Source of the DNA: Puniceicoccales bacterium Verruco_02
GTDB taxonomy: Bacteria; Verrucomicrobiota; Verrucomicrobiia; Opitutales; Oceanipulchritudinaceae
Assembly (NCBI GenBank): GCA_001604585.1
Contig: LVBW01000014.1
Location: 62,271 to 126,270, forward strand
DNA length: 64,000 bases
Direction: 5' to 3'
Below the pieces are notes generated by a model. That model searched no databases. It worked only from the letters and a program-made list of their open reading frames with translations, and was not told the DNA's origin. The position numbers were made by a program, and so were the translations under genes. Of the stretch, positions 1-64,000 are shown piece after piece (within the stretch, counting starts at the first letter, position 1; every line of letters starts with the position of its first letter).

Positions 1-1
1 C

Positions 2-1024
2 AAGCTGCCCCTAATCGGCCATGCTGACTGGAACGACTGCCTAAACCTGAACTGCTTCTCCACCGAGCCGAACGAGAGCTTCCAGTGCGCCGGTGACGTG
101 CAAGGCTCTCAGGCCGAAAGCGTGATGATAGCGGGCCTATTCCTCTACACAACGGACCTTCTTGCCAAGCTATACACATTCCTTGGCAAAGCCGCCGACG
201 CGGACCGCATCCTGGCCATGCGCAAGGAGATGGACGAGGCCGTTACAACCAGCGGCTGGGACGGGGAATGGTTCGTGCGCGCCTACGACGCCAAGAGCAA
301 TCCCGTGGGCAGCCAGGTCTGCGAAGAGGGCAAGATCTACATCGAAAGTCAGGGCTGGTGCGTCCTAGGCGGCAACGGCATCGAAGACGGCCGTGCGCTC
401 AAGGCGATGGAGTCCGTACACAAGTATCTTAAGAAGAAGAGCGGCTGCGTGCTCCAGTGGCCCGCCTACTCGGAATACCATGTCGAGCTTGGTGAAGTGT
501 CCTCCTATCCGCCCGGTTACAAGGAAAACGGCGGCATATTCTGCCACAATAACCCCTGGATCATCCTCTCGCTGGCCAAGCTCGGCCTTGGCGACCGCGC
601 CTTCGAGTATTTCCACTCCATAGTGCCGAGCAAGAAGGAAGAAACAATCGAGGTTTACAAGGGCGAGCCTTACGTTTACTCGCAGATGGTGTCCGGCTCT
701 CAGGGCCACGTCGAGGGCGAGGCCAAGAACAGCTGGCTCACCGGCACGGCGGCCTGGACCTTCCTCGTGGTCGCGCACGGCATCCTCGGCATCAAGCCGG
801 ACTTCACGGGCCTGTCCATCGACCCCTGCATTCCCTCCACATGGCCGGAATTCAAGGTCCGCCGCGTCTATCGCGACACGACATACGAAATCACGGTCAA
901 AAACCCAAAGGGAATCTGCAAGGGCGTAAAGAGCATGCTCGTTGACGGAACCAAGGTGCAGGGCAACATCCTGCCCATAGCTGCGGGCAAGACGCTCAAG
1001 GTCGAGATCGTACTAGGCGAATAG
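2..1024 (+). CDS. GH94 family sugar phosphorylase, C-terminal part (5' end outside window)
   Basis: The reading frame is open from base 2, so only the last 340 residues of a protein that is usually about 800 residues long are present. GH94 enzymes (cellobiose, cellodextrin and chitobiose phosphorylases) split a beta-glycosidic bond with inorganic phosphate and release a sugar 1-phosphate. The family signature GHADWNDCLN lies near bases 17-46 and contains the general-acid aspartate region. Further on are the conserved QGW, GGIFCHNNPW and GTAAW segments of the (alpha/alpha)6 barrel and the C-terminal beta domain with NPKGICKGVK. There is no signal peptide evidence because the N-terminus is missing. 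A strong hairpin terminator follows. Substrate cannot be fixed from this fragment; cellobiose or a cellodextrin is the likeliest guess. Confidence 0.88.
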   Translation, partial: KLPLIGHADWNDCLNLNCFSTEPNESFQCAGDVQGSQAESVMIAGLFLYTTDLLAKLYTFLGKAADADRILAMRKEMDEAVTTSGWDGEWFVRAYDAKSNPVGSQVCEEGKIYIESQGWCVLGGNGIEDGRALKAMESVHKYLKKKSGCVLQWPAYSEYHVELGEVSSYPPGYKENGGIFCHNNPWIILSLAKLGLGDRAFEYFHSIVPSKKEETIEVYKGEPYVYSQMVSGSQGHVEGEAKNSWLTGTAAWTFLVVAHGILGIKPDFTGLSIDPCIPSTWPEFKVRRVYRDTTYEITVKNPKGICKGVKSMLVDGTKVQGNILPIAAGKTLKVEIVLGE

Positions 1025-1088
1025 AAAGTTTACGAACCCCTCCACACAGCTCCATACAGGGGGCTGCATTCACACACGCACACATCAT

Positions 1089-1121
1089 GCCGGGATCTTG
1101 CAAGGATCCCGGCGTTTTGTT
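1089..1121 (+). terminator. Rho-independent terminator after the GH94 gene
   Basis: A perfect 9-bp stem (GCCGGGATC at 1089-1097, GATCCCGGC at 1105-1113) with a 7-base loop is followed by GTTTTGTTGT. It lies 65 bases after the GH94 stop codon. Confidence 0.8.
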
Positions 1122-1207
1122 GTAGCCTCACAAAGGTGGACAACGAATCTGCCCCTGCTTTGCGTTGCATATATTCAACGGCTGCGATTTGCTCAGCATC
1201 TAAATAT

Positions 1208-2212
1208 ATGCGCCGATACTCCTTCCCCTTTTTCGCCTTACTGCTCCTAGCCCTCCAGGCACTTGTTACAACGGCTAAGGCCAGTTACGACTTCTTCGAC
1301 CCCTCCTGCATCAGCACAGACGGGGGCACCCTGACCGGCACCACATCCTCCACATGGTGGTACGGCTGCACGCCCACAAGCGCCGGGATGCTGATGGCGT
1401 ATTATGATACGAACGGCTACAAGGGCTACTCGTTCTCCAACCTGATACCAGGCACCGCCCCATCGGCAGTGAATGGCTACAGCGCCGCCAACTCATCCTT
1501 CCTGCACGCAATCGCCAGTCAGGGCCACCAGCACGACTTCTACAACTCCGGCGAGGGCGGTCTTTACGCCCTGGACAGCGGCGGCGGCGGCGGCTACGGG
1601 GAAGTAAACGACGACCGCTACGATGGCCGCCCCTTCGACTGCCTTGCGGACTTCATGGGCACAAGCCAAGGATCGCGCGTAAACGGAGGAACGAGCAACT
1701 ACTACGACTATAACGGCTTCCGCGTATATACCACGGATTTCTACAATCACGGCATCTACGACGGCTATGGGCTGCTTGGCATCGAACGCTACATCCAGTA
1801 CTGTGGTTATGAGATAAGCTACGGCTTCTACCAAATGTGCGACGCCTTCCTGGAGGCCAACTTCCCCACGGCCACAGAGAGCGGCTTCAGCTACGCGGAC
1901 CTAGTGGCCGAACTGGACCAAGGGCGCCCGGTCCTACTCAGCTACTACGGCGAGGACGTTGGCGGGCATACGATGATAGCAGTCGGCTACGACAATAGCG
2001 AAGGCGATGTGTTGCAATTCTACAACACCTGGGACAACGAGCTGCACAGCATAGCTTGGCTGGACGATTACTACGGCATGTATGTGAGGGGCGCCCTCGT
2101 GCTGGAGCTCTACACAGTGCCAGAGCCAGCCGCCTTTGCCCTATTGGGCGGATTGGCAGCAGCACTTGCCATACTTGGCCGCAGACGGCGCAAGGCACAG
2201 GCGCAGGCATAA
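1208..2212 (+). CDS. secreted C39-like (papain-fold) cysteine peptidase domain protein with PEP-CTERM anchor
   Basis: The ATG at 1208 is preferred over an upstream in-frame start at 1136 because it begins directly with a signal peptide (MRRYSFPFFALLLLALQALV, cut near AKA-SY). The mature 334-residue protein carries a probable catalytic triad of a C39-like peptidase: Cys54 in WWYGCTPTSAGM, His254 in GGHTMIAVGYD and Asn273 in YNTWD. The tail from about residue 304 is VPEP, then a hydrophobic helix, then GRRRRK, which is the PEP-CTERM signal processed by exosortase at the cell envelope. It is therefore probably an exported, processed surface or matrix protein. Substrate unknown. The gene stands alone, bounded by a terminator on each side. 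Confidence 0.82.
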   Translation: MRRYSFPFFALLLLALQALVTTAKASYDFFDPSCISTDGGTLTGTTSSTWWYGCTPTSAGMLMAYYDTNGYKGYSFSNLIPGTAPSAVNGYSAANSSFLHAIASQGHQHDFYNSGEGGLYALDSGGGGGYGEVNDDRYDGRPFDCLADFMGTSQGSRVNGGTSNYYDYNGFRVYTTDFYNHGIYDGYGLLGIERYIQYCGYEISYGFYQMCDAFLEANFPTATESGFSYADLVAELDQGRPVLLSYYGEDVGGHTMIAVGYDNSEGDVLQFYNTWDNELHSIAWLDDYYGMYVRGALVLELYTVPEPAAFALLGGLAAALAILGRRRRKAQAQA

Positions 2213-2254
2213 TCTGACAGACTTGCAAGACCGTCTCTTGCATACCATAGCGAA

Positions 2255-2283
2255 GCAAAAGGCAGCATCTGCCTTGTTTGCCA
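2255..2283 (+). terminator. probable terminator after the PEP-CTERM gene
   Basis: AAGGCAG (2259-2265) and CTGCCTT (2269-2275) form a 7-bp stem with a 3-base loop, extended imperfectly by GCAAA and GTTTGC on the outside. It is followed by a short T-rich run. The rest of the 2213-2506 gap shows no convincing gene. Confidence 0.5.
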
Positions 2284-2506
2284 ATTCGCTCGTATCACGG
2301 TGCGCAAGTTCAGGCTGGCCTTTGCCTAGTAATTCTTTTTATCTGCATTTCTTGTTGTTCTTTCCGAGGCTTGTGCCCTTGGCGTACCGCACTCTGGCGG
2401 GGGCCTCTGGCATTGGCGAATACGGGCACTGTCCCGCGTTGGAATCGTAATAATACTCACCCCCCGAAGATTGGCTGCACCGCACATGCCGCCAGTCATT
2501 ACACAA

Positions 2507-3814
2507 ATGGATCTGCAACGCATCAAATGCCTGATGTCAGTGGCTACCGGTCTATCGTTCGCAGTCGCAGCGAATGGCGCCGGGTTTGCCATTATCGAAC
2601 AGAGTGTCTCCGGTCTTGGCAACGCTTTCGCAGGCGCTGCCGCCGCCCAAGACGCCAGCACCATATTCTTCAACCCCGCAGGTATGATTCTGCTGGATAA
2701 ACCGGAGGTAAATTCCGGCATCCACGTCATCATCCCAAGCGCCAAGTTCATCAACGAAGGCACCACCACCACCAGCTATGCCGGCACTGTGGCAACACAG
2801 GGCGATAATGCCAACGGTGGGGCAACGGCCTTTGTTCCGAACCTGTACTACGTACATCCGCTCAGCGAGCGCCTCGTTGTGGGCATCGGAGTCCACGCCC
2901 CCTTCGGTCTAGCCACCGAATACGACAAGGAATGGGTGGGCCGCTACATGGCCGTCCGTTCCGAGATCAAGACGATCAACGTCAACCCCTCGATTGCCTA
3001 CCGCATAAACGAGAAGCTCACTATCGGTGCCGGTGTCAGTGCGGAATATGTATATGCCAACCTGACCAACGCCATTGACCTGAATCGCGATGGCACGACC
3101 CTGCTCGATGGGTTCAACGATCTGGAAGGCGACGATATCGGCTTTGGCTGGAATCTGGGCCTTCTTTACGAAGTGTCCAAGACCACGCGTTTCGGCATAC
3201 ACTACCGTTCGGAGGTCAAGACCCGCCTGAAGGGCACTGCCGACTTCACCCTGCCAGAGCTTCCGCCCGCAATGGCTGCGTATGCCGTTGTCTTTGCCGA
3301 TCAGAAGATCGAGGCCGACCTTACCCTGCCGGACTCTCTATCGGTGAATTTCTATCACGAGCTGAACGACAAGTGGGCAGTGATGGGCGATGTCACCTGG
3401 ATGGGCTGGAGCGACTTCTACGACCTAGACATCGACTTTGAGTCTGCCACAACCGAAGCGGCCGCCGGAAAGGCCATCATCGAGAACTGGCGCGACAACT
3501 GGCGCTACTCGGTGGGTGCCAACTACAAGGCCAGCGACAGACTCCTGCTGCGCGGTGGCCTTGCCTACGACCAGACACCGGTCAAGAGCGACGATTACCG
3601 CTCGCCGCGCATCCCCGACGCCAGCCGCGTATGGGTTACAGCCGGCCTAAGCTGGATAATGTCGCCGGGAACTACACTCGACGTGGGTTATGTCCACATC
3701 TTTGTCGATGACCCCGTCGTGGACAACAGCTCCCACACCTCGTATCAGCATGTCAAGGGCACCATCAAGGCCCATGTGGACATCCTGAGCGCCTCCTGCA
3801 CCATGCGCTTCTAG
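2507..3814 (+). CDS. OmpP1/FadL/TodX family outer-membrane hydrophobic-compound porin
   Basis: The product is a 435-residue outer-membrane beta-barrel of the FadL family, which takes up long-chain fatty acids or other hydrophobic molecules by lateral diffusion. The start at 2507 is chosen because it opens a normal signal peptide (MDLQRIKCLMSVATGLSF, cut near ANG-AG); a TTG start at 2471 is also possible. The family's N-terminal hatch signature is clear: EQSVSGLGNAFAGAAAAQDA and then FFNPAGM. The barrel ends in an aromatic residue (CTMRF), as outer-membrane proteins do for BAM recognition. Length is typical (about 430-450). No fad genes are adjacent, so the substrate is open. Confidence 0.9.
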   Translation: MDLQRIKCLMSVATGLSFAVAANGAGFAIIEQSVSGLGNAFAGAAAAQDASTIFFNPAGMILLDKPEVNSGIHVIIPSAKFINEGTTTTSYAGTVATQGDNANGGATAFVPNLYYVHPLSERLVVGIGVHAPFGLATEYDKEWVGRYMAVRSEIKTINVNPSIAYRINEKLTIGAGVSAEYVYANLTNAIDLNRDGTTLLDGFNDLEGDDIGFGWNLGLLYEVSKTTRFGIHYRSEVKTRLKGTADFTLPELPPAMAAYAVVFADQKIEADLTLPDSLSVNFYHELNDKWAVMGDVTWMGWSDFYDLDIDFESATTEAAAGKAIIENWRDNWRYSVGANYKASDRLLLRGGLAYDQTPVKSDDYRSPRIPDASRVWVTAGLSWIMSPGTTLDVGYVHIFVDDPVVDNSSHTSYQHVKGTIKAHVDILSASCTMRF

Positions 3815-3856
3815 TAAGCGGCATGGTCTTGGGACCAGCACCTCGCCCCAGTTAAA

Positions 3857-3895
3857 GAAAGGGCCCGCTTTCCAAGCCCGAAAGCGGGCCCTTTC
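3857..3895 (+). terminator. strong hairpin terminator after fadL-like gene
   Basis: A perfect 16-bp inverted repeat (3857-3872 and 3880-3895) with a 7-base loop. The right arm ends in CCCTTTC. Because the left arm begins GAAAGGG, it could work in both directions. Confidence 0.75.
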
Positions 3896-3971
3896 ACGTA
3901 CATCGCAGTTCTAGCAACGGTGATTAATTCAAGGCCAAATCCGGATCTTCAGCGTGCTAGCTCGTACAAGG

Positions 3972-3999
3972 GCCGGGCGCCTCTTGCGAGACGCCCGGC
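3972..3999. repeat. inverted repeat / hairpin in the non-coding region
   Basis: GCCGGGCG at 3972-3979 pairs with CGCCCGGC at 3992-3999, with a small extra CTC/GAG stem in the loop. It is followed by TTGCT and could be a second terminator. Confidence 0.5.
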
Positions 4000-4147
4000 T
4001 TGCTACTGTACTGTGTTTTGCTCCCACCCGATCGAGGCATGGGAAATGGTATCTAGATCCCCTCAAAGCACTCTAGGAAGCGCGATGGGCATTTCTCGTA
4101 AGCTAAACAGCCTGTCGCATGGGTCAGAAGCCCAGCAAAAGGGTATT

Positions 4148-4191
4148 CCGGGCCTCGCCGTCAATGGGAGGATAGGACGGGCGAGGCCCGG
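4148..4191. repeat. perfect 12-bp inverted repeat
   Basis: CCGGGCCTCGCC at 4148-4159 pairs exactly with GGCGAGGCCCGG at 4180-4191 over a 20-base purine-rich loop. No U-tract follows, so it is not a standard terminator. Confidence 0.6.
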
Positions 4192-4594
4192 TATGATCAT
4201 GGGAGGGTCTGAGTCAGGATGAGATAAATTGGTTATGTAAGTGGCCAGCTTGCCGCAGTGTCCTGCTACGGAAGCCAGCGAAATTCGACTATGCAGGAAG
4301 AAGCGTATATAAGGCACCAACGCTCTGATGAAGGCCGCCGATAAGCGCCCGCAAAGAAGCGAATGTCAGCCCAGACACATTGCTGCTTCCCCCGTGCCAA
4401 TTCACTCAAGTTGGCAAAGATTCATAATTATACCTCAGTTCTTGGACTGAGATTCGTGCATAGGGAGGATAGCTAGCGGTATAACTGACCAAAAACGGCC
4501 ACGGCGCCCCAGCCTAGTCAAATATGAACAACAGCCCCAACAGATGGCCTATCCCAAATCCGCAGCCGCGACGTAACAGCCGCGATTCGGGCAC

Positions 4595-4624
4595 AAAAAA
4601 ACCTCCGTGTCACACGGAGGTTTA
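4595..4624 (-). terminator. terminator of tRNA-Asp
   Basis: On the minus strand an AACCTCCGTGT/ACACGGAGGTT stem is followed by an uninterrupted T run (the A tract at 4595-4601 on the plus strand). It sits just after the 3' end of the tRNA. Confidence 0.85.
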
Positions 4625-4628
4625 AAAG

Positions 4629-4705
4629 TGGCGGGATGGACGGGACTCGAACCCGCGGCCTTCGGCGTGACAGGCCGACGTTCTAACCAACTGAACTACC
4701 ACCCC
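4629..4705 (-). tRNA. tRNA-Asp(GTC), CCA encoded
   Basis: Read on the minus strand this folds as a complete 77-nt tRNA. The acceptor arm GGGGTGG pairs with CCATCCC, the discriminator is G and CCA is encoded. The anticodon loop is CTGTCAC, giving anticodon GTC (aspartate). The T-arm has GGTTCGAGTCC. A clear terminator follows. Confidence 0.95.
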
Positions 4706-4720
4706 TTGGGAAAGCCCTGA

Positions 4721-4748
4721 ACACTACCGAAACAGCTTCCGTGGTCAA
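4721..4748 (-). promoter_or_regulatory. possible promoter of tRNA-Asp
   Basis: On the minus strand TTGACC (4743-4748) and TAGTGT (4721-4726) are 16 bases apart, and the tRNA begins 16 bases after the second box. The -10 match is only partial. Confidence 0.35.
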
Positions 4749-4863
4749 GGGCCAAATTAATAAAAAACGCCAGAAAAGTTCCATGCGCAACATAGCCCTC
4801 ACCGGGCGGGAATAGTGCGAACAGCCGCCCCTTCCAGCCGCTGCTCGACAAACCAGTCCCCTT

Positions 4864-6081
4864 CTAGACGCGCACAATCGTGGCCACGCTCTCGATGTGG
4901 CGAGTTTGCGGGAATAGGTCAAAGGGGCGCAACTTCTCCACCTTGTAGCCGCGCTGGGATAGATACTGAAGGTCGCGGGCCTGAGTGTCCGGGCCGCAGG
5001 ATACGTACACAACCCTCGCAGGCCCCCAGCCTATTAACTGGTCGAGGAACACCTCGTCGCAACCCCGACGCGGAGGGTCGATAATCAGGGCGCTTGTTGC
5101 CGGGTCAAAGTCTATCTGCGAGAATATGGCCTCGGCGCTTCCGGGGACAAAGCTGAGGTTCCTTATGCCGTTAAGAGCCGCATTCTCCCTAGCAAGCTCT
5201 ATGGCGCGCTCGCTTATCTCGATACCCGCGACGCGCTCGAAACGCTCCGCACCCCAAATGGCGAAGGAACCCGCCCCGCAGTAAGCATCGACAAGCTGAG
5301 TAATCCCCGGCGCTGCGGCCTCGCCAATAACGTAGTCGAGCAGTTCCGGCAGTATATGCGGATTGTTCTGGAAAAACTCGCCCGCCTGAAAGCGAAAGCG
5401 CAGCCGCCCGACGAGAGCCTCGGCCGTTGCGCGCATGTCGGTCTCCACCCCGGCCTCGCCTAGGTCGCGCAAGAGCAGTGTGCCGCCTCGCTTCAGGCTG
5501 TGCTGACGCTTCAGAAGGCGGCTTCGCTCTCCCGGAAGGGCGGCATTTATGGCATCGCTGGCAATGGGGCACTGCGGCACGTCTATGATGGCGCGGGTGC
5601 TCATCCCCTGAAAGCCAATGTGCATCGCCCCGCCGCTGCGCGGCGGCTCGTAGTGAGGCGTGATCTTCGAGCGATAGGCAAACTGTTGTGGCGAGGGCCA
5701 TGTAGGCTCCACTTCCAGCTCCAGCTTTGCAAGGCGAGTTGCCAGCTCCTGCACATGGCGGCGCTTCCACTCAAGCTGCGCGGTGTAGCTCATGTGCTGG
5801 TACTGGCAGCCTCCGCATTCGCCAAACAGAGGGCAACGCGGCTGCACCCTGTCGGGCGAAGCTTCGAGAAGCTCCACAAGGTCGGCATCGGAATAGTTCG
5901 CCTTGTTGCGCCACACGCGGGCGCGGATGAGTTCGCCGGGCAGGGCCAGCGGCACCATCACCACCCAGCCATCCACCCGGCCAAGGCCGACGCCAAGGTT
6001 GGTGAGCGTGTCCACCCTCAGCTCGATTATCTGGTGGTACTGGTAGGGGACGGGTTTGAAATTCTTCGGTATGGCGGGCAT
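4864..6081 (-). CDS. class I SAM-dependent RNA (uracil-C5)-methyltransferase, TrmA/RlmCD family
   Basis: This 405-residue protein belongs to the TrmA/RumA family that methylates C5 of a uridine in 23S rRNA or tRNA. An N-terminal TRAM-like beta domain (about 17-60) is followed by the iron-sulphur cysteines C83, C89, C92 (CPLFGECGGC) and C171 (VPQCPIA). The FFQNNP motif is at about 236, the SAM-binding loop DAYCGAGSF at about 265, IIDPPRRG at about 333, and the catalytic cysteine C362 is in VVYVSCGPD. All four cluster cysteines are present, which fits the RlmD/RumA branch. The exact uridine target cannot be told. The gene faces away from kdsB's promoter side, separated by a palindromic intergenic element. 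Confidence 0.88.
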   Translation of the reverse strand: MPAIPKNFKPVPYQYHQIIELRVDTLTNLGVGLGRVDGWVVMVPLALPGELIRARVWRNKANYSDADLVELLEASPDRVQPRCPLFGECGGCQYQHMSYTAQLEWKRRHVQELATRLAKLELEVEPTWPSPQQFAYRSKITPHYEPPRSGGAMHIGFQGMSTRAIIDVPQCPIASDAINAALPGERSRLLKRQHSLKRGGTLLLRDLGEAGVETDMRATAEALVGRLRFRFQAGEFFQNNPHILPELLDYVIGEAAAPGITQLVDAYCGAGSFAIWGAERFERVAGIEISERAIELARENAALNGIRNLSFVPGSAEAIFSQIDFDPATSALIIDPPRRGCDEVFLDQLIGWGPARVVYVSCGPDTQARDLQYLSQRGYKVEKLRPFDLFPQTRHIESVATIVRV

Positions 6082-6112
6082 TGGGGGAACGAATAATGGG
6101 TAAAAGATTCTA

Positions 6113-6177
6113 CCGCAGATTACACGGGTTCACGCTGATTGCAAAAACAGAACCTCTTGGTTATGAATAATCTGTGG
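6113..6177. repeat. short palindromic intergenic element, copy A
   Basis: The end sequences CCGCAGATTA (6113-6122) and TAATCTGTGG (6168-6177) are inverted with one mismatch and bound a 65-base element. It fills most of the gap between the kdsB stop and the rlmD-like start. Bases 6113-6140 are the reverse complement of 15146-15173 with four differences in 28, so it is an interspersed repeat. A matching CCGCAGATTA also occurs at 6992-7001 on the other side of kdsB. Confidence 0.65.
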
Positions 6178-6969
6178 TTACTCGGCCTTGTTCTCGTTTT
6201 CGTATTTCTTTGCCTCCTCGTCGAGCCTTGCCTCAAGTAGGGGCACATCTGCCGGGCTGTCTATGCCCAAGGTGGTTTCCAGCGTGCAGTCCACAGCAAT
6301 GCGGTAGCCGTGCTCCATAGCACGGAGCTGTTCCAGCCTTTCGATGCTCTCCAGAGTGCCCTGCGACAGCTTCGGGAAAGCCGCCAGAAACTGCGCCGTG
6401 TAGGCATACATGCCTAGATGCAGTAGCACGGGCTGTGCGGCCAACCACGCGGCATCAACCGCGCCCCGGCTGTCGCGGCTGAAGGGAATGGGCGAGCGGG
6501 AGAAATACAGCGCCATCCCATCCTTTGCCCGCACGACCTTGACGCGGTTCGAGTCGCGAAAGTCCTCCACGCTCAGGAAGGGCGTGCCAAGAGTAGCCAT
6601 GTCGAAGCCGCCCTGCGAGATGCGAGCTGCAAGGGCTGCTATGTGCGAAGCGGCCACCAAAGGCTCGTCGGCCTGCACGTTGATGACATTCTTTGCCCCG
6701 ATGGATGCATTTGCCTCTGCAAGGCGGTCCGTCCCGCTTGGCAAGTCCGGGTCCGTAATTACGCACCGGAAGCCCGCGCATTCCAGCACATCGGCCAGTT
6801 CCTGCTCGGCAACGGCGAAGAACAAGGGCAGCTCTGGGGCCACGCTGCGCACGCGCCGGGCCGTGTGCAGGATGAGTGGCAGGCCGCGAACAGGGTGCAG
6901 CAGCTTGCGGGGGAAGCGGGTCGAGGCAAGCCGTGCAGGAACGATTATGGCTAGGTCGGGCGAATGCAT
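6178..6969 (-). CDS. kdsB: 3-deoxy-manno-octulosonate cytidylyltransferase (CMP-Kdo synthetase)
   Basis: KdsB couples CTP to Kdo to give CMP-Kdo for the inner core of lipopolysaccharide, in the cytoplasm. The 263-residue length is normal. The nucleotide-binding signature IIVPARLASTRFPRK is at about 8-22, followed by RVKVVRAKDGMALYFSRSPIPF and the INVQADEP metal/nucleotide motif near 98. The C-terminal part has the QLRAMEHGYRIAV segment typical of the family. Its presence shows that the organism makes a Kdo-containing, Gram-negative outer membrane. It appears to be transcribed alone. Confidence 0.95.
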   Translation of the reverse strand: MHSPDLAIIVPARLASTRFPRKLLHPVRGLPLILHTARRVRSVAPELPLFFAVAEQELADVLECAGFRCVITDPDLPSGTDRLAEANASIGAKNVINVQADEPLVAASHIAALAARISQGGFDMATLGTPFLSVEDFRDSNRVKVVRAKDGMALYFSRSPIPFSRDSRGAVDAAWLAAQPVLLHLGMYAYTAQFLAAFPKLSQGTLESIERLEQLRAMEHGYRIAVDCTLETTLGIDSPADVPLLEARLDEEAKKYENENKAE

Positions 6970-7132
6970 AGGGATGAAGGCAGAAGTCTAGCCGCAGATT
7001 ATGAAGATGGAAGAACAAGAATGCCAAGGCACAGATTTCGTCGTCGTTCATCATCTCATCGACAAAGCAGTGCATATGGCGAACTTGCCATGTATCGGGC
7101 ATCATCCATGCTGTCTGTAATTTGTTACGACC

Positions 7133-7588
7133 ATGAAAACTGATTACGCATGGCTTGCCGAGGCGCTGCTTGCGCAGGAAGGTGCCCTTGGCAAACGCTT
7201 TTTCGGCTGCGACGCGGTGTATATTCGCGGCCGTCTGCTGCTTGTTCTATCCGACGGCGAAGAGCCGTGGAACGGGGCCATGTTCCCGGTCGAGCGCATT
7301 AACCACGAGGCAGTGCTCGCCCGCTGGGGAGAGCTTGGCGAACATCCCATCCTGCCCAAGTGGCTGTACTTAAGCGCCACCCATGAACGCTTCGAGCTGC
7401 TGGCAAGGGAACTGGTGCGCGAGATTGCCCACGGCAACCCTCTCTTTGGCGTCACCCCAGAGCCGAAGAAAGGCCGTAAGCGAAAGACCTCGCCAAAGGT
7501 TGCAAGCCAAGCAGAGCTTCCGCCGACACCCAACAGACGGGACTGCCCCTATGACGAACCGCAGTCCATTCCACCACACCTGCGCTAG
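7133..7588 (+). CDS. conserved hypothetical protein, TfoX-N-terminal-like
   Basis: A 151-residue protein of unknown function. Residues about 15-115 (YIRGRLLLVLSDGEEPWNGA, then HPILPKWLYL and REIAHGNPLFGV) resemble a family of small proteins, common in proteobacteria, related to the TfoX N-terminal fold. The last 30 residues are basic and proline-rich. It converges on alr, and the two TAG stops share the palindrome CTAG at 7585-7588. No SD sequence precedes the ATG. Confidence 0.65.
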   Translation: MKTDYAWLAEALLAQEGALGKRFFGCDAVYIRGRLLLVLSDGEEPWNGAMFPVERINHEAVLARWGELGEHPILPKWLYLSATHERFELLARELVREIAHGNPLFGVTPEPKKGRKRKTSPKVASQAELPPTPNRRDCPYDEPQSIPPHLR

Positions 7589-8727
7589 ATTGCCGTGTCG
7601 GCCTTGTAAACGCGCTGCACGCGCTTGGTTATCGAGGTGTAGCATTCCCAAGGAATCTGGCCCGACCATGCGCTGAATTCCTCGACGCATATCCGTTCCC
7701 CGCCCTGCTCGCCTATGAAAGTGGCCAGCATTCCCACCTCTAGGTCCGGTAGCTCGGTGGCATCGACAATAATCTGATCCATCGTCACACGGCCCAAGAT
7801 GGGGCAGCGCCGCCCGCAGAGGAGCACCTGACCGCGATTGCTCATGCCCGTGGGTATGCCGTCGCCGTAACCCGCGCATATGAGCGCCACCCGCGTATCG
7901 CGCACAAGGCGGCAGCTACGGTTGTAACTCACGTAGGCCCCTTCGGGCAGGGTCTTCACAAGGCCCACCTTGGAATGCAGGCTCAGGACAGGCTCGGCAT
8001 GAACATCGGAAAGGAGCGACCCTTTGTAAGGAAGAACGCCGAACTGAAGAAGCCCCACGCGCACGCCGTTGAAGGGGCCGCCAACCGGCAGACTGTCTAT
8101 GCCCGCGCTATTGTCCGCATGGATGAGAAGTTGCGAAGGGTCCAACCCCGGCATTGACTCAAGAGCGGCCAGAAAGCGGCTGCGCTGAAGCTCGGTATAG
8201 TCGGCGCTGCTGTCGGCGCTCGAAAAGTGCGTGAACACCCCGTCGAGGCGCAGCGCGGGTTCCTCCACTATCGCCCGGTACAGGGCGGGGGCCCCTTCGT
8301 GCCATACGCCAAGGCGGCCCATGCCGGTGTCTATCTTAAGATGCACGGAGAAGGGCCTGCCTTGCTCGCGGCCGAGGGCGGCAAAGCGTTCCACCTCGTC
8401 CATGCAGGACACTGCGGGCATGGCCTGATACTCCAACAACATGTGATCCTCCTGTGGCAACACGGCGCTTAGGACCAGAATCGGCCAGCCGGAGCCAACC
8501 TCGCGTATCTCCGCGGCCTCGCGCACGTTGGCCACGGCAAAGGCGTCCGCACCGGCCCTCATGAGGCGCGCCGCCGTGGGCGCAAGACCGTGTCCGTAGG
8601 CGTCGGCCTTCACCACGGCCACATAGCGGATATGCGCCGGAAGGGCGGAGCGGATGCGCAATAGGTTGCGTTCGAGCCGGGCCAGATCTATCTCCACCCA
8701 GCAGCGTGCATTGATGTTGGTAGGCAC
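7585..8727 (-). CDS. alr: alanine racemase
   Basis: Alr is a PLP enzyme that makes D-alanine for peptidoglycan. The open frame runs back to 8970, but the GTG at 8727 gives a standard 380-residue protein starting just before WVEIDLARLERN, and a perfect TATAAT lies nine bases upstream of it. PLP lysine K40 is in VVKADAYGHG. The second active-site tyrosine is in VSYNRSC, and AGYGDG and GRVTMDQI are the C-terminal family motifs. It diverges from the AEC permease at 8840. Confidence 0.95.
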   Translation of the reverse strand: MPTNINARCWVEIDLARLERNLLRIRSALPAHIRYVAVVKADAYGHGLAPTAARLMRAGADAFAVANVREAAEIREVGSGWPILVLSAVLPQEDHMLLEYQAMPAVSCMDEVERFAALGREQGRPFSVHLKIDTGMGRLGVWHEGAPALYRAIVEEPALRLDGVFTHFSSADSSADYTELQRSRFLAALESMPGLDPSQLLIHADNSAGIDSLPVGGPFNGVRVGLLQFGVLPYKGSLLSDVHAEPVLSLHSKVGLVKTLPEGAYVSYNRSCRLVRDTRVALICAGYGDGIPTGMSNRGQVLLCGRRCPILGRVTMDQIIVDATELPDLEVGMLATFIGEQGGERICVEEFSAWSGQIPWECYTSITKRVQRVYKADTAI

Positions 8728-8742
8728 AGTGGCGGGATTATA
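8725..8742 (-). promoter_or_regulatory. -10 element immediately upstream of alr (probable leaderless start)
   Basis: A consensus TATAAT (8737-8742, minus strand) ends nine bases before the GTG start. With normal -10 to +1 spacing, transcription would begin at or next to the start codon. No good -35 box is visible. Confidence 0.5.
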
Positions 8743-8839
8743 CGCCCACTGCCTCGGACGGGGAAGAGATTTCAGGCCACCCGTACGCGGTATTGGCAAG
8801 AGTCCCGGAAGGGTCATACTTGCGAGCAATACTTTCACG

Positions 8840-9808
8840 ATGTCCATACTTGCCACGATAATCAGTGCTGCGCTGCCGGTCTTTCTCGTCCTTGGCAGCG
8901 GATACCTCGCACGCGAGCGCGGCTGGCTATCGGCAGAGGCGGATGCCTCGCTGATGAAGCTCATAATCAACGTCTTTTACCCCTGCCTGACACTCACGTT
9001 CATACTTGGAAACCCTGCCCTGCGAGACGCCGCCGAGATAGGCTGCGGACTGGGCCTTGGCGCCTTCATCACCATCCTCGGCATGAGCCTAGGCTACCTT
9101 GTGGCCCCCTTTGGCGGAATGCAGATTGGCAGTGGGCGGCGCACCTTCGCCTTCGTCACGGGCCTGAACAACTACGGCTACATAGCTATCCCCGTGGCCG
9201 CAGCTGTATTCGGAATCAACAGCCCCATGATGGGCGTGCTGCTCGTGTGTAACGTGGGGATCGAGGTCATGCTCTGGACTTTCGGCCTGCTCATACTTCG
9301 AGGCGAGGTGGACCGCAATGTGTGGAAAAAGCTCCTCAGCCCTCCGCTCGTGGCAATGCTCATTGGGCTGACGCTCAACTACACAGGGCTGCCCGAAGCC
9401 AAGGGAGCAGCCGGGCAAGGCTATGCCGTCCTTAAGACGGCCCTGACGATGCTCGGCGCCTGTGCCGTGCCCATCGGACTGGCCGTGAGCGGGGCCAGCT
9501 TCCGCGACTTGGTAAAGAGCGGCGAATGGCTGGGCCGCTGGCAGGTGCCCACTCTAGGCATATCCCTGCGCAACGGCCTCCTGCCCGCGTTCTACATTCT
9601 GATGGCGCTTTCCATTCCCTTCCCTACAGAATTGAAGCAGGTGCTGATAATCCACGCCGCAATGCCAGCGGCCATGCTGCCCATAGTGCTGGCCCGCTTC
9701 TACGGCGGCAGCCCCGCAGTGGCCGTTCAGGTGGTGGTGGCCAGCACCATAGCGGGGATGATCACCATACCCATCTGGCTCTGGGCGGGCCTAAGCCTGC
9801 TGCACTGA
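8840..9808 (+). CDS. AEC (auxin efflux carrier) family permease
   Basis: A 322-residue inner-membrane transporter of the AEC family; members move organic acids such as malate or malonate, or amino acids. About ten hydrophobic segments in two repeats can be followed, from ISAALPVFLVLGSGYLA at the N-terminus to IPIWLWAGLSLL at the end. The NNYGYIAIPV segment near 108-118 is the conserved crossover region. The frame is open from 8654, but the ATG at 8840 begins the family's usual first helix. AATACT at 8828-8833 lies six bases upstream. It runs into the glycerate kinase gene, hinting at a role in organic-acid handling. Confidence 0.85.
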   Translation: MSILATIISAALPVFLVLGSGYLARERGWLSAEADASLMKLIINVFYPCLTLTFILGNPALRDAAEIGCGLGLGAFITILGMSLGYLVAPFGGMQIGSGRRTFAFVTGLNNYGYIAIPVAAAVFGINSPMMGVLLVCNVGIEVMLWTFGLLILRGEVDRNVWKKLLSPPLVAMLIGLTLNYTGLPEAKGAAGQGYAVLKTALTMLGACAVPIGLAVSGASFRDLVKSGEWLGRWQVPTLGISLRNGLLPAFYILMALSIPFPTELKQVLIIHAAMPAAMLPIVLARFYGGSPAVAVQVVVASTIAGMITIPIWLWAGLSLLH

Positions 9809-9917
9809 AAGCTGGGAGCGTCTGCAAATCCGCCTTTCTCCGTGGATAGCGCGCATCCCGGAACTTCCCATTTATTTGCTGACCATTCCCTTGCCCGGCC
9901 ACTCCCTTGGTATTCTT

Positions 9918-11114
9918 ATGACTGCCTACATGCGGGTACTGATAGCCTTCGACAAGTTCAAGGAATGCATGAGCGCACAGGTAGCCTGTGCCACTCTGCA
10001 AGAGGCTCTGCAAGAGGCCATGCCGGGGGCAGAGGCCATCTCGGCCCCCATCTGCGACGGGGGCGAAGGCTTCTGCGAAACACTGTGCTCCGCGCGGGAT
10101 GGCCGCTTTGTGGAACTCGATGCCCAAGGACCGCGTGGAGAGCCAAGAAGGGCTACCATCGGCCTTGTGGACGCGAGCAAGCTCGACCATGAGCTGCGCG
10201 GCCAACTCGGATGCGATGCCTCGCACGGAGAGCTTGCAGTGGTGGAAATGGCACAGGCGAGCGGACTCTGGGGCCTGCCTGCGGAACTACGCAATCCTCA
10301 CAAGGCGACGAGCCGGGGCACCGGACAGATGCTGGCGGCGGCTGCGGACGCCGGAGCGGGGGCCATTCTGCTGGGCATTGGCGGCAGCGCCAGTTCCGAC
10401 CTAGGCCTTGGCGCACTGGAGGCTCTGGGGCTACGCTTCCATGACAGGGCAGGAAGAGAGCTGTGCGGCATATGCCCGGAAAGGTGGGACGATGTTTACA
10501 CAATCGGCGGCAAGCTGCGCCCTCTGCCTCCGCTATCGGTGGCCTGCGATGTGCGCAACCCCCTGCTTGGTCCAAATGGCGCGGCGGCCATATTCGGCCC
10601 ACAGAAGGGACTTGCTCCGGCGGATGTCCCGGCCTTCGACGCAAGGGCGCGGCGCATTGCCATGCTACTCTGCGAGCACTTCGCAAGGCCCCCTTCCCTG
10701 CTCGACGAAGAGGGCGCAGGCGCGGCAGGAGGCATGGGCTGGGGCCTGCGCGTGGCATATGGAGCGCGCTACCTGCCGGGCTTTGAACTAACATGGCGCT
10801 GGATGGGCTTTGAAGAGAAGCTGCGCCGCGCAGACATCCTCGTAACGGGCGAGGGCAGCTTTGACAGCGCCTCTCTGGGCGGCAAAGGGCCGGGGACTCT
10901 GCTGAAAATGGCGCTGGAGGCCGGGTTGAAAGTGCTGGTTCTGGCCGGGCGAGTGGAGCCGGGACTGGAAATAGTGGCTGCGGCTGGCAAAGGACGCCTC
11001 AAATGCGTATCCATCAGCCCGCCGGAACTGCCACTTGACGAGGCGTTGCGCCGCGGTCCGGAACTGCTGCGAGCGGCGTTTGTCAGGGAAATTGACCGCA
11101 TAGCGGCAAAATAG
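9918..11114 (+). CDS. glycerate kinase (GlxK/GarK type)
   Basis: This enzyme phosphorylates D-glycerate, usually to 2-phosphoglycerate, in glyoxylate or glucarate breakdown. The 398-residue length fits the family. N-terminal VLIAFDKFKECMSA matches the family's IAxDxFK start. The substrate/ATP motif CDGGEGF is at about 48-54, GTGQMLAAA and LLGIGGSASSDLGLGALEALG around 135-165, and ILVTGEGSFD at about 305. Start choice is uncertain: ATG at 9918 or 9930, the latter matching the family N-terminus more closely. It lies downstream of the AEC permease with a 109-base gap. Confidence 0.9.
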   Translation: MTAYMRVLIAFDKFKECMSAQVACATLQEALQEAMPGAEAISAPICDGGEGFCETLCSARDGRFVELDAQGPRGEPRRATIGLVDASKLDHELRGQLGCDASHGELAVVEMAQASGLWGLPAELRNPHKATSRGTGQMLAAAADAGAGAILLGIGGSASSDLGLGALEALGLRFHDRAGRELCGICPERWDDVYTIGGKLRPLPPLSVACDVRNPLLGPNGAAAIFGPQKGLAPADVPAFDARARRIAMLLCEHFARPPSLLDEEGAGAAGGMGWGLRVAYGARYLPGFELTWRWMGFEEKLRRADILVTGEGSFDSASLGGKGPGTLLKMALEAGLKVLVLAGRVEPGLEIVAAAGKGRLKCVSISPPELPLDEALRRGPELLRAAFVREIDRIAAK

Positions 11115-11177
11115 CTGCGGTAAATCCCTTCATGCTTGATGAACATGCCATACTGTGCGAGAAGTTCATGCGTGAGA

Positions 11178-11414
11178 ATGCGGGTAAACAATCTGTCCGT
11201 ATCCGGCGCCTTGTTGGCGCTGACCATGCTGTTTTCCGTCTCCTGCGTGAGGGTCAAACTGGAACCCGTACGCATCGACGCCACCGTGACAATCAGGGTG
11301 GAGAGGGAGCTGGAGAACTTCTTCGACGATCTCGATTCGCAGTCCTCGATGCTAAGTGTCGACGAGGCGTCCCGAAACAAGGCCCCAAAACAGGATTCCG
11401 GGAACGCCAACTAA
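11178..11414 (+). CDS. ynbE: YnbE-like lipoprotein
   Basis: A 78-residue lipoprotein. The signal sequence ends at the lipobox-like FSVSC with lipidated Cys23; the serine at -3 is unusual. The mature part VKLEPVRIDATVTIRVEREL closely resembles E. coli YnbE, a partner of the AsmA-like bridge protein YdbH that helps carry phospholipid to the outer membrane. The start at 11178 is chosen over 11136 because it begins the signal peptide. The YdbL-like gene follows 18 bases later, as in the E. coli ydbH-ynbE-ydbL operon, but no ydbH is present here. Confidence 0.75.
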   Translation: MRVNNLSVSGALLALTMLFSVSCVRVKLEPVRIDATVTIRVERELENFFDDLDSQSSMLSVDEASRNKAPKQDSGNAN

Positions 11415-11432
11415 AAAATCAACAGGGAACAC

Positions 11433-11819
11433 ATGATGCGCAGGATAACATCCATAATCGCCGCCATCGCCCTGGCGCTGGCCTCTTCAGCTTTCATCCC
11501 CGCCCCAGTGCAGGCACAGAACCCTGGCGTTCGCCAGCGTATGCAGGAGCGCCTGCCAGCAATCGACGCCCTGAAGTCCGACGGGCGCATTGGCGAAAAC
11601 AATCAGGGCTACCTAGCAGTCCGCGGCTCTCTTTCAGCGGATGAGAACTCCATCCTCGCCGCAGAGAACGCCGACCGTGCCGAGGTGTATGCAGCCATAG
11701 CCCGCCGCACCAACACCGACGCCGATCAGGTGGGCCGCGAAAGGGCGCGTCAGATAGCCGAGCGCGCCGCCCCCGGAAGCTGGCTTCAGGACGAGGGCGG
11801 ACGCTGGTACCGCAAATAG
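11433..11819 (+). CDS. ydbL: YdbL family (DUF1318) periplasmic protein
   Basis: A 128-residue exported protein with a clear Sec signal peptide (SIIAAIALALASSAFIPAPV, cut after QA). The mature part has the DUF1318 features: GRIGENNQGYLAVRG, a helical ENADRAEVYAAIARR segment, and the C-terminal APGSWLQDEGGRWYRK that matches the PGxxxxxxGxWxRK ending of E. coli YdbL. In E. coli YdbL modulates the YdbH-YnbE interaction. Organised with the YnbE-like gene just upstream. Confidence 0.85.
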   Translation: MMRRITSIIAAIALALASSAFIPAPVQAQNPGVRQRMQERLPAIDALKSDGRIGENNQGYLAVRGSLSADENSILAAENADRAEVYAAIARRTNTDADQVGRERARQIAERAAPGSWLQDEGGRWYRK

Positions 11820-11951
11820 CTGCCACAAGGTGGCTCCGGGGACAAGAACGCCAGACAGGCAAGCACTTTGCAATCATGCGCTTGGGTGTGTTTTGCACCC
11901 TGTTGCGCATATGCCTTTACTTGCGCGCCACTAGGATGCACGCTGCATCCA

Positions 11952-12500
11952 ATGCCTTCCGAAGACAGACTGTTCTGGCTAGACCTTGAAATGAGCGGCC
12001 TTAACCCCGCTCAGGACCGCATTCTTGAGGCCGCAGCCGTTATCAGCTCCATCCGGCTGGAAATTCTCGACAGGTACGAGACCCCTGTTTATCAGGCCCC
12101 GGAGATTCTGTCCGGCATGGGCGCCTGGTGCCGCCAGCATCACGCAGCAAGCGGCCTTACAGCCCGGGTCAGTCAGGGCATTTCAGAAGAGATGCTCGAT
12201 GCCTCGCTCTGCGATCTGGCCGACCGCTACTTCCAGAGTAACCCTGTGATACTGGCGGGGAACTCCATCGCGCAGGATCGCCGCTTCATCGACCGCTGGC
12301 TGCCGCGCTTCTCCCAGCGCCTGCATTACAGGATGCTGGATGTGAGCAGCTTCAAGATCGTGTTCATGAACCTGTTCAACGTCAGCTTCCGCAAGGACAA
12401 CAGCCATCGCGCTCTGGACGACGTGCTGGAGTCAATGGCAGAGCTGCGCTACTACATAGCGGCCATCGACCCTTCCAGAATGCCCCCCGGCCTTGGCTAG
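11952..12500 (+). CDS. orn: oligoribonuclease
   Basis: Orn is a 3'-5' exonuclease that degrades the last di- and oligoribonucleotides, including pGpG from cyclic di-GMP turnover. The 182-residue size matches the family (about 181). The DEDDh set is complete: D11 and E13 (WLDLEMSGL), D109 (GNSIAQDRRF), H152 and D156 (HRALDD). The ATG at 11952 is chosen because the upstream extension to 11868 is cysteine-rich and unlike Orn. Its stop codon lies inside the arm of a long inverted repeat shared with the convergent bat operon. Confidence 0.95.
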   Translation: MPSEDRLFWLDLEMSGLNPAQDRILEAAAVISSIRLEILDRYETPVYQAPEILSGMGAWCRQHHAASGLTARVSQGISEEMLDASLCDLADRYFQSNPVILAGNSIAQDRRFIDRWLPRFSQRLHYRMLDVSSFKIVFMNLFNVSFRKDNSHRALDDVLESMAELRYYIAAIDPSRMPPGLG

Positions 12501-12594
12501 GGCATTTTTCAGTTAGTCGGACCTGTCCGGCAAAAGGATAAGGTTCCAATTTGGAACCTTACCGGATGCGCACAGGTAACTGGGAAATGCTCTA
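12498..12594. terminator. long imperfect inverted repeat between convergent genes; probable two-way terminator
   Basis: The outer arms 12498-12515 and 12577-12594 are inverted with 3 mismatches in 18. The centre (AAGGTTCCAA T TTGGAACCTT, about 12539-12560) is a perfect 10-bp palindrome. The left arm begins with the TAG of orn and the right arm ends with the TAG of batA. Confidence 0.65.
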
Positions 12595-13635
12595 GGGCAA
12601 GGCGCGGAAGATCGTCGATGCCAGAAGCTGCTCGATGAAAAGCAGAATTAGCGCGGCGCAGAGAGGCAAGAGCCAGGCCTCCTCGTATTCGGTGCGGTAG
12701 CTAAGCTTCACCTCGGTCTTTTCGAGGCGGTCAATCTCCTCATAGATATTCTTTAGCTGCTCGCTGTCGCGCGCGCGAAAGAACTGCCCGCCGCCCTTTT
12801 CGGCGATAGCCTGCAAGGTGGCCTCGTCGAGCGAGCTTTCCATGTAGCCCACCTCTGGTCGGCCAAGCATGTCGCGGGCGAGCGTCTTGCCGTCGCGGGC
12901 CAACATGTAGCGCGGCACGCGGCCCTCGGTGCCGATGGCTATGGTGTACACCTTCACGCCCAGCGCGGCGGCGGCCTCGGCATACCTAGTCGGTGGCACG
13001 CTCGGCGGCGGCTCGTCGCGCCCGTCGCTAAGCATGATCACGATGCGGCTCTTGGACTCCTTTGCCTCCGAAAGACGGTTTACCGCCATGCCCAACGGCG
13101 GGCCTATGCTCGTGCCATTTGGCGGGACCGAGCCGACCTGTATGCGGCGGATGTTGTTGCGAAGCCATGTGTGTTCCAAGGTGAGCGGGCTTACAAGGTA
13201 GGGATCTCCCGCAAAGGCTATCATTCCGATGCGGTCAGAGGGGCGCTTCTGGATGAAGTCGTCCAATACCCCCTTCACAGCCTCAAGCCGGGTGGCGCGC
13301 TTGTTGTTCCAGGCCATGTCGATGCCAAGCATTGAGCCGGAAATGTCCACACCCAGCATGATGTCTATGCCGCTAGACTCGATCTCCCTTATCTTGGAGC
13401 CAAAACGCGGTCCGGCAAGGGACACAATCATCAGCGAGAGCACTATTACGCGCATGAAGCCAAGCCAGTAGATGGCGTGACTCTTGCCCTGCGCCTTGGC
13501 CGCCTCTGCCACACGCGCTATGGCGGGAAAGTACAGACCGGGCCTGCGTCGGCGACGGGCAGATAGGCCCCACAGAGCCAGCGGCAGGAGTAGGAACAAT
13601 AGCAGAAGGTAAGGATGGGCAAAGCTGAAGCTCAC
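12592..13635 (-). CDS. BatA-like vWA domain membrane protein
   Basis: The GTG start at 13635 overlaps the upstream gene's TGA as GTGA, so the two are translationally coupled; this gives 347 residues. The layout is BatA-type: two N-terminal membrane helices (about 7-25 and 55-75), a von Willebrand A domain with an intact MIDAS motif (D97, S99 and S101 in VDISGSM; also GTSIGPPLG and LSDGRDEPP), and a C-terminal helix. Proteins of this class work with MoxR ATPases and DUF58 proteins in envelope stress or complex maturation. No BatB partner is seen; the gene ends the operon at the inverted repeat. Confidence 0.88.
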   Translation of the reverse strand: MSFSFAHPYLLLLFLLLPLALWGLSARRRRRPGLYFPAIARVAEAAKAQGKSHAIYWLGFMRVIVLSLMIVSLAGPRFGSKIREIESSGIDIMLGVDISGSMLGIDMAWNNKRATRLEAVKGVLDDFIQKRPSDRIGMIAFAGDPYLVSPLTLEHTWLRNNIRRIQVGSVPPNGTSIGPPLGMAVNRLSEAKESKSRIVIMLSDGRDEPPPSVPPTRYAEAAAALGVKVYTIAIGTEGRVPRYMLARDGKTLARDMLGRPEVGYMESSLDEATLQAIAEKGGGQFFRARDSEQLKNIYEEIDRLEKTEVKLSYRTEYEEAWLLPLCAALILLFIEQLLASTIFRALP

Positions 13636-14156
13636 CTCTCGCCCTCCCTGCCGCAAGCTTGCAAGGCGTCCAGTATGCCCTGCGCCCTGTCGGGCCACTC
13701 CGAAGAGTTCTCCGGCACAGCGCCGGAAAATAGCGCCAGCTCGCAGTCGCGCAGCATTCCAAGCGCCGTAAGCGCGGCCTCGCTTTGCTGCATCTTCGCG
13801 ATGACGCCTTCAAGCTCCCTTGCCGTGAGGCGGGCAGCGTCGATGTCGTAGGTGTAGGCAAGAGCCTCGCGCAGGATGGCGGCAAGCTCACGGAAGAAAG
13901 GCGCGCCGGGCTTCATGCCGCGACTGGCATTCACCCTTGCGCGAAGCACACAGTCCGGGCTGCGGGCGGCAAGGGCGCGGCGGCGCTCCAACAACCTGCC
14001 CGACTGAAAAATGATCAGCCCCATTGCAAGCAGCAGGGCGGCCCCGAGCGAAGGCCAGAACCATGCACTATCGACAAAGCCCGGCTCTTTCAAAGGCAGA
14101 GGACCGGCAATTTCCGGCGCATCAGTGAGAATTGCCAGCATGGAGATTACCTTCAT
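13632..14156 (-). CDS. bat-operon membrane protein (DUF4381-like)
   Basis: A 174-residue protein with one membrane helix (about 28-48, FWPSLGAALLLAMGLIIF) followed by a cytoplasmic helical region containing AAILREALAYTYDIDAARLT. Position and architecture match the small DUF4381-type protein that sits between DUF58 and vWA genes in MoxR clusters. The ATG at 14156 overlaps the DUF58 stop as ATGA, and its own stop overlaps the batA start. An open frame to 14243 exists but the overlap start is preferred. Confidence 0.65.
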   Translation of the reverse strand: MKVISMLAILTDAPEIAGPLPLKEPGFVDSAWFWPSLGAALLLAMGLIIFQSGRLLERRRALAARSPDCVLRARVNASRGMKPGAPFFRELAAILREALAYTYDIDAARLTARELEGVIAKMQQSEAALTALGMLRDCELALFSGAVPENSSEWPDRAQGILDALQACGREGER

Positions 14157-15052
14157 CGCCGCGCAGCCCTCCCTTCCATGAAGGCCCGCAGTTCGCGCAA
14201 TACTTCCTTTTCTGAAGACACGCTCATGCAGCCCGCGCCACACTGACGGATAAGCCTCTCCCAGCTCCGCCGTTCCGCAGTGCCAATGAGCTGGTACTGG
14301 CGGCGGAAGATGGCCGAGGAGGTGTTCACCTCGAAGCGTTCGCCCTTCTCTGGATCTTCCAGCAACACCCTGCCTGCGGCTGGCAGCTCGGCATCGCGAG
14401 GGTCGCGTATGTCGGCCAGCACAAGGTCGTGCCTGGCCGCGGTGACGGCCAATAGGCGCGCTTCCGGCTCCTCCTTGCGGATGGGCCTGCCGCTGGAAAA
14501 GTCGCTCAATAGGAACACCACGGCGCGGCGCGTCAGGACATGGTTGATATAGTCCAGCGCCACCTTTCGATCTGTCCCCCTACCCTCGGGCTGGAAAAAG
14601 AGTATCTCGCGCACAACGCGCAGGACGTGTTGCAGGCCCTTGCGCGGAGCGATGAAGCGTTCCACCTTGTCGGTGAATAGAAGAAGACCCGCTTTGTCGT
14701 TGTTGCGAATGGCGGAAAAGGCCAGTATGGCAGCCAGCTCCGCCGCGACCTCGCGCTTGCTCCGGTCCACTCCGCCAAAGTCCTGCGATGCGGATAGGTC
14801 CACGGCCAGCATCAAGGTCAGCTCTCGCTCCTCACGAAATATTTTGACGAAGGGCCGGTCCATGCGCGCAGTCACGTTCCAGTCGATGGAGCGCACATCA
14901 TCGCCGGGGAAGTATTCGCGGCTTTCCTCAAAGTCTATGCCCTGTCCGCGAAACACGCTGTGGTAGGAGCCCACGAGCGCGTCGGACACGGCCCGGCGGG
15001 TGCGTATCTCCACCTGCCGGACTTTTTTTAGTATGTCGCGCTGGGAATTCAA
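14153..15052 (-). CDS. DUF58 domain protein
   Basis: A 299-residue cytoplasmic protein with the DUF58 hallmark near residues 40-65 (DFEESREYFPGDDVRSIDWN, then ARMDRPFVK). A degenerate vWA-like fold follows, with DLSASQDFG at the MIDAS position. DUF58 proteins are partners of MoxR ATPases. It overlaps the next gene by ATGA and follows moxR after a 138-base gap that contains repeat copy B. Confidence 0.9.
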   Translation of the reverse strand: MNSQRDILKKVRQVEIRTRRAVSDALVGSYHSVFRGQGIDFEESREYFPGDDVRSIDWNVTARMDRPFVKIFREERELTLMLAVDLSASQDFGGVDRSKREVAAELAAILAFSAIRNNDKAGLLLFTDKVERFIAPRKGLQHVLRVVREILFFQPEGRGTDRKVALDYINHVLTRRAVVFLLSDFSSGRPIRKEEPEARLLAVTAARHDLVLADIRDPRDAELPAAGRVLLEDPEKGERFEVNTSSAIFRRQYQLIGTAERRSWERLIRQCGAGCMSVSSEKEVLRELRAFMEGRAARR

Positions 15053-15096
15053 AGGGATGAGGAAAAGGTGTTTACTCAGATGCTGGAACCGCCGAC

Positions 15097-15173
15097 AAAC
15101 GCCGATTTACACGGATAACAGAAAGAAAGATTCCGATACTAAACCAATCTGCGTAAATCCGCGTAATCTGCGG
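15097..15173. repeat. short palindromic intergenic element, copy B
   Basis: A 77-base imperfect palindrome between moxR and the DUF58 gene. Bases 15146-15173 match the reverse complement of copy A (6113-6140) at 24 of 28 positions, and the left end resembles the right end inverted (11 of 17). Confidence 0.6.
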
Positions 15174-15190
15174 ACAAACTGTCCCGTTCT

Positions 15191-16189
15191 TTACGGCACG
15201 GGCACTGTGTCGAATATCTTTGCCACCACCTGTTCGGTGTCTATCTCCTCGGCCTCGGCCTCGTAGGACAGAAGGACGCGGTGGCGCAGAACGTCCGGAC
15301 CGATGGTCTTGATGTCGTCGGGCACCACGAAGGCACGCCCTTCGAGGAAGGCCCATGCCCTTGCCGCGAGGGCGAGGGCTATTGTAGCGCGGGGCGAGGC
15401 TCCGTAGCGGATGAGGCCCTTGAGCCGTTCGAGGCGGGCACCTTCGGGGTCGCGCGTGGCGAAGACAATTTTCACGATGTAGTCGCGCACGGCGTCGCTC
15501 ATGTGTATCTGGTCCACGAGTTTGCGCGCCTCGAGTATATCTTCGAGGCCAAGCACCGCGCTTACCTCCGGCAGGGCCTGCGTGGAAGCCATGCGGTCCA
15601 GAATCAGGCGTTCCTCCTTGACCGATGGGTAGCCCACTTTCAGCTTCAACATGAAGCGGTCCACCTGCGCCTCTGGCAAGGGATAGGTGCCCTCTTGGTC
15701 CACGGGGTTTTCCGTTGCCAGCACAATGAAAGGTTTTGGCAGGACGTGCGTCTGATCGCCCAAGGTCACCTGCCTCTCCTGCATGGCCTCCAATAGGGCG
15801 CTCTGCACCTTGGCCGGGGCGCGGTTTATCTCGTCCGCCAGCACCACGTTGGCAAATACCGGGCCCTTGCGCGTGAAAAAGTCCCCGCTGCGGGGATTGT
15901 AGATGAGCGTGCCCACAACGTCGGCAGGCAACAGGTCGGGCGTAAACTGAATGCGCGAGAACTGCGCCCGCATCGCGCTGGCAAGGGTGCGCACGGAAAG
16001 GGTCTTCGCAAGGCCCGGCACGCCCTCCAAGAGCACATGCCCATTGGCGAGCAGGCCCACGATGAGGCGGCTTACCAGATACTGCTGGCCGATTATGACC
16101 TTGCCTATCTCATCCTGAAGCGGCTGCACCCAGTGGGATGCGGCCGCAACCTTGTCGTTAAGTTCGCTGACTTTGCTTGCGTCTGACAT
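15191..16189 (-). CDS. MoxR family AAA+ ATPase
   Basis: A 332-residue MoxR-type AAA+ chaperone ATPase. The Walker A is in LLEGVPGLAKTLS, Walker B in VVLADEINRAPAKVQ, and sensor 1 in VLATENPVDQEGTYPLPEAQ. The C-terminal lid has RYGASPRATIAL. The ATG at 16189 is taken because sequence upstream to 16291 is not family-like. First gene of a cluster in the classic order moxR, DUF58, small membrane protein, vWA protein; the product probably remodels a client complex together with the vWA protein. Confidence 0.92.
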   Translation of the reverse strand: MSDASKVSELNDKVAAASHWVQPLQDEIGKVIIGQQYLVSRLIVGLLANGHVLLEGVPGLAKTLSVRTLASAMRAQFSRIQFTPDLLPADVVGTLIYNPRSGDFFTRKGPVFANVVLADEINRAPAKVQSALLEAMQERQVTLGDQTHVLPKPFIVLATENPVDQEGTYPLPEAQVDRFMLKLKVGYPSVKEERLILDRMASTQALPEVSAVLGLEDILEARKLVDQIHMSDAVRDYIVKIVFATRDPEGARLERLKGLIRYGASPRATIALALAARAWAFLEGRAFVVPDDIKTIGPDVLRHRVLLSYEAEAEEIDTEQVVAKIFDTVPVP

Positions 16190-16383
16190 GCTTGGGTTGA
16201 ACTGACAAATGATGTTGGAAAATGTGCCATCGCCACAAAGAGCTGGCCATAAGGTAAGACTAACATACCGAATATGCCTGCGCTTGGGCAAGTTGATAGC
16301 GCCGCGTTGTCATGGGCAGAGTGTGAGTCAGTCAGGCGTTTAGTCTCGCCTTTGCGCATTCTTGCGGAATATAGCTTGCACCT

Positions 16384-16810
16384 TGGTTCCCAGGGTCAGG
16401 CGCGTTCGCTCGCTCTTTTTGCCGCTCGCGGTGGAAAGGGTGGGAGGAAAGTCCGGACACCACAGGGCAGGATTCCCCATGAAAGTGGGGGCGGCAGCTT
16501 CGCGAGGGGCCGCCGACGGCTCAGTGCAACAGAAAACAAACCGCCTCGACCGGCCCTTTGCGGGGCAGGGCGAGGTAAGGGTGAAAAGGTGGGGTAAAAG
16601 CCCACCGCTCCGGCGGCAACGTTCGGAGGCAGGGTAAACCCATTCCGGTGCAAGACCAAATAAGGGATCGGACGGCCCGTCCTATGATTCCGGGTTGGTC
16701 GCTCCACGCCCAAAGGCGGGACGTGGGCCGCAAGGCCCGCGTAGATAAATGAGCGCGGCACCTCCGCAAGGGGGGAGCAACAGAATCCGGCTTACTCACC
16801 CTGGGAACCA
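16384..16810 (+). ncRNA. rnpB: RNase P RNA, bacterial class A
   Basis: This is the catalytic RNA that matures tRNA 5' ends. The universal P4 segments are visible: GAGGAAAGTCCGGAC at about 16444 and ACAGAATCCGGCTTA at about 16780. GGTGCAAGACCAAATAAGGG and the GAGCGCGG region lie between them. The outer ends TGGTTCCCAGGGT (16384) and ACCCTGGGAACCA (16798-16810) form a long P1 stem, which sets the boundaries to within a few bases. TATAGC at 16370-16375 is a possible -10 box. Confidence 0.93.
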
Positions 16811-16930
16811 TCCCTGGCCGGGGACTTGAACAGGGGGCCTGTCGCTCTTTCCGTCCCGGCAGGCTTGCAGAAGAGCGGATAAGCGGCAATCATGACAGCC
16901 ATCGAGCGCCTTCCAAACCCCATCCCGAAG

Positions 16931-17767
16931 ATGAAAGTCCTTTCCCTTCTAGCCTGCTCCGCTGTCATCGCTTGCAATAGCCTTTGCGCCGCTCCACTCA
17001 TCGTCAGCGACATATTGGAAACACCGCTGAAGAGCGCCCTTCCCGGCACATTGGAGTGCCGTTACGCGGGCAGCATAGTCGCGTTGGAAGAGCTTCGCTC
17101 CGGCCGTGCCGACATCGTCGTTGCCGCCATCGCGGACGGCAATCCTCTGCCCGAGGGCATGTTGTGCATACCACTCGCCTTCGAGTGCGCAGTGGTTGTA
17201 GTCAATAACTCCAACCCGCTCGACAAGATCGGCCTTGATGAGCTTGGAAAGATTTTTGCCGGAGGCGAGGCTATGGAGAAATGGGGCGCGCTGGGCCTTT
17301 CAGACGCTTGGCGCGAACGCTCGATAAGCGTGTTTATCCCAGCGCCGGGAGAAGGTATAACTCTGCCGCTACTGCGTAGCGTCGCCATGCAGGGCAAACC
17401 TGTGCGCGAAGGGGCAGGCATCATAACAAGTGCCTCCCAGTTGGAGACTGTCGTGCGCGAACAGAGCCAGTCCATTACTCTGTTGCGCGGGCTGGCCGTG
17501 CCGAGCGGGGGAAGGGCGCTGTCCATAACCTCTTCCGAAGGTCTTGCCTATCCGCCGAGCGTGTCCAGCGTGTTCTATGGCGACTACCCCTTACGCCTGC
17601 CATTTTACGTGGTGTTGAGGCCGGACGCGCCCGCTCCTGTGCAGGATACTTTGGCCCAGTTGTTGGACAACAAGGTGGCTGCGGCTCTGGCGGCATATGG
17701 CTACGTGCCAGCGCCAGAGAGCGAACGGGACCTGGAGGTGTACTTCCCCGAAGCGGTCCAAAGATAA
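16931..17767 (+). CDS. PstS-like periplasmic substrate-binding protein, orphan
   Basis: A 278-residue exported protein with signal peptide MKVLSLLACSAVIACNSLCA. The body resembles the PBP-like domain of phosphate-binding proteins: a short strand (LIVSD), an ELRSGRADIVVAAI segment equivalent to the AxIGMxSR region, PLAFECAVVVVNNSNPLDKI, and EGAGIITSASQLETVV. It lacks the SGT/SSTGV phosphate-contact motif of true PstS, so phosphate may not be the ligand. No permease or ATPase genes are adjacent; rnpB is upstream and a MATE exporter converges from downstream. Confidence 0.6.
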   Translation: MKVLSLLACSAVIACNSLCAAPLIVSDILETPLKSALPGTLECRYAGSIVALEELRSGRADIVVAAIADGNPLPEGMLCIPLAFECAVVVVNNSNPLDKIGLDELGKIFAGGEAMEKWGALGLSDAWRERSISVFIPAPGEGITLPLLRSVAMQGKPVREGAGIITSASQLETVVREQSQSITLLRGLAVPSGGRALSITSSEGLAYPPSVSSVFYGDYPLRLPFYVVLRPDAPAPVQDTLAQLLDNKVAAALAAYGYVPAPESERDLEVYFPEAVQR

Positions 17768-17779
17768 GGCCTATCTTGC

Positions 17780-19132
17780 CTATTCTGCCAGCACGCCCCT
17801 TGTGGCCACCCTGTGCAGCCTTATGCACAAAAGGCCCGCTGTCAGGATAAGCGCCACGGCCATCGCCATCCATACTCCCAGCCCGCCCAGCCCCAGCTCG
17901 AAGCAGAGTAACCAGGCTAGCGGCAGCGAAAGCACCCAGTGGTTGAGCATCACCACCACCGTGGGCAGCGTTACATCGCGAAGCCCGCGCAGGGCGCCCA
18001 TAGCCGTGCATTGCACAGAGTCAAAGAGCTGGAAAAGGCCGCCGACGACAAGGAAGCTTGCGACGAGGGGAACCACCAGCGGGTCGTTTGTAAAAAGCAG
18101 CGGCAACTGGTGACGCAGCACCAACATGCCAAGAGAGGCCAGACTGGCCCAGCCAGCAGCAAATAGCATCGCGCCCTTGCAGATGCGCAAGACTCTTGGC
18201 CGGTCGTTGGCACCGGCAGCCTGCCCTACGCGGATGGACACCGCAAAGGACATCCCAAGCGGCACCATGAAGGCCAGCACGATAATCTGAATGGTGACAT
18301 GGTGGGCGGCAAGGGTGGCGGCGCCCAGACGCCCCACAAGCACTGCTAGAATGGACATCGAGCTTATCTCCATACCTATCTGAAGACTCGTGGGAACGCC
18401 CAGCCGGATGTGCCTGCCCATGAATGAACGCTCCAGCCTGAAGTGGCGCAGGTCATCCAAACACAGGTTGATGTCCTTGGCGCGAACGGCCAGAACGAGC
18501 AGTATCAAGAGCTGCGTCATGGCGGAAAACAGCGTGGCAAGGCCCGCCCCCACCAGCCCCAGACGCGGCAGGCCAAAGGGACCGAAAACGAGCAGGTAGT
18601 CCAGAATGGCGTTTAGGACAATCGAGGCCAGTACCCCGAACATCACAAGCCAAGGGCGGTTCTGGCTTTCGCAGAATGCGCGGCAGTTGCCCGCGCAGAG
18701 CATGAATACGAACGCCGCCCCGTAACAGAGCACGTAAGGCTTGGCTATGGGGATGAGTTCCGGCGGCTGGCCAAGGTAATTGACCCTGTGCAGGTTCCAG
18801 AACGCGGCGACCATCAGAAATACGACCGTCACCCCGCTGATAAAGCTGATGAACAGGCCGTGTCGGAGGATTTGCGGCATTTCGTCGCGCTGACCGGCAC
18901 CGTAGGCACGTGCAACGAGAATGCTGGTGGCGGCAGCAAAGCCGTACAAGCCCACAAGGGGCATGTTCATGAAGTTGAGCGCAAAGGCCATTGCGGCCAA
19001 AGACTCGGTGCCCGCTCCGCGGCCGACGATGATGGCGTCGGTGACGGCCATTGCCATAGTCGTAAGCTGCGCCAGCACCAAGGGCAGGCCAAGGCGCGCT
19101 ATGGAGCGCAGTTCGCTAATTGAATCTTTCAT
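17780..19132 (-). CDS. MATE family efflux transporter (NorM-like)
   Basis: A 450-residue, 12-helix inner-membrane antiporter of the MATE family, which exports cationic drugs or metabolites against Na+ or H+. Conserved features are LPLVLAQLTTMAMAVTDAII in helix 1 and the GLYGFAAATSILVARAYGAG region. The second half begins LGVPTSLQIGMEIS and ends with two helices. Length is typical. It is preceded by glmS on the same strand but with a 172-base gap containing a hairpin, so it is probably transcribed separately. Confidence 0.9.
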   Translation of the reverse strand: MKDSISELRSIARLGLPLVLAQLTTMAMAVTDAIIVGRGAGTESLAAMAFALNFMNMPLVGLYGFAAATSILVARAYGAGQRDEMPQILRHGLFISFISGVTVVFLMVAAFWNLHRVNYLGQPPELIPIAKPYVLCYGAAFVFMLCAGNCRAFCESQNRPWLVMFGVLASIVLNAILDYLLVFGPFGLPRLGLVGAGLATLFSAMTQLLILLVLAVRAKDINLCLDDLRHFRLERSFMGRHIRLGVPTSLQIGMEISSMSILAVLVGRLGAATLAAHHVTIQIIVLAFMVPLGMSFAVSIRVGQAAGANDRPRVLRICKGAMLFAAGWASLASLGMLVLRHQLPLLFTNDPLVVPLVASFLVVGGLFQLFDSVQCTAMGALRGLRDVTLPTVVVMLNHWVLSLPLAWLLCFELGLGGLGVWMAMAVALILTAGLLCIRLHRVATRGVLAE

Positions 19133-19240
19133 ACGAAAATCCGGTGGGCATTACGAAGCTGTCCATCCGCGTGTTTTGCGTAAATGCAAATATGCCAATG
19201 CGGCGGCCGGGCCGGGATGGACGGCAAAAGAGCCGAGACA

Positions 19241-19262
19241 GGCTGCACGGGGATATGCAGCC
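19241..19262 (-). terminator. possible terminator after glmS
   Basis: GGCTGCA and TGCAGCC form a 7-bp stem with an 8-base loop, 42 bases after the glmS stop on the minus strand. It is followed by TGTCTCGGCTCTTTT, a weak U-tract. Confidence 0.4.
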
Positions 19263-19304
19263 CAATAGACGTGGTTGTTGTGCTTATCGAGCCAGAGCTG
19301 GCTA

Positions 19305-21164
19305 TTACTCGACAGTGACGCTCTTGGCCAGATTGCGCGGTTTGTCAACGTCGCAGCCTCTTGCCACGGCTATGTGGTAGCTAAGAAGCTGAAGCGGTAT
19401 GGTGGTCAGGATGGGCAGTATGCACTGGTGCGCGCTTGGTATTAGCAGCAGTTCGTCGGCCAGCCCGTCGGGCAGTTCATCGGGGCAGTCGGTAATTACT
19501 ATCACCGGGCCTTTGCGTGCCTTTACCTCCTGTATGCTGGACACGCACTTGCGGAACATCTCCCCCGCCATTGCAATGGCCACCGTGGGGCATTCCGGGC
19601 AGATGAGGGCAATCGGGCCGTGCTTCATCTCGGCCGCCGGGTAGCCCTCGGCATGTATGTAGGAAATCTCCTTTAACTTGAGCGCGCCCTCCAAGGCTAT
19701 CGGGAACATCTCTAGGCGGCCAAGGAAAAGGAAGTCGTTGCAATCTGCATATTTCTTGGCGATGCGCTCCACTTCTGCGGCGTGGCCGAGCACCTGACTG
19801 ACAAGTCCGGGCAGGCTCTGGAATGCCTTCACCATTTCGCGCCCATCGGCAAAGGAAAGATCGCGCATTCGGCCAAAATACAGGGCCAGCATCGTGGCGA
19901 CGAGCACCTGAGCGGTGAAGGCCTTGGTGCTCGCCACTCCGATTTCCGGGCCGGAGTGCTGGAATATGCCTCCGTCGTTCTCGCGGGCTATCGTAGAGCC
20001 GACAACGTTCGATATGCCAAGGACGCGGTAGCCCTTTCGCTGGGCCTCGCGTTGTGCTTCGAGTGTATCGAGCGTCTCGCCGCTCTGGCTTATGGTGAAT
20101 ACGAGGGTGTTCTTTTCGAGCGGGCTGTTGCGGTAGCGGAATTCGCTGCTGTACTCCACATCCACGGGGATGCGGGCGTAGCGCTCGATCATGTGTTTGG
20201 CAAGCTGGCAGGCGTGCCAGGCTGTGCCGCAGCCAAGAAAGAGGATGCGGTCCACCTGACGCAGCTCGCGCGCGCTCATGTTCAGGCCGCCAAACTGTGC
20301 CGTGGAGCCGTCCTGCGAAAAACGGCCACGCATGGCGTTTTCGAGGCTGGTCGGCTGCTCGAAGATCTCCTTCAGCATGAAGTGCGGGAAGCTGCCAAGC
20401 TCCGCATCCTCCAAGCGCCAGTTAATCTCGTTGAGTACGGGCGAGACGGACTGGTTGGAAAGGGTGCTGATTACAAAGTCGTCGCGGCACATGCGCACGA
20501 TCTGCCCGTCCTCAAGATAGACGACATTCTGCATACGTCCGCCAAAGGCCGTGACATCGCTCGCTATCATGTTTTCGTTGCGCCCGACGCCCAGGACGAG
20601 GGGGCTGCCCTTGCGCGCGCCGACGATTTCGTCCGGGTGGCCGCTGCGGAGGACGGCAATGCCGTAGGTGCCCTCGACTTCGGCAAGAGCCATGCGCACG
20701 GCCTCTTCTAGCAGGTTCTCGCCTAGGCCGCTCTTTTCGAGCCGGGCAAGATGCATGGCCACAAGGTTGGCCAGCACCTCGGTGTCGGTCTCGCTGGCAA
20801 AGGTGTAGCCTAGGGCGGACAGGGAGTTGCGAAGCTGCACGTAGTTCTCGATGACGCCGTTGTGCGCCAGGATGATGGCCCCGTCCGAGGAAAGATGCGG
20901 GTGCGCATTGCGGTCGGACACCCCCCCGTGCGTTGCCCAGCGAGTGTGGCCGATGCCGCAGGAGCCGCCCATCCGGGCCTCTTTTGCCATGCGCGAAAGC
21001 ACCTCCACGCGGGCCGCCTTCTTAAGGATGCGCGGCACGGGCTGCGTCTGAGTGCAGACTGCGATACCGGCAGAGTCATAGCCGCGGTATTCGAGGCGCT
21101 TGAGCCCTTCGAGAAGTATGGAGGCAGCCTCCTGCCGTCCCGTGTATCCGATGATGCCGCACAT
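19305..21164 (-). CDS. glmS: glutamine-fructose-6-phosphate aminotransferase (isomerizing)
   Basis: GlmS makes glucosamine 6-phosphate, the first step to UDP-GlcNAc. At 619 residues it has the normal two-part structure. The N-terminal glutaminase begins MCGIIGYTG with nucleophile Cys2 after Met removal, and contains RWATHG and AHNGVIEN. Two SIS isomerase domains follow, with GCGTAWHA, SQSGETLDT and SSIQ-type motifs. The C-terminal NLAKSVTVE ends as in nearly all GlmS. The ATG at 21164 is fixed by the required MCG start; the frame is open to 21230. No glmS ribozyme is visible upstream. It serves the same pathway as murA at 53462. Confidence 0.97.
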   Translation of the reverse strand: MCGIIGYTGRQEAASILLEGLKRLEYRGYDSAGIAVCTQTQPVPRILKKAARVEVLSRMAKEARMGGSCGIGHTRWATHGGVSDRNAHPHLSSDGAIILAHNGVIENYVQLRNSLSALGYTFASETDTEVLANLVAMHLARLEKSGLGENLLEEAVRMALAEVEGTYGIAVLRSGHPDEIVGARKGSPLVLGVGRNENMIASDVTAFGGRMQNVVYLEDGQIVRMCRDDFVISTLSNQSVSPVLNEINWRLEDAELGSFPHFMLKEIFEQPTSLENAMRGRFSQDGSTAQFGGLNMSARELRQVDRILFLGCGTAWHACQLAKHMIERYARIPVDVEYSSEFRYRNSPLEKNTLVFTISQSGETLDTLEAQREAQRKGYRVLGISNVVGSTIARENDGGIFQHSGPEIGVASTKAFTAQVLVATMLALYFGRMRDLSFADGREMVKAFQSLPGLVSQVLGHAAEVERIAKKYADCNDFLFLGRLEMFPIALEGALKLKEISYIHAEGYPAAEMKHGPIALICPECPTVAIAMAGEMFRKCVSSIQEVKARKGPVIVITDCPDELPDGLADELLLIPSAHQCILPILTTIPLQLLSYHIAVARGCDVDKPRNLAKSVTVE

Positions 21165-21334
21165 GTAGTATGGAGAGAATGGAGGGTGAGCTTGCGCTTG
21201 TGCCAACACATGCACTGTAAAGCCCGGCAAGTCAAACCATCAGCCCCCATGTAAGCGATACCTAGGGCAAGGTCTGAAGGCGGGCTTGGCATTTTCCATG
21301 TCCACCATCGCAAGAGCCATCCAGATGTTGGCTT

Positions 21335-22993
21335 CTATGACACACCCACAAGCGCGCAGAAGATGAACAGCGCGGCGAATGGCATCAAGCGGCTCCGCAG
21401 CGTGCAGCCCTCGAGATGTACCGCCCATGCAAGAAGCGCCAAAGCCAGCGCAGTACCCATCCAGGGCAGGGGAAATCTCATCTTGAAAAAGAGCAAAGGC
21501 AGCGCCCCGCCCGCAGAAATAAGCGCCTCCATCACAAGACAGCCCGTCCAGCCCGCCTTGCTGACAAAGCCCCCGGCCAGTGCAAGAGCACCAAGGCCGG
21601 GAGCAAGGCCCGCAAGGAACAGCACGGAGGCCAGCGCGGCGGCGCTTACAGAGAGAAAGGCCAGCGGGACGAGCAATAGATTCAGCAACATCGAGCCGGG
21701 CGCGAACACGCCGAAATACTGCACAGAGAGCGGAGCGCCGACTAGGAAGGCTCCGGCGCAGACGCCCGCGCCCTCGCAGAGCCAGTCCCTGGCCCCAAGC
21801 ATTGCGCGGCGCAATGGCCCTATGCTGGACATGGGAAGCATCTCGTACAAGCGGAAGGACTTGCGAAGTGCCTCCCCCAGCGGCAGCCCGTACAGGAGTA
21901 TCCCCGCCACTATGCCGTATGAAAGGCGCGCACCCACGTCGAAGAGCTGGGCCGGGTTCCATAGCAGCACGGCTAGGGCCGAGGCGCAGAGCGATGGCAG
22001 GCCCCGTGCCGGGCGTCCCCAGAGGCTGCCCGCGCGGTGAAAGAGCAGCATAATGAAGGCCCTGACGGCCGAGGGCGGAGCGCCGATCAATAGCACATAG
22101 CCCAGCAGCACCACCATGCCGCAAACCGCACGCCCACGACGCCCGATGCGCAGAAGCCCCAGCAGGCCCTCCACAAGCAGGGCGACAAGACCCACATGCA
22201 AGCCGCTCACCGCGAAAAGGTGCATCATGCCCGTCGTGCGAAAAAGGGCCTCGTCATCCTCATCCAAGAGACGCTTTTCGCCAAGGAACATCGCCGGGAG
22301 CATGGCGCGGATTTCAGGCATTTTCTCCGAACCCGAGCGCAGGGCGAGCGAAAGATGCCCGCGCAGTTCCGCCAGATTCTGCCGCCAGAGCGGGGGCGGA
22401 TGCACTGTTTCCAGCACGCTGGCGCGGGTAAAGTCGAAGTACACCCCGCCCTGTTCCAGCCATGCGTCAAAGCCTCCGGCATCTTCCGCTGGCGGACGGC
22501 GCTTGAAAAGACCCTTCATGCGAAACTCGCCCCCTTCGGCCAGCGTATCGCCTTCCTTTGTGCGGAATAGCACGCGCTGGCCATCCATCCTGCCGAGCAG
22601 GTGCGCTGCATCTACGACTTGGGCCACACCGCCCCTGCGCCCCCATTGATCTGTCGCAAAAAGGCGCTCCACGCGCAGGACTAGCTCCGCCTCCCTCGCT
22701 GGCAGGGCTGCACGCTCCGGCATGGGGTTTGGCAGGCGGACTCCAGCATAGCCATAGCCAAGCAGAAAGCAAACGCCTGCCAGCGCCAGATGCCAGCCCC
22801 AGCCGCCCTTGCGCGAAAGAGAGAGCACGACAACAGCCCCCGAAAGCGCCAGCAAGGCAACTGCAAAGAGAGGCAGAGTATCGAGAATTAAGCGCCAGAC
22901 GGCGATCCCGACGGCAAAGAACACAAGGGGCAGTAGAAGCGGCGCTCTTGCCAGCCCCTCTCCCGAAGCATCGCCGGAAAGTCCCGCCTGCAT
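21335..22993 (-). CDS. ComEC/Rec2 family membrane channel protein without metallo-beta-lactamase domain
   Basis: A 552-residue polytopic membrane protein. Two or three N-terminal helices are followed by the OB-like extracellular DUF4131 domain (about 90-200) and the competence domain with the hallmark HLFAVSGLHVG near residue 286 and APPSAVRAFIM near 335. It ends soon after the last helices. The C-terminal metallo-beta-lactamase-like nuclease domain of full ComEC (about 750-800 residues) is absent. ComEC passes single-stranded DNA across the inner membrane during transformation. It starts six bases after the stop of the exonuclease gene, so the two form a unit. Confidence 0.88.
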   Translation of the reverse strand: MQAGLSGDASGEGLARAPLLLPLVFFAVGIAVWRLILDTLPLFAVALLALSGAVVVLSLSRKGGWGWHLALAGVCFLLGYGYAGVRLPNPMPERAALPAREAELVLRVERLFATDQWGRRGGVAQVVDAAHLLGRMDGQRVLFRTKEGDTLAEGGEFRMKGLFKRRPPAEDAGGFDAWLEQGGVYFDFTRASVLETVHPPPLWRQNLAELRGHLSLALRSGSEKMPEIRAMLPAMFLGEKRLLDEDDEALFRTTGMMHLFAVSGLHVGLVALLVEGLLGLLRIGRRGRAVCGMVVLLGYVLLIGAPPSAVRAFIMLLFHRAGSLWGRPARGLPSLCASALAVLLWNPAQLFDVGARLSYGIVAGILLYGLPLGEALRKSFRLYEMLPMSSIGPLRRAMLGARDWLCEGAGVCAGAFLVGAPLSVQYFGVFAPGSMLLNLLLVPLAFLSVSAAALASVLFLAGLAPGLGALALAGGFVSKAGWTGCLVMEALISAGGALPLLFFKMRFPLPWMGTALALALLAWAVHLEGCTLRSRLMPFAALFIFCALVGVS

Positions 22994-22998
22994 CCCGC

Positions 22999-23871
22999 TT
23001 ACAGGCTTCCCTCCTTGATGTTCTTCAAGGCGCGGCGCATTTCCAACTCCTCCAGAAGGGCGCAGAGGGCGGCCTCGTCGCGGGGCGGACAGTCAAGGCT
23101 CTCCACGGGCACTGCGTAGTCCAAGGTGGTCATGACAAGGTTGCGCCGCAGCAGTTCGCGGCTCTGGTAAACGAGGTTCTGGAAACGCTGGGGCTTAAGG
23201 TCGCCGCAATTGGCTATCACCCCTTCTAGGCTGCCGAACTGGGCCAGCCACTTGGCCGCCGTCTTCGGCCCCACCCCGTCGAGGCCGGGGATGTTGTCGG
23301 AAGTGTCGCCGACAAGCGCCAATAGGTCCGCGACTTTCGAGGGCGGCACGCCGAACTTCTCCTCCACGCCTGCTGAGTCGATCTCGCGCCAGCCAGCGGC
23401 GGCGTTCGCCGTTGGTGGAGGCAGAAGCTGAGTGACGCCGGGAAGGGCTATGCACTGGCCCAGATCCTTGTCCGCGCTGACTATTACAACGCTGTGTCCT
23501 TCCGCGGAGAGGCGCTTTGCCCATGTCGCAATAAGGTCGTCGGCCTCCACGCCCTCCTTCTCTATCGCCCCAAAGCCCATCAGCAGGGCCAAACGCTTGA
23601 TATAGGGCATCTGTGCACGCAGGGCATCGGGCATGGCGGCGCGGTTGGCCTTGTATTGGGATAGCAAGGCCTCCTGACGGCTCGCCCCGCCAAGGTCGAA
23701 AAACACCACGCTGCGCCCCGGCTCGCCGCTGCGGGACAGGTGCAGCAGCGTGTTCAGCCAGCCGTGAATTGCCCCCGTGGGCAGGCCGTCGGCACGGGAA
23801 AGGGTGTCGGGCATGGCGTAAAACGCACGGAACACCATGTTGTAACCATCGACGAGCAGGTACCTTGCCAT
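22999..23871 (-). CDS. stand-alone 5'-3' exonuclease / flap endonuclease (Pol I N-domain type)
   Basis: A 290-residue protein equivalent to the 5'-3' exonuclease domain of DNA polymerase I. It starts RYLLVDGYNMVFRAFYAMP. The metal-binding acidic residues lie in VVFFDLGG, EGVEADDLIATWA and VSADKDLGQCI. The helix-hairpin-helix is in LVGDTSDNIPGLDGVGPKTA. It could process Okazaki fragment flaps, with a Pol I lacking this domain elsewhere. ATG at 23871 is preferred; 23880 and 23892 are in frame. It lies directly upstream of comEC. Confidence 0.9.
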   Translation of the reverse strand: MARYLLVDGYNMVFRAFYAMPDTLSRADGLPTGAIHGWLNTLLHLSRSGEPGRSVVFFDLGGASRQEALLSQYKANRAAMPDALRAQMPYIKRLALLMGFGAIEKEGVEADDLIATWAKRLSAEGHSVVIVSADKDLGQCIALPGVTQLLPPPTANAAAGWREIDSAGVEEKFGVPPSKVADLLALVGDTSDNIPGLDGVGPKTAAKWLAQFGSLEGVIANCGDLKPQRFQNLVYQSRELLRRNLVMTTLDYAVPVESLDCPPRDEAALCALLEELEMRRALKNIKEGSL

Positions 23872-24050
23872 GCGCACCATGTTGCCAGACAAGGGGCCGC
23901 CGCGCCAGAGTTAAGAATCGGGAAACGCTGGTACATCACAGACGCACAGCCTCCGCCGCGCGCCATGCGCTACTTCTGCCTCTGTTCCTGCTGGCAATCG
24001 GGCGCAGAGTTTACTTAACTAGCCAGCTTCAGCCTCATCCATATCCAGCA

Positions 24051-25277
24051 ATGACCTCCGCCGAAGTCCGCCAGTCCTTCCTCGATTTCTTCCGCTCCAA
24101 GGAGCATGAGATTGTCGAAAGCGCATCGCTGATGCCCTCCTCGCCGAACCTGCTCTTCACAAACGCAGGCATGAACCAGTTTGTGCCCTACTTCCTCGGC
24201 GACCGGCCAGCCCCCTTCAAGCGCGCTGCGGACACGCAAAAGTGCATCCGCGCCGGGGGCAAGCACAACGACCTAGAGGACGTTGGCTTCGACACCTACC
24301 ACCACACAATGTTCGAGATGCTGGGCAACTGGTCCTTTGGCGACTACTTCAAGAAGGAGGCGCTGGAGTGGTCATGGGAGTTGTTGACCAAGGTCTGGGG
24401 GATGCCTGCCGAGCGCCTGCACGCCACTGTTTACAAGCCCGGAGCTGGCGACCCGGCTGAGTTCGATCAGGAAGCCTACGATGTCTGGGCCGCCATCTAC
24501 CGCGCCGAGGGCCTCGACCCCGAAAAGCAGATCCACTACGGCAACAAGAAGGACAACTTCTGGATGATGGGCGAGACCGGCCCCTGCGGCCCATGTTCCG
24601 AGGTCCACATCGACCTTACCCCCGATGGCAATGGCGGACACCTCGTCAACGCGGGCACGCCCTGGTGCATCGAGATCTGGAACGACGTGTTCATGCAGTT
24701 CAACGCCACCGAGGACGGACGCTTCGTCCCGCTCAAGGCAAAGCATGTCGATACGGGCATGGGCTTCGAGCGCGTGGCGGGCATCATGGCCACGACCGAT
24801 GGCTTCAAGGACTTCACCAAGGCGCCAAGCAACTACAACGCGGACGTTTTCGCCCCGATATTTGCAAAAATCAGCGAGATGAGCGGTAAAAGCTACGGAC
24901 GCACGATGCCCGAGGACCGCAACAATCTTTCGCCCGAGGAAATGCGCGATGTCGTGTTCCGCGTCCTGGCCGACCATGCGCGCGCCCTTTCCTGCGCCAT
25001 CGCCGACGGCATACTGCCGGGCAACGAGGGGCGCAACTACGTGCTGCGCCGCATCCTGCGCCGCGCCATCATGTTCGGCCGCCGTCTGGACCTTAAGCCG
25101 GGCTTTTTCACAGAGCTAGTGGCGCCGGTTGTCGAGACTCTGGGTGGCACATTCCCGGAGCTAGTCGAACGCCGCGAGGTGATAGAGAAGGTAATCCGAA
25201 GCGAGGAGAGCGCCTTCGACCGCACCCTGGACCGCGGCCTTCAGGAGTTCGAGAGAATAGTGGCAAGACTGGGCTAG
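24051..25277 (+). CDS. alaS: alanyl-tRNA synthetase, catalytic part only (truncated relative to family)
   Basis: The first 408 residues are a well-conserved class II AlaRS core. MTSAEVRQSFLDFFRSKEHE at the N-terminus is followed by LLFTNAGMNQFVPYFLG (motif 1), RAGGKHNDLEDVG and FEMLGNWSFGDYFKKEA (motif 2), KDNFWMMGETGPCGPCSE, and ADGILPGNEGRNYVLRRILR (motif 3). The frame then ends at TAG after ERIVARLG, inside the tRNA-recognition helices. A normal AlaRS is about 870 residues, with editing and C-Ala domains. No continuation is visible in any frame after 25277; the fucokinase gene begins 122 bases on. It may be a catalytic-only paralogue, a broken gene, or an assembly join. Confidence 0.85.
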   Translation: MTSAEVRQSFLDFFRSKEHEIVESASLMPSSPNLLFTNAGMNQFVPYFLGDRPAPFKRAADTQKCIRAGGKHNDLEDVGFDTYHHTMFEMLGNWSFGDYFKKEALEWSWELLTKVWGMPAERLHATVYKPGAGDPAEFDQEAYDVWAAIYRAEGLDPEKQIHYGNKKDNFWMMGETGPCGPCSEVHIDLTPDGNGGHLVNAGTPWCIEIWNDVFMQFNATEDGRFVPLKAKHVDTGMGFERVAGIMATTDGFKDFTKAPSNYNADVFAPIFAKISEMSGKSYGRTMPEDRNNLSPEEMRDVVFRVLADHARALSCAIADGILPGNEGRNYVLRRILRRAIMFGRRLDLKPGFFTELVAPVVETLGGTFPELVERREVIEKVIRSEESAFDRTLDRGLQEFERIVARLG

Positions 25278-25399
25278 GTCGCGGAGAAGCCCCTCCACCC
25301 GCGCCTCTCTCTATCGCGCATTGCCAATGTGCGAATCCTCTGGCATGTCTAGGGCTGCCGCTGATGCAGGCTGTTCCGCCTGCATACCCCACCCCCTCC

Positions 25400-28279
25400 A
25401 TGCCCGCCGAATACCAATTCTCCGCCCCACCCGCGCTGGTGCGCCAGTTTGGCTGCATACCCGGCCCCGGGTGCTTTGCAGCACACGACCCCCTAGGCCG
25501 CAAACTCGGCTCGGGCGGCGGCACGACTCACCTGATAGTGCAGGCATGGCGCGAGTTTGGACAGGGGCGCGGTTTTCTTGAATGGTTCCATGCGCAGCGC
25601 CGCATAATCGTCCACGCCGGGGGGCAGAGCCGCCGCCTGCCAGCCTATGCCGCCGCGGGCAAGGCCCTGACGCCAGTCCCCGTGTTTCGCTGGGAAAGGG
25701 GACAGCGCATCGGGCAAACGCTAGCGGACCTGCAAATGCCACTTTTCGACGCCATAATGGACAAGGCCCCGGCGCGCCTGCGCTGGCTAGTGGCAAGCGG
25801 CGACGCCCTCATAAGCGCCCCTCCCGAGCTGCCCACAGTTCCAGAAGCCGATGTGCTGTGTGCCGGCCTGTGGACAGAGCCGCAGACGGCGCTTTCGCAC
25901 GGGGTGTTCTTCTCCCCAAGAGGCGCGCCCACGGAGCTCTCCTTCATGCTGCAAAAGCCTGCGCTTGAGACACTGCGCGAACTGGCCTGCACGCACCATT
26001 TCCAGCTCGACGTTGGCCTGTGGCTGCTGAGCGACGCCGCCATGCTGGCCCTGATGCGCAGAAGCGGCTGGGACGCGGAAAACGAGACTTACCGCGACGG
26101 CGGACCGGGCGAATACGACCTATACGGGGACTTCGGCCCCGCGCTCGGCAGGCAGCCCACAAAGCCTGACCCGGAGCTTTCGACCCTTTCCGCAGCCATT
26201 CTGCCCCTGCCCGGGGGCCGCTTCCACCACTTCGGCAGCAACCGCGACCTCATACGCTCCTCGCTCGCCCTACAGAACGCCGTCAGCGACCAGAGGCAGG
26301 TGCAGATGCGCCACATAAAGCCGCACCCCGACATATTCGTCCAGAACGCGGCCACGGACCTGCCCCTGACAATAGAAAATAGCTGCCTGTGGGTGGAAAA
26401 TTCGCACATTGGCAGAGGCTGGACTCTGCGCAAGAGGCATATCGTGACGGGCGTTCCCCGAAACGACTGGGCCATAGACCTGCCCGAAGGAGCCTGCCTT
26501 GACATCGTTCCTGTCGGCGACAAGGGCTACTGCGTCCGCCCCTACGGAATGGACGACGCCTTTCGCGGCGCAATCGGCACCGAACGCTGCCTCTGGATGG
26601 AAGCCCCGGCACGGGAATGGTTTGCAAGGCGCGGTCTGGACATGACCGCCCTCGGGCTGGACGAAACCTGCGACATTCAGGACGCGGCCATTTTCCCGCT
26701 CTTTGAGGGGGGCCTGCCGGGTGGGGACTTTGTCCGCTGGATGCTGGACCCGACATCCGCCGCAGTCCCGAACGCCGCCAAGGGGCAGTACGTGAATGCC
26801 AAGCGCCTGAGCGCAAACGAACTTGGCGACTGCGCAAACCTGCGCCGCCTCTTCGCCCAGCGCGAAGGCTTCCTCGCGGCCTCGCTTCCCATACTTGCGG
26901 CGAACAGCGCACGCAGCGTGTTCTTTCAGGTGGACATGGACGACATGGCCAGCCTGTATGCGGCCTCTGGCCACGCACTGCCGCAGAACGCGCCAGACTA
27001 TGCCACCGAGGCCCTCCAGTACGCGCAGGACCGCATGTTCCGCGCAAGAGTGCTGGCCCGGAGGGGGCAGGACGCCTCGCTGTACGAGGAAGAGGCATTT
27101 GCCGCACTCCGGCGCTGCCTTGTGGAATCTGTTCGCGCCCGGCCGGTGACCCCGCAGAGCCGCTGCCTTGGCGACCAGATAATCTGGGGGCGCAGCCCGG
27201 TGCGCTTCGACATTGCCGGAGGCTGGAGCGACACCCCGCCATACTGCCTCTTCAAGGGCGGCAAGGTGCTGAACATGGCCTTGGAACTGAACGGGCAGCC
27301 ACCCTTGCAGGTATTCGCCCGCCTCATTCCGGAGCGCCACATAGTCCTACGCTCCATAGACCTGGGCGTATCGACCACTTTGCGCAGCTACGAGGATATA
27401 TCCGACTATGCACAGCTTGACAGCGGCTTTGCCATTCCCAAGGCCGCGCTGGCCCTATGCGGCTTTTTGCCCGCATTCGCAGCCGACCCCGCAGCCACTC
27501 TTGCCGGGCAACTGGACCGCTTTGGCGCAGGCATGGAGCTTACGCTTCTTTCTGCCGTGCCCAAAGGCTCGGGCCTTGGGACTAGCAGCATTCTGGCAGC
27601 CACGCTCCTTGGCGTACTCTCGCGCCTGTGCGATCTTGGCTGGGACGAGGTGGAAATCTGCCGCCGCAGCCTCGTTCTGGAGCAGATGCTGACAAGCGGC
27701 GGAGGCTGGCAGGACCAGTACGGAGGCGTTCTGCGCGGCATAAAGCTGCTTCAGACTCAGCCGGGGCTGGACCAGACGCCGGAAATCCGCCACCTGCCAG
27801 AGCACATGTTCGACAGCCCTGAGAATAGCGCCTGCCTACTGCTGTATTATACGGGCATTACGCGTATCGCAAAGGGCATACTTGGCGAGATAGTGCGCGG
27901 AATGTTCCTCAACCGGCGCGACACTATCGCCACCGTGGATGGCATCGCGCGGGAAGCCTCGCAATTCCACGAGTCCATACAGAGGGGGCGCTTTGCGGAC
28001 TTTGGCCCCCTTTTGGCCCGCACCTGGGAATCCAAGAAGCGGCTGGACAGCGGCACAAACCCGCCCGAGGTGGAGCAGATGCTGGGGCGAATAGCGGACT
28101 GGACAAGCGGGGCCAGCCTTGGCGGTGCTGGCGGGGGCGGCTTCCTGCTAATAGCGGCCAAGGACCCGGAGGCCGCAGCACGCATCCGCGCCGAACTGCG
28201 CAACAGTCCACCCAACGCGAAAGCGCGCTTTGTCGGCATGAGCCTCTCCAAGAGCGGTCTTCAGGTGACTGAGAGCTAG
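25400..28279 (+). CDS. fkp: bifunctional L-fucokinase / GDP-L-fucose pyrophosphorylase (FKP type)
   Basis: A 959-residue fusion enzyme like Bacteroides Fkp (about 950): it phosphorylates L-fucose and then makes GDP-fucose, salvaging fucose for surface glycans. The N-terminal pyrophosphorylase half has IIVHAGGQSRRLPAYAAAGK and PVFRWERGQRIGQTLADLQ at about 75-120. The C-terminal GHMP kinase half has RFDIAGGWSDTPPY and the ATP loop LLSAVPKGSGLGTSSILAA near residue 720, plus GGWQDQYGG and GASLGGAGGGGF. The start at 25400 matches the family N-terminus. It is transcribed away from the shortened alaS. Confidence 0.92.
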   Translation: MPAEYQFSAPPALVRQFGCIPGPGCFAAHDPLGRKLGSGGGTTHLIVQAWREFGQGRGFLEWFHAQRRIIVHAGGQSRRLPAYAAAGKALTPVPVFRWERGQRIGQTLADLQMPLFDAIMDKAPARLRWLVASGDALISAPPELPTVPEADVLCAGLWTEPQTALSHGVFFSPRGAPTELSFMLQKPALETLRELACTHHFQLDVGLWLLSDAAMLALMRRSGWDAENETYRDGGPGEYDLYGDFGPALGRQPTKPDPELSTLSAAILPLPGGRFHHFGSNRDLIRSSLALQNAVSDQRQVQMRHIKPHPDIFVQNAATDLPLTIENSCLWVENSHIGRGWTLRKRHIVTGVPRNDWAIDLPEGACLDIVPVGDKGYCVRPYGMDDAFRGAIGTERCLWMEAPAREWFARRGLDMTALGLDETCDIQDAAIFPLFEGGLPGGDFVRWMLDPTSAAVPNAAKGQYVNAKRLSANELGDCANLRRLFAQREGFLAASLPILAANSARSVFFQVDMDDMASLYAASGHALPQNAPDYATEALQYAQDRMFRARVLARRGQDASLYEEEAFAALRRCLVESVRARPVTPQSRCLGDQIIWGRSPVRFDIAGGWSDTPPYCLFKGGKVLNMALELNGQPPLQVFARLIPERHIVLRSIDLGVSTTLRSYEDISDYAQLDSGFAIPKAALALCGFLPAFAADPAATLAGQLDRFGAGMELTLLSAVPKGSGLGTSSILAATLLGVLSRLCDLGWDEVEICRRSLVLEQMLTSGGGWQDQYGGVLRGIKLLQTQPGLDQTPEIRHLPEHMFDSPENSACLLLYYTGITRIAKGILGEIVRGMFLNRRDTIATVDGIAREASQFHESIQRGRFADFGPLLARTWESKKRLDSGTNPPEVEQMLGRIADWTSGASLGGAGGGGFLLIAAKDPEAAARIRAELRNSPPNAKARFVGMSLSKSGLQVTES

Positions 28280-28386
28280 ATGAGCTGTCCGCCCTTGCAA
28301 AGGAACCGTTCCCGGCGCACGTTGTCCCAGTACAGGCTGTGCACTTGCGTACAAAGTCGTACGCGGCGCAGAGTAGTCGCCATTGT

Positions 28387-29049
28387 ATGAAGATAACTCC
28401 CTTCACAGTCTTGCTGCTTGCACTGCCTTTGTGCGCCATTGCGGACGAAGCGCCCGCCCCTGCCTCAGAGTCGGCGGCTCCTGTGGCTGCGGCCCTGCCT
28501 TCGCCAGCAGTGGCCGAGGCGGCTCGGGCAAGTGATGCGCAGATGGACGAGTTGATGTCGCGGCGGCGCGTTGTTGCGCGTATGCAGGCCCCGAATCTGC
28601 CACCGGAACCGGCTAAGAATCTGCTGTCCGACAATGTTGGGGCTGCGGAGCCAGCTATTGATGGCGGCCATACCGGCGAGTCTGCAAGGCCCAAAGAACC
28701 GGGCATTTTCGAAAGGAGCGCCATGTCGCAGCGCGAGGCGTTGAAGGATGTACCGCTTTCCAAATACATCCACCAGAACGCCGACGCCCAGCGAGCTGCA
28801 CAGTGGAAGCGCGAGGGCGAGCCACAGGCGGAAATGCTTAAGCGGCGCCTTGAGGAGCTGGAAGCGGCGGACATGCTAAGGCGCAAGGAGGCGGAAAAGA
28901 TGCGGGAATACCTGCTGGACACCGAGGTGCAGGCGCGAAGCAGTTCTTTCCCCGAGGACTTTCGCGACAAGGACAAGCCCGAGAGCGGGAACTTGCTGGC
29001 CCCAGCAGTGCTGCTCGCAAGCTCGATTTGGAACTGGATAGCGGAATGA
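28387..29049 (+). CDS. secreted hypothetical protein
   Basis: I do not recognise this 220-residue protein. It has a good signal peptide (MKITPFTVLLLALPLCAIA, cut before DEAPAPASE). A low-complexity Ala/Pro stretch follows, then a charged region with a predicted coiled coil at about 150-185 (RRLEELEAADMLRRKEAEKM), and a C-terminal hydrophobic segment (LLAPAVLLASSIWNWIAE). The start at 28387 is chosen for the signal peptide. It is likely to be periplasmic or envelope-attached. Confidence 0.6.
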   Translation: MKITPFTVLLLALPLCAIADEAPAPASESAAPVAAALPSPAVAEAARASDAQMDELMSRRRVVARMQAPNLPPEPAKNLLSDNVGAAEPAIDGGHTGESARPKEPGIFERSAMSQREALKDVPLSKYIHQNADAQRAAQWKREGEPQAEMLKRRLEELEAADMLRRKEAEKMREYLLDTEVQARSSSFPEDFRDKDKPESGNLLAPAVLLASSIWNWIAE

Positions 29050-29075
29050 ACATGGCACGCTCGTGTGCGTGCAGT

Positions 29076-29840
29076 TTATCGCAGTATTCTCCACTGGCCT
29101 CTGGCCACCCATCCAATCCATCCAGCGTCGCGCAGGACTTGCAGTTGCTGCCTGATCTTGGCCTCGATATTGCGGTTCTCTGGGAACAGGGAAGCAAGAA
29201 CGGCTTTGTGCGCGTACACATCCTCGTTTGTAAACTGAACCGGCATACTCCTTGCGCATACAATGCGAAGGACTTCAGCCGTCCATCCAGAACGTAGCGC
29301 CTCTGATCGGAACCGTGAAAGGCTATCGAAATCCCCGCGAACAAGTTCCTCATTACGCAACTGGCCTTTGACAACAAGAGGGATGAACAAGCGGTCGTCG
29401 AGATTGCCAAGATCGAGTATGCAGCCTTGCCAGCCAGCTCTGCGGGCATTGGGACCAAGTGGCTTGCGCGCAACGATGGCACTCTTGGGAAAAAGAAAAC
29501 CCGGCAAGCAGGATAGACCTGTAACGGCCCAAGCATCCGCATCGTAGCTCATCAATAGTAGCGATGGCACTTCGCGTTTGTCGAAAGCCTCATGCATAGC
29601 GGAAAGAGCACCATCGGTAATCCGACGAGTGGACTTTCTCGACGCCTTTAATTGGTAGCGTTCCTTGCAACTGGCGCACACAAAGTCACTTGCGCGGGCA
29701 TTGTTATCAAGAGCCGATATCTGCCCCTTCGCATTACATGCCACGCATGGGATGTTTTCACGCACCCATAGTTCGCTCGACCATCGAATTCTTTGCGGTG
29801 GCGAGCGGTAACGTGAAGGCGGAGCTGGAAGGGCGATCAC
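29076..29840 (-). CDS. DpnI-family type IIM restriction endonuclease (cuts adenine-methylated GATC)
   Basis: At 254 residues it has the same length and domain plan as DpnI. An N-terminal PD-(D/E)XK nuclease contains a zinc site (C32, C35, C55, C58). It has IVARKPLGPNARRAGWQGC, which matches DpnI's SIIQRKPLAPTARRAGWIGC. The C-terminal winged helix ends KIRQQLQVLRDAGWIGW. Candidate active-site residues are D52, Q63 and K65; DpnI has D, E and K, so glutamine replaces glutamate. The start is a GTG at 29840. No methylase gene is adjacent, as expected for a methyl-dependent enzyme. G+C is about 53-55% in two sampled 60-base stretches, below neighbouring genes, which suggests transfer. Confidence 0.9.
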   Translation of the reverse strand: MIALPAPPSRYRSPPQRIRWSSELWVRENIPCVACNAKGQISALDNNARASDFVCASCKERYQLKASRKSTRRITDGALSAMHEAFDKREVPSLLLMSYDADAWAVTGLSCLPGFLFPKSAIVARKPLGPNARRAGWQGCILDLGNLDDRLFIPLVVKGQLRNEELVRGDFDSLSRFRSEALRSGWTAEVLRIVCARSMPVQFTNEDVYAHKAVLASLFPENRNIEAKIRQQLQVLRDAGWIGWVARGQWRILR

Positions 29841-29933
29841 AAGGCATCCACTAACAACTTGTTTCGCAAGCTACAACGGGGAATTGCGGCCCATATCATT
29901 GCCCCCGGCACACTGCCCGATGCCCGCCACCTA

Positions 29934-31058
29934 TTACAGACAGTCCCTCAGCTCCCTTTCGTAGCCATCTATCACCGCATCCCACGAAATCGACAAGGCC
30001 GTCCTTCTTGCCTCCGTACCCATGCGCCCCCAGTCCTCCCGCTCCATTGCCATCAGGCAGGCCGAAGCCATGAACGCAGCCTCGTCGTTGAACGGGGCCA
30101 GCATCCCGCTTATGCCTCTTTTCACATACTTGGCAGGAGCCGCGTAATCGAAGGCCAGAACAGGCAGGCCGCTGGCCATTGCCTCGGTGACGACGTTGCC
30201 GAAAGTCTCCGTGATGCTAGCGAAGATAAACACATCCGCACTGGCATAGTGCGCGGCAAGATCCTCGCCCCGGCGCATCCCGGCAAAGACAAAGTCCGGG
30301 TTTTCCTTCTCCAGCGCAGGGCGCGAGGGCCCATCGCCCACCAGCACAAAGCGCAGCTCCGGCACGCTTTCGCGCATGGCCTTGAAAGCCCTCACAGCCA
30401 AAGGCAGGTTCTTCTCCCCGGCCAGCCTTCCCACATACACGGCCACTGGCGTATCCGGCCCAGCACCCCAGCTCCGGCGCAACTCATCGCTCCGGTGCGA
30501 GGGGTCGAACAAGTCCGTATCCACACCCCTGCCAAGAAGGCGCATGTTGCGGAAGCCCTCTTTTTCCAAGATCTCGACCAGATCCGGGCTTGGCGCAAAA
30601 GTCCGCAACGTGCTGTTGTGAATGTAGCGCAGCCAGCCAAGGGCCACGCAGATAAACATTCCATAGCCATAGTGCTGCCCGTAGCTATGGAAATTGGTGT
30701 GAAAGCTAGACACCGCCGGAATGCCAAGACGCCGCGCAGCCCTTACCGCCGCCCAGCCGAGCGGACCCTCCGTCGCCACATGGACAATGTCCGGCCTGCT
30801 CCTCTTCCAATGACGCACGAGTGCCCCGGGACGAATGGCCCCGAAATGCAGGCCGCTGTACCCCGGAAGAGGCAGGCCCCTTACGAGGCGTTCCCAGAAA
30901 CGCTCCTGCGCGGCGGGCCTGTCCCAGCGGCCCTGCCTTGGGCGGACCAGCTCCACGCTGTGCCCGCGCCGCACAAGTCCATGCACAAGGTGCTCCAATG
31001 TCATTGCCACGCCGTTTACTTCCGGCGGATAGGTTTCGGTGACTAGTGCGAGTTTCAT
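29934..31058 (-). CDS. GT4 family glycosyltransferase
   Basis: A 374-residue GT-B enzyme of family GT4, resembling bacterial mannosyl- or sulfoquinovosyl-type lipid glycosyltransferases. N-terminal LVTETYPPEVNGVAMTLEHL and SSFHTNFHSYGQHYG are typical of that branch. The donor-binding half has YVGRLAGEKNLPLAVRAFKA, LVGDGPSRPALE and the E-x7-E signature in FIFASITETFGNVVTEAMAS. Acceptor and donor are unknown. It is divergent from miaA. Confidence 0.88.
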   Translation of the reverse strand: MKLALVTETYPPEVNGVAMTLEHLVHGLVRRGHSVELVRPRQGRWDRPAAQERFWERLVRGLPLPGYSGLHFGAIRPGALVRHWKRSRPDIVHVATEGPLGWAAVRAARRLGIPAVSSFHTNFHSYGQHYGYGMFICVALGWLRYIHNSTLRTFAPSPDLVEILEKEGFRNMRLLGRGVDTDLFDPSHRSDELRRSWGAGPDTPVAVYVGRLAGEKNLPLAVRAFKAMRESVPELRFVLVGDGPSRPALEKENPDFVFAGMRRGEDLAAHYASADVFIFASITETFGNVVTEAMASGLPVLAFDYAAPAKYVKRGISGMLAPFNDEAAFMASACLMAMEREDWGRMGTEARRTALSISWDAVIDGYERELRDCL

Positions 31059-31148
31059 TGCTACTTGTCCTGCTTGTGCATCAGTGCTGCATGGTCCATC
31101 ATACTGCCTTGCGCGCCACTGCGCCCCATCCTAGTAACGCACGGCACA

Positions 31149-32069
31149 ATGCGTCGTTTCATGCCCAGCCTCTATTTCATCATCGGACCAAGCGCCGTAG
31201 GCAAGAGCGAGCTGGCCCTCGCCCTTGCCGAGCGCATGGGGGCGGAGCTTCTCTACTGCGATGCGTCCTGCGTTTACCGTGGCATGGACATAGGGACGGC
31301 CAAACCCACATCCGCCGAGCGGGCACGAGTGCCCCACCACGGGCTGGACCTAGTGGACGCGGACAAGCCATTCACTATCGGAGACTACGTGGACTACGCC
31401 CGCCATGTGGTCGAGGACTGTGCCCGGCGCGCCAAGCCTCTAATAATCAGCGGCGGCAGCGGCTTTTACGCACGCAGCTTCTTCCACCCGGTTATTGACT
31501 CTACAGAGCCTGATGCCGCAGTGCGCGAACGGGTGCGCGGCATGAGTCCCGAAGAGGCACTTGCTGAACTGTGCAGCCTGAACCCCGAGGGCGTGAAAGG
31601 ACTGGATCTGCAAAACCCCCGCAGAGTGCAGGCCGCGCTGGAACGCTGCCTTGCCTCTGGCCGCCCGCTGGCCCTGCTTCAGGCCGATTACCGCGCCCAG
31701 CCAGAGCCTTACGCAGGCTATGAGAAACATCTCTGCCTACTATCGCGCAGCCGCGAGGACCTGCACGAACGCATCGCCCTGCGCACCCGGCAGATGCTGG
31801 ACGCGGGCCTTGTCGAGGAAGTGCGCCGCCTGCGGGCCGAAGGCTTCGAAGCCAACGCCTCGGCCGCCGGTGCCATCGGCTACCGCGAGACCCTGCGCTG
31901 GTTATCTGAGGAAAGTGGCGACACCTCTTCGCTAGCCGAAGAGATAGCACACAACACGCGCCGACTGGTCAAAAAACAGAACAGCTTCTTCCGAAACCAG
32001 TTGCCACAAGGCCATACGCTACTTCTCCCGCCCGGAGGGACAGTGGACGCCTCCCTGCTATTCGCCTGA
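31149..32069 (+). CDS. miaA: tRNA dimethylallyltransferase
   Basis: MiaA adds a dimethylallyl group to A37 of tRNAs that read codons starting with U. The 306-residue protein has the P-loop FIIGPSAVGKSELALALAER at about 9-28. DASCVYRGMDIGTAKPT follows, with an unusual CVYR in place of the usual QVYR, then GGSGFYARSF and the C-terminal AIGYRETLRWL and KKQNSFFRNQ. ATG at 31149 (or 31161) gives a family-like start. The 3' end overlaps the convergent pgl gene by 12 bases. Confidence 0.93.
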   Translation: MRRFMPSLYFIIGPSAVGKSELALALAERMGAELLYCDASCVYRGMDIGTAKPTSAERARVPHHGLDLVDADKPFTIGDYVDYARHVVEDCARRAKPLIISGGSGFYARSFFHPVIDSTEPDAAVRERVRGMSPEEALAELCSLNPEGVKGLDLQNPRRVQAALERCLASGRPLALLQADYRAQPEPYAGYEKHLCLLSRSREDLHERIALRTRQMLDAGLVEEVRRLRAEGFEANASAAGAIGYRETLRWLSEESGDTSSLAEEIAHNTRRLVKKQNSFFRNQLPQGHTLLLPPGGTVDASLLFA

Positions 32070-32849
32070 AGTCTGCGCAATGTGCTCGGAGTCACTACCC
32101 ACGGCGCGGGCACTCCGGCATATGTCAAGACCCTTCGCAGCCTCATCATCGACAAGCCATGTGACATTCGCCGCGAAGTTGTGCAATAGGTGCGCCGGGT
32201 GGAGCGAGGTGTTGAAAGGCTCGCTGAAAACGGAGTTGAGAACGCCCGTCTTGTTGGCACCCATCACCATCAGGACAATGTTGCCACAGCGTGATAGACC
32301 AAGCTCTGTAATGGTCATCCTCCAGCCACGGCCCGGAACGTCCACAGAGCAGAAGTTGTCCCTTGCCTCCATGCCCCTGAAAGGGCTGCCGGGGAAAATG
32401 CTCGCCATGTGCCCGTCGTCGCCAAGGCCCATGAAGCAGAGGTCAAAGCCCCGCTGGTTGCCGAAGCGTTCGTTCCAGCGCCTGTTGAAGACTATGCTGG
32501 CGCTGTACGGGTCCACCTGCGTGGGCCATGCCATGCGCCGTGTCTCGGGCACGCCAAGGGGGTCCAGAAAGAGCCGCGCTGCGTTGCCGAAGTTACTCTG
32601 CGGGTTATCCAGAGACACAAAGCGTTCGTCGCTCGTCAGCCAGCAGATGCGGTCCAGAGCGCCAGTGTCGAGAGCCTCGTTGTCGAGTATCCACTGGAAC
32701 CAGCGGTGCGGAGTGCGCCCGCCGGGCAGCCCAATGGCGGCAGTGGAGCGTTTGCTGGCCTCGGTGAGGAGCATTTCCACCGCCTTGCGGAAAAGCTCGT
32801 CGCGACTGCCAACCTGCATGTTTCCGTACGCTGTCGGGATGCACTTCAT
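32058..32849 (-). CDS. pgl: 6-phosphogluconolactonase
   Basis: Pgl hydrolyses 6-phosphogluconolactone in the oxidative pentose phosphate pathway. The 263-residue protein shows GLPGGRTPHRWFQ, LTSDERFVSLDNPQSNFGNA and FMGLGDDGHMASIFPGS, the family motifs including the GDDGH active-site histidine, and MVMGANKTGVL near the end. The ATG at 32849 is used; extension to 32948 is not conserved. It diverges from the pst operon across a 371-base regulatory gap. Confidence 0.92.
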   Translation of the reverse strand: MKCIPTAYGNMQVGSRDELFRKAVEMLLTEASKRSTAAIGLPGGRTPHRWFQWILDNEALDTGALDRICWLTSDERFVSLDNPQSNFGNAARLFLDPLGVPETRRMAWPTQVDPYSASIVFNRRWNERFGNQRGFDLCFMGLGDDGHMASIFPGSPFRGMEARDNFCSVDVPGRGWRMTITELGLSRCGNIVLMVMGANKTGVLNSVFSEPFNTSLHPAHLLHNFAANVTWLVDDEAAKGLDICRSARAVGSDSEHIAQTSGE

Positions 32850-33220
32850 TCTTGCAGGCAGTCTTGTGTCATTCTCGCCAAGATCAACCGTAAATGGCAC
32901 ATAACTACATAAAATAAGGTGCTGCAATATGACGGAAGCCCCAGGCACGCCCTCACAGATAGCTATGCCGTATAGGATACTTGCACTATGCCGTCTGCAT
33001 CATTTGCCTTTGAGGGCTGAACGAGGCATTATGAAAGACGCCCGGCAGGCGTGCAAAGACATCTGTCTTTGGCAAGGGCTTACAGGTCCGGCTCTGCGTC
33101 CCTGAACGTGACAAATGTAACCCAAGCGTAACATTTGTGACGCGGTTTCGTTTCAGGGCCACAGGATACTCCCGAGCTTGCGGGAATCTCTCCCACTTCA
33201 AACACCAAAACAACACCAAC
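32850..33220. other. divergent regulatory gap between pgl and pstS
   Basis: This 371-base gap holds no credible gene. It contains the candidate PhoB-type operator at 33108-33141, a GATACT -10-like box at 33165-33170 and an A/C-only pstS leader (33199-33220). The pgl-proximal half shows nothing I recognise. Confidence 0.6.
33108..33141 (+). promoter_or_regulatory. candidate PhoB-type operator upstream of pstS
   Basis: GTGACAAATGTAAC (33108-33121) and GTAACATTTGTGAC (33128-33141) form an inverted repeat with 12 of 14 matches. They can also be read as a direct pair with 10 of 14 matches. GT(G/A)AC occurs four times, 9, 11 and 9 bases apart. It lies about 80 bases before the pstS start and ends just upstream of where a -35 box would sit for GATACT at 33165. 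Confidence 0.55.
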
Positions 33221-34036
33221 ATGTTCAGCAGGATCATCACCACCCTTGCACTCTGTGCAACATGCACCTGCGCACTGTCCGCCCAGTCCCTGATAATCAA
33301 GGGATCTGACACCCTCGGGGCCAAGCTTGTGCCCCAGCTCAAGGAACAGTTCCGCACCACCCATCCCGAGGTCAACTTCGAGATTGCGGCCGAAGGCTCC
33401 TCCACTGGCGTAAGCGCCATCATCAACTCCACCGCAGACATCGGCATGTCCAGCCGCCCGGTGACAGAGAAGGAAATCTCCCAAGCCTCGCTAAACGGCG
33501 TGGATATGAAGAGCATCGTCGTGGCCTACGACGCCATCGCCATCATCGTCAACGAACAGAACCCCATCAGTGAAATGGACGCCGACGAGGTGTACATGAT
33601 CTTCACAGGGCAGGTTGACGACTGGACGAGCGTTGGCGGAAAGCCCGGCTCCATATCCATTTACACTCGCAACACGGCCTCTGGAACCTACAAGGACTTC
33701 CAAAAGCTGGCCATGAACATGGACGACTACGCGCCAAGCTCCCAGAAAATGGCGGGCAACGAACAGATAGCCTCCGAAGTGGCCAAGAACCGCAACGGCA
33801 TCGGCTACGTGGGGCTAGCCTACATCGGAATGCCCGGCGTAAAGGTCGTGGCGATAAACGGTGCCAAGCCCGACAAGGCATCCGTAAAGGCAGGCACCTA
33901 CCCATATGCACGCGAAACTTTCTACCTAATTAACGCCAAGACAATCTCCCCCATCGCCCAACAGTTCATCGACTTTACCCTGAGCGATGAGGGACAAAAG
34001 ATTGTCGATTCCGTACACTTCATTCCAGTCAGATAG
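33221..34036 (+). CDS. pstS: phosphate ABC transporter, substrate-binding protein
   Basis: PstS captures inorganic phosphate in the periplasm for the PstCAB importer. The 271-residue precursor has a signal peptide (IITTLALCATCTCALSAQ) and no lipobox. The phosphate pocket is intact: IIKGSDTLGAK, AAEGSSTGVSAIIN, ADIGMSSRPVTEKE and RNTASGTYKDFQ. The ATG at 33221 follows 22 bases made only of A and C, with no SD sequence. First gene of pstS-pstC-pstA-pstB-phoU. Confidence 0.96.
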   Translation: MFSRIITTLALCATCTCALSAQSLIIKGSDTLGAKLVPQLKEQFRTTHPEVNFEIAAEGSSTGVSAIINSTADIGMSSRPVTEKEISQASLNGVDMKSIVVAYDAIAIIVNEQNPISEMDADEVYMIFTGQVDDWTSVGGKPGSISIYTRNTASGTYKDFQKLAMNMDDYAPSSQKMAGNEQIASEVAKNRNGIGYVGLAYIGMPGVKVVAINGAKPDKASVKAGTYPYARETFYLINAKTISPIAQQFIDFTLSDEGQKIVDSVHFIPVR

Positions 34037-34119
34037 CTCGCTTCCACCAGCAAAGGGAGCGATTTGCCTCGCCCGCCTGCACCGTTCCACCATAAATCCG
34101 GTGGCACGGTGCGGGGCGG

Positions 34120-35808
34120 ATGAAGACATGCCATAAACGACCTATGAACAAGGCCGCAGACACAGACCCAAACCAAGAAACCGGATACAAGACAGCGACG
34201 GCGGGCAACTTCCGCAGTCGGCGCCTTCATTTTCTGGGACTGGACAGCGACGATATTGTCAAAGCCTTCTTCGGGGGCAACGCCACGCTGGCCATCATAG
34301 TGCTGCTGCTCATCATGTTCTTCCTCTTCAAGGAAGGCTCCGGCTTTGCCGGGCAGAACGCCACAGAGTTGGTCAGTTTCCGCCAGAGCGGCCTTGAATA
34401 CGTGGATCTGATGCGTTCGCAGCTCAACGCCTTCAACGACCTGCCCCGGCACCTGAGCAAGATGGAGGCCGAGGACATCAAGTTCCGCATGAAAGAGGGC
34501 GACGAGCTGAAAGAGGCCCGCGAGCATACCAAGGAACTGCGCGATTACACAATGGAGCTTCGCAAGGCAGTCCGCCCTCTGGACCGTCACATAAAAGAGC
34601 TTTCCGAAACAAGCATCGTCCTGCGCGACGCCTACAAGACCTACCTCAACCGCTGTCAGGAAAAGGACAACCTGCAACGCGAGGCCGACAAGGCAGCAAG
34701 AAGAGGCAACACTGAACTCGAAAACAGGTTCCGCGCCGAGGCCGCCGCCGTGCGGATAGCCAGCATCGATGTAGCAGCACGCCGCGCCACAGTGACAAAC
34801 CGCCTGCCGGAGTTTCTCGCCATAAACGCAGAGCTGCGCGCAAAACTCGGCGTTCTCTTGGAAAATGCCCCCGCCGTGGACCGCGAAGTGGAGGACGAAA
34901 TGCGCCGCTTCCGCAGCAAGGCGCAACGCTTCATCGAGGTGTCGCTCCAAACAGAGGACAAGCTCCGCAGCTGGGATGCGGAAAGGCCCATGCCTTTCTC
35001 GCGCCGCATAACGAGCTTTCTCTTCGGGCGGGATTGGGTGACAAACAGCTACTTTCAGGACTGGTACGGAGTGCTGCCCCTTCTCTACGGCTCGGTAGTG
35101 GTGTCGTTTATCGCGCTCTTCTTCGCCGTGCCCCTTGGCATAGCAGGCGCAGTGTATGTCAATCAGTTCGCCAGCCACAGCGAGCAGAAGTTCATCAAGC
35201 CCTACATAGAGTTCATATCCGCCATACCATCGGTAGTCATCGGCTTTTTCGGCGTCATAGTGTGGGGCCAGTTCGTGCGCGAAGCCTCTGGCTGGGCCAT
35301 TTTTTCGTGGATACCGGGCTTTCCGATCTCCGAAAGGCTGAACGCCTTCACCGCAGGTTGCCTGCTGGCCCTGATGGCCATACCGACCATATTCACCCTT
35401 GCCGAGGACGCGCTAAACAACGTGCCCAAGGCCTTCAAGGAAGCCTCGCTGGCTGTCGGCGCAACGCGGCTCCAGACCACGATTCGCATCGTAATCCCCA
35501 CGGCCCTTTCGGGCATGATAAGCGCGGTGCTGCTGGGCTTTGGCCGCGTGATTGGCGAGACGATGGTGGTGCTTCTCTGCGCTGGCAACCGCATCTCCAT
35601 CCCCGACTTTAGCGACGGATTCAGCACCCTGTTCCAGCCCGTGCACACGATGACGGGCATCGTGGCGCAGGAAATGGGCGAGGTAGTCTCCGGCAGCATA
35701 CACTACCGGGCGCTGTTTCTTGTGGGCACACTTCTCTTTTTCATATCCCTTGCCATCAACTACATGGCGCAAAAGATAATGCGCCGCTACAGCATCGCGG
35801 AGAAATAG
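34120..35808 (+). CDS. pstC: phosphate ABC transporter permease PstC with long periplasmic coiled-coil insert
   Basis: The C-terminal half (about 315-562) is an ordinary PstC permease: YGVLPLLYGSVVVSFIAL, AIPSVVIGFFGVIVWG, the EAA loop EASLAVGATRLQTTIRIVIP, and FGRVIGETMVVLL. Upstream of it, one membrane helix (about 54-71) is followed by some 235 charged helical residues (about 75-310) rich in Glu, Lys and Arg heptads before the second helix. E. coli PstC is 319 residues; this one is 562. The insert should lie in the periplasm. Start at 34120 or 34144 is not decided by the sequence. Confidence 0.93.
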   Translation: MKTCHKRPMNKAADTDPNQETGYKTATAGNFRSRRLHFLGLDSDDIVKAFFGGNATLAIIVLLLIMFFLFKEGSGFAGQNATELVSFRQSGLEYVDLMRSQLNAFNDLPRHLSKMEAEDIKFRMKEGDELKEAREHTKELRDYTMELRKAVRPLDRHIKELSETSIVLRDAYKTYLNRCQEKDNLQREADKAARRGNTELENRFRAEAAAVRIASIDVAARRATVTNRLPEFLAINAELRAKLGVLLENAPAVDREVEDEMRRFRSKAQRFIEVSLQTEDKLRSWDAERPMPFSRRITSFLFGRDWVTNSYFQDWYGVLPLLYGSVVVSFIALFFAVPLGIAGAVYVNQFASHSEQKFIKPYIEFISAIPSVVIGFFGVIVWGQFVREASGWAIFSWIPGFPISERLNAFTAGCLLALMAIPTIFTLAEDALNNVPKAFKEASLAVGATRLQTTIRIVIPTALSGMISAVLLGFGRVIGETMVVLLCAGNRISIPDFSDGFSTLFQPVHTMTGIVAQEMGEVVSGSIHYRALFLVGTLLFFISLAINYMAQKIMRRYSIAEK

Positions 35809-35843
35809 ATAACCACACTGCAACGCAAGCTTCGTAAAACGAC

Positions 35844-36893
35844 ATGAGCGAAAGCAAGGCACACATCTTCCGCCACAACCCCCGCAGCTGGACACATCGC
35901 AAGGAGCGCATCGCGATGTGCTTTCTGCGCATGATGACCTATTTCATCATATTCTGCGCCAGCTACCTCTTTCTGGACATCGCCATAAAGGGGGCTGGCA
36001 CGGTCTTTAGCAGCAGCTTCCCCTTCGTTAACGTGGAGTTTCTAAGCGGCAGCCCGCAGACACTGCACGTCTTTGAATGGCAGGGGGAGAAGCTGGAAAT
36101 GTCCGACGCGCAGTTCCGCGCCTGGGCAACGGCGAACGCCATAGATGCGGCAGGCTTCAAGACCGATACCTACGCCTATTCCGGGGGCGGCATATTGCCC
36201 GCCATCATCGGCACAGTGCTCCTTGTCATAGGCTCGATGATTATCGCCCTTGTCCTTGGCATACTTAGCGCCATTTACCTCAGCGAATACGCACGTGACA
36301 CCAAGTTCATCCGCGCCATACGCCTTTCGATCGTGAATCTGGCGGGCGTACCCTCCATCGTTTACGGCCTCTTCGGCATGGGCCTCTTTGTGCTGTATCT
36401 TGGCTGGGGCGTGTCGCTTATTGCAGGCTGGTTCACACTGGCCTTCATGGTGCTGCCCATCATCATCACAGCCAGCGAGCAATCGCTTCGCGCCGTGCCC
36501 AAGGGCTTTCGCGAGGGCGCGCTTGCCCTTGGAGCCACCAAGTGGCAGACCATACGCACGAACGTCCTGCCCTACGCCCTACCCGGCATTCTGACAAGCT
36601 CCGTCCTTAGCGTGGCCCGTGTCGCTGGCGAGACAGCACCCATCATGTTCACCGCCGCCTACGCGATGCGCGACAAAATGCCCTGGGAAGCGGACAGCGT
36701 AACGGGCTTCTTCACGCAGGGCGTAATGGCCCTGCCCTACCACATTTACGTAGTAAGCTCCAAAATCCCGCAAAACGAGTACACGGCGAGGATGCAGTAC
36801 GGCACGGCCCTTGTCTTCATGATCGTAGTGGCCTCGATAGCCCTGCTCTCGATATACCTGCGCCAGCGCGCAAGGGAACGCTACCGCTGGTAG
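35844..36893 (+). CDS. pstA: phosphate ABC transporter permease PstA
   Basis: A 349-residue permease. A cytoplasmic N-terminus and one helix (about 30-52) are followed by an extracytoplasmic segment of some 60 residues ([20 protein letters not shown] onwards). The conserved core comes next: [58 protein letters not shown] as the EAA loop, and [18 protein letters not shown]. coli PstA has 296 residues, so the first loop is enlarged, as in the neighbouring PstC. Thirty-five bases separate it from pstC. Confidence 0.94.
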
Positions 36894-36935
36894 CCAGTGG
36901 GGCTGACACCCAACCGACCACCGAAGCGGACTATA

Positions 36936-37817
36936 ATGATGAGCCAGAAAAACAATTTTCCCCCGACACTGAACTTTGAAATCCCGGCGATGAGCGAACA
37001 GACGATCCCCACGGCCAGAACCATCTACCGCCCCACGGCCACCGTCCAAGGCCCCGGCGGCGACAAGGTCTCCATCGAGGTGCGCGACCTGAACTTCTAT
37101 TACGGAGAAAAGCAGGCCCTGCATGGCATCAACATCAGTATCTTGGAGCACGAGGTCACGGCCTTCATCGGCCCTTCAGGCTGCGGCAAGAGCACCCTGC
37201 TCCGCTGCATGAACCGTATGAACGACCTTATCGACGGCACCCGTGCCGAGGGGCAGATACTCATCGAGGGGCAGAACATATACGACAAGGACGTGGACGT
37301 AATAGAGCTACGCAAGCACGTAGGCATGGTGTTCCAAAAGTCCAACCCCTTCCCGATGTCGATATACGACAACATCACCTACGGGCTGAAAATCCAAGGG
37401 CGGAAGAAAAAGCGCGAACTGGACGAGGTCGTGGAAAAAAGCCTGCGCGGAGCAGCCCTCTGGGACGAGGCCAAGGACCGCCTGCATGAAAGCGGCCTAA
37501 GCCTTTCCGGCGGCCAGCAGCAGCGCCTGTGCATAGCCAGGGCCATCGCCGTGGAGCCGGACATCCTCCTGATGGACGAACCCTGCTCGGCGCTCGACCC
37601 CATCGCGACGGCAAGGGTGGAGGAACTTATCCACGAGCTGAAAAAGACCTTCACGATCGTCATCGTCACCCACAACATGCAGCAGGCGGCCCGCGTGTCC
37701 GACAAAACTGCCTTCTTCTATCTGGGGAACCTCATCGAGTTCAACCAGACAGAGCAGATATTCCTAAACCCCTCCGACGCCCAGACCGAGGCCTACGTAT
37801 CGGGCCGCTTCGGATAG
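36936..37817 (+). CDS. pstB: phosphate ABC transporter ATP-binding protein
   Basis: The 293-residue ATPase of the phosphate importer. Walker A is in [20 protein letters not shown], the Q-loop in [17 protein letters not shown], the signature in [18 protein letters not shown], Walker B in [13 protein letters not shown], and the H-loop in [15 protein letters not shown]. An N-terminal extension of about 30 residues precedes the first strand. Starts at 36936, 36939 or 36990 are possible. It lies 42 bases after pstA. Confidence 0.96.
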
Positions 37818-37950
37818 GCATAGCACGGCGAAAAGCGCGGCGTTTACATTGGCCGCTTTCGATGCAATAATTGCATACATCACTCACTCCCACTCCCTCA
37901 GGTTCTCATAATCCAACCCCACTTGCCAGAGCGGCAGCCTACATAACAAA

Positions 37951-38655
37951 ATGAAGCGTTTCTTTCACAGCGAGCTAGAACAGTTCCGGTCCAACCTGCT
38001 GCTCATGGGCGAACGATGCATCGAAATAGTGCGCCTGTCCACCCGCGCCCTGCTGGAAGGCAACGTGGACTTTGCCAAGGCAGTGCTGACCAAGGACGAC
38101 GCCATCGACGAGCTGGAAGTGATGATCGACGCAGAGGCCATACGCTACATCTCCATGCGCGCCCCCGTGGCCAAGGACCTGCGCCTGCTTACAGTGGGCA
38201 TGAAGGCCGCGCACGACCTTGAACGCGTGGGCGACGAGGCAACGAGCATAGCACGCCGCACCCTGAAGCTGGACGCGGCCCTGCCCGTCAAAGACTTTCT
38301 GGGCATACCGGCAATGACACAGATTACCCTCGAAATGCTGCGCGATTCCATCGACAGCTTCATCGAGGGCGAGGCGGATAAGGCCCTCGCCATCCCCCTG
38401 CGCGACAAGGAAGTGGACCGCCTCAACAAGCAGAATTACGAAACCCTCGCCCGCCTTATTACGCAGGACACGGCCCGCATCAACAGCTATCTGGACCTGA
38501 TGTTCATATCCAAGTCCATCGAAAGGGTGGCCGACCACGCATCGAACATCTCCGAAGAGGTGGTGTATCTCTACAAGGCCGAGGACATCCGCCACTCCTC
38601 CCTTGTCAAAGAGGCCAAGGCCCAGCTGCGCGAGGGCGAAGAGCCAGAAGAATAG
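37951..38655 (+). CDS. phoU: phosphate transport regulator PhoU
   Basis: PhoU links the Pst importer to the PhoR/PhoB system and keeps the regulon off when phosphate is plentiful. The 234-residue protein has two PhoU three-helix repeats with the metal-binding motifs ERVGDEATSIARRTL and ERVADHASNISEEVVYLYKA. It follows pstB after a 133-base gap that includes a small ATGCAA/TTGCAT hairpin at 37862-37876, so it may also have its own promoter. Confidence 0.95.
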   Translation: MKRFFHSELEQFRSNLLLMGERCIEIVRLSTRALLEGNVDFAKAVLTKDDAIDELEVMIDAEAIRYISMRAPVAKDLRLLTVGMKAAHDLERVGDEATSIARRTLKLDAALPVKDFLGIPAMTQITLEMLRDSIDSFIEGEADKALAIPLRDKEVDRLNKQNYETLARLITQDTARINSYLDLMFISKSIERVADHASNISEEVVYLYKAEDIRHSSLVKEAKAQLREGEEPEE

Positions 38656-38665
38656 GCATCCGGGT

Positions 38666-38710
38666 AAGATGCGCGGCAGTAAAACAGTTGTTGCGCAAAG
38701 GGCATCTTTA
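38666..38710 (+). terminator. weak terminator candidate after phoU
   Basis: AAGATGC (38666-38672) pairs with GCATCTT (38702-38708) around a 29-base loop, followed by a short T/A run. A second small ACGGG/CCCGT stem follows at 38710-38726. Confidence 0.3.
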
Positions 38711-38787
38711 CGGGGAATTAACCCGTATTAACGCTCTCGTCATTTGATATCTTTGCCAAACGGGAGTAACATGAGTTCCCGCAGAAG

Positions 38788-39099
38788 ATGAAAATGAACC
38801 TCCCGATAAACAACCCGGAATCCCGGACAGTGGACCTGTCCGAGGACGAGTTCAACGACATCTATTGCCTGCTAAAGACCTGCATCAGCGCCGAAATGGG
38901 GCTGGAAAGCCACCGCGAGGTGGAAGGGGCGGAATTTGTCAAATCCTGCACCCGCATACTCGAATCGGGCAGGCCGCATCACTCACGCACAAGGCAGGAT
39001 CTCGAACGCGGCTTTGTTCCACTGTTGGAGCGTCTCTACAACGCAAAAAGCTCGCCAGTCACAACAAATGATGGCGTCTTTTATCGCGTAATCTTTTGA
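38788..39099 (+). CDS. small hypothetical protein
   Basis: A 103-residue, acidic-then-basic soluble protein with no signal or membrane segment; I do not recognise it. The composition (DLSEDEFNDIYCLLKTCISA at about 16-35, RQDLERGFVPLLERLYNAK near 70-88) looks like a real helical protein. Its stop codon lies five bases before the ATG of the nucleotidyltransferase, and a TTG at 39096 would overlap it as TTGA, so the two genes are probably coupled. Confidence 0.55.
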   Translation: MKMNLPINNPESRTVDLSEDEFNDIYCLLKTCISAEMGLESHREVEGAEFVKSCTRILESGRPHHSRTRQDLERGFVPLLERLYNAKSSPVTTNDGVFYRVIF

Positions 39100-39104
39100 G
39101 ACGT

Positions 39105-40061
39105 ATGCAAGCCCTCGATCCCCGCGAATGCGGTTCTCTCACACTCCTTGTGCTGGCCGCAGGCATGGGCAGCCGCTTTGGCGGACTAAAGCAACTTAGC
39201 CCCGTTGGGCCGTCCGGAGAAACGGTGCTGGAATACTCGGTTTACGACGCCATACGAGCCGGATTCACGGACCTAGTATTCGTAATACGAAGGGACTTCG
39301 AGGAACAGTTCCGCACACAGGTGGGTAGCCGCTTCGAGAGGCTTGTCAATGTGCGCTACGCCTTCCAAAGTCTGGACGACCTGCCAGCCCCCTTCACCCT
39401 GCCCGAAGGCCGCCTCAAGCCCTGGGGCACCGCACACGCCGTCCTCGCGGCAAGGCACTGCGTAAGCGGCCCATTCGCCGTGATAAATGCCGACGATTTC
39501 TACGGCGCCGACGCATACCGACGAATTGCCGCCTTCCTGCGCGAGCCCCCAGCCAGCGCCCCGAATAGTCCGGCCCGCTTCTGCATGGTGGCCTACGAAC
39601 TGGGAAAGACACTGTCCGAACACGGCACCGTATCGCGCGGGATCTGCCGGTGCGATATGGACGGAAATTTGTCAAGTATTCGCGAAAGAGAGAAAATTCG
39701 CGCTGGAGCCTCTGGACCAGAAGCTCTTTCTGACGATGTTTGGGAGAGCCTGTCATTCTCCACTCCCGTCTCGATGAACATCATGGGCTTCACCCCTGCT
39801 CTATTCCCCATGCTTATGGAACGCTTCACGCAGTTCCTCGGGCAGAGCATTGACCGCAGCGGGGCGGAGTGTTACCTGCCCGAAGCGGTGAGTAACGCCA
39901 TAGAGAGGCGCCTTGCCACGGTAAAAGTCCTCCGCAGCGACGGCGACTGGATGGGCATCACATATCCGCAGGATAGAGAGTATTTCCTACACAGAATTTC
40001 GCATAAACACGCTTCAGGCGAGTATCCGCCCAGTCTATTCGACAGGCTGGACGGGCACTGA
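39105..40061 (+). CDS. NDP-sugar-type nucleotidyltransferase
   Basis: A 318-residue GT-A-like nucleotidyltransferase. The N-terminal nucleotide loop reads LVLAAGMGSRFGGLKQLSP, followed by ETVLEYSVYDAIRAG, GTAHAVLAAR and the metal-binding AVINADDFYG. It resembles a family of sugar-1-phosphate nucleotidyltransferases that is often annotated only in general terms; the sugar is unknown. ATG at 39105 is chosen. It is probably co-expressed with the small gene upstream. Confidence 0.75.
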   Translation: MQALDPRECGSLTLLVLAAGMGSRFGGLKQLSPVGPSGETVLEYSVYDAIRAGFTDLVFVIRRDFEEQFRTQVGSRFERLVNVRYAFQSLDDLPAPFTLPEGRLKPWGTAHAVLAARHCVSGPFAVINADDFYGADAYRRIAAFLREPPASAPNSPARFCMVAYELGKTLSEHGTVSRGICRCDMDGNLSSIREREKIRAGASGPEALSDDVWESLSFSTPVSMNIMGFTPALFPMLMERFTQFLGQSIDRSGAECYLPEAVSNAIERRLATVKVLRSDGDWMGITYPQDREYFLHRISHKHASGEYPPSLFDRLDGH

Positions 40062-40208
40062 TGCGGACGGACGCTGAGTCAGACCGCCCCCGGCCTTCCA
40101 ACACCTGAAGCCATACTCGACAAGGCTGACGGGAATAGAGGCTAGGCTCGGGGCATCGGAACAAGCAATCCGGCCGTATGCGGTGCGTACATGCCAGAAC
40201 GCTGCTTT

Positions 40209-40224
40209 TATAATTCTTCCGATG
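40209..40224 (+). promoter_or_regulatory. -10 element directly upstream of the first hybrid kinase
   Basis: A perfect TATAAT at 40209-40214 is followed by only seven bases before the ATG at 40222. Transcription would start at or very near the initiation codon. Confidence 0.5.
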
Positions 40225-43014
40225 CACTTGCCGCGCATACTGGCTCTATTGTTTACGGCTGCACTGCTGTTGCTGCCGGGAGCGGAGCTTTATTCGCAAC
40301 AGACAGCCAAGTCCAAGGCAAACAAACACCCGCATGTGCTGGTCATCAATTCCTACCACGCGGGCTTCAGTTGGACTTTGGACCAAAACGCCGCCTTTGC
40401 CGAAGCCATACGAATACAACGCCCCGAGGCACAGTTGTTCGTAGAGTTTATGGATGTGAAACGCGTGGGCGAATCGAACCTTCAGGAGAGCTTCGCGCGT
40501 ATGCTCTCGCGCAAGTACGAAGGGATGCGCTTTGACCTTGTTTACGCAACTGACGACGTTGCCCTCCAGTTCGCGCAGAGCTACTCCTCGCGCCTCTGGC
40601 CGAAGGGGATGCCAATAATCGCCAGCGGCATCAACAATCATCCACTGCTCGATGCCACCCTGCACCCCACGACAAGGGGCATAATCGAAACCCAGGGTGC
40701 GGCCGAAGCCCTGAAGCTATGCCTTGAGCAAAACCCGAAGGCGCGGCAGATAGTGATGATTGCCGACCATACGGAGGTCGGACGGGAGATAGCCCAACAG
40801 GTGGAGGGCGAGCTGCGCCGCCAGACAGAGCTTCCTCTAATCCGTGTGCCGACCGGAACCAAGGCCGAAACTCTCCAGTTCATCAGCCACTTCGACTCTG
40901 ACACTATATTTCTCCTTGCCTTGTATGTGGTGGATGGGGCCAACAACTACTTTGAACCCGTAGAACTAGCCGACGAAATAGGTGCCCGCGCCAAAGGGCC
41001 TGTGTACGTTTTCAACGACATCTACACGCATGGACGCAACTGCGTTGGCGGCTATGTGAACATAGGCCGGGATCATGGCATGGCGGCAGGTCAACTCGCG
41101 CTCATGGTGCTCAACGGGGTGCCGGTAAACGAGCTCAACTCCCTCAACGAGGCCCCTCAAAGATGGGTGTTCAGCTACCCCGCCCTTGTCCGGCACGGAA
41201 TATCCACCTCCACGCTGCCAGAGGGCAGCATACTGCGCTTGAAGCCTCAGAATTTCTTCACGCGCAACCCCTTACTTGCCTTGGCCCTATTCCTTGGCAT
41301 CAGCGCTCAGACCACGCTCATTCTATACCTATTGGCCAGCATTCGCCGCAGGCACGCCGCAACAAAGGAACTCAGCCGCAACGAGGCCCAGCTTAGGATG
41401 CTCGTCGAACGCTCCCCGGTGGCTATCTCCATTGCCGACAAGGACGGCAATACCGTGCTAATCAACCGGCTGTACAAGGAGATGATAGGCTTTGACATCT
41501 CCGAGATACCCAACGTGCACCGCATCCGGGAGCTGATACTGCCAGACCCCGAATACCGCGCCAAAGTGCTTGCCACTATTGAGCACAAAAAGCGCAAGTG
41601 CATCCAGACAGGCAGCTCGATGGAGCCAGTGGAGTACCGCCTGGTCACCAAGTACGGCACAGTGCTGGAAGTGGAAATGCTGATTGCGGAAGTGGGCGAA
41701 TACACCTTCCGCATCACCCAGGACGTCACCCAACGCAACCGCGTGATGCGCGAGCTGAAGGCGACTACGGACGCGGCACGAATGGCCAGCGAGGCCAAGA
41801 GTCGCTTCCTTGCCAACGTGAGCCACGAGATACGCACCCCCATGAACGGCATCATGGGCATGGTGCAACTCTTGCGAGAGACTCCCATTAGCCCAGACCA
41901 GCGCGACTATATCGACACCATACAGGATTCCTGTGACCTGCTGGTATCTGTAATTAACGACATACTGGACCTATCGAAAATCGAATACGGGAGCATGACT
42001 CTGGACAAGGCCCCCGTGGATCTTTGCAGCTTCCTGCGCGGCATAGTGTCCCTTGCAAACCCCAGCGCCGAATCCCGTGGTCTAGCCTTTGTTCATGAAA
42101 TATCCGTCGGCCTGCCTCCGGCCATAGAGTGCGACGCCAACCGCCTGCGTCAAGTGTTGATGAACATGATAATCAACGCCAGCAAGTTCACCGACAAGGG
42201 CAGCATCACGCTGCGCGTAAGTGCCAGCGGCAGAGCGGGAGAGACAGGCAGTCTGCACTTCTGCATCGAAGACACAGGCATAGGCATACCGCCGGACCAG
42301 TTGGAGCGTATTTTTGAACCCTTCATACAGGCCGACAATTCCGCCACGCGCCGCCACGGTGGAACTGGACTGGGGCTATCCATATGCCGCCGCCTCGTCA
42401 CTATGATGGGCGGCCAGATAGAGGTGAAAAGCGAGCTTGGCAAAGGTTCAAGCTTCAGCTTCTCCATCCGCGCTCCCTTCCTTGCAGAGTGTCCGGCAAA
42501 CTGTTCGGGCGCGGAAAAAATCGACGAAAAACTGAGCGAAATCTGCCCCCTGCGCATCCTGATCGCAGAGGACAACGTGGTGAATCAGAAGGTCGCCCAG
42601 ATGATGCTTCGCAAGATGGGCTATATGGCCAGCATTGCCTCAAACGGGCAGGAAGCACTCGAAGCACTCGAACGCAAGGGCTTCGACCTTGTCCTCATGG
42701 ATGTGCAAATGCCCATAATGGACGGGCTGGAGGCCACCCGCCGGATACGAGAAAGCCGTGCAAACCCCGTCCATCCCTACATCATCGCACTCACGGCCCA
42801 CGCAATGGGCGACGATGCAGAAAAGTGCATCGCAAGCGGCATGAACGCGCACATAAGCAAGCCCCTACGCGCCCCTATACTAAAAGCCAGCATCGTAAAA
42901 GCCTTCCGCAACATAAAAGACCGTGCCGGGGACACTACTTACCAGCCCTCGCCGCGCACCTCTCTGCCCGACAGCTCGCCACGAAAATCGAAGGACATGG
43001 GCAACATACCTTGA
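40222..43014 (+). CDS. hybrid sensor histidine kinase, ABC-type periplasmic sensor (copy 1 of 3)
   Basis: A 930-residue hybrid kinase. A signal-anchor helix precedes a periplasmic domain of about 300 residues that resembles the ABC-type substrate-binding domain (HVLVINSYHAGFSWTLDQNA, LVYATDDVALQFA, GMPIIASGIN). Then come a membrane helix (about 350-372), a PAS domain (about 393-505), a HisKA domain with H535 in [12 protein letters not shown], an HATPase domain ([31 protein letters not shown]) and a receiver with D827 in LVLMDVQMPIMDG. A 25-residue tail follows the receiver. No output domain is present. The ATG at 40222 is preferred to GTG 40183. Confidence 0.93.
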   Translation: MHLPRILALLFTAALLLLPGAELYSQQTAKSKANKHPHVLVINSYHAGFSWTLDQNAAFAEAIRIQRPEAQLFVEFMDVKRVGESNLQESFARMLSRKYEGMRFDLVYATDDVALQFAQSYSSRLWPKGMPIIASGINNHPLLDATLHPTTRGIIETQGAAEALKLCLEQNPKARQIVMIADHTEVGREIAQQVEGELRRQTELPLIRVPTGTKAETLQFISHFDSDTIFLLALYVVDGANNYFEPVELADEIGARAKGPVYVFNDIYTHGRNCVGGYVNIGRDHGMAAGQLALMVLNGVPVNELNSLNEAPQRWVFSYPALVRHGISTSTLPEGSILRLKPQNFFTRNPLLALALFLGISAQTTLILYLLASIRRRHAATKELSRNEAQLRMLVERSPVAISIADKDGNTVLINRLYKEMIGFDISEIPNVHRIRELILPDPEYRAKVLATIEHKKRKCIQTGSSMEPVEYRLVTKYGTVLEVEMLIAEVGEYTFRITQDVTQRNRVMRELKATTDAARMASEAKSRFLANVSHEIRTPMNGIMGMVQLLRETPISPDQRDYIDTIQDSCDLLVSVINDILDLSKIEYGSMTLDKAPVDLCSFLRGIVSLANPSAESRGLAFVHEISVGLPPAIECDANRLRQVLMNMIINASKFTDKGSITLRVSASGRAGETGSLHFCIEDTGIGIPPDQLERIFEPFIQADNSATRRHGGTGLGLSICRRLVTMMGGQIEVKSELGKGSSFSFSIRAPFLAECPANCSGAEKIDEKLSEICPLRILIAEDNVVNQKVAQMMLRKMGYMASIASNGQEALEALERKGFDLVLMDVQMPIMDGLEATRRIRESRANPVHPYIIALTAHAMGDDAEKCIASGMNAHISKPLRAPILKASIVKAFRNIKDRAGDTTYQPSPRTSLPDSSPRKSKDMGNIP

Positions 43015-43095
43015 AAAGAGCAAGTACTGGCCGAATATGATACTTGAACGCCTTTTTGTAGGCGAACCACTTTTCACATACTCCCCTAGCACCCT

Positions 43096-45807
43096 ATGGC
43101 CGGACTCCACCTCTTCCGGCTGCTTCTGCCCCTGCTAGCCTGCCTACCCCACTTGCAGGCGCTTGGCCAACAGAACCAGCCAATCGTTACTGAAGAGAGG
43201 GCCAGAGTGCGAGTTCTGATTGTCAATTCTTACCACTCAACTTACACATGGACGGCGGACCAGTGCGAAGCCTTCATGCGCAAAGTGCTGGAAGAGTATC
43301 CCAACGCGGAGTTTTTCTGCGCGTTTCTGGACGCAAAGCGCACTCTGCCCTGGGACGATTACGCATATGTGGAAGAGCATTTGCGCGATAAGTATGGCAA
43401 TCTGAAGTTCGACCTAGTCTATGCAAGCGACGATGTGGCGCTGGAACTATGCCACAAACTGAGCGGCACTCTCTGGGACAGCGAAACGCCGATAGTAGCC
43501 TCGGGCATCAACGACCAAAGCCTGTTGGACAGGGACACTCACCCAAACACGCATGGGGTGTACGAGCTACTGAACGCTGGAGAAATTGTGCCCACGGCAA
43601 AACGCCTCCACCCGCGTGCGAACAAGCTGGTCATCGTAGCCGACAGTACGCAAGTGGGTAAAGACACTGCCGACAGCGTGCAGGCGCAGCTCGAAAAGGT
43701 TACTACCCTGCCCATAGAGCGCAACCGGCCCGGCACATGGAAAGACACGCTCGAATACATCAACTCTCTGGGAGAAGACGCCATTGTGCTGCTGGCCACG
43801 TACATGGTGGACGAGGACGGACATTATATCGAGCCTGTTCAGGCATCACTCGACCTTCAGCTCCACTCGCTAAGCCCCGTCTATGCCTTCAGCGAAGTGT
43901 ATTTTGCAAGCCCCGGCATGGTCGGTGGCCTTGTTAACAGAGCCGCAGATCAGGGCAGAGGGGCCGGGGAACTGGCCCTTCAAATCCTAGGAAAAGTCCC
44001 CGCGGAAACTATTCCCTCGCTCAAGACAATGCCTCAGCGGTGGATATTCAACCACCAGTCCATGAAGGCCTTCGGCATATCCGAACGCGAACTGCCACCC
44101 GGCAGCATCTTGCAGTACCGCCCGGACAGTCTTCTGCGTAGTCACCCCGTGGAAGCAGCTGCCGTAACGCTTGGCATACTCGTTCAAAGCGCGCTGATTG
44201 GCATACTAATGCTCAACATCCGCCGCAGACAGGCCGTGACGCTGGAAGTACGCAACAAGGAAGCGCAAATGCGTCTGCTTATCGAGCACTCCCCGCTTGC
44301 AATCTCCGTGTCAGACCAGAGCGGGCGCATCGTCATAACCAACAGGCGCTTCACACAGATAACTGGCTACGGACTTGGCGAAGTCCCCACTTTGGACGAT
44401 GCCAAAAGACTGCTCTTCCCAGATCCCGACTACCGCTCAAGCATCGGAGAAAAACTCGACCAGAGAATACAACAGGCAAGAGAAGGCGACAAGCGCCCTC
44501 CACCGCTCGAATACAGGGCATGGCGCAAGGACGGTCGGGAACTGTATCTGGAGATGCACTTTGCCCACACCGTGGGGCTGGACTTTCGCATATTCAACGA
44601 CATCAGCCAGCGGCGCAAGGCCATGCAGGATCTCATAGCAGCCACCGAGGTAGCGCAGGCCGCCAGCCAGGCCAAGAGCCGCTTCCTAGCCAACGTAAGC
44701 CACGAGATACGCACCCCCATGAACGGCATCATGGGCATGGTGCAGCTACTGAGGGACACCAGCATACGCGAGGACCAGACAGACTACATCGACACCATAC
44801 AGGACTCCTGCGAACTTCTTGTCACCGTAATCAACGACATACTCGACCTTTCGAGCATAGAGGCCGGGCAGATGAAGCTCGAAGCGAAAGAAGTTGATCT
44901 GAAGAACTTCCTTCGCGGGCTGGCCTCTTTGGCCGCACCCACGGTGGAAAGCCGCGGCCTAGAGTTTGTCTGCGACATAGACGAGCGCCTGCCCGGTGTC
45001 ATCTGCATAGACCCCTCACGCCTTAAACAGGTGCTGCTTAACCTGCTAGTAAACGCGAGCAAGTTCACAGAGCGCGGCAGCGTCACGATGCGCGTCATGG
45101 CCTTGGAACGCAGCAAGAAGCAGGCGCAGATACGCTTCGAAGTGGCGGACACTGGCATAGGCATCGCCCCGGATATGCAGGAAAAGGTCTTTGAACCATT
45201 CGTGCAGGTGGAAAGCGCACAAAAGCAGCGCAAAGGCGGCACGGGACTTGGCCTATCCATTAGCCGCCGCCTTGTCCAATTGATGGGCGGAATCATGGAC
45301 CTGCAAAGCCAGGAAGGGCACGGCTCAACTTTCGGATTTTCCATATCTGTGCCCGTAATCGACATCGCAGTCCCCGCTGGCAGGCAGACAGCACAACTGA
45401 ACCATCGCATTGGAGAAAGCCACCCCTTGCGCATACTTGTGGCCGAGGACAACGGGGTTAACCAAAAGGTGGCCCTCATGATACTGCGTAAAATGGGCTA
45501 CGCGCCAGATCTTGCCGCCAATGGTGAAGAGGCCCTGAGCCTCTGCGCAAAGAACCGCTACGACCTCATCCTGATGGACGTGCAAATGCCCGTCATGGAT
45601 GGACTTGTGGCCACGCGCAAAATACGCGCATCCAAGGGAGGCACGCACCCCCGCATCGTTGCCCTGACCGCGCACGCGCTGGCCGAAGATGTGCGCAACT
45701 GCACCGAGGCCGGAATGGACGCCCACCTGCCCAAGCCGCTCAACGTGCCCCTACTCGAATGCACGCTGATGGAAACGCACGCCGCGCTCCTTGCAAGGCA
45801 GCGTTGA
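43096..45807 (+). CDS. hybrid sensor histidine kinase, ABC-type periplasmic sensor (copy 2 of 3)
   Basis: A 903-residue paralogue of the preceding gene, 81 bases downstream and in the same domain order. It has a signal-anchor helix, a periplasmic ligand-binding domain ([43 protein letters not shown]), a membrane helix, PAS, HisKA with H536, HATPase and a receiver with D828. In the second helix and linker it reads [20 protein letters not shown]. The periplasmic domain differs much more from copies 1 and 3 than the kinase core does, which suggests a different ligand. No SD sequence; CATACT lies 13 bases before the ATG. Confidence 0.93.
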
Positions 45808-46079
45808 GCAAGGCTATTTGCCAAGCATTTCACTAAGGTGTAAAAATGCGGCACAGCTGGCGAATATCCGTCCCTGTGCTATGTTCTAATTCATGGCTGT
45901 AATTGGTCCCATTGGTCTTTGGCGCACTAAGGCCAAGCTCATATGAGGACGATATACTTCTCATAACAACTCCAGTTTCTTTCCCGCCAACTCTATGGCG
46001 GAAGAAATCCCGCTGCATGGCTGTTGTTTGATCTCCGCATCTCCCTGCGAGGACTCAACAATAGAATATCCATACCAGA

Positions 46080-48797
46080 ATGCACAGGTTTAAACAATAC
46101 ATCTCGCGACTGCTCATCGCCGTCGCATCTGTGTTTCCATGCCTTGGAGCACTGGCTGACGACTCAGCTGACATCATCCGGCATGGGCAAGGCCCGGACA
46201 TTCTAATAGTTAACTCCTACCACTCGGCCTATCCTTGGACTGTCAATCAGAACAAGGGCTTCATAGAACGCATCAGCAAGACCTACCCGGACTCCCAGTT
46301 CTACTTTGAATTTCTCGACACCAAGCGCATCCCTATCTCTGTCGGCTTCGAGGCGCAGAAGGGGAACATCGCTTACAAGTATTCGCGCATCGGCTTCGAG
46401 CTTGTTTACGCAACCGACGACGACGCTCTCGCATTCTGCCTGAAGTATCGCCGCGAACTTGGGCTTGAACGCATCCCCATCGTGGCCTCGGGCATCAACG
46501 ACGGGACTTTGCTCGACGTTCGCCACACGCCCGGCCTGCACGGCATAATCCAGACCGAAGGCACACTGGAGACCATAAAGTTCGCCTTGGAGAGGTATCC
46601 ACAAGCGGATAAAGTCGTGATTATTACCGACAGCTCCAGCTCCGGGAAAGCCATTGCAGACGAAATAACCCAACAGGCTAGAATAGCCACTTCGCTCCCC
46701 ATCATGCGCAGCCCGCCCGGCTCCTGGCAGGACACGCTCGACTTTATAACGCGCATGGACGGGCACCCGATATTCATTATCGGCATCTACGCTGTAACCG
46801 GTGATGGCAGCTACATGCAAGCGGCCGAGGTGGCCAGAAACATATCGCTAACAGCCCGCGGGCCGGTCTTTGTCTGCCACGACCTGTACCCCTTCGATGC
46901 CGGACAAATAGGCGGAAGCATAAACATAGGCCAAGACGCCGGGATGGCAGCCGCGGCTATAGCTCTTTCCCTCCTGGACGGCAGCGGCAATGGCAGCCTC
47001 CCAAGAACGAGCGTGGTCCCCCAACGCTGGGTGATCAACCATCAGGCTCTCAAGCGTCTGGGCATGTCCACGGCCAAGCTGCCCGCAAACGCCATAATTG
47101 TTGGTAAGAGGCAGAACGTGATAGAGCGCAACCCCTTGGAATCCGCCTTCGTGGTGCTGGGCATACTGCTTCAGAGTGCGCTCATCGGCTTTCTCCTTCT
47201 CACCATTCGCCGCAGGCAGGCAGTCACGCGAGAACTGCGCCACAACGAGGCACAGCTTAGAATGCTCATTGAGCATTCCCCCCTGCCCATCTCCATTTCA
47301 AACACAGAGGGCAAAGTCCTCTACCTTAACAGCAATTACAAGAAGATCATCGGCTACGATCAGAGCGAGCTGCCGGACATCGAGACGCTCAAGCGCCTGA
47401 CCATACCCGATGCCGATTACCGCCAACAGGTATGGAGCCAGATCGAGGAACGCATCCGCATAAGCCGCCAGACGGGTGTCGAGATGGAGCCGCTGGAATA
47501 CAAGGTAGTTTCCAAAGATGGACGCGAGGTGGAGCTTGAGATGCACTTTGCCTTCGTCGGAGAGCTAAACTTCCGCATATTCAACGACATTTCCGTGCGC
47601 AACAAAGCCTTGCGCGAACTGAAGGCTGCCACACGCGAGGCCCAGCACGCCAGCGAGGCCAAGAGCCGCTTCCTTGCCAACGTAAGCCACGAGATACGCA
47701 CCCCCATGAACGGCATCATGGGCATGGTGCAGCTACTGCGCGAAACACCCATACGCGACGACCAAAAGGACTACATAGACACGATTCAGGACTCCTGCGA
47801 TCTGCTCGTGACGGTGATCAACGACATACTCGACCTTTCCAAGATAGAGTCCGGCAAGCTGACCCTCGAAAGGGAGAATCTGGACCTACGCGCCTTCCTG
47901 CGCGGGATAGCAGGCGTGGCTGCGCCCGGCATCGAGGCCAAGGGACTGGAGTTTATCTGCGATGTGGATGAGAACATACCTCATGCCATAGTTGCCGACC
48001 AGCAGAGGCTAAAGCAGGTGTTGCTGAACCTGCTTGTTAACGCCTGCAAATTCACCGACAAGGGCCACGTATCGCTAAAAGTCAGCGGATCCGGCACTCC
48101 CGGTAATATCGGCAGCCTGTACTTCGAGGTGGAAGACACCGGCATAGGCATACCAGACGACCAGCAGGATCGGGTGTTCGAGCCTTTCATACAGGCGGAC
48201 AATTCCTCCACGCGCAAACATGGCGGCACGGGGCTTGGTCTTTCCATATGCAAGCGCCTTGTCGAGATGATGGGCGGCGAACTCAAGCTATCGAGCAGCG
48301 TTGGCAAAGGCTCCACCTTCAGCTTCGACATACGCGTGGCCATCGTACACCCGGTGCTTGCTGCGACGCCCCAGGCCGAGCGCATAGACGTTCGCCTCGG
48401 CAGCAACTACCCGATGAAAATCCTGCTAGCCGAGGACAACTCTGTGAACCAGAAGGTGGCCCTGATGATGCTGCGCAAGATGGGCTACAATGTGCAACTG
48501 GCCAACAACGGTCACGAAGCCTACCAGTTGATGCAGGCCTTGGACTTTGACCTTGTTCTGATGGACATTCAGATGCCAGTGATGGATGGGCTGGAGGCAA
48601 CGCGCCTGATACGCGAGCATCTGCCCTCCTGCCGCCAGCCACGCATAATCGCCCTCACTGCGCACGCAATGGGCGACGATGTGAGCCGATGCACAGCGGC
48701 TGGCATGGACGGGCATCTGGCCAAGCCGCTGCGCTCCACCCTGTTGCGCAACGCCCTTGTGGACGCCTACCACGACATGCGCATCCGCCGCCTGTAA
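46080..48797 (+). CDS. hybrid sensor histidine kinase, ABC-type periplasmic sensor (copy 3 of 3)
   Basis: A 905-residue third paralogue with the same plan: signal-anchor helix, periplasmic domain ([43 protein letters not shown]), helix, PAS, HisKA with H537, HATPase ([31 protein letters not shown]) and receiver with D829 in LVLMDIQMPVMDG. It is separated from copy 2 by 272 bases, so it may be independently expressed. Which regulator the receivers signal to is not apparent; the nearest response regulator with a DNA-binding domain is at 63155. Confidence 0.93.
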   Translation: MHRFKQYISRLLIAVASVFPCLGALADDSADIIRHGQGPDILIVNSYHSAYPWTVNQNKGFIERISKTYPDSQFYFEFLDTKRIPISVGFEAQKGNIAYKYSRIGFELVYATDDDALAFCLKYRRELGLERIPIVASGINDGTLLDVRHTPGLHGIIQTEGTLETIKFALERYPQADKVVIITDSSSSGKAIADEITQQARIATSLPIMRSPPGSWQDTLDFITRMDGHPIFIIGIYAVTGDGSYMQAAEVARNISLTARGPVFVCHDLYPFDAGQIGGSINIGQDAGMAAAAIALSLLDGSGNGSLPRTSVVPQRWVINHQALKRLGMSTAKLPANAIIVGKRQNVIERNPLESAFVVLGILLQSALIGFLLLTIRRRQAVTRELRHNEAQLRMLIEHSPLPISISNTEGKVLYLNSNYKKIIGYDQSELPDIETLKRLTIPDADYRQQVWSQIEERIRISRQTGVEMEPLEYKVVSKDGREVELEMHFAFVGELNFRIFNDISVRNKALRELKAATREAQHASEAKSRFLANVSHEIRTPMNGIMGMVQLLRETPIRDDQKDYIDTIQDSCDLLVTVINDILDLSKIESGKLTLERENLDLRAFLRGIAGVAAPGIEAKGLEFICDVDENIPHAIVADQQRLKQVLLNLLVNACKFTDKGHVSLKVSGSGTPGNIGSLYFEVEDTGIGIPDDQQDRVFEPFIQADNSSTRKHGGTGLGLSICKRLVEMMGGELKLSSSVGKGSTFSFDIRVAIVHPVLAATPQAERIDVRLGSNYPMKILLAEDNSVNQKVALMMLRKMGYNVQLANNGHEAYQLMQALDFDLVLMDIQMPVMDGLEATRLIREHLPSCRQPRIIALTAHAMGDDVSRCTAAGMDGHLAKPLRSTLLRNALVDAYHDMRIRRL

Positions 48798-48811
48798 GCC
48801 AAAGCATACCT

Positions 48812-49264
48812 CTATGCCCGGCGCAGCAGCAGAGCCACGGCAAGGGCGTTCCCGGCGGTGTGGGACAGGGTCAGAGCCACGCTGTCCGCCCCAAGGGCGT
48901 GAAGCAAGGCCCTTGCCCGCTCGTCCAGAACGCAGAGAGCCTGCCCACGCTCTCCGTGAGTAACGCCCATGCTCTTCCACGAAAGCTCCGCCCCAATGCC
49001 CGTACCGAAGGCCTTAGACACCGCCTCCTTGGCGGCAAAGCGGGCCGCATAGTGCGGAAAGGGGCGCGCCTTGGCCGAGCAGTAGGCTATCTCCTCCTCG
49101 GTGAATACGCGCCGCAGGAAATGCTCGCCGCTGCGCTCTATGGCCTTCTGCACGCGGACCACCTCGACAATGTCCGCCCCCATGCCCACGACAAAGCCGC
49201 CGGGGCCGGGATTGGGATAAGGTAGGCCAAGCCGGGGCATGGCGTCTCCGCTCTCATCGCTCAC
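48812..49264 (-). CDS. acpS: holo-[acyl-carrier-protein] synthase
   Basis: AcpS transfers phosphopantetheine from CoA to acyl carrier protein. The metal-binding GMGADIVEVVRV and the RFAAKEAVSKAFGTGIG motif are clear, as is LTLSHTAGNALAVAL at the end. The GTG start at 49264 overlaps the pdxJ stop as GTGA; this gives 150 residues, about 25 more than usual at the N-terminus, so a later start is possible. The pdxJ-acpS order is common in bacteria. Confidence 0.92.
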   Translation of the reverse strand: MSDESGDAMPRLGLPYPNPGPGGFVVGMGADIVEVVRVQKAIERSGEHFLRRVFTEEEIAYCSAKARPFPHYAARFAAKEAVSKAFGTGIGAELSWKSMGVTHGERGQALCVLDERARALLHALGADSVALTLSHTAGNALAVALLLRRA

Positions 49265-50025
49265 GGAAGGCCCCGGATCAGGGTTTTCATGCGGCGCACA
49301 GCCTCGTCCACACCCGTAAACAGGGCGCGGGACACGATGCTGTGCCCGATGTTAAGCTCGTGCAGGCCCTCGATGGCACGGATGTCCGCCACGTTGAAAT
49401 AGTTGATGCCATGCCCGGCGTTGACAGTAAGGCCAAGCGACAGGGCCAGCTCCACGGCTCTCTCCAGCTTGACAAGCTCCGCAGCGCGGGCGACAGGCAC
49501 ATGCCATGCGTTGGAGAAGCTGCCCGTGTGCAGCTCGATGAGGGGGCTGCCAAGCTCCGCCGCCGCCCGTATCTGCCCCTCTTCGGGATCTATGAAAAGG
49601 CTCGTTACAACACCCGCGCTGTTGAGCGCATCGACCACCTGCCCCACCCTCTGCATCTGCCCTGCAACGTCGAGGCCGCCCTCGGTCGTCACTTCCGTGC
49701 GGTTCTCGGGGACTAGGCAGGCATAGTCCGGTCTAAGGTCCAGAGCAATTGCGGTCATGGCGTCCGTGCAGGCCATTTCGAGGTTCAGCCTCGTCGCAAT
49801 GCAGGCGCGAAGACGGCGCGCATCCTCGTCTTGCATGTGACGGCGATCTTCGCGCAGGTGCATCGTGATGCCGTCCGCACCCGCCCTTTCGGCGCAAAGT
49901 GCCCATGCAATCGGGTCCGGCTCCACCACAAGCCCGCAGCTACGCCCTGCCTCGCGGTAGCGGGCCTGACGCAGGGTGGCGACGTGGTCGATGTTTACGC
50001 CAAGCAGTATGTCATTCTCTGCCAT
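49261..50025 (-). CDS. pdxJ: pyridoxine 5'-phosphate synthase
   Basis: PdxJ condenses 3-amino-2-oxopropyl phosphate with deoxyxylulose 5-phosphate in vitamin B6 synthesis. The 254-residue TIM barrel starts LLGVNIDHVATLRQARY and has the active-site HLREDRRHMQDED, CLVPENRTEVTTEGG and LTVNAGHGINYFNV segments. The ATG at 50025 is used; the frame runs on to 50145 without similarity. It is coupled to acpS by a 4-base overlap and lies 29 bases after rnhB. Confidence 0.96.
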   Translation of the reverse strand: MAENDILLGVNIDHVATLRQARYREAGRSCGLVVEPDPIAWALCAERAGADGITMHLREDRRHMQDEDARRLRACIATRLNLEMACTDAMTAIALDLRPDYACLVPENRTEVTTEGGLDVAGQMQRVGQVVDALNSAGVVTSLFIDPEEGQIRAAAELGSPLIELHTGSFSNAWHVPVARAAELVKLERAVELALSLGLTVNAGHGINYFNVADIRAIEGLHELNIGHSIVSRALFTGVDEAVRRMKTLIRGLP

Positions 50026-50054
50026 AGTCTTATCGGGGAAACTCAGCCTATGTT

Positions 50055-50822
50055 TCAGGATTGGAAGCCAAAGTCGCACTGCAAGTCCGGCCCAGCTTCC
50101 ACCGCCAGTATCTTGCCTAGGAAACATGCGCGATGCAACTCGCATGGGCCATGTTCTCGCAATGCATCGCGGTGCTGGGGGGTGCCGTAGCCCTTGTGCC
50201 TAGCAAAGCCGTACCGGGGATATGCAGCATCAAGACCGCGCATGTGCCGGTCGCGCGTGACTTTGGCCACAATGGAGGCAAGAGCAATCACTAGGCTCTT
50301 CGCATCGCCCTCCACAATGGCCATGTGCTCGTAAGGGAAGGGCTTCAGGGGCAGCCCGTCCACCATGACAAGAGCCGTGGGCAAGATAGCGCCATCGGCC
50401 CCGAACAAGCCCTCGTCCATCCCCTTCTCTGGCAGGCGCACCCAGCCAGCGGCCTGCGCTCCGACATCCTTCAAGGCGCGGCGCATGGCAAGACGGGTCG
50501 CGCCAAGCACGTTGAGGCTGTCCACCTCCCTCGCGTCTGCCGTGCCTGTGGCGTAAAAGGCCAAACCCTCGGCAAGCAGCTCCGGCAGGCGCTCGAATAG
50601 GGCCTCGCGCCGGGCCTCGTCGAGCTGCTTTGAGTCGTTGACATCCCGCGCGTGTCGGCGGCACCACGCCCCTTCGTAAAAGCTACGGTGAAAGAGCACC
50701 GCCCCCGCCACCACCGGCCCGGCCAGCGAGCCACGACCGGCCTCGTCCACACCGGCCACCCACTGGGCGTCCCCGATACGGCGAAGGTCAAAACCGCGTA
50801 GCATCCTGCGCCGTCCGGCCAT
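50055..50822 (-). CDS. rnhB: ribonuclease HII
   Basis: RNase HII removes RNA, including single ribonucleotides, from RNA/DNA hybrids. The 255-residue protein has the DEDD metal ligands, with D26 and E27 in VAGVDEAGRGSLAGP, and has RDVNDSKQLDEARRE, ALASIVAKVTRDRHM and PRYGFARHKGYGTPQHRDAL, which are standard RNase HII motifs. It starts 97 bases after rnhC, so two different type 2 RNases H lie side by side. TATTCT (50829-50834, minus strand) is six bases upstream of the ATG. Confidence 0.95.
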   Translation of the reverse strand: MAGRRRMLRGFDLRRIGDAQWVAGVDEAGRGSLAGPVVAGAVLFHRSFYEGAWCRRHARDVNDSKQLDEARREALFERLPELLAEGLAFYATGTADAREVDSLNVLGATRLAMRRALKDVGAQAAGWVRLPEKGMDEGLFGADGAILPTALVMVDGLPLKPFPYEHMAIVEGDAKSLVIALASIVAKVTRDRHMRGLDAAYPRYGFARHKGYGTPQHRDALREHGPCELHRACFLGKILAVEAGPDLQCDFGFQS

Positions 50823-50834
50823 GAGAGAAGAATA
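50823..50834 (-). promoter_or_regulatory. -10-like element directly upstream of rnhB
   Basis: TATTCT at 50829-50834 on the minus strand lies six bases before the ATG at 50822, giving a predicted transcript with little or no leader. Confidence 0.4.
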
Positions 50835-50919
50835 TGGTTGTTAGCTGCTGACAAGCGCTTCTTTACGCATATGCAACAACATGTCACACGCAAGGCCAAG
50901 GAAAAACCGTAACAGCCAT

Positions 50920-51945
50920 CTATTCGCCGCTCTTCCTTCTGAAGCTGCCCCAGGGCTTTTTCTCCTCCACGGGCAGGCCGAGCACTTCCTTGATCGTGCG
51001 AAAGTGCATCTTGGACACCTTGGGCAGAAAGTCCGCACCGTGTTTCTCGGCCAGCTTCCTAGCCTGCGCCTTCACGTGGCCCGCAGCCCCCTTGTGCAGA
51101 GTCTCGCCAGCTAGTTCGGACAAAGCCTCCATCTGGCGCACAAACTCGGCGCGTGCGCATATCGAGGCGGCTGCGACGACCGGGTCGCTCTCGCCCTTGG
51201 TGCGCATCTTAAGGTCGAACTTCACCCCGTCCTTCTTCATCTGCTGCTGCACAAGAGGGGTCTTGCTGAACTGGTCGAGCAGGCCCCAGGGCACGTCCTT
51301 TTCCGCCAGCGCGCCCTCGAGCGCCCTTGCGTGCAGCCATGCGAGCAGCTTGTTGAGGTTAGCCTGAGGCTTGGCCATCAGCTCGTTGTAGCGGGCCATG
51401 TTGCAGTAGGCCACCTTGACGACCACGCCCGGCGTGCGGCGAATGGCGGCCTCGAGGCGCATGATGTTACTGTCCACAAGGCTCTTACTGTCCTTTACGC
51501 CCGCCTTGATGAAGGAGCGTATCGCGGCCTCGTCGGCAATGACCGTCGCGGCTACGACTGGGCCGAACACATCGCCTTTGCCCGCCTCGTCAAGACCCGC
51601 GTGCGGCTCGAACCACTCGGGATTATGCACCTGGTCGTAGCCAAGCTTGGCCACGCCCGTAACCTCCGGCTCAATGAAGTTCTGCACCAGCTCCTTGGTG
51701 CCCTTGCCGCTTACTACGAGCTTGCCGCTTGTGTAAGCCACAAGGGTGATGTTAGCCACCTTGCTCTTGAAGGCGAAGCGGGAGTATTCGGGAGAAAAGG
51801 CGTCCCAGGAGCGGGCCTCCGCATAGGCACGCACCTTTTCCATCTGCGCATTGTCCAGCGCGATGGTGTACATCGAGAGCTTCTTGGCCTTATCCTCCGC
51901 CGCGTCGTCGGAGTCTTCCCTGCGAACCTTTTTGCGTCCTGCCAT
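50920..51945 (-). CDS. rnhC: ribonuclease HIII
   Basis: A 341-residue RNase HIII. It has the N-terminal TBP-like substrate-binding domain (about 25-105, with FAFKSKVANITLVAYTSGKL and VVSGKG) that separates HIII from HII. The catalytic domain has D119/E120 in AGLDEAGKGDVFGP, KDSKSLVD and AAASICARAEFV. ATG at 51945 is chosen over 51972. RNase HIII cuts RNA/DNA hybrids, including R-loops. It is followed by rnhB on the same strand, an unusual pairing. Confidence 0.94.
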   Translation of the reverse strand: MAGRKKVRREDSDDAAEDKAKKLSMYTIALDNAQMEKVRAYAEARSWDAFSPEYSRFAFKSKVANITLVAYTSGKLVVSGKGTKELVQNFIEPEVTGVAKLGYDQVHNPEWFEPHAGLDEAGKGDVFGPVVAATVIADEAAIRSFIKAGVKDSKSLVDSNIMRLEAAIRRTPGVVVKVAYCNMARYNELMAKPQANLNKLLAWLHARALEGALAEKDVPWGLLDQFSKTPLVQQQMKKDGVKFDLKMRTKGESDPVVAAASICARAEFVRQMEALSELAGETLHKGAAGHVKAQARKLAEKHGADFLPKVSKMHFRTIKEVLGLPVEEKKPWGSFRRKSGE

Positions 51946-51998
51946 GTGTGTAGGGAAGAGCTTTGCCCGCAACAGATGACAAATGCAAGCCGCCTTGC

Positions 51999-52646
51999 CT
52001 ACATGCTGTCCACGATGGCGTCTGCAAGGCCGTATTCGATGGCCTCTTTGGCGTTCATGTAAAAGTCGCGGTCGGTGTCGTTTTGTATCTTCTCCAGCGG
52101 CTGACCGCTGGCTGCGGCCAGTATGCCGTTAAGCTCCGAGCGCAACTTTTCCATTTCGAGCGCCTGAATGTTGATGTCCACGGCGCTGCCCATCATGCGG
52201 CCGGATATGAGAGGCTGGTGGATGAGCACGCGGGCGTGGGGGTAGATGAAGCGCCTGCCCTTTTCCCCGGCGCAGAGCAGTATGGACCCCATGCTGGCGG
52301 CCATGCCCATGACGACCACCTTGATGGGCGAGCTTATCATGCGCATGGTATCGAACAGGGCCATGCCGGAGGTTATGGAACCGCCGGGGCTGTTGAGGTA
52401 AAAGGTAATCTCCTTGCCGGGGTCAACCGCTTCGAGGTATAGGAGCTTCTCGACGGCCTTGCGGCAGGCCTCGTCGTTGGTGTCGGTCCAGAAGAACACC
52501 TTGCGCTCCTTGACGAAGCGCTTCTGGATCAACGGCTCCACGCCAGGCTCCACCGGGGGCTTCATCTCGTCGTTCTCGCACTCTTCCTCGTCAAAGCGGG
52601 GGCGGATATTGCAGCTGTGCATGTAGAGTTCCTTGGACATGTGCAT
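51999..52646 (-). CDS. clpP: ATP-dependent Clp protease proteolytic subunit
   Basis: A 215-residue ClpP serine peptidase. The catalytic triad is Ser in GMAASMGSILL, His in ARVLIHQPL and Asp in QNDTDRDFYM. The oxyanion/substrate strand is NSPGGSITSGMALFD. The N-terminus is about 25 residues longer than E. coli mature ClpP. ATGs at 52646 and 52640 are both possible; TTATCT ends eight bases before the second. No clpX is adjacent; rnhC follows after 53 bases. It could be one of several ClpP paralogues. Confidence 0.92.
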   Translation of the reverse strand: MHMSKELYMHSCNIRPRFDEEECENDEMKPPVEPGVEPLIQKRFVKERKVFFWTDTNDEACRKAVEKLLYLEAVDPGKEITFYLNSPGGSITSGMALFDTMRMISSPIKVVVMGMAASMGSILLCAGEKGRRFIYPHARVLIHQPLISGRMMGSAVDINIQALEMEKLRSELNGILAAASGQPLEKIQNDTDRDFYMNAKEAIEYGLADAIVDSM

Positions 52647-52740
52647 GAAGATAACAGGAGCGGCGCGGAATTGGAAGCCGCAGTATTGTTTTGAATCACT
52701 TTGCGGCCGTGCAATTCCTTTGAAATCAAAGGCCCGGCTC

Positions 52741-52755
52741 TAGTATGCTGCAATG
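52741..52755 (+). promoter_or_regulatory. -10 element directly upstream of the DJ-1 gene
   Basis: TAGTAT at 52741-52746 is six bases before the ATG at 52753. TTTGAA about 16 bases further upstream is a possible -35 box. Confidence 0.4.
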
Positions 52756-53322
52756 GCGACGAAAACGCAGCCCATGAACAAGAGCGCCCTTGTCATACTG
52801 ACCGAGAACTTCGAGGAAATCGAGGCCGTGACGCCCATCGACATCCTGCGCCGCGCCGGGGTGGACACGGTGACGGCAAGCCGGGCACAAACAACCGAGA
52901 TTCGAGGCCGCTCGGGCATCGTCATCAAGGCCGACTGCCTGCTGGACGAGGTGGCCGGGAGGGACTGGGATATGCTCGTTCTACCCGGCGGCCCCGGCAG
53001 CCATGCCATGCGCAGCGACGAGCGAGTGCTCAGCCTTGTGCGCGAACAGGTGGCGGGCGGCAGGCTGGTTGCGGCCATATGCGCGGCTCCGGTTATACTT
53101 AAAGACGCCGGGGTGCTGAAGGGGCGGCGCATCACGGCTCACCAGTCCGTGATTGATGAGCTGCCCGGCCTCTTGGACAAGGAAGCCGTGGTGCAGGACG
53201 GCCCCATAATCACATCGCGGGGGGCAGGCACCTCGGTGCCATTTGCGCTGGCTCTTGTAGAAAAACTCTGCGGCTACAACAAGGCACTCCAAATAGCCCA
53301 CTCCATCTGCACCGAGGTGTAG
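52753..53322 (+). CDS. DJ-1/PfpI family protein
   Basis: A 189-residue DJ-1/YajL-type protein. The fold is marked by ALVILTENFEEIEAVTPIDI with the conserved glutamate, DMLVLPGGPGSHAM, and the nucleophile-elbow cysteine in VAAICAAPVIL followed by GRRITAHQS and SRGAGTSVPFALALVE. Members are reported as redox-protective chaperones or glyoxalase-like enzymes; the exact activity is uncertain. Upstream murA reads in the same direction 139 bases away. Confidence 0.92.
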   Translation: MATKTQPMNKSALVILTENFEEIEAVTPIDILRRAGVDTVTASRAQTTEIRGRSGIVIKADCLLDEVAGRDWDMLVLPGGPGSHAMRSDERVLSLVREQVAGGRLVAAICAAPVILKDAGVLKGRRITAHQSVIDELPGLLDKEAVVQDGPIITSRGAGTSVPFALALVEKLCGYNKALQIAHSICTEV

Positions 53323-53461
53323 GAATTGCACGACAAAGGCCGGAATCAACAGAAAAAGATTCGCCACAAGCTGCTTATTGTAAACGGCTTGAGCATTTGT
53401 AGTCCAGCGCGCTCCGTTCTTTCTTCCCCTACCGCGCAAAGGCACATTAGCATGTGAAGCC

Positions 53462-54760
<1,299 letters not shown>

Positions 54761-54853
54761 ACGGGGTGCCTTGCCCGCCAGCGTGGGAAGCATACGCTTC
54801 ACATCTTTTGACACTTGCGCGAAACGGCGCAGAGGTTAAGGCTTTGCTTTACA

Positions 54854-55963
54854 ATGAGCGAAGAAAGGCAGCTACCGGAATGGGCACCTGAGGGGGGCGG
54901 CGAAGGCTTCTTCAGCGAGGTCAGGCCCGGCAGGGACGGCGACAGCGCCCCGCACAGGCCGCGAAAGCGCAGGGCCGTGCTGGGCGTGGAGGACTACGAA
55001 CGCGGCGTCCTAGCCGGGGACCGCACCATTCTTGCCCGCGCCATAACCCTTGTGGAGAGCAACCTGCCTGAGCATCAGGTGCTCGCCGCAGAGCTTGTCC
55101 GCCGCGTGCAGCCACACGCCGGAGGCTCCATACGCGTGGGCGTGACGGGCGTCCCCGGCGCAGGCAAAAGCACGATGATCGAGGCCCTTGGCACCATACT
55201 TTGCCGCCGTGGCCACAAGCTGGCCGTCCTGGCCGTGGACCCATCCAGCACCCGCAGCGGGGGCAGCATCCTAGGCGACAAAACGCGCATGGAGGACCTC
55301 TCGCGCGAGCCGAACGCATTCATCCGTCCCTCGCCCTCGGGAGGCGCTCTTGGCGGAGTGGCCCGCAAGAGCCGCGAAACGCTGGTTCTCTGCGAGGCGG
55401 CAGGCTTCGACATTGCCCTAGTGGAGACCGTTGGCGTCGGCCAGAGCGAGGTTACCGTGCGCTCGATGGTGGACATCTTTCTGCTCGTTCTAATCGCGGG
55501 CGCTGGCGACGATCTTCAGGGGATAAAGAAGGGCGTCATAGAGCTTGCCGACCTCATCCTCATAAACAAGGCCGACGGCGACAACATCCCCCGCGCACAG
55601 GCCGCGATGGGAGAGATGAACCGCGTGCTGCACTACCTTCAGCCCGCCACCGAGGGCTGGAACAGCCGTGCGCTGACAGCCTCGGCCCTGACCAAGGCTG
55701 GCGTTGAAGAACTGTGGCAGACTGTGCTCGACTTTCGCAAAAACACGCAGGAAAGCGGAGAATGGGAGCGGCGCAGACGCCGTCAGGACGTGGAATGGAT
55801 GCACTCGATGATTGGCGAGGCCCTGCGCCAGATGTTCTATAACGACGCAGCCGTAAAGGGCCGCCTAAAGCAGCTCGAAGACTTGGTTGCAGAGGGCAAA
55901 ATGCCCCCGGCCGCGGCCACTATGGAGCTATTGGAACGCTTCCGCAGCCCGGCCAATCGCTGA
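54854..55963 (+). CDS. meaB: MeaB/ArgK family GTPase, methylmalonyl-CoA mutase chaperone
   Basis: MeaB-type G3E GTPases protect and reload B12-dependent methylmalonyl-CoA mutase. The 369-residue protein has an N-terminal acidic extension (about 1-45) and then the GTPase domain. Its P-loop is in VTGVPGAGKSTMIEALG, switch I in DPSSTRSGGSILGDKTRM and switch II in ETVGVGQSEVTV; LILINKADGDN supplies the NKAD guanine motif. A C-terminal dimerisation arm follows. The mutase is not in the window. A TTGACA at 54809-54814 is a possible -35 box. Confidence 0.92.
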   Translation: MSEERQLPEWAPEGGGEGFFSEVRPGRDGDSAPHRPRKRRAVLGVEDYERGVLAGDRTILARAITLVESNLPEHQVLAAELVRRVQPHAGGSIRVGVTGVPGAGKSTMIEALGTILCRRGHKLAVLAVDPSSTRSGGSILGDKTRMEDLSREPNAFIRPSPSGGALGGVARKSRETLVLCEAAGFDIALVETVGVGQSEVTVRSMVDIFLLVLIAGAGDDLQGIKKGVIELADLILINKADGDNIPRAQAAMGEMNRVLHYLQPATEGWNSRALTASALTKAGVEELWQTVLDFRKNTQESGEWERRRRRQDVEWMHSMIGEALRQMFYNDAAVKGRLKQLEDLVAEGKMPPAAATMELLERFRSPANR

Positions 55964-55977
55964 ACGGCATCGAGCAA

Positions 55978-56940
55978 ATGCAGAGCCTCATGGACATTCT
56001 GGACGCGCGCGGCCTCATTAGCTTTGCGGACTTCATGGACGCTGCCCTCTACACGCCGGGCCTTGGCTACTACGCGAGGGAAGGCCGCCTGCGCGTTGCT
56101 GCGGCGAGGGGCGCGGACTTCTACACGGCAGAGTCGATGGGGGGGGTCTTCGCCTCGCTCGTTACTGCCGCCGCATGGGAGCTTGCCGCAGAATGGCGGG
56201 ACAAGGACATGGCCTTTGTCGAGCTTGGCTCGGAGCCGGGTGCGCCGAACGTGGCATCAGCCGCCAGCCCACCATTTGCCGAGGCCCTATGCCCGGCAAG
56301 GGGGCAGCCGCTCCCGGAGAAGCGCCCCCTGCTGCTATTCAGCAACGAACTCTTTGACGCCCAGCCCTTCCACCGCCTAGTCCGCAGCGGGGGACAGTGG
56401 CGCGAATGCGGGGTACGCGTGCGGGACGACCACTGCGTGGAAGAGCTGCTGGAAGGCTATTCGGACGAAGTGCTGCCCATTCTGCCGCGCCTGCCTGCCG
56501 AGGCAGCGGAGGGCTGCCGTGTGGATCTACCCCTGCGTGCCGAGGCCCTGATGGCGAAACTGGCCGCGCCGGATAACGTCAAATGTGTCATCGCCTTCGA
56601 CTATGGGCTGGACTGGGACGACATTCTCTACCGCCGTCCGCAGGGAACGGCCCGCGCCTACCGCAGCCACCAGCTATGCGGGAACCTGCTAGATGCGCCC
56701 GGCGAACAGGACCTAACCTGCCACATCTGCTGGGACGGGCTGGAGCGAGTGCTGCGCGAGGCGGGCTTTGCGCACATCCGCCTCTTGCGACAGGAAGCCT
56801 TCTTCATGCGCCACGCCGCAGCCGCCATCGAAGCTCTTGCCAAGCGGGCCGATATTGTGGAAATGGGCCGCCTGCGCGAGCTGCTGCACCCCTCGCGCAT
56901 GGGCGCGGCCTTTCAGGTGCTCGTGGCAAGGCGGGCTTGA
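55978..56940 (+). CDS. MidA/NDUFAF7-like SAM-dependent methyltransferase with degenerate SAM loop
   Basis: A 320-residue protein resembling the MidA family (arginine methyltransferases such as NDUFAF7). ISFADFMDAALYTPGLGYYA at the N-terminus, then GADFYTAESMGGVFASL and LLLFSNELFDAQPFHRL, and FDYGLDWDDILYRRPQGTAR, are family landmarks. The SAM-binding loop, usually ELGAGxG, reads VELGSEPGAPN, so the second glycine of GxG is replaced by glutamate. Activity is therefore uncertain. It follows meaB by 14 bases and is probably in the same operon. Confidence 0.75.
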   Translation: MQSLMDILDARGLISFADFMDAALYTPGLGYYAREGRLRVAAARGADFYTAESMGGVFASLVTAAAWELAAEWRDKDMAFVELGSEPGAPNVASAASPPFAEALCPARGQPLPEKRPLLLFSNELFDAQPFHRLVRSGGQWRECGVRVRDDHCVEELLEGYSDEVLPILPRLPAEAAEGCRVDLPLRAEALMAKLAAPDNVKCVIAFDYGLDWDDILYRRPQGTARAYRSHQLCGNLLDAPGEQDLTCHICWDGLERVLREAGFAHIRLLRQEAFFMRHAAAAIEALAKRADIVEMGRLRELLHPSRMGAAFQVLVARRA

Positions 56941-56979
56941 TGCCGGGGCAATGGTCCTGCTAGTGTGCCTCCCCTGCAC

Positions 56980-57846
56980 ATGAACAGCTCCGCAAGCCCA
57001 CTCATACTATCCGCCGCATGGCGCGACTACGAACTGCTCGACAGCGGAGATGGGCGCAAGCTGGAACGCTTTGGTCGCACGACAATCATCCGGGGCGAGA
57101 CCAAGGCATGGTGGAAGCCGGACGCGCCCTCGCTATGGAGCGGGGCAGACGCAGTCTTGCGCGATGACGGGCGCTGGGAACTGCGCAAGGGCGCTGCGCG
57201 AAGCTGGACGATGGACTTTGCGGGAGTGAAGATTCAGGCCCGCATCAGCGACGGCTCTAAGCATCTTGGCGTGTTCCCCGAACAGGAGCCGCACTGGAGC
57301 TGGATGATGGAGCGACTGAAGGGACAGGACAAACCGCGCCTCTTGAACCTTTTCGGCTATACGGGCGTGGCCAGCCTTGCCGCCGCACGCGCGGGGGCGC
57401 AGGTGACGCATGTGGATGCTTCCAAGCCCTCCATCGCATGGGGGCGGGACAATCAGGCCGCCTCCGGCATGGGCGAGGCACCCATCCGCTGGGTATTGGA
57501 AGATGCCCTCAAATACGTGGGGCGCGAGATTAAGCGCGGCTCCCGTTACGAGGCCATACTATTGGACCCACCATCTTTCGGGCGCGGCCCAAAGGGCGAG
57601 GTGTGGAAAGTGGAGGAACAGGTTGTGGAGCTGCTGGGCGAGTGCCGCAAGCTGCTCTCCGACAAGCCCCTGCTAATAATCCTTACCATGTACAACCTCG
57701 AAGCCTCGTCGCTAATGCTGGCAAATCTGCTCTCCGACACCCTCTCGGGTCTTGGCGGGGAACTGCGCACGGGCGAGCTGGCCTTGAAGCATTCGCGCTC
57801 GGAAAAACTGCTTCCCTTGTCCCTGTTCGCCCGCTGGTCGGCGTAA
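56980..57846 (+). CDS. class I SAM-dependent rRNA-type methyltransferase (RlmI/RlmL-like)
   Basis: A 288-residue methyltransferase related to the RlmI/RlmK 23S rRNA cytosine or guanine methylases. The SAM-binding motif is LLNLFGYTGVASLAAARAGA at about 126-145, followed by VTHVDASKPSIAWGRDNQ. The catalytic LLDPPSFGRGPKGEVW matches the family DPPxF motif. The N-terminal PUA domain of RlmI is missing or much reduced. A GTG at 56965 is an alternative start. It begins 39 bases after the MidA-like gene. Confidence 0.87.
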   Translation: MNSSASPLILSAAWRDYELLDSGDGRKLERFGRTTIIRGETKAWWKPDAPSLWSGADAVLRDDGRWELRKGAARSWTMDFAGVKIQARISDGSKHLGVFPEQEPHWSWMMERLKGQDKPRLLNLFGYTGVASLAAARAGAQVTHVDASKPSIAWGRDNQAASGMGEAPIRWVLEDALKYVGREIKRGSRYEAILLDPPSFGRGPKGEVWKVEEQVVELLGECRKLLSDKPLLIILTMYNLEASSLMLANLLSDTLSGLGGELRTGELALKHSRSEKLLPLSLFARWSA

Positions 57847-57881
57847 TGCGGTATCTGCCCCACGCACATGGCCAAACAAAA

Positions 57882-57925
57882 GGCCCCGGACGGCAGCTTC
57901 ACCATCCGGGACCATCGTTTTCTCT
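57882..57925 (+). terminator. probable terminator after the methyltransferase
   Basis: GGCCCCGGA (57882-57890) and TCCGGGACC (57905-57913) pair with one mismatch over a 14-base loop, followed by ATCGTTTTCTCTCT. The rest of the 57847-58111 gap shows nothing recognisable. Confidence 0.6.
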
Positions 57926-58111
57926 CTGCCAGTCCAACCCAAACTCCCATTCGGACCGGCTTTAACTTACCCCATACTAGTTGGAGACCACGACATATCA
58001 TGCCGTGTTCCCACATGGGGAGGAAATTGTTAAGAAAAGAGGCCGAGCGCCATAACAAACTTCCGTTCCGTTGCACTTGAATCACTTTTTCACACAAATG
58101 CGACCACGTCG

Positions 58112-59281
58112 TCACTGAACGGGCCAGAAGAGCGGCGGCTTGGCCACTTTACGAGCCTGCTCTGTGACTTTGTCCGGGTTGGACAGGCAGGGATCGAGCA
58201 CCGTTCCGGGAGGCGTGACCCATAGGACCAGATCCGCGTTGCTCCCCCCCACACCCACCATACGGGCGAAGGACACGGCAAATGGCGGGCTGTTCATCAA
58301 GTTGAAGCCTACCAACTTGCGATAGGCGTTGATGCGCCGCGCAGCCCATGCGTCGAGGACCGAAGGGTCTATGCTTGCAAGTAGGACGGGGTCCGAACGC
58401 ACGTAGTTGCTGTTGAAAACAGGCCCACCGATGAACTGAAAACGCTCCATGCTAAGAATGGTGAGCGCCCAATTGTCCAACAGCTCCGGTATGGCGGCAA
58501 TCTCGGCCATTGCGACGGGCGCATTGGCCGGGCTTGTGAAGAAACGGCTGCGGTTGGACACATTCCACAGCGTGGCGTTGGCGAGCACGCCGCTAATCTC
58601 CATCGCGGGGTGATCCGTCACCACGGGAAGGTTGATCCAGAAGTCCACTTGCGACACCAAGGCCGCTGGCAGGTAGCTTCGTCGCGTCTCGTCGGACCTC
58701 TCGGCCTCGGGGTCGAACATCACCTGACGGCTTAGCTCGCTCGAATACTCCATCGGCAGCGGATTTTCGTAGAACCAAGTCTTGTCCCACATGTCGCCCT
58801 TGTCCAATACCCTCACCGGCACCCCGCCGAAGCTGTCCCTACCCTTGCGCTCGCTAAGGCGGGGCAGGTAGCCGGTCTCGCGCAGGAACTGCTCTCCAAC
58901 GTCCAGTATGAATATCTCTTCCATACCGTAGCCGCGGGCCATTAGTTCCGCAACGACGGCGCGGGTCAGGTTGAGCGGAGTCTCCAGCCCTTCGCCCGAA
59001 CTTGTGTACACCTTTAGGCCCACTAGGCGCTTTTCTCCGGGGGCAAGTTTCTTGCCCGTCCTATGCTCGAAGGCGGCGAAGGTGGATTTGACAGCGGAAC
59101 GGTAACTTTCCGCGCCAAAGTCGGTCATAGTCTGCGCAAACACTATGCTCTGGAACATCTGCCTCTCCCCGTTGGGATCCCAAAACGAAGCACGCAGAGG
59201 CAACGAGGCACAGAGCACGGCAAGCAATAGGGCCAGCCGAACGCAAGACTTTGACAATCCATCAGGTATGTTTAAACCCAT
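58112..59281 (-). CDS. exported DUF362-like protein
   Basis: A 389-residue protein with an N-terminal export signal (CVRLALLLAVLCASLPLRA). The body resembles DUF362 proteins: SQVDFWINLPVVTDHPAMEI, GVLANATLWNVSNRSRFF, IAAIPELLDNWALTILSM and DPVLLASIDPSVLDAWAARR follow the usual order. No iron-sulphur motif (CxxCxxC) is present. Function of the family is poorly defined. A TTG at 59257 would also give a good signal peptide. It is divergent from the TPR gene, with only eight bases between the two annotated start codons. Confidence 0.65.
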   Translation of the reverse strand: MGLNIPDGLSKSCVRLALLLAVLCASLPLRASFWDPNGERQMFQSIVFAQTMTDFGAESYRSAVKSTFAAFEHRTGKKLAPGEKRLVGLKVYTSSGEGLETPLNLTRAVVAELMARGYGMEEIFILDVGEQFLRETGYLPRLSERKGRDSFGGVPVRVLDKGDMWDKTWFYENPLPMEYSSELSRQVMFDPEAERSDETRRSYLPAALVSQVDFWINLPVVTDHPAMEISGVLANATLWNVSNRSRFFTSPANAPVAMAEIAAIPELLDNWALTILSMERFQFIGGPVFNSNYVRSDPVLLASIDPSVLDAWAARRINAYRKLVGFNLMNSPPFAVSFARMVGVGGSNADLVLWVTPPGTVLDPCLSNPDKVTEQARKVAKPPLFWPVQ

Positions 59282-59289
59282 ATACGTAA

Positions 59290-60759
59290 ATGAGGCGAAG
59301 GATTAGAAATGCTCTGACGCTTGCCGCGCTGGTTCTGTTCCAGCCCTTTTCGGGCTGTGGGCCGAATATGGACGATCCGGCGAAGGTTCTTGAGCGAGCC
59401 TCGCTTGAAATCGACGGCGGCAGGTACCAACAGGCCATAGATATTCTGGAAGCCTACGAAGAACGCAAACCCGGAAATGCCGACATAGCCGAACAGCTAG
59501 CCTTCGCCTGTTCGCAGAAAGGGGACCACCGCATGGCAGCCTACCACTTCGGCAGGCTGGCGGAGCTATCGCCCGACAGGCAGCAGGCGCTCCTCTTCGC
59601 GGCACAGAGCCTTGTGGAGGCTGGCGACCCCTCCGGGGCCATGATGCTCTACGAGAGCTACCTATCTAGCAACAATGCCGACGCCGGAGCCGCCCTCAGC
59701 TTCGCCTCCCTTGCCTTGCAACAGGGCCAGCCTGACAAAGCACTGGGGGCATACAATCTGGCCTACAACGCAAAGCCCTCGGGCGACACCGCCCTAGCAA
59801 TGGCCCGTATTTACCTTGACCGCGGCAACGATGCACAGGCGACAATCTGGTATGAAAGGGCGCTTGCAAGCCATCCCGAAAGCGCCGGAGATGCCCTGCT
59901 GGGCCTTGCCGAAATCGCCCTTCGAAAGAAAGACTTTGCACAGGCGGAAAAGCTAGTCGAACGCCTGAACAGGGAGTTCCCCGGAACACTGGAGACCTCC
60001 CCCCTTCAGAACCTGCCCACCCAGCTTGCCCAATGGCGACAGGAGCAGGAAAAACTGCGCAAGGCAAGGGAGGCTCTGGCGGCCAAGCCCGCACCCACCC
60101 CGCCGCCGCTCATACAGGCCCCCGTGCCTGTGCCCGAGAAGGAGACCCCGGCCCGCAAGGCTCGCCTGAGCAAGGAAGAAGCCGTGGAACTGGCTGAAAG
60201 CCAGGAGGAGAACGAAGCCGCGGACGCCCCCCCCTCCGCGATTGTCAGCGAAAGCCCTGCCCCGCCACCGCCCCGCATTATCGAGCGTGCCCCGGAAAAA
60301 GCACCCGGACCTCTGGACCTGGCCCGCAAGGCGCGCGAGGAGGCCCGCTACGAGGACGCCGCAAAGCTTTACCCAAGAGCACTGGGCAGCGAACCAAGCG
60401 CCGCCGCGTGGAACGAGTATTCGGAAGTGTGCATGGAGCTTGGCAACTCCGGGCAGGCCTTTGCAGCCTCGCTGGAGGCCACGCGCCTTGACCCCTACAA
60501 CGCGCCATACGCGCTCCAATACCTGCGCGTGGCGCAGGCCGTGTACGAGCCGCGCCGCTTCCTTGGCGAGCTTGTGGAAATGCGCCGCCGCTTCCCAGAT
60601 TCGCCAATAATCACCCTTGCCCTCGCAAGGGCCTACTGGCAGGTGGAGCGCAACGCACGCAACGCGGGCATACTCTACGACGAATTCCTGCTGAAGTATC
60701 CCCAGCACCCCCTGTACGACACAGCCAAGAAGGAACGAGACCAGCTTCCGCAGAGGTAG
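59290..60759 (+). CDS. TPR-repeat lipoprotein
   Basis: A 489-residue lipoprotein: the signal ends in QPFSGCG with a lipidated cysteine near residue 23. Residues 30-230 hold about six tetratricopeptide repeats (for example GRYQQAIDILEAYEERKPGN and GQPDKALGAYNLAYNAKPSG). A Pro/Ala/Glu-rich linker (about 250-345) follows, then a second TPR block (about 345-489) with NAGILYDEFLLKYPQHPLYD. It should act as a protein-protein scaffold on the inner face of the outer membrane or the outer face of the inner membrane. Partners unknown. Confidence 0.8.
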   Translation: MRRRIRNALTLAALVLFQPFSGCGPNMDDPAKVLERASLEIDGGRYQQAIDILEAYEERKPGNADIAEQLAFACSQKGDHRMAAYHFGRLAELSPDRQQALLFAAQSLVEAGDPSGAMMLYESYLSSNNADAGAALSFASLALQQGQPDKALGAYNLAYNAKPSGDTALAMARIYLDRGNDAQATIWYERALASHPESAGDALLGLAEIALRKKDFAQAEKLVERLNREFPGTLETSPLQNLPTQLAQWRQEQEKLRKAREALAAKPAPTPPPLIQAPVPVPEKETPARKARLSKEEAVELAESQEENEAADAPPSAIVSESPAPPPPRIIERAPEKAPGPLDLARKAREEARYEDAAKLYPRALGSEPSAAAWNEYSEVCMELGNSGQAFAASLEATRLDPYNAPYALQYLRVAQAVYEPRRFLGELVEMRRRFPDSPIITLALARAYWQVERNARNAGILYDEFLLKYPQHPLYDTAKKERDQLPQR

Positions 60760-60773
60760 AGTGCTTCTACCTA
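60754..60773. terminator. hairpin between convergent TPR and scpB genes
   Basis: AGGTAGA (60754-60760) pairs with TCTACCT (60766-60772) around a 5-base loop. The stop codons of both genes (60757-60759 plus; 60771-60773 minus) lie in the stem. There is no U-tract, so termination would be inefficient unless helped. Confidence 0.45.
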
Positions 60774-61421
60774 GGAGGCTTCCACCTCATCGTCCTTCCT
60801 GGCAGGGTCATTAAGCACTCTTTCAAGAAGGCCCTCGCCAAGAAGATCGGACGATGGAAGCCCCTCCAGAGAGTCCAGCCCGCAGTATTCGAGGAAGCGT
60901 TCCGTAGTGGCATATTGCAGTGGCCTTCCGGGCAACTCCGCCCTGCCGCACACGCGTACAAGCTCAAGCTCGACAAGCTTTGTAAGGCTGCGCTCGCAGG
61001 CAACGCCCCTTATGGCCTCCACCTCGGCCCTTGTGACGGGCTGGCGATAGGCAACCACTGCGAGGGTCTCCATCATCGTCTGCCCAAGGCGGCGGGGCGA
61101 AGGCTCGTCGCGAAGCAGACGCACCCAGCGGGCAAAGCCGGGCCGGAGCACGAGACGCCAGCCGCCCGGCCCCTCGTCTAGCATGTACACGCTGCCCCGC
61201 TCTTCGAGCGAGGCGCAGAGGGCCGCCATTGCCTCGCGTATGCGCCCAAGAGCCAGCATCGCGGGCACCTCGGCCAGCACGGGGCCGAAGCTTCCCTGCT
61301 GCTCCTCGGCCGGGGCCTCTTCGGCTGCGCGGGCGAACACGGCCTGCACGGCCTTGGCGGACAGAGGCTCGGAACTGGAAAAAAGCAGCGCCTCTAGTAT
61401 CTCTGTCAACCTCGCGTCCAT
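60771..61421 (-). CDS. scpB: segregation and condensation protein B
   Basis: ScpB is the winged-helix subunit that joins ScpA and SMC in chromosome condensation. The 216-residue protein begins LTEILEALLFSSSEPLSAKA and has RLGQTMMETLAVVAYRQPVT and RAEVEAIRGVACERSLTKL, then GRPLQYATTERFLEYCGL, all typical. A roughly 20-residue Glu-rich insert (AAEEAPAEEQQGS) lies near 31-43. scpA is not in the window. Confidence 0.94.
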   Translation of the reverse strand: MDARLTEILEALLFSSSEPLSAKAVQAVFARAAEEAPAEEQQGSFGPVLAEVPAMLALGRIREAMAALCASLEERGSVYMLDEGPGGWRLVLRPGFARWVRLLRDEPSPRRLGQTMMETLAVVAYRQPVTRAEVEAIRGVACERSLTKLVELELVRVCGRAELPGRPLQYATTERFLEYCGLDSLEGLPSSDLLGEGLLERVLNDPARKDDEVEAS

Positions 61422-61512
61422 GTCATGGAGCCTATTGGAATGTGGCCTTGGAAAGCGTGTCGCGGCTTGTTACTCCCTGCGCGCCGCACAAGCGAAACTG
61501 GCGGGCGGCCCC

Positions 61513-62358
61513 TTACAGACGGCAGGTCTTGATGTCGTGGGCAATGATACCGTGCGCACCAAGCTCGCCCAAGCGATCTATGACGCGGTTCAGCTCCTTG
61601 CGCTTGACCATTGCCGCCACTGCCATCCAGTCGGGATCGTGCACAGGCGAAAGAGTCGGGCTTTTGACGCCGGGAGTCACTGCGCAGGCCTCTTCAAGAC
61701 GAGCCTTGGGGGCCACGTATTCGAGCAGGCAGTATTCGCGGGCCACGAGTATGCCCTGAACGCGGCGCACAAGGCTCCCAAGGGCCGGGTTCTCCGTCTT
61801 GCCGGGGGCAGAGATTAGCACTGCCTCGCTGAGCATCACAGGCTCGCCAAGTATCTCCAGCCCCGCCTCCATAAGGGTACGGCCAGAGTCCACAACATCG
61901 GCTATGGCATCGGCAACGCCTAGCTGTATCGAAATTTCCACCGCTCCGTCCAGCTTCACGATGTTTGCCGCTATGCCGAGTTTCGCCAGGTCGTCAGACA
62001 CAATGTTGGCGTAGCTCGTAGCGATGCGCAGGCCGCCCAGCTTCTCACGGGTCAGGCCGCTGCCCGCAGGGGCCGCGTAACAGAAGCGCGAGCGGCCAAA
62101 GCCAAGGGGCAGCATCTCGACGACCTTGGACTGGCTGTCGTGCATGAGGTCGCGCCCGGTGATGCCAGCGTCAACGATGCCACTGGAGGCATACACAGCT
62201 ATGTCCCGCGGGCGTAGATAGAGGAATTCCACCTCGTGCTCGCGGTCGAGTATGCTTAGCTCGCGCCCGTAACGGCGGCAACGGTAACCGGCGTTGGCGA
62301 GGATTTCCACTGCGCCTTCGGAAAGGGCGCCCTTGTTTGGGATTGCTACCTTGAGCAT
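61513..62358 (-). CDS. hisG: ATP phosphoribosyltransferase, long form
   Basis: HisG catalyses the first step of histidine synthesis. At 281 residues it is the long form with a C-terminal ACT-like regulatory domain (about 205-281), so it should be a feedback-inhibited hexamer that needs no HisZ. Motifs include VAIPNKGALSEGAVEIL, VDAGITGRDLMHDS, RIATSYANI and the PRPP-binding GVADAIADVVDSGRTLMEAG. TGTAGT on the minus strand lies about eight bases upstream of the ATG. It lies 83 bases after hisE on the same strand. Confidence 0.95.
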   Translation of the reverse strand: MLKVAIPNKGALSEGAVEILANAGYRCRRYGRELSILDREHEVEFLYLRPRDIAVYASSGIVDAGITGRDLMHDSQSKVVEMLPLGFGRSRFCYAAPAGSGLTREKLGGLRIATSYANIVSDDLAKLGIAANIVKLDGAVEISIQLGVADAIADVVDSGRTLMEAGLEILGEPVMLSEAVLISAPGKTENPALGSLVRRVQGILVAREYCLLEYVAPKARLEEACAVTPGVKSPTLSPVHDPDWMAVAAMVKRKELNRVIDRLGELGAHGIIAHDIKTCRL

Positions 62359-62441
62359 GGCGGTAAACTACAGTCTCGGGTTGATGGAAATGGGTGCGCA
62401 TAGCGCCAAGTCTAGCCCGCACGCAAAGCGCAAGCTAGTGG

Positions 62442-62705
62442 CTAGAGATACTTGTAAACGTCGTCCAGCTCCAGTTTGCATGCGATCATCATCGTCTGCA
62501 CATGGTAGAGAAGCTGGGAGATTTCCTCGGCGGTCTTTTCCCGCCCCTCGTATTCGGCGGCCATCCAGACTTCCGATGCCTCCTCGACGACTTTCTTGCC
62601 AATGGCGTGCTTGCCAGCGTTGAGCATACGCACGGTGCCGGAGGCAGGGTCGCCCCGCTCGGCCTTGGCCTTGAGTTCCACAAACAGCTCCTCGAACGTT
62701 TTCAT
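62442..62705 (-). CDS. hisE: phosphoribosyl-ATP pyrophosphatase
   Basis: An 87-residue all-alpha HisE that performs the second step of histidine synthesis. The metal-binding helices read [20 protein letters not shown] and [19 protein letters not shown]. It is a separate protein, not fused to HisI. GAGCGGGA upstream of the ATG is one of the few SD-like sequences in the window. Forms a likely two-gene unit with hisG. Confidence 0.95.
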
Positions 62706-63154
62706 TCCCGCTCAATGTATCGCCCGCGCGGGGCGACTGCAAGGCCGTAGAGCAACCATTCAAGAGCCAGCACCCTCGCACGATGCAACAGGGCGTGGCA
62801 CACCGAAGACACTTACCGGGCGCAAACACAGAAAAAACTCCCGCAAGGGCCTGTACAACGGAAAAAGAGAATTGTAAAAAACATATATCCGCCTAACTTA
62901 TTCAAAGGGCCAGCTCGAACAACTGGTTTCGCCAGCGAGAACGATGACTTGCGGATGGATGGCATGGTGTTTGAAGTGAGTAGTAGTGAACATACCGCTT
63001 GCTTCCTAAACACTGCCTGCCACCACAAGGACCGTTCGAAGCAGAAATCGAAGCTGTTCGAGGAGACCTTTATCACAACCCATCCAGAATAAGGCCGCTT
63101 CGAGCCGAGCTGGTTACAAGGGTTAGACCTACCCCCTTCTCTAGAAATTCTTAC
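62706..63154. other. 449-base divergent gap between hisE and the response regulator
   Basis: No protein-coding frame with recognisable content is seen; the plus-strand frame from 62999 that runs into the regulator is not conserved-looking. It is A+T-richer around 62870-62900. GTTAC and GTTAG, nine bases apart (63113 and 63122), echo the spacing of the pstS operator but are weak evidence on their own. Confidence 0.4.
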
Positions 63155-63907
63155 GTGAGCAGCAAGCCCCTTATCCTCGTAGTGGAAGATGAAAAGGACC
63201 TTGCCGATCTTGTTGGCGAGCAGATCGAGATGTCCGGCATGAGCGCGCAGGTGTTTTACAAACCCTCCACCGCCCTTCGCTTCCTTGAGCACGGCTTTGC
63301 CAATCTCGTCCTGATGGACGTGAACATGCCCGAGATGAACGGTTTCGAGATGATGGCAGAGCTACGCCGCCGCGGCATCGAAAGCCCCGTCATATTCCTG
63401 ACCGGCAACGATTCGGAAATCAGCAAGGTAAGGGGCTTCGAGATGGGCGGGGACGACTACGTGACCAAGCCCTTCAGCCAGGCAGAGCTTGTGGCACGCA
63501 TCCGCGCCGTGCTCCGCCGCACCGAGACTGCGGGCGACATGCAGGTGACAAAGAACGTCTCCCTAGCCCAGGCCCCATTCCAGTTCGCCGGGACCACGGT
63601 AAACCCCGAGCGCATGGAGATTGTGTTCGGCAACGGCGTGGCCGAGAGCATCGGGCGCAAGGAACTGGGCATTATCTGCGCCATGCACGACAATGCGGGC
63701 ATAGTCCTCTCCCGCCGCACCCTCATCCACATGGTCTGGGGCATACACGCGGACGTGCGCAGCCGCAGCCTCGACCAGTACATAGTGCGCATACGCAACC
63801 TGCTAAGCCGCAACGAGTGCGACCACAGCAGCTTCCGCACAGTGCACGGAGTCGGCTACATATACGACCCCGAGCACAAGGGCGGCGACGATCAGGCACC
63901 CCAGTAG
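63155..63907 (+). CDS. OmpR/PhoB family response regulator
   Basis: A 250-residue two-domain regulator starting at GTG 63155. The receiver has the full set: E11, D12 and E13, phospho-acceptor D55 in LVLMDVNMPEMNG, T83 in FLTGND and K105 in VTKPFS. The C-terminal winged helix (about 140-240) has VLSRRTLIHMVWG, RSRSLDQYIVRIRNLL and FRTVHGVGYIY. It could be PhoB for the pst operon at 33221, but no phoR is visible before the window ends. It could equally serve another kinase. The last 93 bases of the window hold nothing recognised. Confidence 0.9.
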   Translation: MSSKPLILVVEDEKDLADLVGEQIEMSGMSAQVFYKPSTALRFLEHGFANLVLMDVNMPEMNGFEMMAELRRRGIESPVIFLTGNDSEISKVRGFEMGGDDYVTKPFSQAELVARIRAVLRRTETAGDMQVTKNVSLAQAPFQFAGTTVNPERMEIVFGNGVAESIGRKELGIICAMHDNAGIVLSRRTLIHMVWGIHADVRSRSLDQYIVRIRNLLSRNECDHSSFRTVHGVGYIYDPEHKGGDDQAPQ

Positions 63908-64000
63908 GCCGCCCCCCAGCAAGAACTGGCGCACAGGGACGACTGTCTGCAAACATGTCGCGGCCTTAATTACGCAGTCGGGCAATGGATTGCGCCTTCC

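What the first reader, a model, noticed from the sequence alone, without database searches (positions are those of the whole stretch)
29076..29840. DpnI homologue: methyl-directed restriction outside the usual hosts
Seen: same length and domain plan as DpnI with the strongly conserved RKPL-PxARRAGWxGC block, four zinc cysteines and a C-terminal winged helix. The catalytic glutamate position is Q63 (D52, Q63, K65). Lower G+C and no neighbouring methylase suggest a stand-alone defence gene against Dam-methylated phage or plasmids. A QxK variant would be an informative active site.
Basis: partly seen in the sequence, partly recalled or inferred. Interest (0 to 1): 0.7.

Follow-up and report, generated by a model that had tools for sequence, protein, structure and literature searches.

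The report
DpnI-type nuclease with glutamine active site
This gene codes for a relative of the laboratory enzyme DpnI, which cuts DNA only where GATC carries a methyl mark; its active site has a glutamine where DpnI has a glutamate, and that swap turns out to be shared by many members of the family rather than being a quirk of this one gene.

Summary
Confirmed: window 29076-29840 (-) is an intact 254-aa DpnI homologue (both Pfam DpnI domains; DpnI closest by sequence, and by predicted fold, pLDDT 94, Z 24.8). Of the catalytic-domain contacts with Gm6ATC named for DpnI, only Ser17 and the non-specific Asn77 are changed. Residue 63 is Gln where DpnI has metal ligand Glu64. New: this is no lone oddity. 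Of 93 readable rows (window included), 33 have Gln there, with Asp and Lys kept; Gln rows cluster on the tree and span nine named phyla, two archaeal. Gln goes with loss of a conserved Arg at DpnI position 87: 0 of 35 Gln rows but 53 of 57 Glu rows are basic; of 10 further rows 9 obey. PD-QxK is an active site in BisI-family enzymes, the next fold match. Best reading: an active, horizontally gained, stand-alone Gm6ATC-dependent nuclease in a (by inference) Verrucomicrobiota genome with no Dam-type gene found. 'Outside the usual hosts' does not hold. Cleavage is untested; a single Glu/Gln split is not rejected.

The parts
29076..29840 (-). DpnI-family gene, 254 aa, GTG start
29298..29840 (-). 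PD-(D/E/Q)XK catalytic domain, about residues 1-181
   Evidence: PF06044 at residues 10-175; model
29079..29294 (-). C-terminal winged helix (6mA reader in DpnI), about residues 183-254
   Evidence: PF17726 at residues 185-251; model
29652..29654 (-). codon CAA of Q63, the position of DpnI metal ligand Glu64
29646..29648 (-). codon of catalytic K65 (DpnI Lys66)
29685..29687 (-). codon of D52 (DpnI Asp53, bridging metal ligand)
29772..29774 (-). codon of E23 (DpnI position 25), first-helix acid present in all 32 Gln and 57 Glu rows; possible helper metal ligand by analogy with NhoI Glu50 (inference)
29586..29588 (-). codon of A85 (DpnI Arg87 position), the residue that co-varies with E/Q
29421..29468 (-). 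RKPLGPNARRAGWQGC, residues 125-140: guanine contacts R125/R134 and methyl pocket L128/R134/W137
29667..29747 (-). zinc-type cysteine cluster C32, C35, C55, C58 (zinc binding is inferred)
   Evidence: Cys in 92 or 93 of 94 rows at each position
29127..29159 (-). winged-helix stretch KIRQQLQVLRD, residues 228-238
   Evidence: part of this motif was the search pattern, so its conservation among those 80 loci is built in

Best explanation
The gene encodes an active, stand-alone, DpnI-type (type IIM / type IV) endonuclease. The catalytic domain and the winged helix each recognise fully methylated Gm6ATC, and the catalytic domain cuts within the site. Metal binding uses D52 and the side-chain oxygen of Q63 in place of a glutamate, with K65 positioning the water and E23 possibly helping: a PD-QxK site like those of BisI, MspJI and Mrr. 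It sits alone in a host in which no Dam-type gene was found, so it would attack incoming Dam-methylated phage or plasmid DNA. It was probably gained horizontally. Shown: homology, predicted fold, retained contact residues, Gln shared by many relatives, no Dam-type match in a 96.6% complete genome. Inferred: catalytic activity, exact specificity, role in defence.
For: Domains over cut-off; DpnI the only solved sequence relative at E 0.001; model pLDDT 94.0, pTM 0.89; best structural matches 4esj Z 24.8 and 4kyw Z 24.5, then BisI-family Eco15I 10.2 and NhoI 10.2, whose catalytic motifs are QIK and QVK and whose Gln binds the metal. DpnI residues Q18, N48, D53, K66, D78, R126, L129, R135, W138, G140 all kept. 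44 of 46 columns conserved in at least 90% of 88 homologues are kept. All 33 Q rows keep D and K, which a dead enzyme would not be expected to do. No PF02086 and no TIGR00571 match in the genome as held. GC3 0.537 against 0.69-0.76 in eight neighbours; no match in 2 congeners and 14 other family members, all drafts.
Against: I found no assay of this protein or of a Q-type member. The window protein has the longest end branch on both trees (2.02 and 1.98, medians 0.31 and 0.34), so relaxed constraint or altered specificity is possible. Ser17 is Pro (also in 7 of 58 E rows) and Asn77 is Thr. Among 32 genomes with Q-type genes or L110, 12 have a PF02086 match, 11 over the cut-off; that family is wider than Dam, but 2 of 31 Q-type genomes also carry a TIGR00571 (dam) match over its cut-off and 9 of 31 any match. 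The host keeps one SPPYN methylase and one type III Mod of unknown specificity; the former matches adenine methylases (CcrM, RsrI, MboIIA, weakly DpnA) as well as N4-cytosine ones. A clean empty site could not be shown.
Confidence: 0.77

Rival explanations
1. Catalytically dead or nearly dead reader: E-to-Q removed cleavage and the protein binds Gm6ATC as a regulator or silencer.
For: Glu64 is a direct metal ligand in DpnI; the window end branch is very long; a regulatory role has been proposed for gonococcal Drg (passages).
Against: D and K are kept in all 33 Q rows; Gln ligates the metal in cleavage-active BisI-family enzymes; Q is found across many phyla.
Confidence: 0.1
2. Active nuclease whose modification or sequence specificity differs from Gm6ATC (other outer bases, or hemimethylated DNA). 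This overlaps with the best explanation, so the odds need not add to one.
For: Long end branch; Ser17 is Pro and Asn77 is Thr; a 2-residue insertion in the winged-helix part; 2 of 31 Q genomes carry a dam-type gene over the cut-off.
Against: The guanine and methyl contacts named in the structure paper are kept except Ser17, and R126, L129 and R135 are kept in 30 of 30 other Q rows.
Confidence: 0.12
3. Decaying gene: a recent horizontal gain now drifting.
For: Longest end branch; no match in the relatives searched; a broken DpnI-family frame exists elsewhere in the order (G424).
Against: Intact frame and 44 of 46 conserved columns kept.
Confidence: 0.05

Closest known systems
DpnI (Streptococcus pneumoniae; PDB 4esj, 4kyw) and its homologues FcyTI, Psp4BI, Drg/NmeBII
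   Same: Length, two domains, cysteine cluster, D and K of the active site, methyl pocket L129/R135/W138, guanine contacts R126/R135/N48
   Different: Gln instead of Glu64 and Ala instead of Arg87 (relative to DpnI and the gonococcal locus L016; residue 64 of FcyTI and Psp4BI was not looked at); about one third identity (32-34%); no methylase or other restriction gene among the eight neighbouring genes looked at (one has no Pfam match)
BisI family (NhoI, Eco15I), PD-QXK, 5mC-dependent
   Same: QxK active site on a PD-(D/E)XK core; next-best fold match at Z about 10
   Different: Reads 5mC in GCNGC; 12-16% identity in the structural alignments; no DpnI_C winged helix
Mrr_cat / MspJI PD-QxK nucleases, and winged-helix-Mrr_cat(PD-QXK)-NTPase fusions
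   Same: D...QxK motif (passages)
   Different: No Mrr_cat hit in Pfam at E 1e-3; different domain plan

Membership tests
DpnI family (type IIM, Gm6ATC) | PF06044 plus PF17726 above curated cut-offs | tested here: met
   137.6 and 66.7 bits against 26.7 and 23
DpnI family (type IIM, Gm6ATC) | DpnI fold over both domains | tested here: met
   Predicted model: 4esj Z 24.8 over 235 residues, rmsd 3.8; 4kyw Z 24.5 over 244, rmsd 9.4; the large rmsd fits the 75-80 degree domain rotation between the two DpnI structures (passage)
DpnI family (type IIM, Gm6ATC) | Active site D53-E64-K66 (PD-ExK) | tested here: not met
   D and K present, Q at the Glu position. As 33 of 93 readable family rows have Q, the literal ExK is a feature of DpnI itself and of many relatives, not a fair requirement for the family.
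DpnI family (type IIM, Gm6ATC) | Methyl pocket and GATC contacts of the catalytic domain | tested here: met
   Q18, N48, R126, L129, R135, W138, G140 kept; S17 is P and the non-specific N77 is T
DpnI family (type IIM, Gm6ATC) | Cleaves only Gm6ATC | not testable with these tools
   needs expression
DpnI family (type IIM, Gm6ATC) | Host lacks GATC 6mA methylation | tested here: inconclusive
   No PF02086 or TIGR00571 match in a 96.6% complete genome, but no methylome; one SPPYN methylase and one type III Mod of unknown specificity are present, and the former matches N4-cytosine and adenine methylases alike
Mrr_cat (PD-QxK type IV) | Sequence match to Mrr_cat | tested here: not met
   Only the DpnI and DpnI_C families listed at E up to 0.001
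BisI family | QxK site on a PD-(D/E)XK core | tested here: met
   Q63-L64-K65; fold Z about 10
BisI family | 5mC-dependent GCNGC cleavage | not testable with these tools
   6mA pocket residues of DpnI are present instead

The most novel reading that the evidence does not exclude
The DpnI family has two interchangeable active-site designs, Glu64+Arg87 and Gln64+small or aromatic residue, held together by a coupled pair. The Gln form, shared with cut-down phage-borne catalytic domains, may be the older one, and DpnI's textbook PD-ExK the derived one. The natural family would then supply a ready test of what charge at the third metal-ligand position does for rate, metal choice and methyl selectivity.
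Probability: 0.35. Interest if true: 0.6.

Novelty: new variant of a known kind. Interest (0 to 1): 0.45.

Why it matters
DpnI is a standard laboratory reagent and the model 6mA-dependent nuclease, described as PD-ExK in a 2025 review (PMC12707154, passage). A broad Gln-type group, with conserved specificity residues and a co-varying second site, means the family offers natural pairs for testing how the metal ligand's charge shapes catalysis and methyl selectivity. It also warns that annotation by the ExK motif would wrongly call these genes inactive.

Tried and rejected
GATC avoidance as a sign of past restriction: observed/expected 0.56 in the window and 0.69 in 185 kb of the genome, but TATA and GTAC are as low or lower, and the two congeners, in which the gene was not found, give 0.59 and 0.94; not informative.

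Empty-site comparison: of eight window proteins, only the glycosyltransferase and miaA match in the fetched 11 kb of each congener, side by side; the genes beyond the glycosyltransferase look different, so no clean empty site. Flanking repeats: two pairs of 18-nt direct repeats at 83% and one 16-nt inverted pair, no pair that brackets the gene. Promoter and terminator scan: 1 and 3 sites against 0.7 and 1.2 expected; nothing to build on.

Repeated independent E/Q switching: parsimony gives 2 changes on the first tree and 3 to 4 on the second, and starred branches force 2, but an AU test with both trait columns removed does not reject a single split (p 0.285), so recurrence is not shown. The E64/R87 pairing likewise rests on at most 3 independent pairs and cannot reach significance.

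Mobile-element origin: 2 plasmid records (Neisseria gonorrhoeae, records of 2.17 Mb, chromosome-sized; the one fetched is E-type) and 1 phage record (C-terminal part only) match.

Paper searches for a Gln-type DpnI: 'DpnI'+'QXK' gave 5 papers. I saw passages of four (PMC11037411, PMC11347163, PMC12707154, PMC4926085), of the first also the outline, section 13 part 1 of 4 and section 20, and only the listing of PMC8281217. Searches added no paper on this point. Nothing I saw describes Gln at DpnI Glu64; PMC11037411 mentions PD-QXK only for fusions with an Mrr-type catalytic domain in the passages seen. The first DpnI structure paper (Siwek 2012) is not held, and no supplements could be read, so a mention there is not excluded. 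One search, meant for Mrr and QXK, returned unrelated papers.

Coordinates of the model and of 4kyw were not available, so the Glu64-Arg87 distance was not measured. NCBIfam had no match for the window protein.

Full report
What is there. The ORF at 29076-29840 on the minus strand (254 aa, GTG start) is a DpnI homologue: PF06044 137.6 bits, PF17726 66.7 bits, DpnI itself as the only solved sequence relative at E 0.001 (E 5.3e-38), PADLOC mREase_II. AlphaFold2 on 40 sequences gives pLDDT 94.0 and pTM 0.89; the best structural matches are DpnI 4esj (Z 24.8) and 4kyw (Z 24.5), followed by the BisI-family enzymes Eco15I and NhoI (Z 10.2 each).

Surroundings. The neighbours looked at are an alanyl-tRNA synthetase part, a fucokinase/fucose pyrophosphorylase, a protein without Pfam match, a GT4-type glycosyltransferase, miaA, a 6-phosphogluconolactonase/glucosamine-isomerase type protein, a phosphate-binding-type protein and its transporter. 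The gene has G+C 54.1% and GC3 0.537 against GC3 0.69-0.76 in these eight. It is the only PF06044 match in the genome; none was found in 2 of 2 other genomes of the genus and 14 of 14 other genomes of the family, all drafts; 8 of 372 genomes of the order and 15 of 387 of the phylum have one. This fits horizontal gain, though no clean empty site could be shown. The order contains contigs titled Opitutia and Opitutae (L066 and L070 are the same contigs as G343:C22 and G607:C9 by length), so the host is an Opitutales-type Verrucomicrobiota (inference). One genome of the class has a single contig of 2,664,102 bases, a size I recall for Akkermansia muciniphila; it carries an E-type homologue (L002).

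Does the host methylate GATC? PF02086 gives 0 matches and TIGR00571 0 matches in a genome 96.6% complete. PF01555 gives three places: one methylase with an SPPYN motif, and a type III Mod that seems split over contigs C8 and C26 (my reading of the overlap). The SPPYN protein's nearest solved relatives are two entries called methyltransferase, then N4-cytosine methylases, then adenine methylases (CcrM, RsrI, MboIIA and, weakly, a DpnA-type protein); in NCBIfam it matches adenine-methylase models far below their cut-offs. Its specificity is unknown, so GATC methylation is unlikely but not excluded.

Active site. In DpnI the site 1 metal is bound by Asp53 and Glu64 and the main chain of Leu65, and Lys66 is close to the attacking water (PMC4117772, passages). 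The window has D52, Q63, L64, K65. Contacts with the substrate named in passages of that paper were mapped through an alignment with L124 (Streptococcus oralis) as the DpnI stand-in: Q18, N48, D78, R126, L129, R135, W138 and G140 are kept; Ser17 is Pro, and Asn77, said not to contribute to specificity, is Thr. Individual winged-helix contacts were not mapped.

Is Q63 an oddity? No. With 13 other loci and the window, 93 of 94 rows are readable at this position: 60 Glu, 33 Gln, and Asp and Lys are present in all 93. Two contigs are counted twice there (L010/L066, L017/L070); one copy of each and three fragments (L067, L087, L103) were dropped before the tree. Because the 80 are those nearest to the window protein, Gln is over-represented. 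In draws by the Pfam model I read Gln in 4 of 14 family members in the window's phylum (15 hits; L015 below cut-off and unlike), 2 of 10 readable of 12 hits in the phylum of G702 and 5 of 8 readable of 9 hits in the phylum of G721. Each draw contains its centre genome, which is Gln-type, and the centres G702 and G721 were picked for that.

Tree. With the trait column removed, 89 rows (58 Glu, 31 Gln) need two changes of label against about 26 for shuffled labels. The Gln rows come from Verrucomicrobiota, Planctomycetota, Acidobacteriota, Pseudomonadota, Zixiibacteriota, Chloroflexota, Bacillota, Woesearchaeota, Nanohalarchaeota and an unclassified archaeon (record titles). Adding eight Acidobacteriota-draw and three phage proteins (92 rows; eight Psychrobacter/Streptococcus rows left out as redundant) gives four changes: Glu rows L110, L212, L215-L218 inside the Gln side, and Gln rows from Clostridia and archaea inside the Glu side. 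Rooted on the phage proteins, Gln lies at the base, but that root branch is very long. An AU test with columns 64 and 87 removed does not reject a single Glu/Gln split (p 0.285), so repeated switching is suggested, not shown. The window's own end branch is the longest (2.02 and 1.98).

A coupled second site. Of the alignment columns, the one that differs most between the two groups after position 64 itself is DpnI Arg87. Of 92 rows, 53 of 57 Glu rows have Arg or Lys there, and 0 of 35 Gln rows do; the window has Ala (three of the 35 are phage proteins). Exceptions: L007, L115, L212, L215. Four of the six Glu rows inside the Gln side have Arg, and all six Gln rows from Clostridia and archaea lack it. 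I then looked at 11 loci outside those 92 rows: 10 had a letter there and 9 obeyed (6 Glu with Arg, 3 Gln with Ala); L020, a distant member whose alignment is unsure, has Gln with Arg and breaks the rule; L014 has no letter. Of these, L222, L223, L224, L226, L227 and L229 were fetched after the rule was noticed and 6 of 6 obey; L013, L014, L018, L020 and L219 had shown in earlier outputs. L226 and L227 are near copies, and L018 and L229 come from split frames. With at most 3 independent pairs on the tree the sign test cannot reach 0.05. In the model the position lies in the helix after the active-site strand. A charge pair Glu64-Arg87 replaced by neutral Gln-Ala is my inference; no distance was measured.

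Mechanism. Gln can replace the acid: the BisI paper states that Asn or Gln are equally suited as metal ligands, shows the Gln of QVK binding the ion in NhoI, and finds that the active-site changes tested, including that of a first-helix Glu, abolish activity in Eco15I (PMC11347163, passages). The DpnI family keeps a first-helix acid (DpnI position 25, window E23) in all rows of both groups. PD-QxK is also the site of Mrr and MspJI (PMC12707154, passages; PMC3874153 gives D/E/Q x K for Mrr). I therefore expect an active enzyme. Of tested homologues, gonococcal Drg (E-type in L016) cut only methylated pUC19 (PMC4269198, passages), and FcyTI cut fully methylated and, in part, hemimethylated oligos but not unmethylated ones, with weak activity on Dam- pUC19 (PMC11037411 section 20; its residue 64 was not looked at). 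The same paper reports that 87% of over 1,000 winged-helix fusion proteins have no methylase within three genes on either side (section 13 part 1).

Genome conflict. Dam-type (TIGR00571) matches over the curated cut-off occur in 2 of 31 Gln-type genomes (G705, G710) and 7 of 28 Glu-type genomes, two of the latter with stops in the frame; matches of any strength in 9 of 31 and 9 of 28 (59 of the 91 genomes that I first listed were searched). The wider family PF02086 matches 12 of 32 genomes, 11 over the cut-off, in the Gln set plus L110's genome. So Gln-type enzymes were not seen more often with Dam than Glu-type ones, which fits activity on Gm6ATC; the two co-occurrences are unexplained.

Novelty. 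DpnI-like genes, their stand-alone state and PD-QxK sites are all known. What I did not find in print, within the searches named under Tried and rejected, is the Gln-type group of the DpnI family and its pairing with position 87.

Noticed in passing
L198-L203 (IMG/VR contigs; e.g. L198:4980-5486, L202:4980-5477): Viral contigs encode a 165-168 aa DpnI catalytic domain without winged helix, with Gln at the Glu64 position (L198, L202 and L203 aligned; L199-L201 read from the hit) and an NARRAGWQGC block. In four of the five contigs read (L198, L199, L201, L203; not L202) a RecA-like gene lies just upstream, and flap-nuclease-like (L199, L203) and ClpP-like (L199) genes downstream. Gene names are my reading of the sequences.
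   Followed up: partly
G424:C2 (L019, L021), G540:C147 (L018, L022), G1480:C1 (L229, L231): DpnI-family genes broken by in-frame stops (G424) or matching in two separate overlapping pieces (G540, G1480), suggesting recurrent loss of the gene.
   Followed up: no
window 23613-25277 (+): The alanyl-tRNA synthetase reading frame matches only positions 1-375 of the 552-position Pfam model and stops 86 bases before the fucokinase gene; the rest of the enzyme seems to be missing here (split gene, truncation or assembly fault).
   Followed up: no
G705, G710 (Gln-type) and G744, G338, G741, G740, G733 (Glu-type): Genomes that carry both a DpnI homologue and a Dam-type methylase match without stops over the TIGR00571 cut-off: potential self-attack that needs explaining.
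   Followed up: no
L016 / NZ_CP119142.1: A 2.17 Mb Neisseria gonorrhoeae record is filed as a plasmid, but it has chromosome size and holds a DpnI-like gene; likely mislabelled.
   Followed up: no
window and 121 kb more of G000: GTAC and TATA are depleted more strongly than GATC (0.57 and 0.64 against 0.69 of expectation in 185 kb).
   Followed up: partly
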